Below the pieces are notes generated by a model. That model saw only the letters and a program-made list of their open reading frames with translations. It did no database searches and was not told the origin of the DNA. The position numbers were made by a program, and so were the translations under genes. Shown piece by piece: positions 1 through 54,102 of a stretch of 54,102 nucleotides of DNA. Each line of letters starts with the position of its first letter. Within the stretch, counting starts at the first letter, position 1. Source of the stretch: Marivivens donghaensis (GTDB lineage Bacteria; Pseudomonadota; Alphaproteobacteria; Rhodobacterales; Rhodobacteraceae); the NCBI RefSeq assembly GCF_011806565.1, contig NZ_JAATOP010000015.1, positions 1 through 54,102 of the forward strand, written 5' to 3'.

Positions 1-125
1 TGCTCGCCCCAGAACCCCTCCGGATCCGAAACAGACGCCTCGTACATCGACGCATAAGTGTCGGCGTCAATGTGGGCAGTTTTTACGAAATCAGCCGAAG
101 GTGAGTAGCTCTTGGTCTCGGTCAT
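1..125 (-). CDS. acs: Acetyl-CoA synthetase, N-terminal fragment (truncated by window edge)
   Basis: Reading leftward from the ATG at 125 gives about 41 residues ending in HIDADTYASMYEASVSDPEG and then FWGE. This is the typical start of AMP-forming acetyl-CoA synthetase, which converts acetate, ATP and CoA to acetyl-CoA. No adenylation motif is inside the window, so the call rests on the N-terminal motif and context. The gene lies 60 bp downstream of livF on the same strand, with a GC-rich hairpin between, so it may be transcribed both from the importer operon and separately. A propionyl- or other short-chain acyl-CoA synthetase of the same family is possible. Confidence 0.8.
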   Translation of the reverse strand, partial: MTETKSYSPSADFVKTAHIDADTYASMYEASVSDPEGFWGE

Positions 126-161
126 GTTCTCCCCCCGAAATCCTTTTTCTTAGATGTTAAA

Positions 162-180
162 CCCGCCCCAGTGGGGCGGG
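162..180 (-). terminator. GC-rich hairpin between livF and acs
   Basis: CCCGCCCC (162-169), loop AGT and GGGGCGGG (173-180) form a perfect 8-bp stem six bases past the livF stop. On the minus strand only a short TTT follows. It may act as a weak or partial terminator, or as an mRNA 3'-end stabiliser, between the importer operon and acs. Confidence 0.5.
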
Positions 181-185
181 CGGGG

Positions 186-932
186 TCAGATCGCCAGATA
201 TTTGGCGCGCAGAGCTTCGTCCTCAAGAACCTCTTGCGCCGATCCGTCGAAGACGACGGTCCCCGTGTCGAGGATCACCGCTCTGTCGGCAAGTTTCAAG
301 GCGGCAACCGCGTTCTGTTCTACGATGATCGTCGTAATCCCTTGGTCGCGGATGATATTCAGGGTCTTTGCGATTTCCTGAACGATAACAGGGGCAAGGC
401 CCTCGTAAGGTTCATCCAGAAGCAGGACTTTGATGTCGCGAGCCAGCGCCCGTGCAATCGCAAGCATCTGTTGTTCGCCGCCCGAAAGGGTGACGCCTTC
501 CTGTGTGCGGCGCTCTTTCAGACGCGGGAAGAGTTCGTAGATTCGTTCAAGCGACCAGCCGATCGGCGGGGCGATCTGGGCGAGCTTGAGGTTCTCTTCT
601 ACAGTCAGGCCCGGAATGATGCGGCGGTCCTCGGGAACGAGCGCGATACCGGCAGCGGCAGCCTGATGCGACTTCATCAGGTGCAGCGGCTGGTGGTCGA
701 GCCAGATTTCGCCGTGCTTCAGCGCGGGATCGTCAAGGCGGGCGAGGGCGCGCAGGGTCGAGGTCTTGCCCGCGCCGTTACGACCCAGAAGCGCGAGGAT
801 CTCGCCTTCGTGGATGTCGAAGCTGACGCCCTGAACGATGTAGCTTTCGCCGTAGTACGCCTGAATATCCCAGACCGAGAGGAATTTGCTGTGGGTCGCA
901 GCGTTGTTCACGTTTTTATCGAACTTGGACAT
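186..932 (-). CDS. livF: Branched-chain amino acid-type ABC transporter ATPase (LivF)
   Basis: This 248-residue ATPase has a Walker A (GRNGAGKT, about residues 50-57), an ABC signature LSGGEQ (149-154) and a Walker B ending in LLLDEP. Length and sequence fit the LivF branch, one of the two cytoplasmic ATPases driving a HAAT-family importer. It is the fifth gene of a minus-strand operon (SBP, livH, livM, livG, livF), 11 bp after livG. The family imports branched-chain amino acids, amides, urea or short carboxylates. Its place beside acs and a short-chain acyl regulator suggests a substrate other than leucine, but that is inference. Confidence 0.9.
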   Translation of the reverse strand: MSKFDKNVNNAATHSKFLSVWDIQAYYGESYIVQGVSFDIHEGEILALLGRNGAGKTSTLRALARLDDPALKHGEIWLDHQPLHLMKSHQAAAAGIALVPEDRRIIPGLTVEENLKLAQIAPPIGWSLERIYELFPRLKERRTQEGVTLSGGEQQMLAIARALARDIKVLLLDEPYEGLAPVIVQEIAKTLNIIRDQGITTIIVEQNAVAALKLADRAVILDTGTVVFDGSAQEVLEDEALRAKYLAI

Positions 933-943
933 ATGCTGCTTCC

Positions 944-1702
944 TCAGACCTGTGCCTCACCGAGGTAAGCTTCGCGAACCTTCGGGTGACCTTTGATGTT
1001 TTCCGGCGTTTCTTCGACCAGCGGCGTGCCTTGGGCGAGAACGGTGATGCGCTCGGCAAGACTGAACACCACGTGCATGTCGTGTTCGATAATCGCCATG
1101 GTGATGTCGCGCTTCTCCTTGATCTCCTTGAGCAGGTCGATCGTGTTGTTGGTGTCGGCGCGGGCCATACCTGCGGTCGGCTCGTCGAGGAGCAGGAGCT
1201 TGGGCTCCTGCACGAGGCACATGGCCATCTCGAGGCGACGTTTGTCACCGCGGGACATGGAGCCTGCGTGCATGTTGCGTTTGTCGAGCATGTTCACGTC
1301 GGCCAGCATCTGCTCGGCCTGTTCGATAATGCCCTTTTCGTCCTGAACGCTTTCGATGCCGTGCAAACGGAACGCACCGTCACGTTTGGCAAAGCAGGGG
1401 ATCATCACGTTCTCGATGACGGTGAGATCGGTAAAGATCTCGGGCGTCTGGAACACGCGGCTGATGCCCATCTGGTTGATCTCGTGCGGCTTGCGGCCCA
1501 GCACGGACTGGCCGTCGAACATAACCGAGCCGCTATCGGGGATCAGCTTGCCGACGAGGCAGTTCAGAAGGGTCGACTTACCCGCACCGTTCGGGCCGAT
1601 GATGGCGTGGACGGTGTTTTCCTTGACGGACAGGTTCACGTTGCCGAGTGCCTGCAGACCGCCGAAGCGCTTGTGCACGCCTTTGACTTCTAGAATACCC
1701 AT
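944..1702 (-). CDS. livG: Branched-chain amino acid-type ABC transporter ATPase (LivG)
   Basis: The 252-residue protein starts MGILEVKGVHKRFGG, with Walker A GPNGAGKST (about 36-44) and Walker B LLLLDEP. The signature is degenerate (MSRGDKRRLEM), as is common in LivG. The reading frame stays open upstream to 1882, but only the ATG at 1702 has a Shine-Dalgarno sequence (GGAGAAACC) and the conserved family N-terminus, so that start is chosen. It pairs with LivF as the ATPase heterodimer. The gene begins 11 bp after livM. Confidence 0.9.
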   Translation of the reverse strand: MGILEVKGVHKRFGGLQALGNVNLSVKENTVHAIIGPNGAGKSTLLNCLVGKLIPDSGSVMFDGQSVLGRKPHEINQMGISRVFQTPEIFTDLTVIENVMIPCFAKRDGAFRLHGIESVQDEKGIIEQAEQMLADVNMLDKRNMHAGSMSRGDKRRLEMAMCLVQEPKLLLLDEPTAGMARADTNNTIDLLKEIKEKRDITMAIIEHDMHVVFSLAERITVLAQGTPLVEETPENIKGHPKVREAYLGEAQV

Positions 1703-1713
1703 CAGGTTTCTCC

Positions 1714-2901
1714 TTATTCCGCAGGATGCTTGGCGGCGTCTGCGTCGCTCTTTTTCTTGCGGCGTGCGGCGAGGCGCTTGCCACCTTCGACGAGACCGCC
1801 GGGCAGGAACGTCACGATCAGCATGAACATCACACCGAGGGTGAGGTGCCAGCCTTCGCCGACGAAGCGTGCAAAGATCCATGTGACCACATCTTCGACG
1901 CCGTCAGGCAGGAAGCTGAACCAGCTGTGCAGAACGCTTTCGTTGATCTTCGAGAAGATGTTCTCGCAGTACTTGATAAAGCCCGCGCCGAGGACAGGAC
2001 CCATCAGGGTGCCGACACCGCCGACGATGGTCATCAGAACGACTTCGCCCGAAGCGGTCCACTGCATACGCTCTGCGCCTGCAAGCGGGTCCATAGCAGC
2101 CAGCAGGCCGCCAGCGAGACCGGCGTACATGCCGGAGATCACGAAGGCTGCGAGGGTGTAGGGGCGCGAGTTCAGACCGGTGTAGTTCATGCGCTGCTGG
2201 TTCGACTTTACCGCGCGGAGCATCATGCCAAAGGGCGAGCGGAAGATACGGAGCGACAGGTAGAAGCCGATCAGGGCGATGACGGCACAGAAGTAATAGC
2301 CGACCGAGAAGGTAAACGACCAACCCGCGATGTCGATAGTGTGCGCCGCGTTCATCTTCAGACCGAAGAAGCCGGGGGTCGGCAGCGAGCTGCTGGTCGG
2401 TGCGCCATCAAGAATGCGCGGGTCCGACAGGGTGATCTGGAGGCCGGTCTCACCATTGGTGATTGGCGTCAGAACCGAGTAGGCGAGGCGGTAGCACATC
2501 TCTGCGAAGGCGAGCGTCAGGATCGAGAAGTAGATACCCGAGCGGCGCAGCGACACGTAGCCGATGGCCAGCGCGAATACGCCCGAAACCAGAGTGGCCG
2601 CGATCAGCGCGGGGATAACGTTCATGCTCAGCAGCTTGAACATCCATACCGATGCGTAAGACCCCACACCGAGGAACGCCGCGTGACCGAACGACAGGTA
2701 GCCGGTCAGACCGAACAGAATGTTGAAACCGATCGCCATGAGGCCGTAGATCGCGAAACGCTGCATCAGAGCCGGATAACCGGCATTGAACTGCGCCAGC
2801 GCGCTGTCGGCGGGGAAGGGGTTGAGGATGAACGGGGTGAGCAGCGTGAGTGCCACCACGATCAGCATGAAGCGGGAGTCTTTAGCGTTCAGGCCGAGCA
2901 T
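1714..2901 (-). CDS. livM: Branched-chain amino acid-type ABC transporter permease (LivM)
   Basis: A 395-residue hydrophobic protein with many membrane segments. The central segment ([20 protein letters not shown]) is the hallmark of LivM permeases. The C-terminus is a short basic/acidic tail ([14 protein letters not shown]). It forms the channel with LivH. The start at 2901 follows the livH stop by three bases, and the Shine-Dalgarno GGAGGAATAATCC lies inside the end of livH, pointing to translational coupling. Confidence 0.9.
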
Positions 2902-2904
2902 GGA

Positions 2905-3927
2905 TTATTCCTCCATCACGCCGCGACGACCCAGAAGGCCACGCGGACGGGTGAGTAGAATGACGATTGCGACAACGTAGATGATGATCTGGTCGATGCC
3001 GGGGATGATCGCCTTGACTTCATTAAGCGAGGCAAAGGATTGCAGGATGCCCAGTAGGAAGCCCGCAGCGACTGCGCCAGGCAGCGAACCCATGCCGCCG
3101 ACAACCACCACGACGAAGGACAGCACAAGGAAGTCCATGCCCATGTGGTAGTTCGGAGACAGGATCGGTGCGTACATCACGCCCGCCAGACCCGCGACAG
3201 ACGCCGCGATGCCGAACATCAGGGTGAAGCGCTTGTCGATGTCGATGCCCAGCAGACCAACGGTTTCGCGGTCAGCCATACCTGCGCGGACCACCATCCC
3301 GAAGGTGGTGAACTGGAGGAAGGCGAACACGCCGCCGATCACGATGGCCGAGAAGAAGAAGTAGACGAGACGCCAGACCGGATAGAAGATCTGCATGCCG
3401 AACATCGCGCCGATGTTCACGGTGCCCGAGTAGTCCGACGGCGAGGTCGTCTGGATCGGGTTCGCGCCGTAGAAGTAGCGGACGACTTCCTGAAGAACGA
3501 TCGCAAGGCCGAAGGTCACGAGGATCTGGTCGGCGTGGGGACGCTTGTAGAAGTGCTTGATGAGGCCGCGTTCCATGACGTAGCCGACCAGCAGCATGAC
3601 CGGAATGGTCAGCAGGATGGACAGCGGAACGGAGTAGTCGATCATCCACGCACCTGCGTCGGCGCCGAACCACTTTTCCACATACGGAGTTTCAACCTGT
3701 AGCGGATTGCCGAGGAAGTCCGTTTGCGTCGGATCTTCGGTGAGGAAGCTGATCTGGAAGATACGGCTGAGAGTAACGGCACAGAACGCGCCGATCATGA
3801 ACAGCGCGCCGTGGGCGAAGTTCACCACGCCGAGCGTGCCGAAGATGAGTGTCAGACCAAGAGCGATCAACGCGTAAGCGGATCCTTTCTCGAGGCCGTT
3901 GAAGAGTTGCAGGATAATAGCGTCCAT
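2905..3927 (-). CDS. livH: Branched-chain amino acid-type ABC transporter permease (LivH)
   Basis: A 340-residue inner-membrane permease. The N-terminus (LFNGLEKGSAYALIALGLTL followed by IFGTLGVVNFAHGALFMIGA) is diagnostic for LivH. It contains an extra hydrophilic stretch (about residues 55-90, TEDPTQTDFLGNPLQVETPY) before the second membrane region. It is separated from the upstream binding-protein gene by 93 bp holding two stem-loops, the usual arrangement where the binding protein is made in excess. Confidence 0.9.
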   Translation of the reverse strand: MDAIILQLFNGLEKGSAYALIALGLTLIFGTLGVVNFAHGALFMIGAFCAVTLSRIFQISFLTEDPTQTDFLGNPLQVETPYVEKWFGADAGAWMIDYSVPLSILLTIPVMLLVGYVMERGLIKHFYKRPHADQILVTFGLAIVLQEVVRYFYGANPIQTTSPSDYSGTVNIGAMFGMQIFYPVWRLVYFFFSAIVIGGVFAFLQFTTFGMVVRAGMADRETVGLLGIDIDKRFTLMFGIAASVAGLAGVMYAPILSPNYHMGMDFLVLSFVVVVVGGMGSLPGAVAAGFLLGILQSFASLNEVKAIIPGIDQIIIYVVAIVILLTRPRGLLGRRGVMEE

Positions 3928-3956
3928 GGTCCCCGCCCTGGCTTGGGTGTGACTGA

Positions 3957-4005
3957 GCCCCCGCAGATGCGGGGGCAGGAACCGGCCACAGATGTCTGCG
4001 GCCGG
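3957..4005 (-). promoter_or_regulatory. Two consecutive stem-loops between binding-protein gene and livH
   Basis: The first is GCCCCCGC (3957-3964), loop AGAT, GCGGGGGC (3969-3976). The second is CCGGCC (3982-3987) and GGCCGG (4000-4005), with an inner CAG/CTG pair and an ATGT loop. They fill the 93-bp gap after the binding-protein stop at 4021 and before livH. No T-run follows either, so partial attenuation or protection of the upstream mRNA is more likely than full termination. Confidence 0.5.
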
Positions 4006-4020
4006 CCTATTGAGGGGTGA

Positions 4021-5364
4021 TTATGCGCCCGGGTTGCACTCGCCCAGTTCGCCGCCGGCGAACATCGGATGATCGGGCTCGTACTCGACCTGCGAACGCG
4101 GGGTGACTTCCACGATTTCGAGGGTGTCGTACTGGTTGGTCGGGTTGTCAGCGCCTTTCATGACGAGAACGTCCTTGAAGCACTGGTGGTCGGCGCCGCG
4201 GTAGTAGGTGTTACCGATGCCCAGACCGTCGAACTCGAAGTCTTCGAGAGCTTCGACAACGCCGCACGGGTTGAAAGTGCCTGCGCGGGTGACCGCATCC
4301 GCGTACAGAAGGGTCTGTACGTAGGAAGTGTGTGCCGAACCCGACGGCGGACGACCGTACTTCTTGCCGAACGACTGAACGAAGGCCTGAGTGCCCGGAT
4401 CCTGAAGCTGCCAGTTCCAGTTCATCGAACCGTAAACGCCCTGAATGTTCGAGCCGGCGCCTTCTGCCATCAGTTCCGAGTAGAGCGGAACGATGATTTC
4501 GAAGTTCTTACCGTTGACCTGCTTGTCACGCAGACCGAACTGAACAGCCTGGGTCAGTGAGTTCACCATGTCCCCGCCGTAGTGGTTCAGGATGAGCACA
4601 TCTGCGCCCGAGTTCAGAACCGGAGCGATGTAGGACGAAAAGTCGCCTGCGCCGACCGGAGTACGGACAGTTTCGACGGTTTCCCAGCCAAGAGCTTCGG
4701 TCGAAGCCTTGATCGACTCTTCCTGCGTCCAACCCCAAGTGTAGTCGGCGGTCAGGTGGTAAGCGCGACGCTCGTTGCCGTATGCGTTGCTCAGAACCGG
4801 AGCCAGAGCAGCGCCCGACATGTAAGCGTTGAAGAAGTAACGGAAGCCGTTGGCCTTCTTGTCCTTACCGGTGGTGTCGTTCGAGTGGGTCAGAGCGGCC
4901 ATGAAGATCACGCCAGCTTCCTGACACAGACCCTGCACAGCAACAGCCACGCCAGAGGACGAACCGCCCGAAACCATGACGACGCCGTCTTTCTGGATCA
5001 TCGACTGGGCCGAGGTACGTGCCACGTCCGACTTGGTCTGGGTGTCACCGGTGACGAACTCGACTTTCTTGCCGAGGATACCGTTGCCTTGAAGTTCCTT
5101 CGACGAGAAGGTGCTCAGCATACCGCCGTCGCCTTCACCGTTCAGGTGTTCGACAGCGAGCTCGAATGCGCGCAGTTCGTCGAGGCCTTCTTCGGCGTAG
5201 GGGCCGGTCTGCGGAACGTTGAAGCCCAGCTTGACGCTCGAGCCGGTCGGCTCGTTCGTGTACGCGCTGGCGCTCGAGGTAAAGATCGTCGGCAGTGCAA
5301 GGCCACCGGCGGTTACCGCACCGGTGCGCAGCAGGCCGCGACGCGAGATATTCTTGATGGACAT
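4021..5364 (-). CDS. ABC transporter substrate-binding protein, Tat-exported (LivJ-like)
   Basis: The 447-residue protein starts MSIKNISRRGLLRTGAVTAG, with a twin-arginine motif (SRRGLLR), a hydrophobic stretch and an Ala-x-Ala-type cleavage region near SSASA. Export folded by the Tat route is therefore likely. The mature part resembles type I periplasmic binding proteins of the leucine/amide/urea group (for example GASNSVK-like opening KLGFNVPQTGPYAEEG). The ATG at 5364 is preferred over an upstream in-frame start because AAAGGGAGG sits just before it. It is the first gene of the liv-acs cluster. The ligand cannot be read from the sequence; context favours a short-chain acid or related metabolite. 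Confidence 0.85.
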   Translation of the reverse strand: MSIKNISRRGLLRTGAVTAGGLALPTIFTSSASAYTNEPTGSSVKLGFNVPQTGPYAEEGLDELRAFELAVEHLNGEGDGGMLSTFSSKELQGNGILGKKVEFVTGDTQTKSDVARTSAQSMIQKDGVVMVSGGSSSGVAVAVQGLCQEAGVIFMAALTHSNDTTGKDKKANGFRYFFNAYMSGAALAPVLSNAYGNERRAYHLTADYTWGWTQEESIKASTEALGWETVETVRTPVGAGDFSSYIAPVLNSGADVLILNHYGGDMVNSLTQAVQFGLRDKQVNGKNFEIIVPLYSELMAEGAGSNIQGVYGSMNWNWQLQDPGTQAFVQSFGKKYGRPPSGSAHTSYVQTLLYADAVTRAGTFNPCGVVEALEDFEFDGLGIGNTYYRGADHQCFKDVLVMKGADNPTNQYDTLEIVEVTPRSQVEYEPDHPMFAGGELGECNPGA

Positions 5365-5594
5365 AAAATCCTCCCTTTGCGTGGACTCCGTCACCGGGCT
5401 CCTCTTCCCTGCGACGGCACGTGTTGATGCATTTTACAATGCCCCTCCATTAGAGTGTCGGGTTCGAAAATTTCTCAACAAGTGCAGAAGAGAGAACGAT
5501 TTTTTTGTAAAGAAAATCACAATACGCTGGTACACATTGTAAAAAGCTTTTCTCGCAAGTGCAGAAAGGTAATGAAATTGCTCAGGGATCAGCC
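5365..5594. promoter_or_regulatory. Divergent promoter region with inverted and direct repeats (candidate ScfR operators)
   Basis: This is the 230-bp gap between the binding-protein gene and the ScfR-like gene. TTTTACAATG (5432-5441) and its exact complement CATTGTAAAA (5535-5544) form an inverted pair 93 bp apart; extended to 13 bp, 12 match. Independently, TTTCTCAACAAGTGCAGA (5471-5488) recurs as TTTCTCGCAAGTGCAGA (5549-5565), a direct repeat 78 bp apart. The region is AT-rich compared with its flanks. Both pairs could position a dimeric regulator over both promoters. The assignment to ScfR is inference from adjacency. Confidence 0.5.
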
Positions 5595-6878
5595 ATGCCG
5601 CAGCGCCAGCTTACGGGCTCAAGAATTCGCGAAAGACGAACCGATCTGGGGATCAAGCAATCTGAACTTGCGGAAAAGGTCGGAATTTCGGCGTCATACC
5701 TCAATCTAATCGAGCACAATCGCCGCAGAATCGGAGGTAAACTGCTCAATAGCCTCGCGCGGGAGATGAAAACGGACCCGTCGTCTTTGGTCGAAGGCGC
5801 TGAAACCGCGCTGCTCGACCAGTTGCGCGAAGCCGCCGCCGCCGACCGCGCAGCCGGTGCCGAACTGGGGCGGACCGAAGATTTCGCGGGCCGGTTTACA
5901 GGCTGGTCCAACCTCGTGGTGCGTCAGGCGCGGCGGATCAACGATCTGGAGACCCGTGTAAAGGCTTTGACAGACCGCCTCGCGCATGATCCGCAATTGG
6001 CGACATCACTGCATGAAGTCATCTCATCCGCCACGTCGATCCGCTCCGCTTCGTCCATTCTGGTGGGCGAGGAAGAGGTCGACCGCGATTGGCAGCGCCG
6101 TTTTCACCGCAACATCTATGAAGACAGTCAGCGCCTCGCCGACGCGTCCCGTGCTCTGGTCGCCTACCTTGATGCGCCGAGCGATGAGGGCTCGGTCGCC
6201 ATGTCCCCGCAGGAAGAGGTCGAAGCCTACCTCGACGCGCAGTCGTTCCACTTGCCCTATCTCGAAGGAGACGGCACGCCGCAGCACGCCCCGACATTGC
6301 GGTCGAAAGCGGCTTCTTCGCTGCTGTCCGAATTCCGGCGCGTATATAAGGAAGACGTGCAGGCGATGCCCTTGGACGACTTCAGCGCCAGCGCGATGGA
6401 ATTGAACCACGATCCCGCACTGCTCGCCGACCGTTTCCGGGTTTCGCTCAGTGCCGCGATGCGCCGCCTCGCGACACTGCCCGTGGACCTCGGCCATCCG
6501 GAGTTCGGGCTGGTGATCCTCGATGGCTCCGGCACTATCTTAATACAGAAGCAGATTACTGGCTTCGGACTGCCGCGTTCCGCCGTCTGCCCGCTCTGGC
6601 CAGCCTTCCGCGCATTCACACAGCCGATGCAGCCCATTCGCCGCGACGTGCAGCTGCCCGTCGAAGGGGGCGGGCGGTTCCGCTGTTTCGCGATTGCCAG
6701 CCCCGTCGGGCCTGCCAGTTTCGACGCCCCGCCAACGCTCGAAGTGACGATGCTCGTGCGCGCCATAGCGCCGTCCGGTCAGCCTGCGGACCCCGTCGGC
6801 GTGGCCTGCCGTGTGTGCTCGCGGAGCGGTTGCCGCACCAGACGCGAACCGTCGATCCTCAACGAGGCTCCGAATTGA
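5595..6878 (+). CDS. Short-chain fatty acyl/acetate regulator, XRE family (ScfR/RamB-like)
   Basis: The 427-residue protein has an N-terminal helix-turn-helix (about 8-62, KQSELAEKVGISASYLNLIE), a long middle region, and a Cys-rich C-terminus (ACRVCSRSGCRTRREPSI). This layout is typical of the ScfR/RamB group. RamB of Corynebacterium controls acetate genes, and ScfR-type proteins are linked to short-chain acyl-CoA metabolism. The ATG at 5595 with AGGGATC upstream is chosen over a GTG at 5559, which would read through the second direct repeat. Divergence from the liv-acs cluster suggests that it regulates that cluster. Confidence 0.8.
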   Translation: MPQRQLTGSRIRERRTDLGIKQSELAEKVGISASYLNLIEHNRRRIGGKLLNSLAREMKTDPSSLVEGAETALLDQLREAAAADRAAGAELGRTEDFAGRFTGWSNLVVRQARRINDLETRVKALTDRLAHDPQLATSLHEVISSATSIRSASSILVGEEEVDRDWQRRFHRNIYEDSQRLADASRALVAYLDAPSDEGSVAMSPQEEVEAYLDAQSFHLPYLEGDGTPQHAPTLRSKAASSLLSEFRRVYKEDVQAMPLDDFSASAMELNHDPALLADRFRVSLSAAMRRLATLPVDLGHPEFGLVILDGSGTILIQKQITGFGLPRSAVCPLWPAFRAFTQPMQPIRRDVQLPVEGGGRFRCFAIASPVGPASFDAPPTLEVTMLVRAIAPSGQPADPVGVACRVCSRSGCRTRREPSILNEAPN

Positions 6879-6962
6879 TCTGATTGCTTTGACTCGGCTA
6901 GCCAATCCATTGATAGTCGGCTCTAATCAGAGGGGAGCCGAAGTCTTGGGAGGGGCTGACGC

Positions 6963-7331
6963 ATGGGGAAACGTGTTCTCGTTATCGAGGATGAACCGAA
7001 CATTATCGAAGCCATCAGTTTCATTCTGTCGAGAGACGGATGGACGGTGCACACCCATGCAGACGGCGAAACCGCCAATAACAAGATCAAGGCGATGCCG
7101 CCCGACCTCATTATTCTTGATGTGATGCTTCCGGGGAAAAGCGGTTTCGATATCCTGCGCGACTTGCGTGCGGACGGCGAAACCCATGAAATTCCAGTAC
7201 TTATGCTGACGGCGAGGGGCCAGACCCGCGACCGCGAGATGGCAGAGCGGCTTGGCGTTACCCAGTTCATGACAAAGCCGTTTTCGAACGCCGAGGTGAT
7301 CGAGAGCGTCCGCACACTGGTCGCCGACTGA
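6963..7331 (+). CDS. Single-domain response regulator (CheY-like receiver)
   Basis: The 122-residue protein is a receiver domain only: acidic pair ED (10-11), phospho-acceptor D53 (ILDVMLPG), T83 and K105 (MTKPF). There is no DNA-binding or enzymatic output domain. It lies 10 bp ahead of a small membrane protein gene that overlaps the symporter-kinase gene, so it is probably the kinase's partner, passing the signal by protein-protein contact or phosphorelay. The characterised acetate-switch regulator CrbR has a LuxR-type DNA-binding domain, which is absent here. Confidence 0.9.
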   Translation: MGKRVLVIEDEPNIIEAISFILSRDGWTVHTHADGETANNKIKAMPPDLIILDVMLPGKSGFDILRDLRADGETHEIPVLMLTARGQTRDREMAERLGVTQFMTKPFSNAEVIESVRTLVAD

Positions 7332-7341
7332 GGCCCGCCCG

Positions 7342-7611
7342 ATGGCTGCGCCCAAGAAACTGACCTTCCTCGAACGCTCAAGCTACCGCAGGCGGCGCAT
7401 CCGGGACGTCATGCGCGTCATGCCGATAGCGGGTCTGCTGCTGATGTTTCTGCCACTTCTCTGGCCGAAAGGTGAAGGAAGTGGATACTTCACGTCCGCC
7501 GCGCTGATTTACCTGTTTGTGCTTTGGGTGGCGCTGATCGTCATCGCGGGCGTGCTTGCCCGTTATTTGGGCATCGAGCCAGACAGCCTGCCGCAGCAGG
7601 ACAAGCGCTGA
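7342..7611 (+). CDS. Small two-helix membrane protein of unknown function
   Basis: The 89-residue protein has a basic N-terminus (SSYRRRRIRD) and two hydrophobic segments (about 27-42 and 51-73), so both ends probably face the cytoplasm. Its TGA overlaps the ATG of the downstream kinase gene (TGATG), implying coupled translation. It may be an accessory subunit of the symporter-kinase, in the way small proteins accompany some solute:sodium symporters. No known family was recognised. Confidence 0.75.
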   Translation: MAAPKKLTFLERSSYRRRRIRDVMRVMPIAGLLLMFLPLLWPKGEGSGYFTSAALIYLFVLWVALIVIAGVLARYLGIEPDSLPQQDKR

Positions 7612-10277
7612 TGGTCTCGTTCCAGTTCCTTGTCTTCGTTGCGGTTTTCTACGTTGCCTTCCTGTTTGTCATCGCGTTCGCGGCAGAACGCAGCGCGGCA
7701 AAGGGCAAGGGCAAATGGCTCCGCTCGCCGATCATCTACACGCTGTCGCTGTCGATTTATTGCACTGCGTGGACGTTCTACGGCGCGGTCGGTTACGCGG
7801 CGCGCTCGGGGCTGGAGTATCTGACGATCTACCTTGGCCCGACCATTGTAATGATCGGCTGGTGGTGGGTGCTGCGCAAGCTTGTGCGGATCGGGCGGAT
7901 GCACCGCATCACATCCATCGCCGACCTGATTTCATCGCGCTTCGGTAAATCGACGTCGCTGGGCGTGATGGTCACGCTGCTGATGGTCGTCGCGGCCACG
8001 CCCTACGTGGCGCTGCAACTCCAGTCCGTCACGCAATCCATCGCGGTCTTTTCGCAGAGCGCGGGGCAGGGCTGGGTCACTGACGACCTCGACCGCGCAA
8101 CGCTCTGGGTCGCAGTCGGCCTCGCCATCTTTACCATCGTCTTCGGCACGCGGAACCTCGACGCCAACGAACGCCACCACGGTATCGTCATCGCGATTGC
8201 GGTGGAGGCCGTGGTGAAGCTCTTCGCGCTACTGGCCGTCGGCATTTTTGTCGTCTGGGGAGTCGCGGGCGGGATCGGCCCGACGCTCGAACTCATCGAC
8301 AAATCCCCGATTGCAGAGTGGGACCAGCACTCCGGTCGCTGGGTGGGCCTGACGTTCCTTGCGGGCGCTGCGTTCCTCACCTTGCCGCGCATGTTCCAAG
8401 TGTTAGTCGTTGAAAACGCCGACGAAAATAACCTGCTGATGGCGAGCTGGGCCTTCCCGCTGTACCTCATGCTCATGAGCCTGTTTGTGGTGCCGATTGC
8501 CGTAGTGGGCCTCGACCGCTTGCCTGCTGGCTCAAACCCCGACCTGTTCGTGCTGACCCTGCCATTGGCCGAAGGGCAGAGTTTCCTCGCGATCTTCTCC
8601 TTCCTCGGCGGTCTGTCGTCCGCGACTTCGATGGTCATCGTGGCGACGATTGCGCTGGCGACGATGATCTCGAACCACATCGTCACCCCAATCTGGCTGA
8701 CGTCCAAAGGCGCAGGCGCAATGGTATCCGGCGACGTGCGCCAGCTCGTGATCGGTGCGCGCCGTCTATCCATCGGCGGCGTACTGCTGCTTGGCTACGT
8801 CTATTATCTGCTGTCGGGCGGGTCTGCCGCGCTTGCCGCAATCGGACTTATTAGTTTTACCGGCGTCGCGCAGATCCTGCCCGCGCTCATTGGCGGCCTG
8901 TTCTGGCGCGGCGCGACGCGTTGGGGTGCTGTCGCAGGCATCGGCGTCGGCTTTGTCGTTTGGACGTGGACGCTGCTGCTGCCGTCGTTCGGGCCTGACG
9001 CCGTGGTGCCCGCCGCCGTGTTCGACAACGGCCCGCTCGGGCTGCGGTATTTGCGGCCCTATGCGCTCTTCGGGATCGACGGCATCGACCCGCAGCTCCA
9101 CGCGATCCTATGGTCGATGATCCTGAACACGACGATATTCTTTGTTGTTTCGGTGCTGACATTCCCGCAGCCGCTCGAGCGCCTTCAGGGTGCGCAATTC
9201 GTCAATGTTTTCGAGCATTCCCAAGGTGCGCGCGCGTGGACCCAATCGACCGCCGAGGCTGAGGATCTGCTTGTCATGGCGCAACGGATCATTGGCGCGG
9301 GCGAGGCGCAGGCCCTGTTCCAGCGCGAGGCGCAGTTGCAGGGGAAAGCCAGCTATCTTCCTGATGTCACGCCGGATTTCGTCGCTCACTTGGAGCGCGA
9401 ACTGGCAGGCTCCGTTGGCGCCGCGACTGCTCACGCGATGGTCGGGCAGTTGACGCAAGGCGTCAGTGTCTCGGTCGAGGACCTTATCGCGGTGGCGGAT
9501 GAGGCCGCCCAGATCCTCGAATACTCGAACAGGCTGGAGGCCAAGTCGGCAGAGCAGGAACGCACCGCTCTCCAGCTGCGCGAGGCGAACGAGAAACTGA
9601 CCCAACTATCGATCCAGAAGGACGCGTTTCTGTCCCAGATCAGCCACGAACTCCGGACGCCCATGACCTCGATCCGCTCGTTTTCAGAGATCCTGCGGGA
9701 CGGTGACATGACGGCGGATCAGACGGTGCGCTATTCGGGCATTATCCACGCCGAGGCGGTGCGCCTGACCCGTCTGCTGGACGATCTGCTTGATCTGAGC
9801 GTGCTCGAAAACGGGCAGGTCACGCTGAACATGCAGCGCGGAACCTTGCGCGATCTGATCGATCAGGCGGTCTCTGCAACGGGCTCGGGTCAGGCGATGG
9901 CGATCAAGCGGCGTCCGGCGGAGGAGAACGTGCCGCTCTATACGGATGTCGACCGACTGACGCAGGTTTTCATCAATCTTATCGCAAATGCGCAGAAGTA
10001 TTGTGACGGCGAGAAGCCAGTTCTGCGGATCGTTACCCGCCAGATCGGCGGAAGCTCGGTGGTCGATTTCATCGACAATGGAAGCGGCATCGCCAAGCAG
10101 AACCAGCAGGTTATTTTCGAGAAATTCTCGCGGCTTACGGATGCGCGCAAGGCGGGCGGTGCTGGCCTTGGCCTTGCCATTTGCCGCGAGATTATGACCC
10201 GTCTGGGCGGCGAAATCGCGTACTTACCGGGGCAGGGCGGGGCTGCGTTCCGCGTGGTGTTGCCGCCGGCCAGTTAA
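7611..10277 (+). CDS. Sensor histidine kinase with sodium:solute symporter domain (CbrA/CrbS-like)
   Basis: The 888-residue protein opens with about 500 residues of membrane segments of the SSF/SLC5 type (for example YTLSLSIYCTAWTFYGAVGY). A coiled linker and a HisKA domain follow, with H679 in ISHELRTP, then a HATPase domain with N box (INLIANAQ), G1 (DNGSGI) and G2 (GAGLGLAI). There is no attached receiver domain. CbrA and CrbS share this plan and sense C/N status and acetate; CrbS controls acs. With acs 7 kb away, an acetate-sensing role is attractive but inferred. The ATG at 7611 overlaps the previous stop. Confidence 0.9.
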   Translation: MVSFQFLVFVAVFYVAFLFVIAFAAERSAAKGKGKWLRSPIIYTLSLSIYCTAWTFYGAVGYAARSGLEYLTIYLGPTIVMIGWWWVLRKLVRIGRMHRITSIADLISSRFGKSTSLGVMVTLLMVVAATPYVALQLQSVTQSIAVFSQSAGQGWVTDDLDRATLWVAVGLAIFTIVFGTRNLDANERHHGIVIAIAVEAVVKLFALLAVGIFVVWGVAGGIGPTLELIDKSPIAEWDQHSGRWVGLTFLAGAAFLTLPRMFQVLVVENADENNLLMASWAFPLYLMLMSLFVVPIAVVGLDRLPAGSNPDLFVLTLPLAEGQSFLAIFSFLGGLSSATSMVIVATIALATMISNHIVTPIWLTSKGAGAMVSGDVRQLVIGARRLSIGGVLLLGYVYYLLSGGSAALAAIGLISFTGVAQILPALIGGLFWRGATRWGAVAGIGVGFVVWTWTLLLPSFGPDAVVPAAVFDNGPLGLRYLRPYALFGIDGIDPQLHAILWSMILNTTIFFVVSVLTFPQPLERLQGAQFVNVFEHSQGARAWTQSTAEAEDLLVMAQRIIGAGEAQALFQREAQLQGKASYLPDVTPDFVAHLERELAGSVGAATAHAMVGQLTQGVSVSVEDLIAVADEAAQILEYSNRLEAKSAEQERTALQLREANEKLTQLSIQKDAFLSQISHELRTPMTSIRSFSEILRDGDMTADQTVRYSGIIHAEAVRLTRLLDDLLDLSVLENGQVTLNMQRGTLRDLIDQAVSATGSGQAMAIKRRPAEENVPLYTDVDRLTQVFINLIANAQKYCDGEKPVLRIVTRQIGGSSVVDFIDNGSGIAKQNQQVIFEKFSRLTDARKAGGAGLGLAICREIMTRLGGEIAYLPGQGGAAFRVVLPPAS

Positions 10278-10328
10278 CCGGATGGTAAGTTCGCTCTGAT
10301 ACATCGGTCTTGGGTTGGCAAAGAGGCG

Positions 10329-11216
10329 ATGATGATCAAGCAAATGCTGCGCGATAAGGCGGAACCGCCGGACAGGGTATATCTGACGCCCGTCCGCGCG
10401 CTCAGATTGGCGGCGGAGCGCGCGGCGGAGCGATCTATCGGGATGTCGGCGGTGGTGGCCGACGTCGAGCAAACAGCGATGACAATTGACCAGCTGGCAG
10501 GGGCGCTGGCCGATGACACTCTGCTGGTCCAATGCGTGAGGGGCGGCGAGGCGGTGGGGTTCGTGGGGCTCGACCTCCAGATGCGCGCGGCGGTGGTAGA
10601 AACGCGCACCTCGGGGCAGGTGATGCCGAAGGACGCGCCATCGCGGGAGGTCACTCGCGCGGACCATGCCTTGAACGCAGTATTCGTGCAGCAGCTTTTG
10701 ACGGAGTTGCTAGAATATTGCGAAGGGACCGAATTGGCAGACTGGATCATTGGCGCGGCGACGGGCCGTCCACTCGCCAGTCCGCGGACATTGGCCATGG
10801 AATTCGATGACATTCGCTATTCGGTCGTGCGGCTCACGCTGTCGCTGGTGGCGGGCCGCGACGGGATTATCTGGGTTGCGCTGCCGGAGCCTCAGGTCGC
10901 TGTCGTCGCTGAAGTGAACAGCGACTGGCAGGAGATGCTGGAGGCGCAGGTGATGGCCTCTGCCGCGTCGATCAACGTCGTCCTGTCACGGATAAGCGTT
11001 CCGATTACGCAGATTGCGCGGCTGTCGGTCGGTGATGTGCTGCCGCTTTCGGGGGCGGGAGTAGAGGCGGTGTCGCTCGAAGGACCAGGTGGCAGGCAGG
11101 TTGGACAAGCGCGGCTCGGGCAGCTCGCTGGACAGCGGGCGATTAGGCTGGAGGCGATCACGCAGCGCGAAATGACCGAGATGCCCTATACTCAGCAGAG
11201 GTTGCAGCAGCCCTGA
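10329..11216 (+). CDS. FliM/FliN (SpoA-domain) family protein
   Basis: The 295-residue protein has a C-terminal SpoA/FliN-like domain (about 215-275: SVPITQIARLSVGDVLPLSG, then GQARLGQLAGQRAIRL). This is the fold of the flagellar motor switch and type III secretion C-ring. The N-terminal two thirds are only weakly FliM-like. No other flagellar gene is in the window. It could be the strain's divergent FliM or a protein with another role. The start at 10329 is one of two adjacent ATGs after GAGGCG. Confidence 0.65.
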   Translation: MMIKQMLRDKAEPPDRVYLTPVRALRLAAERAAERSIGMSAVVADVEQTAMTIDQLAGALADDTLLVQCVRGGEAVGFVGLDLQMRAAVVETRTSGQVMPKDAPSREVTRADHALNAVFVQQLLTELLEYCEGTELADWIIGAATGRPLASPRTLAMEFDDIRYSVVRLTLSLVAGRDGIIWVALPEPQVAVVAEVNSDWQEMLEAQVMASAASINVVLSRISVPITQIARLSVGDVLPLSGAGVEAVSLEGPGGRQVGQARLGQLAGQRAIRLEAITQREMTEMPYTQQRLQQP

Positions 11217-11248
11217 AAAACAAAACGCCGCCCGAAAAGGCGACGTTT
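11215..11248 (-). terminator. Rho-independent terminator of the sulfur operon
   Basis: Read on the minus strand, AAACG and CGCC pair with GGCG and CGTTT around a TTTTCG loop, with one G-U pair, and are followed by TTTTGTTTTTC. It begins 23 bp past the stop of the DUF442 gene. On the plus strand the G-U pair becomes C-A and the U-tract is missing, so it serves the minus strand. Confidence 0.75.
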
Positions 11249-11270
11249 AGGTTGGGGATATTCGGCAGCG

Positions 11271-11699
11271 TTACTGCGCGCTTGCCAGCCCGTCAATCTG
11301 CGGCGCGAGACCGGCGAGGTCGTAACCTGCGTCGGCAGTGGCCTTGATGATCTCTTCGGTCGGCATCTTACCTGCCATACCAAGCGACCAAACGATCGAC
11401 GAACGGGTGCCCGATGCGCAATACGCCAGAACCGGACCGCCAGCTGCCTCGATCGCGTTCATCTGCGTTGCGACCATATCCATGTTCAGGCCCGCGTGGG
11501 TCACTGGATTGGCGGTGAACGCAAGGCCCGCAGCCTCGGCCGCCGCGCCCATTACATCGGTGTGCCACTCGGGCGGGATCTCCGCATCGGGGCGGTTGTC
11601 GATGATGGCGACAAAACCGGCCTCTTTGATTGCGGGAATGTCCGCCGGATCGATTTGCGGCGTGACGGAATAGGCGGGGGTAATTTGACGAATATCCAT
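11271..11699 (-). CDS. DUF442/TIGR01244 family phosphatase-like sulfur transferase
   Basis: The 142-residue protein has a phosphatase/rhodanese-like active loop YCASGTRSS with catalytic C94, and an early IDNRPDAE motif typical of the beta-lactamase-hydrolase-associated DUF442 family. In many proteobacteria this domain is found with persulfide dioxygenases and sulfide oxidation genes. Here it is the last gene after two YeeE/YedE halves. The ATG at 11699 with AAGGATT upstream is chosen over an earlier in-frame start. A role in handling persulfide is likely from context. Confidence 0.8.
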   Translation of the reverse strand: MDIRQITPAYSVTPQIDPADIPAIKEAGFVAIIDNRPDAEIPPEWHTDVMGAAAEAAGLAFTANPVTHAGLNMDMVATQMNAIEAAGGPVLAYCASGTRSSIVWSLGMAGKMPTEEIIKATADAGYDLAGLAPQIDGLASAQ

Positions 11700-11709
11700 G
11701 TGCGAATCC

Positions 11710-12141
11710 TTAGGCCGCGACACCCACCGCGTCTAGTCGGTTCTTGATCTGCGGCGCCATCAGCATCCCTACGCCCATCGCGAGCACAAAAGTTGCGACT
11801 TGGATGCCGCCGTAGGACAGCGAAGCGATCGCCGGACCCGGGCACAGACCTGCCAGACCCCAGCCGATGCCGAACATGGTCGAGCCGATCACCAGCTTGC
11901 GTCCGATGACGGGATCGGGCTTGGCCGGAAACATGCCGCCCAGAGCAGGGGTGCGGTTCGTAGTGTATCGCCACGCAAAGAACATCGGGATGATCGCGCC
12001 GCCCATAACGAACGCAAGCGTCGGATCCCAGTCACCGAATACATCGAGCCAGCCCTGAACGCGGCGGGTGTCGGTCATGCCCGAAACATAGAGGCCCGCA
12101 CCGAACAGACCGCCCGAAAGAAGTGCAAAGAGGTTACGCAT
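11710..12141 (-). CDS. YeeE/YedE (DUF6691) membrane protein, C-terminal half
   Basis: The 143-residue protein has about four membrane segments and the motif GLAGLCPGPAIAS, whose Cys is the conserved sulfur-handling residue of YeeE/YedE half-transporters. It acts in the inner membrane, probably with the preceding gene as a two-part thiosulfate/sulfur channel. Its ATG (12141) overlaps the upstream TAA (TAATG). A GTG at 12150 is possible but less likely. Confidence 0.8.
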   Translation of the reverse strand: MRNLFALLSGGLFGAGLYVSGMTDTRRVQGWLDVFGDWDPTLAFVMGGAIIPMFFAWRYTTNRTPALGGMFPAKPDPVIGRKLVIGSTMFGIGWGLAGLCPGPAIASLSYGGIQVATFVLAMGVGMLMAPQIKNRLDAVGVAA

Positions 12142-12584
12142 TAGACCCACCCAAGGATGTGTTTAAACACGATGACCGAAAGGCCACCTGCCATGATGTA
12201 GAAGACGGTCGCGACGATTCCGCGAAGCGAGAGGCGGGAGATGCCGCAGACGCCATGGCCTGACGTACATCCGTTCGCGATGCGCGTGCCGACGCCGACG
12301 AAGAGGCCGGCAGCAATTACAGCAGCGATGTTGGACGTGACGAACGTGTCAGCCGGTCCATCGGTTTGCGCGTTGCCGAAAATCAACGCCAGAACGGCCG
12401 GAACGCCGAAAAGTCCGAGGATGAAGAAGATTCGCTCCATCGACTGGCTTCCTGCTGTACGGTCGATCAGACCGCCGATGATGCCCGAGGCACCCATGAT
12501 GCGACCGTTGACCAGCAAGTACATCGCGGCGGCCAAACCGATCAAAAGCCCGCCCGCGAGCCCGAAGATCCATTCAGTTTGCAT
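12141..12584 (-). CDS. YeeE/YedE family membrane protein, N-terminal half
   Basis: The 147-residue protein has four to five membrane helices and the motif GCTSGHGVCGISRLS, the signature of the YeeE/YedE family (thiosulfate or sulfide-derived sulfur transport). It is the first gene of a three-gene operon, divergent from a SqrR/BigR-like repressor. This arrangement is common for sulfide detoxification modules. A TATAAT box lies upstream (minus strand, 12640-12645). Confidence 0.85.
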   Translation of the reverse strand: MQTEWIFGLAGGLLIGLAAAMYLLVNGRIMGASGIIGGLIDRTAGSQSMERIFFILGLFGVPAVLALIFGNAQTDGPADTFVTSNIAAVIAAGLFVGVGTRIANGCTSGHGVCGISRLSLRGIVATVFYIMAGGLSVIVFKHILGWV

Positions 12585-12855
12585 TTTCTTTACTCATTTC
12601 CACCATGGCGAGATTAGGTAGCGCCTACGCGTGGCTTTCATTATATTGACCCCAAGTCGGATCGAGGTTTGCATTCTAGAACGACATTACCATATGGTGT
12701 TATCGAGACTGGAATTGCGTCCACCGCGCGAGTCATGCAGCTAACCCGTGCTTTCTCGGCGGCCACGCCTATATCCGATACAGATTACTATGTATTCATG
12801 TTTCGGATGCATTGCAAGAATTAAATATGTGTGTTATGGAATGCTTGAGGTGACC
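12585..12855. promoter_or_regulatory. Divergent promoter/operator region of the sulfur module
   Basis: This 271-bp gap holds a dyad at 12682-12705 centred on the perfect palindrome ACCATATGGT (12689-12698), with partly symmetric flanks (CGA...TCG). A minus-strand -10 box TATAAT lies at 12640-12645 toward the YeeE genes. Toward the repressor, TTGCAA (12812-12817) and TATGGA (12835-12840) are 17 bp apart, which would leave a very short leader. The dyad is a candidate operator for the ArsR-type repressor. Confidence 0.45.
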
Positions 12856-13203
12856 ATGAACGATCTATCAACGACGGCACAAGCAATGGACAAAGCTGCA
12901 GATGAAGCTGCAGAGGTGTTGAAGGTTCTCGCGAACCCTTCGCGTCTCCGCATTCTATGCGCACTCCTTCCTGGTGAGCGCTGTGTGGGCGAACTGGAAG
13001 AGATTCTGGGCGCATCGCAATCCTACGTGTCTGGCCAGTTGGCGCGTATGCGTTCCGAAGGTCTGGTGAGTTGTGATCGTGACGGTCGCACCATCCGCTA
13101 CAAGCTCGCGGATCCGCGCATCAGCCCAATTCTTGAGCGTCTGTACGATGTTTTCTGCCCCGAGCATGTGAAGCTTGACCTAAGTCAGAGCGTCAACGCG
13201 TAA
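12856..13203 (+). CDS. ArsR-family repressor, SqrR/BigR-like (persulfide sensor)
   Basis: The 115-residue protein is a winged helix (recognition region GASQSYVSGQLARMRSEGLV). Cysteines are at 35, 43, 73 and 101. C43 (ERCV) and C101 (FCPEH) lie where SqrR and BigR carry the pair that forms an intramolecular polysulfide bridge. It probably represses the divergent YeeE/YedE-DUF442 operon until sulfide or persulfide is present. The ATG at 12856, preceded by GAGGTGACC, is preferred over an ATG at 12841 and upstream starts. Confidence 0.85.
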   Translation: MNDLSTTAQAMDKAADEAAEVLKVLANPSRLRILCALLPGERCVGELEEILGASQSYVSGQLARMRSEGLVSCDRDGRTIRYKLADPRISPILERLYDVFCPEHVKLDLSQSVNA

Positions 13204-13205
13204 AC

Positions 13206-13249
13206 CTGCTACCTTCACACTGTACCCAGTTTCAGTGTGAAGGAGGCAG
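13206..13249 (+). promoter_or_regulatory. Hairpin that encloses the Shine-Dalgarno of the next gene
   Basis: CCTTCACACTG (13212-13222) pairs perfectly with CAGTGTGAAGG (13233-13243) around a 10-base loop. Below a 2x2 internal loop, CTGC (13206-13209) pairs with GCAG (13246-13249). The Shine-Dalgarno AAGGAGG (13240-13246) lies within the 3' arm, and the ATG follows at 13252. No T-run follows, so a terminator is unlikely. The structure suggests translation that opens only under some condition. Confidence 0.6.
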
Positions 13250-13251
13250 TT

Positions 13252-13464
13252 ATGACCACGAAGGTTCTTGAAAAGCGGCTCTATTCCCTTCTTGGAGAGA
13301 TGGAGGCCGACCCAGCAGGTCGCTACGTTCATCAACCCGCATTCCGCGCGTTGTTGTCGGAGATGGAGACCGCAGGTATGGCCGTTCCCGAGCGGCTCTA
13401 TGACCTCGACCAGCAGTTGATCGAAGAGGGCGAAGAGGCCAATTTCGACAACATGCCCGTCTGA
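13252..13464 (+). CDS. Small acidic helical protein of unknown function (70 aa)
   Basis: The protein (MTTKVLEKRLYSLLGEMEAD onward) is short, acidic and predicted mostly helical, with a repeated pattern LLxEMExxG at two places (about 13-20 and 34-41). No Cys, no membrane segment and no known domain were recognised. The start is fixed by AAGGAGG six bases before the ATG. It lies 48 bp after the persulfide-sensing repressor, possibly on the same transcript, with a hairpin over its ribosome binding site. Confidence 0.7.
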   Translation: MTTKVLEKRLYSLLGEMEADPAGRYVHQPAFRALLSEMETAGMAVPERLYDLDQQLIEEGEEANFDNMPV

Positions 13465-13543
13465 GGCGGCTTCCAACCTATCGGAAGTCCATGAAAAGCT
13501 TGCCAGATGCAGCGTTGGCTGCACTAATAGGCGCAAGTAAATC

Positions 13544-14920
13544 GTGAAGTTCGGAAGCCTAGTGAAACTCGTCAAGCATCGCGTCGTCGAAGGTATCGCG
13601 GTCGTCGTACTGGCCGCGCCGCCGCTCAATGCGTTGGAACAGCCGGTGCGCGCACAGTTGATCGACCTGCTGGACGCACTTCAGGCACGCGATGATGTCG
13701 GCGCGATCTGCATGACGGGTGAGGGCGTTGGATTCTCGGCGGGGCTGGACCTCAGCGATCCGGCGGAAAAAGAAACTAACCCCACAATGAGAGAGCTTTG
13801 CGCGGCGGTGGCAAACTGCCGCGTTCCCGTTGTCGTGGGGCTGCGCGGTGCGGTCATGGGGCGCGGCGTCGCGCTGGCATTGGCGGCGCATCACCGCTTG
13901 GCCGAACAGAAAACGACCCTCGCACTGCCGGAAGTGTCCATCGGGCAGATCCCGTTGGGCGGTACGACCCAGCGTCTGGCGCGCCTCGCGGGGGCTGACG
14001 GCGCGATGTCGCTGATGCTCGGCGGGCGTCCTGTGTCCGCGTCTGCCGCGATGGAGCGCCGAATTGTCGACGGAATCGTATCCTCGAACGTGCAGGCCGC
14101 TGCCTACGAGATGTGCAAACGCCTGATCGAAGAGGGCGCGTCGCCTCGCAGAACCAGTGAACTGCGCGACGGCTTTGCCGATGGGATCGGATACATGCAA
14201 GCCATCGCGACCCGCCGTCAGGAACTGGGTAAGGGGCTCGTTGCGCCTGTCCGCATTGTCGACTGTGTCGAGGCCGCTGCGGTTCTGCCGTTCGACGTCG
14301 GTTGCGACTACGAAGAAGAGCGCCTGTTGGAGTGCCGCAAGAACCCGCAGGCCGCCGCGCTTCGTCATATCTTCTTGGCCGAACGGCAGACGAACTCCAA
14401 GCTGACCGCGCTCGACCCCGAAACTAACCGCCGGACGCTGAAGAAGTCGGGTGAGATGGTCGCGCGCGCTCTGCTCACCGCCCAAGGTCAGGCGGGGGCT
14501 GCGATGGTGGCGGGAGGGCTGACCGAAGAACAGATCGACGGCGCGCTAGTTTCCGCCGGTTATCGTCGCACGCCGTTTGGCGGCACCACGGCGAGCCATG
14601 CGAGCCTCGCGCCCGAAGTCACCCGCAAGCTGATCGCCGCGTTCATGGGGGCGGGGGCGCGACTGCTGGAAGACGGCACCATCGAAGAACCCGCAGCCGT
14701 GGACGCGATCAGCGTGCAGACCGGCCTCATGCCGCGCCAGACAGGCGGCCCGATGCACGCGGCTCGCGCGATGGGCCTACTGCGTCTGCGGAACGATATG
14801 CGCAAATGGTCCGAGACGGCCAACGTCTGGGACGTGCCGCCGCTGCTTGATGAAGCTGTGAAATACGCGAAAGGGTTCGACGCGCCCGAAGTACTCGGTG
14901 CGGACGTCAGCCCAGACTGA
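13544..14920 (+). CDS. Crotonase / 3-hydroxyacyl-CoA dehydrogenase fusion lacking the NAD domain
   Basis: The 458-residue protein has an enoyl-CoA hydratase-like N-terminus: oxyanion motif GVGFSAGLDLSD near 60-72, then GAVMGRGVALALAAHH and ALPEVSIGQIPLGGTTQRLA. It reaches the usual junction (ALRHIFLAERQT) and then passes directly into a 3HCDH C-terminal-like helical region (about 300-430). The roughly 180-residue Rossmann domain of FadJ/FadB is absent. The first catalytic Glu (normally in GGGLELALA) is Ala here; the second (PEV) is kept. It is probably not a normal hydratase-dehydrogenase. The GTG start has no strong ribosome site; GTG at 13562 is an alternative. Confidence 0.75.
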   Translation: MKFGSLVKLVKHRVVEGIAVVVLAAPPLNALEQPVRAQLIDLLDALQARDDVGAICMTGEGVGFSAGLDLSDPAEKETNPTMRELCAAVANCRVPVVVGLRGAVMGRGVALALAAHHRLAEQKTTLALPEVSIGQIPLGGTTQRLARLAGADGAMSLMLGGRPVSASAAMERRIVDGIVSSNVQAAAYEMCKRLIEEGASPRRTSELRDGFADGIGYMQAIATRRQELGKGLVAPVRIVDCVEAAAVLPFDVGCDYEEERLLECRKNPQAAALRHIFLAERQTNSKLTALDPETNRRTLKKSGEMVARALLTAQGQAGAAMVAGGLTEEQIDGALVSAGYRRTPFGGTTASHASLAPEVTRKLIAAFMGAGARLLEDGTIEEPAAVDAISVQTGLMPRQTGGPMHAARAMGLLRLRNDMRKWSETANVWDVPPLLDEAVKYAKGFDAPEVLGADVSPD

Positions 14921-15122
14921 TACCGACGATCACGGCCATCAGGCCGATCATCGAAACGGCCAGCGCGGCAAAGTTCATCGGGATGATTTTCTGAAGGCGG
15001 GCACGCATTTCCTCGTCGTTCGCCGACGATTTCTTGGCCTTTCCGACCATGACGACAGTGCTCATCAGGCCGATGACACCAAGCAGCGTAACAGCTGCGC
15101 CGATCCAGATCACGATATCCAT
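14907..15122 (-). CDS. Small two-helix membrane protein of unknown function
   Basis: The 71-residue protein has two hydrophobic helices (about 2-26 and 48-70) joined by a charged loop (GKAKKSSANDEEMRARLQKI). The ribosome site AGCGGAGGG precedes the ATG. It converges with the crotonase-like gene and overlaps its last 14 bases. The family was not recognised, but the good start context and clear topology support a real gene. Confidence 0.75.
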   Translation of the reverse strand: MDIVIWIGAAVTLLGVIGLMSTVVMVGKAKKSSANDEEMRARLQKIIPMNFAALAVSMIGLMAVIVGISLG

Positions 15123-15227
15123 AGTACCCTCCGCTAGGCGGGCACGGGCCTAACCTGCCTCGCGGGACTTGGCAAGGGGCGGGGCAGCCGCTAGGGATGG
15201 CCTCCGACAAGAACAATGGAGATCCGA

Positions 15228-15482
15228 ATGTCCGATTCCGACGTGACCGGCGGTGTGGCCGCTCAAGAGCTGCGCTCCTTTATCGAGCGTATCGAGCGCC
15301 TCGAACAAGAGAAGAAGGACATCGCCGATCAGATCAAGGAAGTCATGGCCGAAGCCAAGGGCCGCGGCTACGATACCAAGGTGATGCGCAAGATCGTTTC
15401 GCTGCGTAAGCGCGATCAGGACGACATCGCAGAGGAAGAAGCGATCCTCGACATGTACAAGTCCGCGCTCGGCATGAGCTAA
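15228..15482 (+). CDS. gapR: GapR family DNA-binding protein (DUF2312)
   Basis: The 84-residue protein ([20 protein letters not shown], then [20 protein letters not shown]) is a close match to the coiled-coil GapR family. In Caulobacter, GapR is an essential nucleoid protein that binds AT-rich, overtwisted DNA ahead of polymerases and stimulates topoisomerases. Length is typical. The ATG at 15228 with GGAG upstream is preferred over an ATG at 15216. It stands alone and is followed by a strong terminator. Confidence 0.9.
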
Positions 15483-15504
15483 GGCTCGTCAGTCCAGAAT
15501 AGCG

Positions 15505-15533
15505 AAAGGCCGGTGCGATGCGCCGGCCTTTTT
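15505..15533. terminator. Strong bidirectional terminator after gapR
   Basis: AAAGGCCGG (15505-15513) pairs with CCGGCCTTT (15523-15531), extended by U-G, G-C and C-G pairs around a GAT loop. TTTTT follows on the plus strand. It lies between two convergent genes and may also serve the minus-strand gene ending at 15536. Confidence 0.85.
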
Positions 15534-15535
15534 CG

Positions 15536-16411
15536 TTAGATGTCGAGGAAGCGGATACCCGGCATCGATTTGATCTTGGCCACGTCCGCCTCGTAGTGCT
15601 GCGTGATGCGGTCCACGAGGTTCTGGTCCCAGCCTTCCAGCTCGAATTCATCGTAGATCGCGTCCTCCTTTGCGAACTTGTCGAGGAACGTGGAGATGAT
15701 CCGCCGCTTGCGCGCCTCGGTCTGGGGCGGGTGGGCACGGATGTAAGCGAGGAAGCGCTTCATCCCGTCGAGCGTCATGACCTCTTGCAGCAGATCGAAG
15801 CCGCCGGAAATGCGGGTCATCGGATCGACGCCCGAAATTTCGCGGATCAATTGCGCCCAGAGCAGCGGAGTGTCCTCATTGCACCAGACAGTAATGTCGA
15901 CATCGGCGGCCACGCTGTGCATCCGTTCGATCACGTCGGCCCAGCGCAACGTCTCCGGATCGCGTCCGTTCATGAACTTCAACAGGTCTGTCTGTTTGGA
16001 TGCTGAATAGACGGCGGGAATGAAGGTCGCGGGATTGCGTATCGCGAAGAAGAACTGGATGCGGTCTTCGGGAAACAGTTGCCGCAGGATCGAGACCTTC
16101 TCGATCGCGGTCGAATAGAACTGCCCGTTTTCAAAAATCCGGTTAGGCACGCACAGAAAGTCGGGATTCGACAGCACGACACGGCGGCCCTCGTTTTCTT
16201 CGAGGATCGCGTCGAGCAAAATGTCGCGGGTGTCGGGCTTGGGCGGAGCGCTGACGCAGGCGTGCATCGTCTCGCGCAGAAGACGGCGGTACTTGTTGGG
16301 GAGCGGGGCGACAATTCCCTGTTCATTCAGTGCTTTGGAGTTTTTCAGAAGGCTCTTCAGCAGGCGTTCTTCGTCCGTGCAATTCGCACCGATGTGAAAC
16401 GCAATATCCAT
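15536..16411 (-). CDS. Hypothetical protein, sulfotransferase-like P-loop fold suspected
   Basis: The 291-residue protein begins MDIAFHIGANCTDEERLLKS. This resembles the HIGxxKTGTT start of bacterial sulfotransferase-like proteins, but with the PAPS-binding Lys-Thr-Gly core replaced. Later RIQFFFAIRNPATFIPAVYS resembles the 3'-phosphate-binding region (R-N-P). There is no signal peptide or membrane segment. Family membership is tentative, and catalysis is doubtful because the P-loop is altered. Confidence 0.6.
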   Translation of the reverse strand: MDIAFHIGANCTDEERLLKSLLKNSKALNEQGIVAPLPNKYRRLLRETMHACVSAPPKPDTRDILLDAILEENEGRRVVLSNPDFLCVPNRIFENGQFYSTAIEKVSILRQLFPEDRIQFFFAIRNPATFIPAVYSASKQTDLLKFMNGRDPETLRWADVIERMHSVAADVDITVWCNEDTPLLWAQLIREISGVDPMTRISGGFDLLQEVMTLDGMKRFLAYIRAHPPQTEARKRRIISTFLDKFAKEDAIYDEFELEGWDQNLVDRITQHYEADVAKIKSMPGIRFLDI

Positions 16412-16492
16412 AGTCCTGCCCGTCGTTTTGTTTGTAAGCCAATATAGGGGCTTTTCTGGACAGCGAAACAGCTTTCGGCTACCTCGCTGATT

Positions 16493-18145
16493 ATGTCCGA
16501 CCAGTCTACTCAGATTTTGTCCTCAGCGCGTCGCTTCCGTGTCGATCCTTGGTCGATTACGGCAATTCTGATCGCGGCGCTTATGGTCATGCCGATTATC
16601 GCGGTGATCTGGTTCGCCTTTCACCCGACCGATAACATCTGGCCGCACCTTCTGGCGACGACGCTGCCGCGCTACCTGACCAACACGCTGGTGCTCGCGC
16701 TGTCAGTCGGCGTGATGTGCGCGATGATCGGGGCAGGGGCCGCGTGGCTGGTCGTGATGTACGAATTTCCGGGGCGAAAATGGCTGCAATGGGCGCTGCT
16801 GATGCCGCTCGCCGTGCCCGCCTATGTGGGGGCTTATGCGCTCGTTGACCTGCTGGAATACGCGGGTCCGGTGCAGACGGCGCTCCGCGAAGTGTTCGGC
16901 TGGACGCGGCCCACCGACTACTGGTTCCCCGCCATCCGCACGCGCTGGGCGGCGATCGTGGTGCTGTCGTTTTCGTTCTACCCCTACGTCTACATCCTCG
17001 CCCGCGCAGCGTTCCGCGAACAGTCGGGCGCTGGCTACGAGGTTGCCCGCGCGCTGGGTGTCGGCCCCATTGGCCGCTTCGTCCGCGTTGGCCTGCCGCT
17101 GGCCCGCCCTGCGATTGCCGCTGGCTGCGCAGTCGCGATGATGGAGACGGTGAACGATTTTGGCACCGTGGACTATTTTGCCGTGCAGACCCTAACGACG
17201 GGCATTTTCTCGACGTGGCTGCAAGGCGCGAACCTCGGCGGTGCGGCGCAGATCGCGGCGCTGGTGCTCGGGATCGTAGTGTTCCTCGTGACGCTCGAAA
17301 AGGTGTCCCGCCGCAAGAGCCGTTTCTTCAGCTCCGCCCGTGGCCAGCGCCCTGTGAGCGCCGTGAAACTGCGCGGTCCTGTGGCGTGGCTGGCGATGAT
17401 CGCGTGCCTGATCCCGCTGAGCGTGGGCTTCATCCTGCCCGTCACCGTGCTGACGAGCCACTCGCTTGTGGCCCGTGAATGGATGGCCCCTGGCCTGATG
17501 AAGGCGCTGTTTCACACCATCACCGTGGGCGGCATCGCCTCAGTTCTGACCGTCGCGGGCGGCGTGCTGATGGTCTACGGTGTGCGCCTGTCGGGCAAGC
17601 AGTTGCCGCGCCTTCTAATGCCTGTGACTGCTATCGGCTACGCCGCGCCGGGCGCTGTGCTCGGGATCGGTATCCTCGTGCCGCTCGCTGCGGTCGACAA
17701 CACCGTGGCGGATACCGTTCTGAACATCACCGGCTATGATCCGGGCCTTCTGCTGACCGGCACCGCCGCCGCGCTGTGCATCGCATACGTGGTGCGTTTC
17801 TTCGGCATTGCCCAAGGCGCTGCCGACGCCGCGCTGGGCCGCGTTGCGCCGAGCCTTCCGATGGCCGCCCGTTCGCTCGGCCAGACAGCCGGAGGCGTCC
17901 TTGGCCGCGTTTACATGCCGCTGGTACGCGCCTCGATTGGCTCCACGCTGCTGCTCGTGTTCGTTGACTGTGTCAAGGAACTGCCCGCGACGCTGCTGCT
18001 GCGGCCCTTCAACTACAACACGCTCGCGACCCGCGTGCACGAGAAGGCCAGTCTCGAAGACCTGACCCAAGCTGCCCCTGCCGCGCTGGTCATCACTGCT
18101 GTCGGCCTGATCGCCGTGGCCTTCCTCGCCCGCGCTAACCGCTAG
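16493..18145 (+). CDS. Fe3+-type ABC transporter permease (FbpB/SfuB-like)
   Basis: The 550-residue protein has two fused permease halves with about 12 membrane helices. Each half carries an EAA-type loop (GYEVARALGVGPIGRFVRVG near 182-201 and AARSLGQTAGGVLGRVYMPL near 460-480). The layout is that of ferric iron permeases FbpB/SfuB; ThiP-like transporters share the fold. No binding-protein or ATPase gene is nearby, so its partners must be elsewhere. Confidence 0.85.
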   Translation: MSDQSTQILSSARRFRVDPWSITAILIAALMVMPIIAVIWFAFHPTDNIWPHLLATTLPRYLTNTLVLALSVGVMCAMIGAGAAWLVVMYEFPGRKWLQWALLMPLAVPAYVGAYALVDLLEYAGPVQTALREVFGWTRPTDYWFPAIRTRWAAIVVLSFSFYPYVYILARAAFREQSGAGYEVARALGVGPIGRFVRVGLPLARPAIAAGCAVAMMETVNDFGTVDYFAVQTLTTGIFSTWLQGANLGGAAQIAALVLGIVVFLVTLEKVSRRKSRFFSSARGQRPVSAVKLRGPVAWLAMIACLIPLSVGFILPVTVLTSHSLVAREWMAPGLMKALFHTITVGGIASVLTVAGGVLMVYGVRLSGKQLPRLLMPVTAIGYAAPGAVLGIGILVPLAAVDNTVADTVLNITGYDPGLLLTGTAAALCIAYVVRFFGIAQGAADAALGRVAPSLPMAARSLGQTAGGVLGRVYMPLVRASIGSTLLLVFVDCVKELPATLLLRPFNYNTLATRVHEKASLEDLTQAAPAALVITAVGLIAVAFLARANR

Positions 18146-18221
18146 GACAGGTTTCGCATTCGGCGGAACGCGATCACAGTTTGCGGCGTTGGCCTAAGCC
18201 TGCCGCAAAGAAAGCCTCGTG

Positions 18222-19226
18222 ATGCGTTTCGAAGACCTTCTGATCCCCAAGCCGGAGGGCCTCTATTGCCCGCCCGGGGATTTCTACATTGATCCGGTCA
18301 AGCCCGTGTCCCGCGCGCTCATCACTCACGGCCACGCCGATCACGCAAGGTCGGGCCACGCCGCGGTCATGGCATCGCAGCAAACGCTCGACATCATGGC
18401 GATCCGCTACGGCGAGGATTTTACGAAAACCCGCCAGACCGCGGAGGGGAGGACCACCGTCGGCGATGTCACAGTGTCATTCCACCCTGCGGGCCACGTC
18501 CTCGGCTCCTGCCAGATCGCGGTAGAGCAGGGCGGCACCCGCGCTGTCGTGTCCGGAGACTACAGCCGTGTCGCCAATCCCGCCTGCGCGCCCTTCGAAC
18601 CTGTGGATTGCGATCTCTTCATCACCGAGGCCACCTTTGCGCTGCCCGTCTTCAACCATCCGCCGCCCAGTCAGGAAATCGGGCGGCTGCTGGATTCCGT
18701 TCGGGAGTTTCCCGAACGCGCCCACCTCGTCGGAGCCTACGCGCTGGGCAAGGCTCAGCGGGTGATCATGCTGCTGCGCGAGGCGGGATATGATGCGCCG
18801 ATCTTCATCCACGGCGCGCTTCAACGGCTCTGCGATTATCACATCGAGCAGGGCATCCCGCTCGGCGATCTGCGCCCTGCGACGATGGACAAGGCCGAGG
18901 CAAAGAAGCTCCGCGAGGCTGTCGTCATCGCGCCGCCCTCCGCTTTTGCCAGCCCTTGGGTGCAGCGGTTCGCCGATCCCGTCATCAGTTTCGCGTCCGG
19001 CTGGATGCAAATCCGCGCCCGTGCCCGCCAACGCGGGGTAGAGCTGCCGCTGATCGTTTCGGACCACGTAGACTGGCCTGACCTGACGCGGACGCTCGAA
19101 GAACTCAATCCCGAGGAATTCTGGATCACCCACGGGCGCGATGATGCCCTAATGCGCTGGGCGGACCTCACGCAGCGCAAGGCGCGTCCGCTCCATCTGG
19201 TGGGATACGAGGAGGAGGGCGAATGA
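18222..19226 (+). CDS. Ligase-associated DNA exonuclease (beta-CASP metallo-beta-lactamase)
   Basis: The 334-residue protein has the metal-binding motif THGHADHARSGH (about 37-48), a later AGHVLGS and a SGDYSR motif, all marks of metallo-beta-lactamase nucleases. The family (TIGR04122-like) is found next to ATP-dependent DNA ligases and is thought to act in DNA damage response. Its last bases overlap the ligase start (ATGA), showing coupled translation. ATG at 18222 is chosen over the GTG immediately before it. Confidence 0.85.
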   Translation: MRFEDLLIPKPEGLYCPPGDFYIDPVKPVSRALITHGHADHARSGHAAVMASQQTLDIMAIRYGEDFTKTRQTAEGRTTVGDVTVSFHPAGHVLGSCQIAVEQGGTRAVVSGDYSRVANPACAPFEPVDCDLFITEATFALPVFNHPPPSQEIGRLLDSVREFPERAHLVGAYALGKAQRVIMLLREAGYDAPIFIHGALQRLCDYHIEQGIPLGDLRPATMDKAEAKKLREAVVIAPPSAFASPWVQRFADPVISFASGWMQIRARARQRGVELPLIVSDHVDWPDLTRTLEELNPEEFWITHGRDDALMRWADLTQRKARPLHLVGYEEEGE

Positions 19227-20791
19227 AAGCCTTTGCAGAACTCCTCACCCGCCTTGCGTTCTCGCCGGGCCGCAACGCCAAGCTCGCCCACCTCGCGCAT
19301 TATTTCCGCGATGTGCCCGACCCCGAACGGGGCTACGCGCTGGCCGCTTTGACCGGCAACCTCGACATGGGGACGGCCAAGCCCGCGTTGGTGCGCGGCC
19401 TCGTGGCCGACCGTGTCGATGCCGAACTGTTCGCCATGTCCTACGATTACGTCGGCGACCTTGCCGAGACGGTCGCGCTAATCTGGCCGACTAGGCAAGA
19501 CCCCCGCGACATCGGCCTCAGCGAGGTCGTGGAGGCACTCACGGGCAGCGGCAAGGTCGAGGCCGCGCGCCTCATTGCAGGATGGCTGGACGCATTGGAA
19601 GCGTCGGAACGCTACGCCCTGATCAAGCTTGTCACGGGCTCCATGCGCGTCGGCGTATCGACCCGCATGGCCCTCACCGCGCTCGCCAGCAACGGCACCG
19701 TCCCGATTGAGGAAATCGAGGAGCTATGGACCGGCTTCGTCCCGCCATACCTAGACCTTTTCGCGTGGGTCGAAGGCGGCCCGAAACCCGAAGTGCTCGC
19801 CCGCGCGCCGTTCCGCCCTGTGATGCTCTCCACGCCCACGAACGAAGACGAACTCGCCGCCCGCGATCCGTCCGAATACGCCGCCGAGTGGAAATGGGAC
19901 GGCATCCGCATTCAGGCCGCCTGCGAGGGCGGTGCAGCGCGGCTCTACACCCGCACGGGCGAGGATATTTCGCACAGTTTCCCTGATCTCGTGGAGCGGA
20001 TGCAGTTCACTGGCACCCTCGACGGTGAACTGCTGGTGCGCCGCGATGATGTTGTGGCCCCCTTCGGCGATCTGCAAAAACGCCTTGGCCGCAAATCACC
20101 GGGCAAGGCGCTATTGAATAGCCACCCCGCTGCCCTGCGCCTTTATGACGTGCTGATGTGGGAGGGCAAGGATCTGCGCGGCCAGCCCTTCGACGCCCGC
20201 CGCGCCGCACTGGAAAACGCCGTCGCGCAGATGAACGAGCCGCGCTTCGATGCCTCACCGTTGCTGGAGTTTGCGACGTGGGACGACCTCGCCGCGCTCC
20301 GCGCCAATCCGCCCGATCCCGTTATCGAAGGCGTCATGCTCAAACGCCGCGACAGCGTCTATCAGGCGGGCCGCCCCCGCGGTCCTTGGTTTAAATGGAA
20401 GCGCGATGCGATGACCGTCGACGCCGTGCTGATGTACGCCCAGCGCGGCCACGGCAAGCGCTCCGGTTTCTACTCGGATTTCACCTTCGGCCTCTGGGAT
20501 GGAGAGATGCTGGTACCCGTCGGCAAGGCGTATTCCGGCTTCACCGACGAGGAGCTCCTCCGCCTAGACCGTTTTGTGCGCAACAACACGACCGAGCGCT
20601 TCGGCCCCGTGCGGAGCCTTGCCCCCAAGCTCGCCGTAGAAGTCGCTTTTGAGGGCCTGAACCGATCCACCCGCCACAAATCCGGCGTCGCCATGCGCTT
20701 CCCTCGTATCGCGCGTATCCGCTGGGACAAACCTGTCGAAGAGGCCGATGTCCTCGACACACTCAAAGCACTTTTGCCGCCCGAGACCTGA
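19223..20791 (+). CDS. ATP-dependent DNA ligase (exonuclease-associated)
   Basis: The 522-residue ligase has an N-terminal helical domain (1-195) and the adenylation motif EWKWDGIRIQ with nucleophile K224. Motif III-like DGELLVRRDD, motif IV EGVMLKRRDS and motif V FKWKRD follow. It seals DNA nicks in a repair pathway distinct from the replicative NAD ligase. Family operons often add a Lhr-type helicase and the PdeM nuclease; here only the exonuclease is adjacent, and a tRNA gene with an island follows. Confidence 0.9.
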   Translation: MKAFAELLTRLAFSPGRNAKLAHLAHYFRDVPDPERGYALAALTGNLDMGTAKPALVRGLVADRVDAELFAMSYDYVGDLAETVALIWPTRQDPRDIGLSEVVEALTGSGKVEAARLIAGWLDALEASERYALIKLVTGSMRVGVSTRMALTALASNGTVPIEEIEELWTGFVPPYLDLFAWVEGGPKPEVLARAPFRPVMLSTPTNEDELAARDPSEYAAEWKWDGIRIQAACEGGAARLYTRTGEDISHSFPDLVERMQFTGTLDGELLVRRDDVVAPFGDLQKRLGRKSPGKALLNSHPAALRLYDVLMWEGKDLRGQPFDARRAALENAVAQMNEPRFDASPLLEFATWDDLAALRANPPDPVIEGVMLKRRDSVYQAGRPRGPWFKWKRDAMTVDAVLMYAQRGHGKRSGFYSDFTFGLWDGEMLVPVGKAYSGFTDEELLRLDRFVRNNTTERFGPVRSLAPKLAVEVAFEGLNRSTRHKSGVAMRFPRIARIRWDKPVEEADVLDTLKALLPPET

Positions 20792-20846
20792 ACCACGAAA
20801 AACCCACTTTACAGCCCCAGCGCGACACACTAGGAAGCGGCGCAGT

Positions 20847-20922
20847 GCCTCTATAGCTCAGCTGGTAGAGCGTCTGATTTGTAATCAGAGGGTCGGGAGT
20901 TCGAGTCTCTCTGGGGGCACCA
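20847..20922 (+). tRNA. tRNA-Thr (anticodon TGT)
   Basis: A complete cloverleaf is visible: acceptor GCCTCTA/TGGGGGC with two G-U pairs, D arm, anticodon stem TCTGA/TCAGA with loop TTTGTAA (anticodon TGT), and T arm with GTTCGAG. The encoded CCA (20920-20922) follows discriminator A20919. The last 15 bases region (20909-20923) is the attachment site of the island. Insertion leaves the gene intact because the element carries an identical 3' end. Confidence 0.95.
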
Positions 20923-20923
20923 T
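20909..20923 (+). repeat. attL: 15-bp core CTCTGGGGGCACCAT inside tRNA-Thr
   Basis: This copy is the 3' end of the tRNA (T-arm edge, acceptor strand, CCA) plus one T. It is identical to 27846-27860, while the bases on either side differ. Confidence 0.85.
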
Positions 20924-20979
20924 TTACACCTTCTCAGGTGGCTTTTTCTCAACATTCTAAGGCCTTTCGTGGTTGTTCC

Positions 20980-21009
20980 GGGACACAAATCGGGACACAT
21001 TCGGGACAC
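20980..21009 (+). repeat. Left GGGACAC array (candidate integrase arm-binding sites)
   Basis: GGGACAC occurs at 20980, 20992 and 21003, spaced 12 and 11 bp, about one helical turn apart. The same order and spacing recur at 27743-27772 near the other end. The array lies just before the integrase start (21015), so binding could also repress the integrase. Confidence 0.7.
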
Positions 21010-21014
21010 TTTGA

Positions 21015-22361
21015 ATGGCTTTGATACTAAGAATGAAATACGTAGGCACACTGAGCGGTGGTCGTAAACGGTTCCGCAGGCGTTTCCCTAACGACGTAAT
21101 TAAGGTGCTCGGAAGGGAATACTTCCAAGTCGCAATGAAGGCGCGAGACGGGGCGGACTTCCACACGGAGTACGCAAAGCTCTTAGGTTAATACGATGAG
21201 GTCTGCCGTCGAGTGCTTCGAACGACAGAGGACGAGCAGAACGTACCGCCTCTAAAGCGCTGGGCCGAACTTCAGGAACAAGCCGCTGAGTTGCTCGCGG
21301 GGGTGCATGGCGCTCGTGATGAGGATGAAGCCCGAACGATACTCGCTGACGATCTTGAAGCGAGAAATGCTGACACGGCTCTCTACTCGGCAGTTCAAGG
21401 TCCTAGCAACAGACCAGATGTGACGCTGCTCGACGTCAAAGAATTGTACCGACAGGAGCGTGTCCACGACGACACCAAAGATCATCAGAGGCTTGATCGT
21501 ATCTTCGCTCGTATTGAGAAGGCGATAGGGCCTTTGAGTGCGGTTAAGCTCAAAGAACTAAAGCGCGAACACGCTCGAACGACACGAGACTACTACCTGA
21601 CGATGAAGAAGAAGAACGGTGAGTTCTTGGCGGTCAACTCCATCAAGCGTGAGTTTAAGACCATCAATGCCGCGATCAATCTGGCGCTCGTTGAAGATGA
21701 CCTCAAGGGGAAGGTCGCCAATCCGTTCGAGCATTTGGTTGTAGTAAGGCAGGGCGATACTGAGGTGGCCGAACACGAACAGCGTGACCCTCTTCCGAAG
21801 GATGTCATCCTTTCTATGCGGATACATATGGAGAGAAAGGTCAAGATACCTGAGTTGCGCCTAATCTGGACCCTCCTCGAGGGCACGGGGTGCCGCGTGT
21901 CGGAGGTCGTAGGTCTTCGGGTCGAAGATGTGGTCTTAGAGGGAGCTTACCCTCATCTACGGGTTGTCTCGCATGATGGCCGCCGCTTGAAAACCAAGGT
22001 GTCCAACCGCTTGGTTCCCCTTGTTGGCGAAACTCTAAAGGCCGCTCAAGAGGCCGTCGTCCTTGCCGGTGGCGCAGCTAATTTGTTTGAACGCTACGCT
22101 GCCGATGGCAAATCTACTGCGGTCTCAAAAGCTCTGATGAATTACCTCCGCAACTACACCAAAGACCCGAAGCACGTAGTCTATTCACTGCGGCACAACA
22201 TGAAGGACTACTTGCAAAGCGCAGGGGTGCCTGAGCGCGACGAGCACCGCATTCTGGGCCATTCAGAGGCCAATATGGGTGATAGGGTATATGGTGGTGG
22301 AGAGGCCCGTCTAAGGGCCGCCTACGAGGCTATGCAAAAAGCTCACGCTTGGATGCCTTAG
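21015..22361 (+). pseudogene. int: Tyrosine recombinase integrase interrupted by an ochre codon
   Basis: From ATG 21015 the frame reads MALILRMKYVGTLSGGRKRF onward for 58 codons and then meets TAA at 21189-21191. The same frame continues (YDEVCRRVLRTTEDEQN) to 22361 without any shift. The C-terminal part has the tyrosine recombinase residues: first Arg in GTGCRVSEVVGLR, Lys in RLKTKVSNRL, SLRHNM, ILGHS and the nucleophile Tyr in GDRVYGG. One base change restores a 448-residue integrase. Translation restarting at GTG 21213 would give a 382-residue protein without the N-terminal arm-binding region. It may be non-functional, or may be a reading-through or split form. Confidence 0.85.
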
Positions 22362-22681
22362 AGCAAGACAACATGCTCGCACTCTGTTTTAACAGATTGG
22401 CATCCACCTGCGGGCATGGCTCTGATTTTCAGACGTTTGGTCGAGTTTGAAAACGGCGGTGCCGTCAATCTTGCGCACATTGATTGCGAATAACAGGCAT
22501 CTGTTTGGCTAGCTATTTTCCGCTTAAGTGCATGATTTTAAATTACTAACGGAGATCTAGCTGCGGGGTGGGGCGATTGACCCACCCAATTGAATAGATA
22601 CGAACCATCTGTCGCGACACCTACTTCGGACCGCGACAGGTCGCTCGGGTCTTCTTTCCTCAAGCAGCGAGAAATCTCACA
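22362..22681. other. Non-coding gap after the integrase with repeats
   Basis: No gene is seen in these 320 bp. AAGTGCATGATTTTAAAT (22526-22543) recurs with two mismatches at 27795-27812 near attR. A hairpin GGGTGGG (22566-22572)/CCCACCC (22581-22587) is followed by the 16-mer CCCACCCAATTGAATA (22581-22596), whose exact inverse occurs at 26965-26980. Confidence 0.6.
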
Positions 22682-23662
22682 ATGAAAAATCACCTACACA
22701 ATGCCCGTGGGCAAACGACACCTCGTGCCTACAACACCGCACCCACTTCTCACCTTCACCCAAAGCATCAAAGCCACGTTGAAGTGGCTATCCGAAGCGG
22801 AAGCTTCTCTATTGGGGAACACCTTATTGATTGTTCTGTCCTTCCTAACGGTACGCGAGTGCTATCCGAGCGTTCGGTGCATCGGCTATTTCGTAGCAAG
22901 CGCGGTGGGGCGCACTACCAACGAAAAAAGAAGAATGAGGATGGCGCCTTTTTGCCCTCATATCTTTCCCCTAACAACCTTTATCCCTATATAAACAACG
23001 ACTTACTGGTGGCGCTGAAACAGCCAATTTCCTATCGACAGGTTGTTGGTGGGAAATCAGCAAACGGCCTAAACGCCGAGATGCTTCCCGACATTTGTAG
23101 TGTCTACCTAAGGGCGCGGCGCGCTGGGCGCATCCACTCCAAACAAGTGCATTTTGCAAACCAAGCGGAATTGCTTCTAGAGGCCTTCGCAAAGACTGGC
23201 ATTATCGCGCTCGTTGACGAGGCAACAGGCTATGAGAAGGTTCGGCCAGAGAGGGCGCTGCAAGGTAAGTTCTCAAAATATCTCACAAGGGAGATGCAGC
23301 CATGGCAAAAGACCTTTCCTGATGAGTTTTTCGCGGAGTTAGATCGTTTGCATGGCATGCGGACGACTGCGGGCAATCGCCCCGTCTGCTATGCGGCCTT
23401 CATCAATCGAACTGTATATGACTGTCTCGGAGATGGTGGGCTGCGTTGTCAGATCGAGAAGTTCAATTTCACGCCGAGCGGCAATAGGCGGGGTCGTTCA
23501 CATCAGTGGTTGTCCCAAGAGGGGCGTTTTCTCTTGATTGAGCAGATACAGAAAGTTCTCGAACTCATGACGGCTTGTCGCAATATCAAACACTTCAATC
23601 AAACTTTTGAGCGGCGTCGCAGAGCGGTTCGAGAGCCATACCTCTTCGACTTTATGAACTAG
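22682..23662 (+). CDS. P63C-domain protein of unknown function
   Basis: The 326-residue protein has an early region NGTRVLSERSVHRLFRSKRG and a later region ALVDEATGYEKVRPERALQG followed by KYLTREMQPWQKTFPDEFFA. Both are typical of P63C-domain proteins (PF10546-like), found in phages and islands with no settled function. Basic residues are common, suggesting nucleic-acid contact, but this is weak evidence. The ATG at 22682 has only a poor ribosome site (GAGAAA). Confidence 0.7.
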   Translation: MKNHLHNARGQTTPRAYNTAPTSHLHPKHQSHVEVAIRSGSFSIGEHLIDCSVLPNGTRVLSERSVHRLFRSKRGGAHYQRKKKNEDGAFLPSYLSPNNLYPYINNDLLVALKQPISYRQVVGGKSANGLNAEMLPDICSVYLRARRAGRIHSKQVHFANQAELLLEAFAKTGIIALVDEATGYEKVRPERALQGKFSKYLTREMQPWQKTFPDEFFAELDRLHGMRTTAGNRPVCYAAFINRTVYDCLGDGGLRCQIEKFNFTPSGNRRGRSHQWLSQEGRFLLIEQIQKVLELMTACRNIKHFNQTFERRRRAVREPYLFDFMN

Positions 23663-23701
23663 AGAGCCGTGAAATAGAGCTTGTAGTAAGGCCCGTTTAG
23701 C

Positions 23702-24334
23702 TCACCTCCACACCTCCAACGCCGCCTCTGCCTTCGCCGGGTCGTCCTTAATCCGCAGGACGGCCTGACGGGAGAGACCCGTGGCTTTGGAGATGGAGGA
23801 GGTGCCAGCGCCTTGGCAGAGCATCTCCATTACCACCGATAGCTGCTCACGGTCATAGCTCGGTTTGCGTCCACGGTAACTCTGAGGGTCACGCTCACGG
23901 GCAGCCGCTATGCCAGCCTTCTGCGCCTCCTTCGTGGCTTCTGCCTGCGCCTGTGCCGTGGCAGCCATGAAGGCAATGAGAGCGTCCCTCACGGCCTCCT
24001 GCATGGGGTCTGTGGTGGCTCCGTCGAAGGTGAGGTTGTTGATCACCGTGCGGATGATGACGCCTCGACGCATGAACTCCCTGATGGTGTCCGTCACGTC
24101 CTGATAGTTACGCCCCAGACGGTCCACCCAGCGGACCACGAGCGTGTCACCTCTGCGGAGCATGTCGAACAGCCTACGGCCTTCTTCGCGCTCTCTGAGC
24201 GTCGTGGTGACGCCTGAGGTGCCGTGGTCGGCCACCACCTCCTCAATGACAAACCCTGCGGCCTCTGCCTGAGATTTCTGGTGATCGAGGGTCTGCTCCG
24301 TGGTGGAGACGCGGGCATAGAGAATAGTGGTCAT
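23702..24334 (-). CDS. Serine recombinase (resolvase/invertase family)
   Basis: The 210-residue protein has catalytic S10 in YARVSTTEQ, with R8, R68, D71, R72 and R75 in VVRWVDRLGRN, and a C-terminal Hin-like helix-turn-helix (about 160-200, GTSSISKATGLSRQAVLRIK). The size fits small resolvases or invertases rather than large integrases. Just upstream (24350-24463) lie several TGTCCG/CGGACA half-sites that look like its recombination or operator site. It may resolve dimers of the excised element or invert a segment. Confidence 0.9.
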   Translation of the reverse strand: MTTILYARVSTTEQTLDHQKSQAEAAGFVIEEVVADHGTSGVTTTLREREEGRRLFDMLRRGDTLVVRWVDRLGRNYQDVTDTIREFMRRGVIIRTVINNLTFDGATTDPMQEAVRDALIAFMAATAQAQAEATKEAQKAGIAAARERDPQSYRGRKPSYDREQLSVVMEMLCQGAGTSSISKATGLSRQAVLRIKDDPAKAEAALEVWR

Positions 24335-24349
24335 GGTGCTGTCCAGAAG

Positions 24350-24463
24350 TGTCCGTAAAGGTTACGACCGCTAGATTGACTGTCCGTTGATGAAAGTCAA
24401 CTCTTACGGACACACTTTCGGACAGTCTTCGGGGGTGACCGTTACGGTATACCCTTACGGACA
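24350..24463. promoter_or_regulatory. Candidate res site: five TGTCCG/CGGACA half-sites
   Basis: Elements: TGTCCGTAA (24350-24358), TGTCCGTTG (24381-24389), TTACGGACA (24404-24412), TTCGGACA (24417-24424) and TTACGGACA (24455-24463). Those at 24381 and 24412 face each other as ends of a 32-bp site. The start and end sequences resemble half-sites of Tn3-type resolvases, and the cluster overlaps the recombinase promoter. Confidence 0.6.
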
Positions 24464-24721
24464 AAACGAACAGATCGCGCTAGGGCTGGTCTGCTAAGGG
24501 CGCCTCAACTCAAAATTGCTCTGAGATGGGTGTCGGACAAGTTCGCCAGAGAGATAAGCAAGTTAAGGACACGGCAGTCTTCGTTGACGAAAAGTCGACA
24601 GTTGTGCAATTTATATTTCTAGCGCTTGGCACAGGCCACCGTGCATGATGCAATATCATCAATATTGTACGCCTCGGAGCGAAGTAGAGAGAAATCTGAA
24701 CATATATATGAGGCCGGAAAA

Positions 24722-25333
24722 ATGTTTCCACAATCCGTTCTAATAGGCCTAGTAGTAGCGTTTGTTGGCTACTTTCTCCAACAGAGATCGTGGGGGCACA
24801 ACAAGCGAGAAGAGGTCCGTCAGAGGGAATTTGAGGCGTGCACCAAGACTGTAGAAGAATTAGCACGTGCTGTTGATAAGAGAATTCAAGCTACTGCTGA
24901 ATTTGTCCGAGAAGTGGATATCGGCCAAGTGAGTGACGATGCACTGGAGCGATATAAGGTCAGCGTCAGAGAGTGGATGCACGATTTCTCATACTTTAAG
25001 TCGCGAATTTTTCACTATTTTGGCCATAGCAAAATGGTGGATTTCGAACTCAAAGTTCACTCTAGCATACAATCGGTGGGCGCCATCGCTCTTAGAACAA
25101 AGAAGCTTGGGAAAGATAATTTAAGTGCGGCGCACAAACTAGAGCAAGAAGACGCGCAGAGAAAGCTGCACGTCGCACGCTTTGTTGCCTACGAGTTTAT
25201 TGCTGCACTTGATGAGATGACGGCCAATGAGCAAACATCAAGAGTTTCTTTATATGACAACGTTGACGCTGGACAACTCGACATGATTTCAAGGGTCTAT
25301 CTCGTTAAGAGGCTTTTGAATCTAAAGCCATAA
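24722..25333 (+). CDS. Unknown protein with N-terminal membrane anchor
   Basis: The 203-residue protein opens MFPQSVLIGLVVAFVGYFLQ, a single membrane segment. A charged, largely helical cytoplasmic or periplasmic part follows, with no recognised domain. The frame is open upstream to TTG 24626, but ATG 24722 puts the anchor at the N-terminus and has GAGGCCGG before it. Codon use is AT-rich, unlike the chromosome. It converges with the GT51-like gene and overlaps it by 37 bp. The two may act together, but only proximity supports that. Confidence 0.65.
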   Translation: MFPQSVLIGLVVAFVGYFLQQRSWGHNKREEVRQREFEACTKTVEELARAVDKRIQATAEFVREVDIGQVSDDALERYKVSVREWMHDFSYFKSRIFHYFGHSKMVDFELKVHSSIQSVGAIALRTKKLGKDNLSAAHKLEQEDAQRKLHVARFVAYEFIAALDEMTANEQTSRVSLYDNVDAGQLDMISRVYLVKRLLNLKP

Positions 25334-26034
25334 GCTCGTTGTGCTATTTTGAAGCGAAACTTTATTCGACCGGCCCAGCGCGGCGCAACGTTTTCCGAAA
25401 AATCAATCAAGTCATCTGGATCGAGCAAGGGATAAATGGCCGCGTTACGGTAGCTGTGATAGACTTCTTTAGGGAACGGGAGCGGGAAAAGGCTCGCAAT
25501 AAAGGCGGCTTGTTTCTTGTTTAAATCACAAGCTCTCAAATCAAAAATATTTTTTGATGCGACCTCGCAGCCCTGCATCCGATATCCGAGATATGCATTA
25601 TGAATATAGTAATCGAATATTTCTCTCTTGGAGAGGTGGAGGTTTAGGATAAAGCCTAAGAATATCTCACGCAGCTTACGTGTGATCGACCTTTCGTGTC
25701 GCTTCGTAGCAATTCTGACCACTTGCTGCTCTATTGTGCTTATGCCATTTATTTTTCCTCGACGAAGCAACCGAATAAGTGCGCGAGGAATGGACCGCAC
25801 CTCAAACCCTTTGTGATGATAGAATCTTCGATCTTCCAAATAGAGTATAGCTACTTCTATGTTTGAAGTGGCGTCTGATTTGAGCGGCAAGGAATGACCG
25901 AAGAGATGGCCAAATTCGCTGTTGAGCTCGACGGCGCGATTAATATTGTCCAGCTCTCTATTTAGAGAAAGAAGCGACTTCTTTAAACCAAGCTGGATCA
26001 TCGGTTTGTGAATTCTGGCAAAAGGAATACGCAA
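25297..26034 (-). CDS. GT51 peptidoglycan transglycosylase domain protein without membrane anchor
   Basis: The 245-residue protein contains the GT51 motifs: catalytic E67 in LEDRRFYHHKGF, then ISTIEQQVVRIAT (usual GSTITQQ, with E102), RKLREIFLGFILNLHLSKRE, YIHNAYLG and KKQAAFIASLFPLPFP. This is the lipid II polymerase domain of class A PBPs and MtgA, here stand-alone. Unlike MtgA it has no N-terminal membrane helix or signal peptide, so its location is unclear. It is island cargo with AT-rich codon use. Confidence 0.8.
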   Translation of the reverse strand: MRIPFARIHKPMIQLGLKKSLLSLNRELDNINRAVELNSEFGHLFGHSLPLKSDATSNIEVAILYLEDRRFYHHKGFEVRSIPRALIRLLRRGKINGISTIEQQVVRIATKRHERSITRKLREIFLGFILNLHLSKREIFDYYIHNAYLGYRMQGCEVASKNIFDLRACDLNKKQAAFIASLFPLPFPKEVYHSYRNAAIYPLLDPDDLIDFSENVAPRWAGRIKFRFKIAQRAYGFRFKSLLTR

Positions 26035-26323
26035 GATACTGAACCTTTGAAATCATCCAAGGGTTGTTTATCACTAAGCTCGGGTCCGGCCAACCGCTAA
26101 GCCATTAAGGGCGGGTGCAAGTTCATGTAGAGGTTTGGCCAACTAACGGATGTGATTTGTACCTTTGAAGCCCTAGTCACGTAAGGTGGGGAGGGGGGGG
26201 ATAGCAGCTTAAGCTATATCTAATATCGGCCTGACAGATGCGTGCGGTAAAACAATCAGCACCTCTCACGGGCAATACGCGTATCCCCTTGTCGGCACCG
26301 CAACACGCCCCTAGCGTGCCCAT

Positions 26324-26791
26324 ATGACGACTTGGCGACCCGCACCCCGCATCCGGTTCAAAGCTCTCGGCCTTCACTGGCGGGAGGGCAAGCTGCTCGC
26401 GAGCGAAGTCCCAGATGATGAAGGCAACGTCACAGGCGTTCGCCCTTTAGGTGGGGCTGTCGAGTTCGGAGAGACGGCGGAGGAGGCCGTCGTGCGGGAG
26501 TTCCGTGAGGAGCTGGACGTCGAGGTGAAGACCCACGGCCCAGCGCTCTATTTGGAGAACATCTACACACACGAGGGCAGCCTCGGCCACGAAATGATAG
26601 CCTTGTTCAACGTCACCTTCACGGACACCGCCTTCGCTGGAGAGACCCGGATTGAGTTCCAAGAGAGCGATGGAAGCTCATGCTTCGCTGAATGGTTCGA
26701 TCTAGAGGAGCTCGACCTCCTCGACGGCCCCCGTCTCTATCCTAATGGGCTCAAGGCTTTATTAGCGGGTCGCCCTAAGCGGGAAAGTTAA
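26324..26791 (+). CDS. NUDIX hydrolase
   Basis: The 155-residue protein carries a NUDIX box at about 44-66: G44, E50, then REFREELDV (58-66). The usual Gly of EExG is Asp (D65), but the metal-binding Glu residues remain. Such enzymes hydrolyse nucleoside diphosphates linked to other groups; the substrate is unknown. It ends with a C-terminal region rich in Leu and acidic residues. The ribosome site is weak. A palindromic AGCTTAAGCT lies about 110 bp upstream. Confidence 0.85.
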   Translation: MTTWRPAPRIRFKALGLHWREGKLLASEVPDDEGNVTGVRPLGGAVEFGETAEEAVVREFREELDVEVKTHGPALYLENIYTHEGSLGHEMIALFNVTFTDTAFAGETRIEFQESDGSSCFAEWFDLEELDLLDGPRLYPNGLKALLAGRPKRES

Positions 26792-26825
26792 TGGCAGCCT
26801 TGGAGTGACGAACCCTTAGGAGATG

Positions 26826-26872
26826 TAAGAGGTGTTCAACTCCTTCATCATCTGGGTCAGCAGCACCTCTTA
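26826..26872 (+). repeat. Inverted repeat downstream of the NUDIX gene
   Basis: TAAGAGGTG (26826-26834) and CACCTCTTA (26864-26872) form a perfect 9-bp stem with a 29-base loop. No T-run follows. It could be a weak terminator or protein-binding dyad. Confidence 0.45.
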
Positions 26873-26903
26873 GGGGTCTAGATAATGGGAGAAGGAGGAG
26901 GAG

Positions 26904-27077
26904 GTCGGCCTCTAACGGGAACCGCTAACATACACCGTTATGTATAACCTTAGCGGGGAGGGCGTATTCAATTGGGTGGGATTATCCCAAGCCACGGAAA
27001 TAAAACACTTTTTTGAGGGTGTTTAAAATGAGTCTCAAACCGACAAAAAAACCAAGCATGGAGCCTCTAAGTGGCCC
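26904..27077. repeat. Non-coding module copy A (13-bp repeats, palindrome, hairpin)
   Basis: In order: three 13-bp units (GTCGGCCTCTAAC, GGGAACCGCTAAC, ATACACCGTTATG from 26904), TATAACCTT, palindrome GGGATTATCCC (26978-26988), AAGCC and GGAAATAAA, small hairpin AAACAC/GTGTTT, an A-run near 27045, and GCCTCTAAGTGGCCC (27063-27077). The same order appears at 27311-27509. A 32-codon ORF at 27028-27126 overlaps it, but copy B does not keep that frame. Confidence 0.6.
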
Positions 27078-27310
27078 TCAGAGCGCCCTTAAAGGAGCAG
27101 CGTTGCTTGGGTGTATGGTTGGGTAGTGAGTGAGCGGCGGCGCATCCAGCCGCTACCAAGCGCTATAAGCGAACCGCACTAGCGAGACCGTTAGAGATAT
27201 CTTTGGCGGGTGGCATGAGAGAGGACTACGAAGAGGTGGTCTCCACCTTCGCTGGCACCCTCACTAACACCTCTACTTTGCTTCTCTTTAGAGGGAGGAG
27301 GTGGAGGAGA

Positions 27311-27509
27311 TGTACCCTCTAGCTGTACCCTCTCACGGGAACCTCTAACTACACCTCTTCTATATAACCTTTTTTCTATCTAGATCATAAGCGTGGGAAA
27401 TTCCCAAGCCTTTGAAATAAATGCATATTTTTCTATGCAAAAACAGGTCAAAAACCCCCCTCCTAACTTGCAAAAAAAAATCGCCAAGCAAGTAGCCTCT
27501 AAGAGGCCC
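27311..27509. repeat. Non-coding module copy B
   Basis: TGTACCCTCTAGC, TGTACCCTCTCAC and GGGAACCTCTAAC (13-bp units, 27311-27349) are followed by TATAACCTT, palindrome GGGAAATTCCC (27395-27405), AAGCC and GAAATAAA. Then come hairpin TGCATA/TATGCA, an A-run, and GCCTCTAAGAGGCCC (27495-27509). It is diverged from copy A but keeps every element in the same order. Confidence 0.6.
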
Positions 27510-27544
27510 GCTTGAGGCCCGCTTGAGGCCCGCTTGAGACCCGC
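27504..27544 (+). repeat. 11-bp tandem repeat AGGCCCGCTTG, 3.7 copies
   Basis: Exact units start at 27504, 27515 and 27526; the fourth is partial with one change (AGACCCGC). The array abuts the end of module B. The period equals about one helical turn. Confidence 0.8.
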
Positions 27545-27742
27545 AGAGGGGTATCTGTGCTTGCTGTGGGTCGGGCAATAGAAGGCCCTTGCGGCTTCTC
27601 AGGGTAGGCTTTGAGAGTCTCTGTTAGCGTCTCATGCCTTAGAGGTCACTTAGGTGAGATGTCTGACCCAGACTATCGGCTCCAACTCATTGCCAGATGC
27701 GAGCCAAAGCTCCTATTGCGCTTGTATTAGTCAAGCCAATAT
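27510..27742. other. Gene-free right part of the island
   Basis: Apart from the tandem repeat at its left edge, no ORF with a plausible start, RNA gene or repeat was seen here. Confidence 0.5.
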
Positions 27743-27772
27743 GGGACACAAATCGGGCACAAGTTGGGACAC
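27743..27772 (+). repeat. Right GGGACAC array
   Basis: GGGACAC (27743), GGGCAC (27755) and GGGACAC (27766) have the same 12- and 11-bp spacing as the left array, and the first 15 bases (GGGACACAAATCGGG) are identical. It lies 74 bp before attR. Confidence 0.7.
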
Positions 27773-27845
27773 ACGTTTAGCGCTCAGAAGTTGTAAGTAT
27801 ATGATTTTAAATAATTATATGCGATGAAAAGTTGGACCCGTCACC

Positions 27846-27860
27846 CTCTGGGGGCACCAT
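27846..27860 (+). repeat. attR: 15-bp core CTCTGGGGGCACCAT
   Basis: Exact copy of the tRNA-Thr 3' end at 20909-20923. Sequence to the right (174 bp to the next gene) is probably the original chromosomal DNA downstream of the tRNA. Confidence 0.85.
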
Positions 27861-27977
27861 AAATCACTCAAAAATTACAGATTTTTAGGTTGTGCCATTT
27901 ACTTCGTGTGATTTTACTCGAAGGTGCGGGTGGCATTGACCTGTCGGAACACCTCCACATTCTGTAATTTCGACCGC

Positions 27978-28014
27978 CAAACAAAAAGCCCGCCCGGATG
28001 TCTCCGGACGGGCC
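27978..28014 (-). terminator. Rho-independent terminator of the sugar ABC operon
   Basis: On the minus strand GCCCGTCCGGA pairs with TCCGGGCGGGC (one U-G pair) around GACA, followed by TTTTTGTTTGG. It begins 20 bp past the binding-protein stop. Confidence 0.85.
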
Positions 28015-28033
28015 TTGTTTGTAACGGCACCGA

Positions 28034-28975
28034 TTAGAACGGGCTGTCGGGGAAGTAGTATTCCTCGGCGTTCTCGGGGGTCACGAGCGTTGCGTCGATG
28101 GTGTAGACACCGGCGACCGGCAGCTGGCCCATGAGGCCCGCAACAGTCATCTCGATCGCGGTGCCGACCATCGCCGGCGGATAAAGCACGTCGACCGGCA
28201 TCATCGGATCGCCGTCCATGACCATCTTGATCATGTCTTTCGAGCCGGCGCCGCCGATGACGTACTGGATGTCGTCACGCTGCGACTGTTCGATGGCTTG
28301 CAGAACACCAACCGCCATGTCGTCGTCCTGACACCAGACCACGTCAATGTCGTCGAACTTGGTCAGGTAGTCCTGCATGACGCGGAAGGCATCGTCGCGG
28401 TTCCAGTTGCCGAATTGACGGTCGAGGACTTCGACGTTCGAGCCTTCGATACCAGCGTCAAAGCCGTCCTGACGCTCTTGGTCGATCGGGATCGGCATGC
28501 CGCGGATCACGACGACTTTGGCGTCGGGGTTGTTTTCAGCGATGTACTCGCCAGCCGCTTCGCCGAGGCCGTAGTTGTTGCCCGCGACGTAGAGGTCACG
28601 CACGCTGTCGTCGTTGTTCGACGGTGCGCGGTCGACGAGCGCGACAAAGGTGCCCTTCGATTTGACTTCCATGATCGCGTTGACGAGCGCGTCGGGGTCG
28701 GTCGGCAGGATCACCAGCGCGTCGATGCCCTGAATCTCGAGATCCTGAAGCGCATTGGCTTGGCTTGCCGGATCGGGCGAAGTTTTGACGATGACTTCGA
28801 CGTCGTCATAGGAGCCCATGACTTCTTCGGCGATCCGGTTGGCGTGGAAGACCACGCCCGAAGTCCAACCGTGGTCGGCGGCGGGGATCGACACGCCAAT
28901 GGTGAGGTCAGCTGCAAAAGCCGTGCTGACGAAGGATGCACTGGCAAGCAGGGCTCCGAAAATTGTCTTACGCAT
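28034..28975 (-). CDS. Sugar ABC transporter substrate-binding protein (RbsB-like)
   Basis: The 313-residue protein begins MRKTIFGALLASASFVSTAF with a Sec signal peptide cut near AFA-A. The mature part (DLTIGVSIPAADHGWTSGVV) is a type I periplasmic binding protein of the ribose/sugar-alcohol group. ATG 28975 with AAGGGAG upstream is chosen; the open frame extends to 29020. It is the last gene of the ATPase-permease-binding protein operon. A TGGGCGT/ACGCCCA dyad (28997-29020) lies just ahead of it. The sugar is not predictable. Confidence 0.9.
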   Translation of the reverse strand: MRKTIFGALLASASFVSTAFAADLTIGVSIPAADHGWTSGVVFHANRIAEEVMGSYDDVEVIVKTSPDPASQANALQDLEIQGIDALVILPTDPDALVNAIMEVKSKGTFVALVDRAPSNNDDSVRDLYVAGNNYGLGEAAGEYIAENNPDAKVVVIRGMPIPIDQERQDGFDAGIEGSNVEVLDRQFGNWNRDDAFRVMQDYLTKFDDIDVVWCQDDDMAVGVLQAIEQSQRDDIQYVIGGAGSKDMIKMVMDGDPMMPVDVLYPPAMVGTAIEMTVAGLMGQLPVAGVYTIDATLVTPENAEEYYFPDSPF

Positions 28976-29029
28976 TAAGTTCACTCCCTTGAAATTGGGC
29001 GTTTTATGACCGACGCCCATACGGTCTCT

Positions 29030-30034
29030 TCAGGCCCTACGGGTCAGCGAACGCTGAACCAGCATGGCAAGGATGATGATCGTCCCTTGGATGGCGAGGA
29101 GGAGGTATTCGGAGATGAAGTTGGACAGCAGCATGATGTTGCCCACCAGTTCGAGGATGAATGCGCCCGCAATCGAACCCCAAACGCGGCCCGAACCGCC
29201 CTTGAGAGCCGTGCCGCCGATGACCACGGCGGTGATCGCCTGAAGCTCCCACATCGTGCCCGTGGTGGAGGAGGTGGAGCCGAGGCGCGGCACATAGAGG
29301 ATCACGGCGACAGCAACCGTCAGACCTTGGATCATGAAGGCATAGAGGCGCACGCGGCTGACATTGATGCCCGAATGGCGCGCAACTTCACGGTTGGAGC
29401 CGACAGCGACCACGTGACGGCCAAACCGCGTGCGGTACATCAGCAGCGAGCCGAGCAGCGCCACGGCGAGGGTGATCAGGATCGGCCACGGCACGCCGAA
29501 GAAGCGGCCAAAGTAGACCTCGCGATAGAGCGCCTGCTGCTCCTGCGCTTGCAACGTGATCGCGCCGCCTTGGGACAGCCACGTGGTCAGGCCGCGGAAA
29601 ATGCCCATGGTTCCGAGGGTTACGATGAACGGCTCAAGCTGGCCTTTCGTCGTCAGTACCCCGTTGAACAGCCCGCAGAGCGCCCCCAGCGCCATGGCCA
29701 GCAGGACAGCGGTGAGAACCATCATCAGCGGGCTCGCGAAGACCTGCGTGTTCATGAACAGGATCATGACGGAGGCGACAAAGGCCACCATCGAGCCGAC
29801 AGACAGGTCGAGGTCGCCGGACGAGATGACGAAGGTCGCGCCGACCGCAATTGTCGCGATGAACGCGCAACGGGTCGCCACGTTGGCAAGGTTATCGAGG
29901 CCAACGAAGCGCGGATTCACCATCGCGCCCGCGATGATCAGAACGATCAGCGCGATGAAGGGCGCAACGGCGCGCATGTCGACTGACGACAACGTGCGGC
30001 GGATGGAGGTGAGGGGGCTGGTCTGGGTGCTCAT
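29030..30034 (-). CDS. Sugar ABC transporter permease (RbsC-like)
   Basis: The 334-residue inner-membrane protein has about 8-10 helices. The motifs SSGDLDLSVGSMVAFVA and AVVIGGTALKGGSGRVWGS are diagnostic of the RbsC/AraH permease group. One permease gene is present, so it probably works as a homodimer with the double ATPase upstream. A GGAG site precedes the start. The gap to the ATPase gene is 12 bp. Confidence 0.9.
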   Translation of the reverse strand: MSTQTSPLTSIRRTLSSVDMRAVAPFIALIVLIIAGAMVNPRFVGLDNLANVATRCAFIATIAVGATFVISSGDLDLSVGSMVAFVASVMILFMNTQVFASPLMMVLTAVLLAMALGALCGLFNGVLTTKGQLEPFIVTLGTMGIFRGLTTWLSQGGAITLQAQEQQALYREVYFGRFFGVPWPILITLAVALLGSLLMYRTRFGRHVVAVGSNREVARHSGINVSRVRLYAFMIQGLTVAVAVILYVPRLGSTSSTTGTMWELQAITAVVIGGTALKGGSGRVWGSIAGAFILELVGNIMLLSNFISEYLLLAIQGTIIILAMLVQRSLTRRA

Positions 30035-30046
30035 CTATGGTCTCCG

Positions 30047-31567
30047 TCAGGCCGCGACGCGAAGGCCGGAGGCCAGTCGCATGATGTTGTTTTCCTGAAT
30101 GCCGTCGCCGGTCAGCATTCCCATGATCCGCCCCTCACGCATTACCGCGACGCGGGTGGAGAGGCCGATGATCTCGGGCATTTCGGACGAGACGACGATC
30201 ACGGCATGGCCTTCGCGGGCCAGTACGGACAGGAACTGGTAAATCTGTTGCTTGGTGCCAACGTCGATGCCGCGTGTCGGCTCGTCGACGATCAGAATGC
30301 CCGGTGCGAGCTCCATGATCTTGGCGAGCAGGAGCTTCTGCTGGTTGCCGCCGGACATCTGCGACACCATCACACGCGGATCACGGACACGGATGTCGAA
30401 ACGGCGGTTCGCGCGTTTGAGCGCCTTCGCCTCCGACGTGCCGGAGATCATCCCCCAGCGTTCATGCAGGTCGAGCGTCTGGAGCGTCAGGTTCGGGCGG
30501 ATGCGTTCGCCGACCAACAGCCCGCGACCCTTGCGGTCCTTGGTCATATAGGCCACGCCCGCTTCGCGCGTCGCCGCCATATTGGCCGAGGGCAGGGGCG
30601 TTCCGTTCACGGTCACACTGCCGGAGTGGTATTTACGAAGGCCCGCAATCGCCTCCATCAACTCGGTGCGTCCCGAGCCGATCAGGCCGGAAAAGCCGAG
30701 GATTTCACCCCTTTGCAGCGTAAAGCTCGCGTCTTTGACAAAGCCGGTGGAAAGGTTCTCGACAGTCAGCACCTCTTCGGCATCGACATCGGGTTCGTGC
30801 TTCACCGGATAGAGGTCCGACAACTCGCGGCCCACCATCAACTGCGCGATGCGGTCGGCGGTTAGATTGCGGGTCAGGTCCGTCTTGATCCACTGCCCAT
30901 CGCGCAGAACCGTCACGCGGTCGCTGAGGGCCATGACCTCGCCCAGCTTGTGGGACACGAAAACAAAGCTGGTCCCTTCGGCGCGCAGACGGCGCACCTG
31001 AGCGAATAGGCGGTCGGTTTCGCCTTCGGACAGCACCGCGGTCGGCTCGTCCATGAAAACGACACGGGCGTTGCGGCTGATGGCTTTTGCGATCTCGACC
31101 ATCTGCTTATCGGCAAGGCTGAGGTCGCTGATCAGCGCGTCCACATGAATGTCGGTGCCAAGCTCGTCCAGCGCGTCGCGGGCTACCTTGCGCATAGCGG
31201 GGCGGTCGAGGAAGCCGAACTTCGTGATCTCGCGGCCCAGAAACAGGCTCTCGGTCACGGTTAGATGTTCGGCGAGATTTAGTTCCTGATGGATCAGCGC
31301 AATACCGAGCCGTTCCGAGTGGCCATTGCCAGGCAGGTTGACAGCGTTGCCGTCCAGCAGGATCTGACCTGCGGTAGGTTGCTCAAATCCCGACAGGATT
31401 TTGACCAGCGTGGACTTGCCCGCGCCATTCTCGCCCATGAGGGCATGAACCTCGCCGGGGAGTATTTCCAGATCGACACTGAAAAGTACCGGCACTTCAC
31501 CGAATGACTTAGACACCCCCCGCGCTGCCAAAATCGGCACCGGGCCCTGATCTCCGATCGCGGACAT
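30047..31567 (-). CDS. Sugar ABC transporter ATPase, two domains (RbsA-like)
   Basis: The 506-residue protein has two fused ABC domains. The first has intact Walker A GENGAGKST and signature LSLADKQMVEIA; the second has the usual degenerate Walker A (GLIGSGRTE) and a good signature MSGGNQQK. This is the standard RbsA plan. It is the first gene of the operon, divergent from a LacI-type regulator across 145 bp with two operator candidates. ATG 31567 is used rather than the GTG before it. Confidence 0.9.
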   Translation of the reverse strand: MSAIGDQGPVPILAARGVSKSFGEVPVLFSVDLEILPGEVHALMGENGAGKSTLVKILSGFEQPTAGQILLDGNAVNLPGNGHSERLGIALIHQELNLAEHLTVTESLFLGREITKFGFLDRPAMRKVARDALDELGTDIHVDALISDLSLADKQMVEIAKAISRNARVVFMDEPTAVLSEGETDRLFAQVRRLRAEGTSFVFVSHKLGEVMALSDRVTVLRDGQWIKTDLTRNLTADRIAQLMVGRELSDLYPVKHEPDVDAEEVLTVENLSTGFVKDASFTLQRGEILGFSGLIGSGRTELMEAIAGLRKYHSGSVTVNGTPLPSANMAATREAGVAYMTKDRKGRGLLVGERIRPNLTLQTLDLHERWGMISGTSEAKALKRANRRFDIRVRDPRVMVSQMSGGNQQKLLLAKIMELAPGILIVDEPTRGIDVGTKQQIYQFLSVLAREGHAVIVVSSEMPEIIGLSTRVAVMREGRIMGMLTGDGIQENNIMRLASGLRVAA

Positions 31568-31711
31568 CACAGTATTCCTATTTCCTCTTCCCTAGCGCCT
31601 TGTGTAAACCTTTTCATAGTTTGTGTAAAGCTTTTCATCGTGGCGTTGGGGGCGCTATTCTGGCAGTGAACGCCGGGCCGCTCAGGCGGAACGGGCAAGG
31701 AGTATGGGGAC
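31568..31711. promoter_or_regulatory. Divergent promoter with two tandem LacI-type operators
   Basis: TTGTGTAAACCTTTTCAT (31600-31617) and TTGTGTAAAGCTTTTCAT (31621-31638) differ at one base and are 21 bp apart (two helical turns). The second is centred on AAAGCTTT, the CG-centred kind of dyad seen for LacI/GalR regulators. They lie between the ATPase and regulator genes and probably control both. Confidence 0.75.
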
Positions 31712-32749
31712 TTGGCAGCTAAGCCTACGGCGACAATCGAGGACGTGGCCCGTATCGCGGGCGTCTCCATCGCAACGGTCAGTCGTGCCGTCCACAACCC
31801 TGAAAAGGTGGCCAAAGCCACGCGCAAGAAGGTCAACGAAGCCATCCTCGTGACCGGCTACACGACCAACGCCATGGCGCGCAGCCTGCGGATGGGGCGG
31901 ACCAATATCATCCTCGTCCTTGCGCCCGATATAGGCGATCCGAATTTCACGACAACACTTATCGGGATCGAGAATGAGGCCCGCGCACGCGGCCATGCGA
32001 TTCTCATCGGGCATACCCAGAACGACCCCGAACGCAGCCTTGACTACCTGCGCTATGTCGCCTCGCACAAACTGGCGGGGATGATCCTGTTCACGGGCCG
32101 CCTGCCGTTCGAAAGCCTCGAAGGCATCAGCCTGCCGCCCGTCGTGTCCGCGTTCGAGCCTGCGGGCGACAATAGTTTTACCTACGTCGGCGTCGATGAT
32201 CGGGCAGGGGGCCGCAAAGCGGCAGAGCACCTCTTGGCCGCCGGTCATCGCCGCGTTGCATTCGTCGGCGATACGCTGTCCCGCATGTCCTACCGCCGCC
32301 GCCGCGAAGGTTTCGATCAAGCGATGGACGCAGCGCGCATCCCCGAAAGCGACCGCGTCATTGTTCCAGGAGATGGCTCGCTCGAAAGCGGGCGTCACGC
32401 GGTCGAACTGCTGTTCATCCGCGATGATGTGCCGTCCGCGTTCATGTGCGTGAACGATATTACCGCGATTGGCGTGATGAACGGCCTTGCCGCGCGCGGC
32501 TACACGATCCCTCAGGACTTTTCCGTGATCGGTTTTGACGATGTGCCGCAAGCGACATTTATCTCGCCGCCGCTGACGACGATCCGCCAGCCGCGCAACC
32601 TCATCGGACGCACCGCGATTGTCCGTTTGTTGGCGATGATCGAGGGCGAAGCGGGCGACGCGCCTGCCGAAGAAGAGCTTATCATGCCCGACCTGATCCT
32701 GCGTGGGTCAGTGACTTCCCCCGGTCCCATCGGGCGGCCCAATTCGTAG
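31712..32749 (+). CDS. LacI-family transcriptional regulator
   Basis: The 345-residue protein has the LacI N-terminal helix-turn-helix (TIEDVARIAGVSIATVSRAV, about 8-27) and hinge region (AMARSLRMGRTN), then a sugar-binding core with ASHKLAGMI and VIGFDDVPQA. It probably represses the adjacent sugar ABC operon until its ligand binds. The start is TTG at 31712, nine bases after AAGGAG; no in-frame ATG is near. Confidence 0.9.
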   Translation: MAAKPTATIEDVARIAGVSIATVSRAVHNPEKVAKATRKKVNEAILVTGYTTNAMARSLRMGRTNIILVLAPDIGDPNFTTTLIGIENEARARGHAILIGHTQNDPERSLDYLRYVASHKLAGMILFTGRLPFESLEGISLPPVVSAFEPAGDNSFTYVGVDDRAGGRKAAEHLLAAGHRRVAFVGDTLSRMSYRRRREGFDQAMDAARIPESDRVIVPGDGSLESGRHAVELLFIRDDVPSAFMCVNDITAIGVMNGLAARGYTIPQDFSVIGFDDVPQATFISPPLTTIRQPRNLIGRTAIVRLLAMIEGEAGDAPAEEELIMPDLILRGSVTSPGPIGRPNS

Positions 32750-32854
32750 GCAGAGCGGGACGATTTCGGAAACGAATGGACTCCATCAAATATTCTGATT
32801 TTGCGTTCGCGGCATCCTGTGCGACGGTCTGCGCATTACCTTTGGAGAGTATTG

Positions 32855-33298
32855 ATGACCGCCGTTTCCCCCTCCGCCGTCGCCGAAACGCCCGCCGCTG
32901 CATCCGAAGATGCGCTGGCCCATTTTTCGAAACGCCTCACCTTCGAAACCGACTGCTGGGACACCCATTATTCGTTGTCGAACGGAGCGACCGATTTCGT
33001 CCTGCTCGACGTTCGCGGCCCTGCGCTCTACCGCGAAGGCCACGTGCCCGGCGCAATCAGCCTGCCGCACGGCAAAATGACCGAACGCAAGATGTCAGAA
33101 TGGCCCGACGATACGCTGTTCGTTGTTTATTGCGCCGGTCCGCATTGCAACGGCGCGAACAAAGCCGCCGTGCGTCTGGCCCGCATGGGCCGTCCGGTCA
33201 AAGAGATGATCGGCGGCGTCACCGGCTGGATCGACGAAGGTTTCGCCTTGGCGATGGGCGACGAGCCTTCCAGCGTTCCCGAAATCGAAGCGGCCTAA
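32855..33298 (+). CDS. Rhodanese-like sulfurtransferase
   Basis: The 147-residue single rhodanese domain has the LLDVRGPALYREGHVPGA motif and an active loop VVYCAGPHCNGANK with C93 and a second Cys, C98. This two-Cys loop is common in a rhodanese subgroup. It transfers sulfane sulfur; the acceptor is unknown. ATG 32855 has GGAGAG upstream. The first 20 residues are Ala/Ser-rich but not a signal peptide. It ends 15 bp before a convergent LysM gene. Confidence 0.85.
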   Translation: MTAVSPSAVAETPAAASEDALAHFSKRLTFETDCWDTHYSLSNGATDFVLLDVRGPALYREGHVPGAISLPHGKMTERKMSEWPDDTLFVVYCAGPHCNGANKAAVRLARMGRPVKEMIGGVTGWIDEGFALAMGDEPSSVPEIEAA

Positions 33299-33313
33299 GC
33301 GGCGGTTATGTAA

Positions 33314-34198
33314 CTAGTCGCTGACGCCAATCGCGACGGAGGTCACGGTGATTGACTGGCCTTCGTCGTTCGGATCGGGCTGTACGCCGATCGCAAAGAC
33401 ATGGTCCGTGGTGTCTTCGGGCAGGTTGAAGTTCAGCGGAAGGAAGTTCGGCCCTTCACTCAGGCGGTTCATTTTCCAGCCCGAATTCGCGCCGTCAATC
33501 AGTCCGCCGATCACGCCGACCATGCCGGTGTGATCCGACTGGACCCGCAAGATCGCCGTCACGCGCTGACCCGCAAGGCTCGCGGTTTGTTCAGCATCAA
33601 GCGTCAGGAACGCGCCTTGGATACGCGGGCTGCCGGTGGTCGAGACACTGCCCGAAAGCATGGCGCCGTTCTGCGCCCCTTCAACCCGAATGCTGGGAGC
33701 TGTCGTGCCGAATGCGTTCGCCATTTCGACCGGATCGGTCATCAGGAAAATTCCCGGAGCGTCGATGACCGTTGCGTCGGGTTCTGGCTCCGCTACTTCG
33801 ACTTCCTCAACCTCAATGACCGCTTCAGGCTCGGGCAGAGCAGGCTCCTCATCTTCCTCGGCAGGCTCTTCGGTGTCGTCCTGAGCAACAGTTTCCTCGT
33901 CAGCGCTCGCCGCCAAAGCCGCCGCCCACTCGGGCATCGCATCAAGCAAATCGGACCCGCTGCTGTCGGACTCCTGCTGACCGTTCGGAATTTCCAAAAC
34001 AAGCCCCGGATAGATGTTCTCACAATCCGCTAGGTTCGTCTCATTAGCCGTACAAATCTCCGGCCAGCGCGCGCCGTTGCCCAGCTCGCGCGCTGCGATG
34101 CCATAAAGAGTATCGCCACCCTGCACGGTGTAAGGCTCGGCGAGTGCCAAGGAAGTCGGGGACAAAAGCGCGAGAATAGAGACTTTGAAAGCTTGCAT
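33314..34198 (-). CDS. Exported LysM-domain protein, paralog A
   Basis: The 294-residue protein has a signal peptide (MQAFKVSILALLSPTSLALA), one LysM domain (YTVQGGDTLYGIAARELGNG, about 24-70), a Pro/Glu-rich acidic linker (about 100-150), and a C-terminal domain ending QSITVTSVAIGVSD. LysM binds peptidoglycan. The divergent neighbour (34420-35202) has the same layout and matching C-terminal motifs, so the pair arose by inverted duplication. The exact role is unknown. Confidence 0.8.
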   Translation of the reverse strand: MQAFKVSILALLSPTSLALAEPYTVQGGDTLYGIAARELGNGARWPEICTANETNLADCENIYPGLVLEIPNGQQESDSSGSDLLDAMPEWAAALAASADEETVAQDDTEEPAEEDEEPALPEPEAVIEVEEVEVAEPEPDATVIDAPGIFLMTDPVEMANAFGTTAPSIRVEGAQNGAMLSGSVSTTGSPRIQGAFLTLDAEQTASLAGQRVTAILRVQSDHTGMVGVIGGLIDGANSGWKMNRLSEGPNFLPLNFNLPEDTTDHVFAIGVQPDPNDEGQSITVTSVAIGVSD

Positions 34199-34419
34199 AG
34201 ATCGCCGCGATAGAACCAGATCAGAACTCAACTGCAGGCGTACACTGCAATCGACATGTCATCTAGTTCGGATTGGTGTCGAGGTCGAATATTATGCAGC
34301 AGCAGCAAACTTTCGCCCTTGGCGAGTGTCGCTGTAAGCTGTGGGTTGCGGTGAGTGTTAAGCTTTGGAACTCTTGTTTCACAATTTGTATCCAAAGTGT
34401 GTTCCTTAAGGGGGTTACT

Positions 34420-35202
34420 ATGAAATCAACAGTTTTACTGACTGTCGCAAGCGTTCTGGCTGCGAGCGGCTCATTTGCCGAAACCTATACCGTTAAACGG
34501 GGTGATACGTTGCTCGACATCGCGCGAGAGCAACTTGGTTCGTCTTCGATGTGGTCGGAGATTTGTGAAATGAACTCGGGTCTGATTGACGACTGCGACA
34601 GCATTCAGGTCGGTATGGTTCTGACTTTGTCGCCTGAAGACGTAGCCGCCGAAGAGCCAATGGAGGTTACCGAAGAAGAGGCAACCGAAGAAATGCCGGA
34701 AGAAGAGGCGGTTGTCGCGATGGCAGCTGAGACCGAAACGGGGGAGATGATGGCAACCTTCGAAATGGCAGGGCAGGAGCTAGTGGACGCGCTTATGACC
34801 GCCAATGAAGACTACAGCGTAAATAGCAGCGAAATGGGCGCAGTGTTGGCTGGAAGCGCCGAGGAAAGCGTAACATCTACCGGCCGAACCGGCGCTGTGT
34901 ACCTCCAAGTCCCGGAAATGTTTGAAACCTCTGCGAGTGCCTCGATGATCGAGATGGCAGTAGATTTGGTCGCTGAGGCCGATGGAAACATCGCAATCGC
35001 CTACTCGACCAGTGAGGTTGGTAATTCGGGTTGGAAAATGCTGCCAATTACCGCCGGCGAAAACACTGTGACGATGACCTATGCCGTGCCGGCGATGAAG
35101 AATGGCAACGGGGATTACTTCGGCATCCAGCCCGATCCCGAGGCTACGGGCCAAACGATCACCGTGACCAGCATCTTGGGCGAAGTATTGCCTGCCGAAT
35201 AA
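34420..35202 (+). CDS. Exported LysM-domain protein, paralog B
   Basis: The 260-residue protein has a signal peptide (MKSTVLLTVASVLAASGSFA), a LysM domain (YTVKRGDTLLDIAREQLGSS), a Glu-rich linker (EEPMEVTEEEATEEMPEEEA) and a C-terminal domain with GNSGWKMLPITAGENTVTM and QPDPEATGQTITVTS. These match paralog A (GWKMNRLSEGPNF and QPDPNDEGQSITVTS). The start has AAGGGGG upstream; the longer open frame before it lacks the signal peptide. A strong hairpin follows the stop. Confidence 0.8.
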   Translation: MKSTVLLTVASVLAASGSFAETYTVKRGDTLLDIAREQLGSSSMWSEICEMNSGLIDDCDSIQVGMVLTLSPEDVAAEEPMEVTEEEATEEMPEEEAVVAMAAETETGEMMATFEMAGQELVDALMTANEDYSVNSSEMGAVLAGSAEESVTSTGRTGAVYLQVPEMFETSASASMIEMAVDLVAEADGNIAIAYSTSEVGNSGWKMLPITAGENTVTMTYAVPAMKNGNGDYFGIQPDPEATGQTITVTSILGEVLPAE

Positions 35203-35207
35203 CTCTC

Positions 35208-35245
35208 ATGAGTAGCGCCGGATACCGGCGCTACTCATACTTTAG
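35208..35245 (+). terminator. Strong hairpin after LysM paralog B
   Basis: ATGAGTAGCGCCGG (35208-35221) and its perfect complement (35225-35238) form a 14-bp stem with loop ATA, followed by ACTTTAGG. The U-tract is short, but the stem is the strongest in the region. Confidence 0.7.
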
Positions 35246-35337
35246 GATGCCACCCTACCGATAGTTGCTCGCCTTTGATCCGTGCGGGTGCGGACGACTC
35301 GCACGTTTTGCGGGTATTTCGGGGAAAGTCTCGAAAT

Positions 35338-35586
35338 ATGGGTAGTGTGATGGTTCTACGGTTAACAATTCTGCTTTGTCTGGCGCCTGCCATGGCGTCC
35401 GCACTGCCGGTGCTTGTGCCGCAGCATGTCATGTCCGCGCGCGCTCTCGAGATGCTTGTGCCGATGGCCGATGAACCTCTGGCGGTCGAGCCGGTCGAAT
35501 GTCTGCCCGAAGAATGTGACGAAGAGTTCGTGGCCGAGCAGGAAGCCGGAAGTCCGCAGGTGCCCGAGGTCGCGTTCGGCTTCTGA
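35338..35586 (+). CDS. Small exported acidic protein of unknown function
   Basis: The 82-residue protein has a signal peptide (MVLRLTILLCLAPAMASA after four extra residues) and a short acidic, Pro/Glu-rich mature part with two close Cys (ECLPEECDEEF). No domain was recognised. ATG 35338 follows GGGGAAAG; ATG 35350 is also possible. It lies 58 bp ahead of adenine deaminase on the same strand. Confidence 0.6.
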   Translation: MGSVMVLRLTILLCLAPAMASALPVLVPQHVMSARALEMLVPMADEPLAVEPVECLPEECDEEFVAEQEAGSPQVPEVAFGF

Positions 35587-35644
35587 CCTTGTTGGCCCTT
35601 TGCCAATCGTGTCTACTGTCTGAAAGACAGTGCAGGAGACAGGC

Positions 35645-37339
35645 ATGGATACTCTCGAGACCAGAATTGCGATGGGCCGCGGGGATATTCCGGCCGATGT
35701 GGTGCTCTCGGGCGGAGAGGTTCTGTGCGTTGTTACCGGCTCCGTGTTCGATGCCGATGTGGCGATCTGCGGCGATACGATTGTCGGTGTGGGGCAGGGC
35801 TACGAGGGGAAGAAGGTCATCGACGTTTCGGGCCTGACTCTCGTTCCCGGTTTTATCGACACGCACCTTCATATTGAAAGCAGCCTCGTCACGCCGTTCG
35901 AATTCGACCGCTGCGTTGCGCCGCGCGGGGTGACGACGGCGATCTGTGATCCGCATGAGATCGCGAATGTCATCGGCCTCGACGGCATCCGCTATTTCCA
36001 GTCGGCGAGCGAGCGGACGGTGATGGATATCAAGGTCCAGCTGTCGTCCTGCGTGCCGTCCTCGCATATGGAAACGGCAGGAGCGACCTTGCTGGCGGAT
36101 GACATTGCGGAGGTCATGGGGCATCCGTCGAACATCGGTCTGGCAGAGTTCATGAACTACCCCGGCGTGATCTTCCGCGACCCGGATTGCATGGACAAAC
36201 TGCGCCTCTTCGAGGGCGGGCATATTGATGGGCACTGTCCGCAGCTTTCGGGCAATGACCTGAACGCCTACATCGCGGCGGGTATCCGCACGGAACACGA
36301 GGCGACGACCGCCGAAGAGGCGCTGGAGAAGCTGCGCAAGGGGATGCGCGTTCTGATCCGCGAAGGCTCGGTGTCCAAGGATCTCCACGCGCTTCAGCCG
36401 ATCCTGAATGATCTGACCTCGGCCTACCTGTGCCTCTGCACTGACGACCGCAATCCGTTGGATATTGGAGAGCACGGGCACCTCGACTACATGATCCGCA
36501 CGCTGATCGCGCTGGGCTCTCCCGTGCCTGCGGTCTACCGCGCCGCGTCGCTGTCGGCGGCGGAGGCGTTCGGCATGAAGGATCGCGGTCAGATCGCGCC
36601 GGGCAAGCGGGCGGACATCGTGGCGGTCGGATCGCTGCAAAGTTGTGACGCGAAGCTAGTGCTATGCGGCGGCACTGTCGTCAATGACGCGGCCTTCGCG
36701 GCGCGTGAGGTTATCGAACCCGTTGGCCGCCAGTCCGTCAAAGCGCCGAAGGCCGTGGCAGAGCAGTTCCGCCACGGCGGCAACAACCCCGAAACGCCTG
36801 TGATCGGCATCCTCGAAGGCAAGATCATCACCGAATTCCTGACCGAGGATATCCCCTCGACCGATGGCGACAAGAAACCCGACACGGACCGCGACCTCAT
36901 CCGCATTGCCGTCGTCGAACGTCATGGAAAGAACGGGAATATCGCGACGGGCTTCGTCAAAGGCTTCGGGCTGAAGGAGGGGGCGATTGCCTCCACCGTT
37001 TGCCACGATCACCACAATATTGCTGTGGTCGGCGCGAATTACGCGGACATGGCCGTAGCGTCGAACCGTCTGGGAGAGATCGAAGGCGGGTTTGTCGTCG
37101 TGAAGGACGGCGAAATCCTCGCTGAACTGGCGCTGCCCGTGGCGGGCCTCATGAGCCTTGAGCCGTTCGAGGCTGTTCGCGATCATCTGGTCGATCTGCG
37201 GTCTGCGGCGACCTCGCTCGGTGTGACGCTCGAAGAACCGTTCCTCCAGCTCGCGTTCCTCGCGCTGCCCGTCATTCCAGCTCTCAAAATCACCGATCGC
37301 GGGATGGTCGATGTGCACAAATTCGAGTTGATTTCTTGA
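35645..37339 (+). CDS. ade: Adenine deaminase
   Basis: The 564-residue amidohydrolase has the metal motif [14 protein letters not shown], then [12 protein letters not shown], and a C-terminal domain with [20 protein letters not shown] and [14 protein letters not shown], all typical of Ade. It converts adenine to hypoxanthine and ammonia. The ribosome site CAGGAGAC precedes the ATG. Together with the urease operon starting 136 bp downstream it links purine breakdown to nitrogen supply. Confidence 0.9.
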
Positions 37340-37475
37340 GTGCGTAAAAACTGGGCAGCCCGCCCAATTCTTGGGCTGCTACGTCCGCTGCTGCATATCA
37401 TTTGGGCGCAAGACGAAGGTCGCGCTACCGCCTGTCGTAATCGGGTGTCTAGCTGTCGGTAACAGCGGGGTACAT
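37340..37475 (+). promoter_or_regulatory. Gap between ade and ureD with a hairpin
   Basis: GCCCAA (37362-37367), loop TTC, TTGGGC (37371-37376) is a perfect 6-bp hairpin. The outer GCAGCCC (37355-37361) and GGGCTGC (37373-37379) can pair instead. There is no T-run; it may be an attenuator or mRNA end. Confidence 0.35.
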
Positions 37476-38273
37476 ATGCTCGACACAGCGACGATCGCGG
37501 GGATGCAACGCGCCAAGGGTAAGGTGCGCGCCGGTTTTTCCGGTGCGAGCAACCGTTTGCGCGATCTGCACCAGTCGGGCAGCCTGAAGGCGCTTCTCCC
37601 GCGCAACCACGCGCCTGTGCCCGATCTGGTTCTGGTGAATACTGCTGGCGGGCTGACAGGCGGCGACGATTATGCCGTGAGCATAGAGGCGCTGGACGGC
37701 GCGTCGCTCAATGTCGCCACGCAAACCGCCGAGCGTGTTTACAAAGCCTCCGCAGGTGTCGCGCAGATGAACGTCAGCCTGACGGTCAGGGGCGGCGGAA
37801 CACTTTGCTGGATGCCGCAGGAAACCATCCTGTTCGACCGCAGCGCCATTGCCCGCAAGATCACCGCAGAGATGGACGAAGGCAGCCGCCTGCTGATCGT
37901 CGAGCCGATTGTCTATGGCCGCCGCGCGATGGGTGAGACGCTCGAAACCGTGCATTTCAGCGACCAATGGCGCATCCGTCAGGGCGGCAGGCTGGTTCAC
38001 GCCGAGGCGACAGCGATCACTGGTCCGTTCTCCGCCTATCAGGGGATCGGCGCCCTCGATAATGCCCGCGCCAGCGCCACTATCCTCTATGTGGCAAGCG
38101 ACGCCGAAGACCGGCTGGACGAAATGCGCTCCTACGGCGTCACCGCTTCGGCTTGGGGTGGTCGCCTCGTTGTTAGATTGCTGGCCGATGACGCGCTGAA
38201 ACTACGCCGCCAAATGACTGAAATTCTGACCCGTTTTCGCGGCGCGCCATTGCCCCGCGTCTGGACTATGTAA
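37476..38273 (+). CDS. ureD: Urease accessory protein UreD
   Basis: The 265-residue protein ([49 protein letters not shown]) is a clear UreD. This is the scaffold that binds apo-urease with UreF and UreG for nickel insertion. The ATG at 37476 is preceded by GGGG. ureA follows 10 bp later, with AAAGGAGG before it. Confidence 0.9.
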
Positions 38274-38283
38274 AGGAGGCCCG

Positions 38284-38586
38284 ATGAACCTCACCCCTCG
38301 CGAAAAAGACAAACTGCTGATCTCGGTTGCGGCAATGGTTGCCCGCAATCGCCTTGAGCGGGGCGTCAAGCTGAACCACCCCGAAGCGATCGCACTGATC
38401 ACCGACTACGTGGTTGAAGGCGCCCGCGATGGCCGTAGCGTGGCCGACCTCATGGAGGCAGGCGCACATGTGGTCACCGCAGCGCAATGCATGGAAGGCA
38501 TCCCCGAGATGATCCACGACGTGCAGGTCGAAGCGACATTCCCCGACGGCACAAAGCTCGTCACCGTTCACCACCCCATCCGCTAA
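38284..38586 (+). CDS. ureA: Urease gamma subunit
   Basis: The 100-residue protein opens [20 protein letters not shown] and ends VHHPIR, the standard length and termini of UreA. It forms part of the (UreABC)3 urease trimer that splits urea to ammonia and carbamate. ureB follows by 10 bp. Confidence 0.95.
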
Positions 38587-38596
38587 GGAGCAAAAG

Positions 38597-38902
38597 ATGA
38601 TCCCAGGAGAACTCTTTCCAGCCGAAGGCGAGATCGAGCTGAATGCCGGTGCCGAAGTGACCACGCTGCTGGTCGCGAACACCGGCGACCGTCCCGTGCA
38701 GGTGGGCAGCCACTACCACTTTGCGGAAACAAACCCCGCGCTGTCGTTTGATCGTGATGCCGCACATGGTAAACGCCTCGACATCGCTGCTGGAACCGCT
38801 GTTCGTTTTGAGCCGGGGCAGGAGCGTGAGGTGAACCTCATCCCGCTGCTTGGTGATCGAAAAGTCTACGGCTTCAACCAGAAAGTCATGGGCGCGCTAT
38901 GA
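38597..38902 (+). CDS. ureB: Urease beta subunit
   Basis: The 101-residue protein ([20 protein letters not shown], then [16 protein letters not shown], and FEPGQEREV) is a typical UreB. Its TGA overlaps the ATG of the next gene (ATGA), so the two are co-translated. Confidence 0.95.
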
Positions 38903-39219
38903 AAATCGCAACCCCCGCAGAGCTGATCGGCGCATCGACGGCCCTGACCATGCTGGTCTGGGAAACCAACGCCGTGATGTCGATGCGTGTGCTCGGCATG
39001 ATGGGGCTCTGGTCCGTTGCGCCGTCCGAAAACGCACGGATGTTCAGCGAAAAGCCCGCCGCTTTCGCAAAGTCCGCCGCTGCCGGAATGTCCGCTGCCG
39101 TCAGCGGTAAGCGCCCCGACGAGGTCGCGATGGCGATGATCAAACCGCTGCGCGCCAAGACCAGATCGAACAGCGCCCGGCTGGCCAAGAAAGGTCCGAG
39201 CTTTCCGAAGCTGAAGTAG
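38899..39219 (+). CDS. Small helical protein inserted between ureB and ureC, function unknown
   Basis: The 106-residue Ala-rich, basic protein ([20 protein letters not shown] to [10 protein letters not shown]) has a helical, phasin-like composition, with no membrane helix and no clear family. It overlaps ureB by four bases and is two bases from the next gene, so it is made with urease. Comparable small genes occur in urease operons of related bacteria; the role is not known to me. Confidence 0.75.
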
Positions 39220-39221
39220 CG

Positions 39222-39668
39222 ATGACGAAGACGGTAAAGCTTTCCCACTGGTACGACGTCCCGCCCGCAAAACTGTGGGACATTGTGACCGACTACGATG
39301 CGCTGGCCGAGGTTTGTCAGCCGCTGCTGGCCTTCGAGGGTCTTCCCGAAGGTAGGGTCAGGGAAGGACAGGACTTTACCGTCAAAGTGCGTCTCTTCGG
39401 ACGCTTGCCTGCACAGGATTACCGGATGCGGGTCGTGCGCTGCGACGACAAGGCCATGCAATTCGAGTCCGACGAGGTCGGCGCGGGTGTCAAAACCTGG
39501 CAGCACCTCCTGAACATCACGCCCGAAGGTTCGGGTAGTCGGCTCGACGAAAACATCACCTTAGACGCGGGCGTTCTGACCCCGCTTTTCGCGCTTTGGG
39601 CGCGCAAATTGTATTCCCATCGGGACGGCCCGCGACGCGTCCTCTTGGGGCTCGATAAAAAGGAATAA
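39222..39668 (+). CDS. SRPBCC-fold protein in the urease operon
   Basis: The 148-residue protein (LSHWYDVPPAKLWDIVTDYD start, helical end FALWARKLYSHRDGPRRVLL) fits the START/SRPBCC ligand-binding fold, a common hydrophobic-ligand pocket. No catalytic signature is visible. It lies three bases ahead of ureC and two after the previous small gene, so it is part of the operon. Any link to urease maturation is inference. Confidence 0.75.
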   Translation: MTKTVKLSHWYDVPPAKLWDIVTDYDALAEVCQPLLAFEGLPEGRVREGQDFTVKVRLFGRLPAQDYRMRVVRCDDKAMQFESDEVGAGVKTWQHLLNITPEGSGSRLDENITLDAGVLTPLFALWARKLYSHRDGPRRVLLGLDKKE

Positions 39669-39671
39669 GTC

Positions 39672-41372
39672 ATGCCCGCGAAAATCTCCCGCGCCACCTA
39701 TGCTGACATGTTCGGACCGACGACCGGCGATAAGCTCCGTCTGGCCGACACCGACCTGATTATCGAGGTCGAGAAGGACTTCACCACCTATGGTGAAGAG
39801 GTCAAATTCGGCGGCGGCAAAGTCATCCGCGACGGCATGGGCCAGTCGCAGCGCACCCGCGCCGAAGGCGCCGTCGACACCGTCATCACCAACGCGCTGA
39901 TCGTCGATCACACCGGTATCTACAAAGCTGACGTTGGTCTGAAAAACGGCCGCATCGCTGGCATCGGCAAGGCGGGCAACCCCGACACCCAGCCGGGCGT
40001 GAACATCGTCATCGGCCCCGCTACCGAGGCCATCGCGGGCGAGGGACGTATCCTCACTGCGGGCGGTATCGACAGCCACATCCACTACATCGCGCCGCAG
40101 CAGTTCGACGACGGGCTGCATTCCGGCGTCACCACGATGATCGGCGGCGGCTCGGGCCCTGCCCACGGCACGCTGGCGACGACCTGCACGGGCACGTGGC
40201 ACATCGGCCAGATGCTCCGCGCGTTCGACGGCCTCCAGATGAACACCGGCATCGCGGGCAAAGGCAACGCAGCGCTCCCCGCTCCGTTGAAAGAGATGAT
40301 TAGCGCGGGCGCGTCGTGTCTGAAACTGCACGAAGACTGGGGCACCACCCCCGCCGCCATCGACAACTGCCTGACCGTGGCGGACGAGATGGACGTGCAG
40401 GTGATGATCCACACCGACACGCTGAACGAATCTGGCTTTGTCGAGAACACCGTTGCGGCGATGAAGGGCCGCACCATCCACGCCTTCCACACCGAAGGCG
40501 CGGGCGGCGGTCACGCGCCGGACATCATCCGCGTCTGCGGCGAGCCGAACGTCATTCCGTCCTCGACCAACCCGACGCGCCCCTACACGGTGAACACGCT
40601 CGAAGAGCACCTAGACATGCTGATGGTGTGCCACCACCTCGACCAATCGATCCCCGAAGACGTGGCCTTCGCCGAAAGCCGTATCCGCAAGGAAACCATC
40701 GCGGCAGAGGATATCCTGCACGACATGGGCGCATTCTCGATCATCGCGTCCGACAGTCAGGCGATGGGCCGCGTCGGTGAAGTGCTGATCCGCACGTGGC
40801 AGACCGCGCACAAGATGAAAGTCCAACGCGGCCGCTTGGCCGAGGAGCAGGGCGCGAACGACAACACCCGCGTCAAACGCTACATCGCGAAGTACACCAT
40901 CAACCCCGCGATCGCGCACGGCATGTCCAAGCACATCGGCAGCATCGAAGTCGGCAAGCGCGCCGACCTCGCGCTCTGGTCGCCTGCGTTCTTTGGCGTG
41001 AAGCCGGAAATGGTTCTGCTTGGCGGCACCATCGCTGTGGCGCAGATGGGTGACACCAACGCCTCGATCCCGACCCCGCAGCCCGTCTACAGCCGCGCGA
41101 TGTTCGGCGGCTTTGGCGGTGCGCTTCTGGCAGGCAGCGTGACCTTCGTGTCCAAGGCCGCTTACGAGGCGGGCGTCGGGCAGGGGCTCGGCAAAGAGGT
41201 TCTGCCGGTCGAAAACTGCCGCAACATCGGCAAGGCGGACATGGTGCACAACAGCCTCATGCCCAAGGTCGAGGTCGATCCCGAAACTTACGAAGTCCGC
41301 GCTGACGGTGAACTTCTGACTTGCGAGCCCGCATCGGAGCTTCCGATGGCGCAGCGCTATTTCATGTTCTGA
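39672..41372 (+). CDS. ureC: Urease alpha subunit (catalytic)
   Basis: The 566-residue protein has the nickel site: HIHYIAPQQ, carbamylated K218 in [25 protein letters not shown], and the flap MVCHHLDQS with C320, H321 and H322. This is the catalytic subunit. The start [20 protein letters not shown] is canonical. ureE follows by 15 bp. Nothing suggests damage. Confidence 0.95.
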
Positions 41373-41387
41373 TCGGAGAGCGACAGA

Positions 41388-41846
41388 ATGCCCGTTACGC
41401 AGATCACTTTTCCCGTCGCCCGCACCGTCACGCGTGGTCCGAACCTGACCGCGCCCGACACGCTCACGCTGACCTATGAGGACCGTTTCCTCCGCCGCAA
41501 GAAGCTCGATACCGACAGCGGCGCGGCGATCCTGATTGACCTGAAAGAGACGACTTCGCTCAATCAGGGCGACGTGCTGGAAACCGAGCACGGCGGCGTC
41601 ATGGTCATGGCTGCTGCCGAGGATCTGATCGAAGTGCGCGGCCACAACCTCGGCCGTCTGGCGTGGCACATCGGCAACCGTCACACGCCCTGTCAGATCG
41701 AGCACGAACGCATCCTGATCAAGCATGACCACGTGATCGAAGACATGCTCAAACTGCTCGGTGCAGAGGTGAAAAGCGTGACCGAACCCTTCACTCCCGA
41801 AGGCGGCGCCTACGGCCACGGACGGACGCATGGCCACGAGCACTGA
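41388..41846 (+). CDS. ureE: Urease nickel chaperone UreE
   Basis: The 152-residue protein has the UreE peptide-binding N-domain and metal-binding C-domain. The C-terminus is His-containing but short ([11 protein letters not shown]), so storage of many nickel ions, as in Klebsiella UreE, is less likely. It overlaps ureF by 17 bases. Confidence 0.9.
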   Translation: MPVTQITFPVARTVTRGPNLTAPDTLTLTYEDRFLRRKKLDTDSGAAILIDLKETTSLNQGDVLETEHGGVMVMAAAEDLIEVRGHNLGRLAWHIGNRHTPCQIEHERILIKHDHVIEDMLKLLGAEVKSVTEPFTPEGGAYGHGRTHGHEH

Positions 41847-42465
41847 CATTCTCACGCTGTCCCAGTGGTTCGGCGCGAATTTCCCCGTCGGGTCTTTCGC
41901 CTATTCTCACGGGCTGGAAGCGATGTGCGAGGCGGGCAAAGTCTCGGACGCAGATACTTTTTCCGCATGGCTGTTTGATGTCATGCAGTGCGGAGCGGGA
42001 CGGCAGGACGCTATTTTGCTGGCGCTCGCATATCGCGGAGACGCGGCTGAGGTCGCCGAACTGGCGACTGCGCTGGGCAGTTCGCGAGAGAGGCATCTGG
42101 AAACAACCGCGCAGGGACGGGCGTTCAGCAATGTCATTTCGGACGTCTGGGACGGCCCGAAAGAGGCGTGGCCCTTGCCCGTGATCGCAGGCGCTGCGGC
42201 CAAAGCCGAGGGGTTGCCGCTGGCCGAAACGCTGACGTTCTATCTGCAAGCGTTTGCGGGGAACCTCTGCACCATCGCCGCTCGCTGCGTGCCCATCGGC
42301 CAGACCGAAGCGCAGCGCGTTTTGCGCGGTGACGCGCCGATTATCGAAGCCATCGTCGCAGAGGCGATGACGGCGAGCGAAGACGACCTCGGCAGCGCGG
42401 TCATGGCAAGCGACATCGCGGCCATCGCGCACGAGACACAGACGACACGGATCTACCGCACATGA
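41830..42465 (+). CDS. ureF: Urease accessory protein UreF
   Basis: The 211-residue helical protein ([20 protein letters not shown] start) is UreF, which binds UreD on apo-urease and gates UreG GTP hydrolysis. The overlap with ureE supports coupling. A 31-bp gap precedes ureG. Confidence 0.92.
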
Positions 42466-42496
42466 CGGGCGGTCTGACTATAGAAGGAATGGCGCT

Positions 42497-43129
42497 ATGA
42501 GTTCTCCTCACGGCCCGCTGCGCGTCGGGATCGGTGGTCCCGTCGGTGCCGGCAAAACGACACTGACCAAAGAGCTGTGCAAGCAGCTCGCGCATCGCTG
42601 CTCGATGGCGGTAATCACCAACGACATCTACACGCGCGAAGACGCCGAGGCGCTTATGCGGGCGCAGGTTCTGCCGAATGAGCGTGTGCGCGGTGTGGAG
42701 ACGGGCGGCTGTCCGCACACGGCGATCCGCGAGGATGCGTCGATCAACCTTGCGGCTGTCGCGGAACTGAACGAGGCGTTTCCGGACCTCGACCTGATCC
42801 TGATCGAAAGCGGCGGGGACAACCTGTCCGCCACGTTCTCGCCCGAGCTGGCGGATATGACGATCTATGTCATCGACACGGCTGCGGGCGATGACATTCC
42901 GCGCAAGGGCGGCCCTGCGCTGACTAAGTCGGACCTGCTGGTGATCAACAAGCGTGACCTTGCGCCCTACGTCGGTGCTGACACCGCGCGGATGGAGCGG
43001 GACGCGACCGAGCACCGCAAGGGCAAGCCCTTCGTGTTTTGCGAGCTGCGCAACGGGATCGGACCCGAAGAGATCGTGTCTTACATCGTCGATATTGGCG
43101 GGCTGGTGCTCAAAGAGGACGCGGCGTAA
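42497..43129 (+). CDS. ureG: Urease accessory GTPase UreG
   Basis: The 210-residue SIMIBI GTPase has a P-loop [12 protein letters not shown], the metal-binding CPH motif in [13 protein letters not shown], and [10 protein letters not shown] as the guanine-specific loop. It delivers nickel with UreE. It is the last gene of the operon. Downstream, CACCCCGGGATATTTTTGGC lies 30 bp past the stop, a sequence kind often seen after Rhodobacterales genes. Confidence 0.93.
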
Positions 43130-43188
43130 GGGGCGCTGCCCCTCTGCCTGCGGCATTCACCCCGGGATATTTTTGGCACAAAGGCATG

Positions 43189-44364
43189 TTAGGCGATCGA
43201 TTGTCCTGCCGCGTGGGCCGAGGCCCATGCCCATTGGAAATTGTAGCCGCCGAGCCAGCCTGTGACGTCGACGCTTTCGCCGATGAAATAGAGGCCGGGG
43301 GCGTTTTTCGCTTCCATCGTTTGCGAGGATAGGCCGTCCGTGTCGATGCCGCCGAGGGTGACTTCGGCGGTGCGGTAGCCTTCGGTGCCCGTCGGTTTGA
43401 CCGACCAGTTCGAGAGCGCGCGGGCCAGTGTGTCGATGCGGGCATCGGACCATTCGGCGCAGTTGCCGGTGACGGAGAGTTCGTCTTTGAGCAGGTCGAC
43501 GAGGCGTGCAGGGAGGAATTTGCCGAGCGCGGTCGTCATCGACTTGCGCGGGCTGTCCTTGCGGGCCTGTTTCAGCGCGTCGGTGACTTTGGTCGTAGGG
43601 GCGAGGTCGATGTGGATGTCCTCGCCTTCCTGCCAGTAGCTGGAAACCTGCAGCATCGCGGGGCCGGAAAGGCCGCGGTGGGTGCAGAGCATCGCTTCGG
43701 CGAAAGCGGGGCCTTGGTCGGCGCGGGCGGTGACGGGCGTTGCAATGCCAGAGATCGCCGCGAAACGGTTGTCCGAGAAAGTGAACGGCACGAGCGCGGG
43801 ACGGGTGTCTGTAAGCGAAAGACCGAACTGCTCGGCGACTTTGTAAGCAAAGCCCGTCGCGCCCATTTTCGGGATCGACTTGCCGCCCGTCGCGATAACC
43901 AGTTTTTCGGCCTTGCAGACCGTCTGTCTGCCGCCGCGCAGGAGGATGACGGTGTAGTGGCTACCGTCGTATTCGATCGCTTCAACAGAGGTTTCCAGCA
44001 TCAGCTTTGCGCCTGCGTTGTCCATTTCGGACTGGAGCATCGCAATGATGTCCTTGGCACTGTCGTCGCAGAAGAGCTGACCGAGGGTCTTTTCATGCCA
44101 CGCGATGCCATGACCGCTCACCAGACCGATGAAATCCCACGGTGTGTAGCGGGCGAGGGCGCTTTTGGCGAAATGCGGATTGCGGCTGATGTAGTTGGAC
44201 GCCTTCAAATCGAGATTGGTGAAGTTGCAGCGTCCGCCACCCGAAATCCGGATTTTCTCGCCCGGTTTTTTGGCGTGATCGACAATCAAAACGTCAGGGC
44301 CGGCATTCGCCGCGCAGAACATGCCGGCTGCTCCGGCACCGATGATAAGGGTTCTCACTCGCAT
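43189..44364 (-). CDS. FAD-dependent oxidoreductase, HI0933/BaiN-like
   Basis: The 391-residue flavoprotein has an N-terminal FAD-binding motif (IIGAGAAGMFCAANAG), KISGGGRCNFTN (about 38-50) and a C-terminal GWLGGYNFQWAWASA. These are the marks of the HI0933/BaiN family, whose in vivo substrate is mostly unknown. The ATG at 44364 is preferred to GTG 44373 because AGGTGA is at proper distance. It is divergent from ftsW. Confidence 0.85.
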   Translation of the reverse strand: MRVRTLIIGAGAAGMFCAANAGPDVLIVDHAKKPGEKIRISGGGRCNFTNLDLKASNYISRNPHFAKSALARYTPWDFIGLVSGHGIAWHEKTLGQLFCDDSAKDIIAMLQSEMDNAGAKLMLETSVEAIEYDGSHYTVILLRGGRQTVCKAEKLVIATGGKSIPKMGATGFAYKVAEQFGLSLTDTRPALVPFTFSDNRFAAISGIATPVTARADQGPAFAEAMLCTHRGLSGPAMLQVSSYWQEGEDIHIDLAPTTKVTDALKQARKDSPRKSMTTALGKFLPARLVDLLKDELSVTGNCAEWSDARIDTLARALSNWSVKPTGTEGYRTAEVTLGGIDTDGLSSQTMEAKNAPGLYFIGESVDVTGWLGGYNFQWAWASAHAAGQSIA

Positions 44365-44512
44365 AGGCGTCACCTGACGGGAAAAGCGGAAAGGCGCAAG
44401 AGGGCAGGAAACCCCGCCTTTATTTTACTGGCAAAGAACCCGCGTTGGCACTACACTTCATCCCATCAGATCCGGCAAACGGACGATCACGAGGCAGAAA
44501 AGCGGTACACCC

Positions 44513-45679
44513 ATGACTGAGATGGTCTATGGCACGATCCCGGTATCCACCGGAGATCCGATCCTTCCACGTTGGTGGCGGACAATCGATAAATTCGCGC
44601 TGACGTGCGTGTTGAGTTTGTTCGGCATCGGTATTCTGCTGGGGCTCGCGTCCTCGCCGCCGCTGGCAGAGCGCACGGGCATGGCGCCGTTCTACTACGT
44701 GATCAAGCAGGCCCAGTTCGGGATGCTGGCAATGATCGTGATGTTCATCACCTCGATGATGTCGCCCAAGCTGGTGCGGCGCCTTGCGACCCTGGGTTTC
44801 GGGGTAACGTTTGCCATCATTATCGCGCTGCCGTTCATCGGGACCGACTTTGGCAAGGGCGCTGTGCGCTGGCTGTCGCTGGGCGGTTTCTCTGTCCAGC
44901 CGTCGGAATTCCTCAAGCCCGGATTTATCGTTGTGGCTGCGTGGCTTATGGCCTCGGCGCATGACCTTGGCGGCCCTCCGGGGCGGATGTATTCGGCTAT
45001 TCTGGCGGCGACGGTGTGTCTGCTGCTGGCGCTTCAGCCTGACTTTGGCCAAGCCTGTCTGGTGCTCTTTGCCTGGGGCGTGATGTATTTCGTCGGCGGT
45101 GCGCCGATGTTTCTGCTGGTCGGTGTGGCCGGTCTGACGATTGGCGCGGGCATGTTCGCCTACGGCAATTCGGAGCACTTCGCCCGCCGTATCGACGGCT
45201 TCCTCAGCGCTGACCTCGACCCGCGCACGCAGCTCGGTTTTGCGACCAACGCGATCCGCGAGGGTGGTTTCTTTGGTGTCGGCATCGGTGAAGGTCAGGT
45301 CAAAATGAACCTGCCCGACGCGCACACCGACTTTATCATTGCGGTTGCCGCGGAAGAGTACGGCCTCGTGCTCGTCGGTTGCATCGCGCTTCTCTACATG
45401 ACCATCGTGATCCGCTCGCTCTATCGTCTGACGAAAGAGCGCGATCCGTTCATCCGTCTCGCCGGTACCGGCCTCGCATGTGCATTCGGCATTCAGGCCG
45501 TGATCAACATGGGCGTGGCCGTGCGCCTTCTGCCTGCCAAGGGCATGACCCTTCCATTCGTTAGCTACGGCGGTTCGTCCGTGATCGCGTCGGGCATCCT
45601 GATCGGGATGCTGCTGGCACTGACGCGGACCCGTTCGCAGGGCGATATCGGCGACATTCTACTCAGAAGGGGACGCTGA
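44513..45679 (+). CDS. ftsW: Lipid II polymerase / cell division protein FtsW
   Basis: The 388-residue SEDS protein has about 10 membrane helices, GRAVRWL-like motif [20 protein letters not shown], and the conserved [15 protein letters not shown] near the end. It polymerises septal peptidoglycan with its PBP partner. It starts the visible dcw block; murG begins two bases after its stop. Confidence 0.93.
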
Positions 45680-45681
45680 CT

Positions 45682-46776
45682 ATGGCGGCACCGCTGCTCA
45701 TTATTGCCGCCGGTGGTACCGGCGGCCATATGTTTCCTGCCCAAGCGCTGGCCGAGGCGATGCTCGCCAAGGGCTGGCGTGTTCAATTGACGACCGACGC
45801 GCGCGGCGCGCGTTACACGGGCGGCTTCCCCAAAGAGGTCGAGGTTATCGAGCTTGGTAGCGCGACCTTTGCCCGTGGCGGCATCGCGGCCAAGGCGCTG
45901 GTTCCGTTCAAGATCGCGGGCGGCGTCATCGGTGCGATCGGCCGCATGATGCGCGACAAGCCCGCCGTGGTCGTAGGCTTTGGCGGCTATCCGTCGATCC
46001 CCGCGATGGCTGCGTCAACCGTGCTGCGTCTGCCGCGCATGATCCACGAACAGAACGGCGTGCTGGGCCGCGTCAATCAGGTATTCGCCAAGCATGTGTC
46101 CAAGATCGCATGTGGCACATGGCCGACCGCGCTGCCCGACGGGGTAGAGGGCGACCACACCGGCAATCCGGTGCGCGGCTCCGTGCTGTCCCGCTACGCC
46201 GCCGGCTATATCGAACCGGGTGCCTATCCGATGTCCATGCTCGTGATGGGCGGCAGCCAAGGCGCGCGCATCCTGTCCGATGTTGTTCCCGCCGCCGTTG
46301 CCGCGCTGCCCGAACATATCCGCCAGCACCTGCGCGTTTCGCATCAGGCACGCCCTGAAGACCTTGACCGCGTCAATGCGGCCTACGCCGATTGCGGCGT
46401 GCGTGCGGACGTGCAGAGCTTTTTCACCGACGTGCCTGAACGCATGGCCGAAGCTCAGCTGGTCATCAGCCGCTCGGGTGCGTCGTCGGTTGCCGATATC
46501 TCGGTGATCGGTCGTCCGTCAGTGCTGGTTCCCTTTGCCGCTGCGACCGCGGACCACCAGACCGCCAATGCCCGCGCGCTGGTCGAAGCCGGCGCCGCGA
46601 TCCTCATGCCGGAAAGCAAAATGAACGCCGAGGCGCTCAAGGATCAGATCGAACTGGTGCTGACCAACCCGCAGGGCGCTGCCCAAATGGCGGGTGCCGC
46701 GCTGTCTTGCGCCTTGCCGGACGCCACAGAACGGCTAGTTACGCTTGTCGAAGACTTGGCACAGAAGAAAGACTGA
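45682..46776 (+). CDS. murG: MurG, UDP-GlcNAc:lipid I transferase
   Basis: The 364-residue GT28 enzyme has the N-terminal glycine loop [44 protein letters not shown], and the donor site [14 protein letters not shown]. It adds GlcNAc to lipid I to form lipid II on the cytoplasmic face of the membrane. It is three bases from murC. Confidence 0.95.
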
Positions 46777-46779
46777 AGA

Positions 46780-48183
46780 ATGAACTCGACCGCTACCAAA
46801 CTGCCGACCGATGTAGGCCCAATCCATTTCGTCGGTATTGGCGGCATCGGCATGTCCGGTATTGCCGAGGTGCTGGTCAACTTCGGTTACACCGTGCAGG
46901 GCTCGGACGCGAAAACGTCCAAGATCACTGACCGTCTGGCCGGTATGGGCGTGAAGATTTTCGAAGGCCAGTCGGCAGACAACCTCGCCGATGCGAATGT
47001 GATTGTCATTTCTTCCGCTATCAAACCGGGCAACCCCGAACTGGACGAAGCGCGCCGCCGCGGCCTGCCGATTGTGCGCCGTGCAGAGATGCTGGCCGAA
47101 TTGATGCGTTTGAAATCCAACGTCGCGGTCGCCGGTACGCACGGCAAGACAACCACGACCACGATGGTGTCCGCGCTACTGGACCACGGCAACTTTGACC
47201 CGACCGTTGTGAATGGCGGTATTATCCATGCCTATGGCTCCAACGCCCGCGTGGGCGAAGGCGAGTGGATGGTGGTCGAGGCCGACGAGTCCGACGGCAC
47301 GTTCAACCGCCTTCCGGCGACCATTGCGATCGTCACCAACATCGACCCCGAGCACATGGAGCACTGGGGCTCGATCGAGAACCTGCGCAAGGGCTTCTAC
47401 GATTTCGTGTCGAACATCCCGTTCTACGGCGTCGCCGTCTGCTGCACCGACCACCCAGAGGTTCAGAACCTTGTCGGCAAGATCACCGACCGCCGCGTCA
47501 TCACCTTCGGCTTCAATGCTCAGGCGGACGTGCGTGCGATCAATCTGCGCTATGAGAAGGGCGTCGCTCACTTCGATATCGCGCTTCAGGCCGAAGACGA
47601 CGTGATCGAGGGCTGCTCACTCCCGATGCCGGGTGATCACAACGTATCGAACGCGCTGTCGGCCGTCGCCGTCTCGCGCTTCCTTGGCATGTCGAAGGAC
47701 GGTATCCGCGAGGCGCTGGCCAAGTTCGGCGGCGTGAACCGCCGCTTCACCAAGGTCGGCGAAGTCCTTGGCGGCGTGACCATCATCGACGACTACGGCC
47801 ACCATCCGGTCGAGATTGCCGCCGTGCTGAAAGCCGCGCGCCACGCTTCCGAAGGCCGCGTGATCGCCGTGCACCAGCCGCACCGCTACAGCCGTCTGGC
47901 GAGCCTGTTCGATGACTTCTGCGGCTGCTTCAACGAAGCCGACGTGGTTGCCATCGCCGAGGTTTACGCCGCTGGCGAACAACCCATCGAAGGCGCGGGC
48001 CGCGATGACCTTGTCGCCGGTCTGATCCGTCACGGCCACCGCCATGCGCGCGCGATCATCTCCGAAGACGATCTGGAGCGCCTCGTGCGCGAACAGGCCC
48101 GTCCTGGCGACATCGTTGTCTGCCTCGGCGCGGGTACCATCGGTCAGTGGGCGAACAATCTGCCCGCCCGACTGGAGAAATGA
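46780..48183 (+). CDS. murC: MurC, UDP-MurNAc:L-alanine ligase
   Basis: The 467-residue Mur ligase has the [12 protein letters not shown] nucleotide fold, the P-loop [12 protein letters not shown], and [10 protein letters not shown]. It adds the first amino acid of the peptide stem. The last bases overlap the next gene (ATGA). Length is normal. Confidence 0.95.
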
Positions 48184-48419
48184 TCTCACTCTCCCTTGCT
48201 GTCGCCTTTTGCTGGTTCATCGCGGCCAATGTTGCCGCGTTGATCCCCAGCAGGGACAATCACTGGTCGCGGGCATACATGCTGATCGCGACCGGTATCC
48301 CGCTCCTTGGCTGGGTGACATGGGAAAACGGGCCGATCATCGGCCTTCTGGTGCTGTTCGGCGCGATGTCCGTGCTCCGCTGGCCCGTGTACTTCCTCTG
48401 GAAACGCATTCGCGGTTGA
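48180..48419 (+). CDS. DUF2484 family small membrane protein
   Basis: The 79-residue protein has about three hydrophobic helices ([20 protein letters not shown] start, [12 protein letters not shown] end). It fits DUF2484, found between murC and murB in Rhodobacterales. Its ATG overlaps the murC TGA, so translation is coupled, implying a cell wall or division role that is not established. A frame extending upstream inside murC is rejected. Confidence 0.8.
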
Positions 48420-48471
48420 TTTTCGGCTCTGATCGCTTGGCAGATTCATGCCTCCGGGCTACATCCGAGGC

Positions 48472-49407
48472 ATGACTGAATTCGCACTTCCGCCCGTCCG
48501 TGGCACGCTCACCGAAAACCGTAATCTTGCCGATCTGACGTGGATGCGCGTCGGTGGTCCGGCGGATGTGTTCTTCCAGCCCGCCGATCCCGACGACCTG
48601 GCCGATTTCCTGAAAGCGCTCGATCCTGCGGTGCCCGTTTTCCCGATGGGCGTGGGGTCCAACCTCATCGTGCGTGACGGCGGCATTCGCGGCGTGGTCA
48701 TCCGCATGGGCCGTAATTTCAACGGGATCGAGATTGACGGCACTACGGTCAAAGCCGGCGCCGCACTGCTCGATGCAATGGTTGCGCGGAAAGCCGCCGA
48801 TGCCGGGCTCGATCTGACCTTCCTGCGCACCATTCCCGGCACCATTGGCGGCGCTGTGACCATGAACGCGGGCTGCTACGGCACCTACACGGCGGACGTC
48901 CTGCGCGAGATCGAAGTCATCCTGCGCGACGGCTCCCGTCAAATTCTACCTGTCAGCGAATTGGGGATGCAGTACCGCCAGTCCTCGCTGCCCGAGGGTG
49001 CGATCATCATCTCGGCCACGTTCGATGCGCCCGAAGGCGATCCCGAAACGCTGCGCCAACGCATGGAAGATCAGTTGAAAAAAAGGGACGAAACGCAGCC
49101 GACCAAAGACCGGACGGCTGGTTCGACGTTCCGCAATCCCGCTGGTTATTCCTCAACGGGGCAGGCGGACGATACGCACGAACTGAAGGCGTGGAAGGTC
49201 ATCGACGACGCCGGAATGCGCGGCGCGGCCATCGGCGGTGCGGTCATGAATGAAAAGCACTCCAACTTCCTCACCAACGCGGGCGGCGCAACGGCGGCTG
49301 ATCTCGAAGGGCTAGGTGAGGCTGTGCGGAAAAAGGTTTACGATTCAAGCGGTATCACGCTACAGTGGGAAATCATGAGGGTCGGTGAACCGGCCCCTTC
49401 CGAATAA
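48472..49407 (+). CDS. murB: MurB, UDP-N-acetylenolpyruvoylglucosamine reductase
   Basis: The 311-residue FAD enzyme has [45 protein letters not shown], and [10 protein letters not shown], where the Ser is the proton donor. It reduces the enolpyruvyl group to make UDP-MurNAc. The ATG at 48472 with GAGG before it is used; an upstream in-frame start is possible. Confidence 0.95.
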
Positions 49408-49500
49408 AAATAAAAGACAGGCTTCATGCTCCGTTAAGTAACGCAGGGCATGTTTTCAAAAACTGATACGCCACAAAGGCGTGCAAAAGAGGCAGTGGGA

Positions 49501-50415
49501 ATGTCGAGCAGGGCAAACCCCTTGGTTGCTGTTCTGATGGGTGGTCCATCATCCGAGCGTGAGGTTTCCCTCAGCACGGGTAAGGAGTGCGCAAAAGCGA
49601 TCCGCACCGCAGGGTTCGAAGTCGTAGAAATTGACGCTGGCAATGATCTGCCGGAGCAGTTGACGCGCATCAAGCCCGACGTCGTTTTCAATGCGCTGCA
49701 CGGCCGCTGGGGCGAAGATGGCTGCGTTCAGGGTCTGCTTGAATGGCTCCGCATTCCCTACACCCACTCGGGCGTTCTGGCCTCTGCCGTTGCAATGGAC
49801 AAGGAAAAGACCAAGGGCGTTTACCGCGCCGCCGGTCTGCCGTTTGCCGAAAGCTTCCTCGCTGACAAAGACGACGTTTCCGCCCGCCACCTGATGGCCG
49901 CGCCCTATGTCGTGAAGCCCTACAACGAAGGCTCCAGCGTTGGCGTCTATCTGGTGCAGGAAGGCGCGAACACGCCGCCGAAGCTGTCCGAAGAGATGCC
50001 GCAGACCGTCATGGTCGAAGCCTACATTCCGGGACGTGAGCTGACGACCACCGTGATGGGTGACAAGGCGCTTTGCGTCACTGATATCATCACCACAGGT
50101 TGGTACGACTACGACGCCAAGTACAAAGAAGGCGGCTCGCGTCACCAGATCCCCGCCGACATCCCGTCCGAGATCTATAACGCCTGCCTCGACTACGCGC
50201 TCAGGGCGCATCAGGCGCTGGGGTGCCGCGGTATCTCGCGCACCGATTTCCGCTGGGACGAGCGTCGCGGTCTGAACGGTCTGTTCCTACTGGAAACCAA
50301 TACCCAGCCGGGCATGACGGCAACGTCGCTCGCGCCGGAGCAGGGGGCTTATGCCGGTTTCGACTTCCCCGCGTTCTGTAAATGGCTGGTGGAGGACGCT
50401 TCATGCGATCGATGA
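49501..50415 (+). CDS. ddl: D-alanine--D-alanine ligase
   Basis: The 304-residue ATP-grasp ligase has VLMGGPSSEREVSLSTG, NALHGRWGEDGCVQG, the grasp motif KPYNEGSSVGVY and LETNTQPGMT. It makes D-Ala-D-Ala for the peptidoglycan stem. The ATG at 49501 gives the canonical N-terminus; the upstream frame adds 17 residues without homology. It overlaps ftsQ by 13 bases. Confidence 0.93.
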   Translation: MSSRANPLVAVLMGGPSSEREVSLSTGKECAKAIRTAGFEVVEIDAGNDLPEQLTRIKPDVVFNALHGRWGEDGCVQGLLEWLRIPYTHSGVLASAVAMDKEKTKGVYRAAGLPFAESFLADKDDVSARHLMAAPYVVKPYNEGSSVGVYLVQEGANTPPKLSEEMPQTVMVEAYIPGRELTTTVMGDKALCVTDIITTGWYDYDAKYKEGGSRHQIPADIPSEIYNACLDYALRAHQALGCRGISRTDFRWDERRGLNGLFLLETNTQPGMTATSLAPEQGAYAGFDFPAFCKWLVEDASCDR

Positions 50416-51290
50416 GCAGCCGCGGCAATCAGCATCGCCGTGATCCCGCGCCTTCGCGCTGGTCGTATCGCTATGAACGCTGGATGCTCACACCTGCGTA
50501 TCGCCGCCTGTTCCGCGTTGGCCCGCCGGTCGTGCTGGCCGCTTGCGCCGTGGCGTTTGTCGCACTGGACGAAGGCCGCCGCACCTACGTAACCGACCAC
50601 GTCAATGAATGGGTCGACGCGTTCCAGCACCGCCCCGAATTCATGGTCGCCGAATTGACCGTCGAAGGCGCAAGCGATCGCTTGGCGACCGAGATCGTCG
50701 CGGCGCTTCCCATCGAATTCCCGATTTCTTCCTTCGACATGGACCTGCCCGCTATGCGCACCACGGTCGAGCAAATTGCGGGCGTCGAAAAAGCGATCCT
50801 GCGGGTCACCTCTGCCGGCGCGCTCGAAGTCGACGTGACGCCCCGCGTTCCGGTTGCCATCTGGCGTCTGGATGACGGGCTGCGCATGATCGACGGCGAA
50901 GGCAATTTCGTCGCTTCGGTACAGGCCCGCAGCGAACGCCCCGAACTGCCGCTGATTGCAGGCGACGGCGCGAAAGAAGCAATTAACGAGGCAATGGCGC
51001 TCTTCGCCGCCGCTGCACCGATCAAGGACAAGGTCCGCGGTCTGGTGCGCATGGGCGAACGCCGCTGGGACGTGGTCCTGGACGGCGACCAGCGTATCAT
51101 GTTGCCCGAACGAAATGCGGTCACAGCATTGGAACGAGTGATCGTCATGGCTCAAACGCAGGATCTGCTGCGCCGTGACGTTCAGGTGGTCGATATGCGC
51201 AACGATGACCGACCGACCCTAAAATTGGGCATCACAGGCACAGAAGAAATGCGGCGACTGAACGCCGCTTTGTCGGGGGCAGGCAAATGA
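50403..51290 (+). CDS. ftsQ: Cell division protein FtsQ
   Basis: The 295-residue protein has a basic cytoplasmic N-terminus, one membrane helix (about 34-53, PPVVLAACAVAFVALD), a POTRA domain (FMVAELTVEGASDRLATEIV) and a periplasmic beta domain. It connects early and late divisome proteins. The ATG at 50403 has GGAGGAC six bases before it, within the end of ddl. It overlaps ftsA by four bases. Confidence 0.9.
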   Translation: MRSMSSRGNQHRRDPAPSRWSYRYERWMLTPAYRRLFRVGPPVVLAACAVAFVALDEGRRTYVTDHVNEWVDAFQHRPEFMVAELTVEGASDRLATEIVAALPIEFPISSFDMDLPAMRTTVEQIAGVEKAILRVTSAGALEVDVTPRVPVAIWRLDDGLRMIDGEGNFVASVQARSERPELPLIAGDGAKEAINEAMALFAAAAPIKDKVRGLVRMGERRWDVVLDGDQRIMLPERNAVTALERVIVMAQTQDLLRRDVQVVDMRNDDRPTLKLGITGTEEMRRLNAALSGAGK

Positions 51291-52624
51291 TGAATCAGCT
51301 GTACGATAACCAGCGCGCCATGCGGAATATGCGCAAAGCGGCACTGCAACGCGGATTGATCGCGATCCTCGACGTGGGCACGTCGAAGGTTGCGTGTCTG
51401 GTTCTTCGCTTCGACGGCCCCGACCGTTTCCGCGCCGAAGACGGTGTCGGCTCGCTCGCAGGGCAGGCACAGTACCGCGTCATCGGCGCCTCGACCACCC
51501 GTTCGCGCGGCGTCCGTTTCGGCGACATCGACGCGATGCAGGAAACCGAGCGCGCGATCCGCACCGTCGTCCAGTCGGCCCAGAAAATGGCCGGCGAGCG
51601 TGTCGACCACGTGATTGCTTGCCTCTCGGGTGCACGTCCGCGTTCCTATGGCCTCGCGGGTGACATCATGCTCGACGGCGACGTCGTCACCGATCAGGAC
51701 ATCGGCCGCGTTCTGGCTGCCTGCGATGTGCCGGACCTTGGCGAGGGCCGCGAGGCGCTCCACGCTCACCCGATCAACTTCTCGCTCGACCAGCGTTCCG
51801 GCCTGACCGACCCCCGTGGTCACTCCGGCAACAAGATGTCGGCGGACCTGCACATGCTGACCGTCGAAAAGTCAGCGCTCCAGAACCTCGTTCACTGCAT
51901 CCGTCGCTGCGACCTCGAACTCGCCGGTATTGCGTCGTCGGCTTACGTTGCGGGCATCTCCTCGCTGATCGAGGACGAACAGAAGCTCGGCGCGGCCTGC
52001 ATCGACATGGGCGGCGGCACTACGGGCGTGTCGATCTTCCTCAAGAACCACATGATCTACGCCGACAGCGTCCGGATGGGCGGCGATCTGATCACCCACG
52101 ACATTTCGAAGTGCCTTGGCGTTCCCGAAGCGACCGCCGAACGCATCAAGACCTTCTACGGCGGCGTTGTCGCGACCAGCCTCGACGACCGCGAAGTCAT
52201 CGAGATCGGCGGCAACTCCGGCGACTGGCACCATGACCGCCGCAGCGTGACCCGCGCCGAACTGATCGGCATCATGCGTCCGCGCGTCGAAGAAATCCTT
52301 GAAGAGGTGAAGGACAGCCTCGACGCTGCGGGCTTCGACAGCTTGCATAATCCGGCGATCGTCCTTACTGGCGGCGGACGTCAGATTCCGGGCCTCGACG
52401 AGCTTGCCACCCGCATCCTTGGCACGCAGGTCCGTCTGGGCGGTCCGATGCGCGTCAGCGGTCTTCCGCAGGCGGCCACAGGCCCCGCATTTGCAGCGGC
52501 GGTAGGTCTGACCATGTTCGCGGCTCACCCGCAGGACGAATGGTGGGATTTCGAGGTGCCGGACACCATCTATCCCGCACGTTCTCTGCGCCGCGCGGTG
52601 AAATGGTTCAAGGACAACTGGTAA
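51287..52624 (+). CDS. ftsA: Cell division protein FtsA
   Basis: The 445-residue actin-like ATPase has phosphate loop LDVGTSKVACLV, CIDMGGGTTGVSIF (phosphate 2) and LTGGGRQIPGLDELA (adenosine). It anchors FtsZ to the membrane; the C-terminal end VKWFKDNW is the expected amphipathic tail. Start ATGATG overlaps the ftsQ stop. Confidence 0.95.
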   Translation: MMNQLYDNQRAMRNMRKAALQRGLIAILDVGTSKVACLVLRFDGPDRFRAEDGVGSLAGQAQYRVIGASTTRSRGVRFGDIDAMQETERAIRTVVQSAQKMAGERVDHVIACLSGARPRSYGLAGDIMLDGDVVTDQDIGRVLAACDVPDLGEGREALHAHPINFSLDQRSGLTDPRGHSGNKMSADLHMLTVEKSALQNLVHCIRRCDLELAGIASSAYVAGISSLIEDEQKLGAACIDMGGGTTGVSIFLKNHMIYADSVRMGGDLITHDISKCLGVPEATAERIKTFYGGVVATSLDDREVIEIGGNSGDWHHDRRSVTRAELIGIMRPRVEEILEEVKDSLDAAGFDSLHNPAIVLTGGGRQIPGLDELATRILGTQVRLGGPMRVSGLPQAATGPAFAAAVGLTMFAAHPQDEWWDFEVPDTIYPARSLRRAVKWFKDNW

Positions 52625-52799
52625 TGCGCTAAATCTTGCCGATTGGCCGAGATAGCGACGTTTGCGCCTTCGATTCCTCCAGATTTTGTGGCTCGTATCC
52701 CTTTTTTCCCGTGACGTTGCATTCGTGTGACGTTAGACTGGGGATTAAATCGGTATAAACTCCCGTTGGGACGGGCAACAAAATACAGGCGGACTGAGT
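52625..52799 (+). promoter_or_regulatory. ftsA-ftsZ intergenic region with direct repeats
   Basis: GTGACGTT occurs at 52711-52718 and 52727-52734 (16 bp apart). TTAGAC (52733-52738) and TATAAA (52754-52759) could form a promoter, though the 15-bp spacer is short. The 175-bp gap is unusually long for this otherwise packed cluster, so ftsZ probably has its own promoter here. Confidence 0.4.

Positions 52800-54102
<1,303 letters not shown>

Follow-up and report, generated by a model that had tools for sequence, protein, structure and literature searches.

What does an ordered block of non-coding DNA do that occurs twice, in diverged form, in the gene-free part of a genomic island of Marivivens donghaensis? 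A first-pass annotation of the window (the whole stretch of 54,102 nucleotides analysed here) had offered three answers: iteron-type replication origins, control regions or a pair of small structured RNAs. The control region proved the best fit. We consider it probable that the modules are regulatory sequences derived from the right end of the genome of a T7-like phage (an autographivirus) and persist in a family of small islands integrated at tRNA genes, where their use would be driven by a helper; the phage origin itself is well supported.

Module copies in three tRNA-integrated islands

Two related module copies are present at 26904-27077 and 27311-27509, with the sequence that had been described. 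Local alignment of 26904-27125 with 27311-27578 gave a score of 49, whereas 1000 dinucleotide-preserving shuffles averaged 17.6 and never exceeded 30. A blastn comparison of the island with itself returned one match of 44 bp at 84% identity and one of 36 bp at 83%. Searching the host genome with module DNA revealed copies on contigs C17 and C8 (locus coordinates L009 and L010, respectively), in both cases at tRNA genes. A sequence-only model of 94 positions (R1), running from the first repeat through GAAAT, found six copies in the host genome, two each in the window, island C17 and island C8; because R1 was built from those six, it confirms them and the lack of a seventh and is not a discovery of them. 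One C8 copy is diverged and shorter (L010 13526-13595), leaving five full copies. Under stricter filters R1 found no copy in 393 other genomes, which places the module in one of 394, and module DNA had no match in 100 relatives.

The ordered layout that had been proposed holds in part. All five full copies keep the CCTCT-type repeats, TATAACCTT, a G(G/C)GTGGGA box, the A-run and a GCCTC..GGCCC stem, while GAAATAAA and a short hairpin (identified by eye) are features of the two window copies and not of all five. The module extends further to the right than first described, because the stem that opens with CCAAGCA (27052 and 27485) closes with TGCTTGG or TGCTTG (27104-27110 and 27558-27563). The first-pass annotation read the module on the plus strand, whereas the phage sense is the minus strand. 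Our preferred explanation does not account for the function of the ~13-bp repeats.

Table 1. Features of the window island and its modules
Feature	Position	Strand	Remarks
tRNA-Thr (attachment site)	20847..20922	+	tRNA 3′ end recurs at 27846-27860
Tyrosine integrase, main part	21213..22361	+	PF00589, 2.5e-9
Third promoter-like box, GCGATTGACCCACCCAATT followed by GAATAGAT	22573..22599	+	toward P63C gene; predicted start near 22592; leave-one-out score 20.4
P63C-domain protein	22682..23662	+	PF10546, 1.2e-13; phage family phrog_2384, 3.1e-81; candidate target of third box
Small serine recombinase	23702..24334	-	PF00239, 3.1e-26; common to the three islands (also in C17 and C8)
NUDIX hydrolase gene	26324..26791	+	PF00293, 5.9e-10; common to the three islands (also in C17 and C8)
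Copy 1, CCTCT/CTAAC repeats (~13 bp) and TATAACCTT	26909..26953		93.3% identity with island C17
Copy 1, T7-class phage-promoter-like box, GGGATAATCCCACCCAATT followed by GAATACGC	26962..26988	-	one of eight boxes; predicted start G near 26969, from the LUZ100/T7-class alignment
Copy 1, terminator	27045..27110	-	stem CCAAGCA/TGCTTGG, inner GCCTC hairpin, T-run 27051-27045; z -2.41
Copy 2, CCTCT/CTAAC repeats (~13 bp) and TATAACCTT	27315..27372		from module comparison
Copy 2, T7-class phage-promoter-like box, GGGAATTTCCCACGCTTAT followed by GATCTAGA	27379..27405	-	predicted start near 27386
Copy 2, terminator	27473..27563	-	expanded by tandem GCTTGAGGCCC units; T-run 27481-27473; z -2.12; best fold is a shifted stem

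The window island, located at a tRNA-Thr gene, encodes an integrase, a P63C protein, a serine recombinase, a protein of an unknown family, a transglycosylase-domain protein and a NUDIX hydrolase (Table 1). The integrase is apparently split, with a 58-residue start frame (21015-21191) and an in-frame stop just ahead of the main frame. GGGACACAAATCGG repeats at 20981 and 27744, close to both attachment sites, are possibly integrase arm sites. The TGTCCGTAA and TTACGGACA repeats at 24340-24465, which adjoin the serine recombinase gene and are common to the sister islands, are likely the recombination site of this enzyme. The 245-residue protein encoded at 25297-26034 has a transglycosylase domain of the penicillin-binding-protein type (PF00912, 5.2e-34), an unusual cargo for an island. 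Elsewhere in the window, Rfam identified a 5′ ureB small RNA on the minus strand at 39824-40113 (RF02514, 136.5 bits).

Island C17 lies at a tRNA-Arg gene, with repeats at L009 11358 and 19236 and its own integrase; island C8 lies at a tRNA-Leu gene, with a partial tRNA copy near L010 14100-14141 (by eye) and no PF00589 match for an integrase. The window and C17 are 94% identical over 774 bp in the recombinase gene and 87% identical over 1319 bp from upstream of the NUDIX gene through both modules. For C8 the corresponding figures are 93% for the recombinase and 81% over 713 bp for the NUDIX stretch, and a single full module is shared as well. Recombinase, NUDIX gene and module signals are common to the three islands, and the cargo is variable and partly anti-phage. 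By model names, the C8 cargo (L010 4773-10480) comprises a type IV restriction enzyme, a KAP ATPase with some PifA similarity and PDC-M36A, and the C17 cargo includes sce7725/sce7726 proteins and a RES-domain protein. As expected of phage satellites, the window and C17 have an integrase and attachment repeats, and no virion proteins were recognised among the scanned proteins (seven in the window, eight in C17, nine in C8), apart from the C17 terminase fragment and the KAP ATPase of C8, which weakly matched a small terminase (E 0.001). Downstream of NUDIX relatives (28 loci in 28 of the 393 other genomes), no module was found among the matches listed.

Promoter-like boxes and intrinsic terminators

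The GGGAnnnTCCC palindrome of the module sits inside a box of ~20 bp with the consensus AATWAWCCCACCCTATT followed by GA (core boxes are also written CCCACCCTATTGA). Eight boxes were gathered by their CCCAC core: 26988 and 27405 (minus strand) and 22573 (plus strand) in the window, 12339 and 11922 (plus strand) in C17, and 12542, 13587 and 13988 (minus strand) in C8. Their leave-one-out scores ranged from 15.0 to 31.7 (n=8). Outside the boxes, the highest score reached in the window, L009 and L010 was 15.3; at 15.0, the weakest box (L010 13988) does not rise above this background and is therefore assigned by position alone. Pattern TCAANNGGGTGGG had seven matches in the host genome, five of them inside islands, and its reversed control had none. 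The looser pattern CCCACNCNNNTGA was unspecific (20 host-genome matches, seven inside islands; seven for the control), and AWTNANCCCACCCNANTGA, which was written from the boxes and fits two of the eight, had three matches in 305 genomes, two of them in island C8. No sigma-70 promoter was found within 26780-27700.

T7-class promoters consist of an AT-rich block, a specificity block, a four-base melting block and an initiating G at fixed spacing. The boxes show this layout, CCCACCC following the AT-rich part and a G standing four bases further on. In a comparison with phage promoters, the eight boxes in one fixed register gave 91 of 144 matches to T3 (60 in the next register), 83 to K11 (next 46) and 67 to SP6 (next 43). 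Offset 2 was common to these three phages, and T7 was tied between two offsets with 68 matches. Taken singly against T3, three of the eight boxes reached p < 0.03 and five had p > 0.1.

A further comparison was made with the Pseudomonas phage LUZ100 (OP329100), a T7-like member of the Autographiviridae with temperate features, whose start sites were mapped by ONT-cappable-seq (PMC10134795). LUZ100 promoters resemble the boxes in having an AT-rich block, a CCAC block, a few bases and then a G. Seven of the eight LUZ100 promoters, trimmed by eye, were compared, phi5 being left out because its printed bases lack the motif. Forward register 1 scored 7.6, and all other registers and strands scored -88.2 or less. 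The joint fit had a column-permutation p of 0.0008 (5000 trials), and each box in that register had a p between 0.0002 and 0.0096; with register and strand free, single boxes gave p values of 0.003 to 0.11, three of the eight exceeding 0.05. Judged by sequence, the boxes are likely promoters for a single-subunit phage RNA polymerase, with predicted activity.

The part of the module consisting of the A-run plus GCCTCTAAGnGGCCC is well supported as an intrinsic terminator on the minus strand. On this strand all five full copies have a GC-rich stem followed directly by a T-run (a U-run in RNA), downstream of a gene, with z-scores of -2.41, -2.12, -2.13, -3.16 and -5.05, and in L010 the stem begins ~10 bp past the stop of the tail gene. 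Across the stem, 81.9% of cells pair, compared to 31-54% when the partner is slid, but covariation does not exceed that of shuffles. The C17_2 and C8_2 stems fold about equally on both strands, so that there the strand is assigned by the T-run rather than by folding energy. A simple terminator scan reported two other sites and missed the module terminators, probably owing to their large branched loop. The tandem GCTTGAGGCCC units (27509-27545) that enlarge the loop of the second window terminator are absent from the other copies.

Terminase and polymerase remnants beside the modules

The C17 gene abutting the module encodes the fragmentary C-terminus of a T7-like large terminase (best listed phage match E 3e-6), and its tblastn matches fall in terminase genes, many of them near the right end of T7-like genomes. 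In IMG/VR a peptide pattern matched 112 stretches, of which 93 encode relatives and 80 were kept; a DDRLDALSMAVAYWTEQM-like core was present in all 80, a few dozen residues before the stop, and the exact 21-residue DDRLDALSMAVAYWTEQMAQD in 45. Six weak matches of the fragment in the 393 other genomes (E 5.7e-4 to 0.008) were judged to be due to chance. In the window no terminase can be recognised; by eye, a degraded trace is all that is left of the tail.

In C8, the 15-residue tail of the C17 terminase fragment (GQPAGAPxRGRKRRR) recurs and closes a frame that begins as the N-terminal domain of a T7-like RNA polymerase, so C8 joins a polymerase start to a terminase end. The first 200 residues of this frame matched phrog_414 (6.2e-33) and residues 32-226 of T7 polymerase (4.7e-13). 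The DNA similarity between C17 and C8 breaks off at ...GCGGGCTGTCC. Since the modules adjoin the T7-like terminase tail, they occupy the place of the right end of a T7-like genome. Boxes of the same orientation stand at standard places for phage promoters: L010 13587, within the diverged sixth copy, lies upstream of the C8 polymerase fragment, and the module boxes lie past the terminase tail in L009 and L010.

The polymerase fragment matched four of the 393 other genomes, two with full-length or near full-length frames or contig ends (G023 and G225) and two with short frames (G022 and G373). The short frame of G022 lies near a tRNA-Leu(CAA) gene, a MarR-like regulator and an integrase end, and it adjoins genes that by eye also flank C8. 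A further short polymerase N-terminal frame, with an in-frame KVNPKVNHEV repeat ahead of it, was observed at L065 9005-9400, and AAAGGTTAAGTT repeats are found upstream of the C8 polymerase fragment (L010 13474-13510); these repeats are possibly operator repeats.

The annotation of LUZ100 (OP329100) places phi1 directly upstream of the polymerase and phi8 between terminase and terminal repeat, overlapping terminator T20, and has a tRNA-Leu, an integrase and a MarR-family regulator together. The islands resemble this order of terminase, T20, phi8 and terminal repeat in having modules past the terminase tail and the diverged copy ahead of the polymerase fragment. This positional agreement with phi8 and phi1 is independent of the sequence comparison. 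The impression that no described family has such a plan has thus to be given up, for terminase, terminator, promoter and terminal repeat form the annotated right end of LUZ100. A LUZ100-like temperate phage at tRNA-Leu(CAA) is a plausible ancestor, as we infer from these parallels. In contrast to LUZ100, which has no blastn match to module DNA, the islands carry two tandem modules, 13-bp repeats and a NUDIX gene in convergent orientation, and their scanned proteins include no structural or replication genes.

Searches for a helper phage covered several collections. Module DNA had no blastn match in 50,697 phage records, and R1 had none in 84 loci (four phages and 80 IMG/VR contigs). DNA patterns gave nothing convincing in IMG/VR and no match in the genome-contig collection, and neither collection yielded a close relative of the polymerase fragment. 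The nine loci on viral contigs that carry TCAATAGGGTGGG..TCCC had one box each, tblastn detected no polymerase N-terminus in them, and they were judged to be chance matches. No phage-type polymerase catalytic domain (PF00940) was detected in the host, in a search whose controls were also silent.

Predicted use of the modules and competing readings

According to the explanation we favour, each module read on the minus strand would present an intrinsic terminator, a promoter for a single-subunit phage RNA polymerase and a leader with the ~13-bp repeats. The polymerase of an infecting T7-like phage would initiate at the boxes, and the right-end signals would permit helper-driven transcription of the island and possibly its replication and packaging. 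The solitary box at 22573, whose predicted start lies 90 bases ahead of the P63C start codon, would turn on the P63C gene in infection. P63C relatives occur in 45 phage records, and in Salmonella phage SPN9CC the relative overlaps the end of cI in the sieB neighbourhood. Prophages often keep exclusion genes in this cI/sieB neighbourhood. The cargo of C17 and C8 has no similar box upstream, and P63C is not covered by any PADLOC model. The solitary box may render P63C infection-inducible.

The islands would be satellite-like derivatives of an unseen T7-like phage, and their mobilisation by a helper is offered as an open proposal. A fuller scheme, in which a family of T7-phage satellites keeps the right-end promoter, terminator and packaging region for transcription, copying and packaging by the helper, and in which the helper promoter triggers the P63C defence gene upon infection only, is tentative and, as a whole, rather unlikely. 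No satellite of a T7-like phage was reported in the titles or abstract openings listed from the open-licence literature. Among known satellites, the PICMI of Vibrionaceae are described as small islands of marine bacteria and satellites of virulent phages (PMC10803314), a likeness to the islands studied here. The parts retained here are T7-like right-end sequences, unlike PICMI, for which the text of PMC10803314 lacks the terms 'terminase', 'podovir' and 'autographiviridae' and has one passage on 'RNA polymerase', concerning a primase. The antiviral hotspots of P2/P4-like elements (PMC9122126) likewise place variable anti-phage cargo in a satellite backbone; the present islands differ in their apparently T7-like helper type and signals, with no capsid-control gene recognised among the scanned proteins.

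Defective-interfering deletion genomes are a known class of deletion derivatives. C8 resembles them in joining a polymerase start to the last 15 terminase codons, as if all between had been deleted, but unlike them it carries cargo and has a tRNA gene as its integration site.

A possible alternative, although we regard it as somewhat doubtful, is that the modules are a phage-type replication origin or a packaging end (concatemer junction) and not a gene promoter, a reading that overlaps with our own. The position past the terminase is that of LUZ100, where the terminal repeat lies beyond phi8, and the ~13-bp repeats adjoin the box; however, neither a terminal-repeat boundary nor a nick site or initiator was recognised. 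Right-end promoters of T7-like phages can also serve as origins, so the iteron-type origin first suggested is conceivable; repeats are present, and no replication initiator was recognised among the scanned proteins. Other candidates were rejected. As to an oriT or an origin of plasmid type, a blastn search of 72,556 plasmids returned a single match, ascribed to chance (E 0.8), and the 16 records matched by L010 12200-14150 all did so at its tRNA-Leu end. The MOBQ-like nick core GCGCCCT was dropped as weak, and a resolvase recombination site was discarded because the recombinase has its own adjoining TGTCCGTAA repeats (by eye), unlike the module.

It is unlikely, in our estimate, that the modules are only a fossil, the inactive remains of a T7-like prophage decaying at tRNA genes and replaced by cargo. 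The terminase and polymerase are fragments, the window terminase trace is nearly gone, short polymerase N-terminal frames occur in two of the 393 other genomes (one beside tRNA-Leu(CAA)), and the second terminator has only 59% identity between the window and C17, all as decay would predict. Conversely, the recombinase (dN 0.008, dS 0.217) and the NUDIX gene (dN 0.053, dS 0.243) are under purifying selection between the window and C17. The repeats, boxes and first terminator of these two islands are 92-93% identical, compared to 79% and 46% for the stretches between box and terminator; the contrast is partial, as the 112 bp ahead of module 1 (92%) and the inter-module spacer (87.5%) are also similar. 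The same end is moreover kept by three different islands, C8 having one full module. The conservation pattern, read from two sequences with this partial contrast, leans towards current function.

An operator, in which TGGGAnnnTCCCA would be the dyad for a dimeric island repressor, is improbable. Both window copies and both C17 copies show the dyad clearly, and it gives the opposite strand of the module boxes box-matrix scores of 11.8 to 20.2, as a repressor site might; but on one side conservation (CCCACCCNNNTGA) continues well past it. Moreover, C8_2 has a weakened dyad, and C8_3 and the box at 22573 have lost theirs, although all three retain the remainder of the box. A pair of plus-strand small structured RNAs can be virtually dismissed: on the plus strand, three of the five segments are more stably folded than their shuffles (z -2.06, -3.63 and -5.07), but the window segments fold poorly on this strand (z -0.74 and -1.74) and better on the minus strand, where in all five copies a U-run follows, covariation is no higher than in shuffles (0.104 vs 0.089, sd 0.018; 110 of 500 shuffles at or above the observed value, from five sequences only), and Rfam had no match at the module at gathering thresholds. 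Two outcomes named beforehand as counter-evidence, a lack of compensatory support and of relatives in the 393 other genomes, were indeed obtained, and they bear on this RNA reading.

T7-like phages are among the best-studied phages. If the islands are satellites of such phages, as the favoured explanation suggests, a phage polymerase promoter would act as an infection sensor for cargo genes, and islands with T7-like terminase ends and promoters, lacking virion genes, provide a recipe for finding more. If this is true, an infecting virus may turn on, copy or package the very island that is fighting it.
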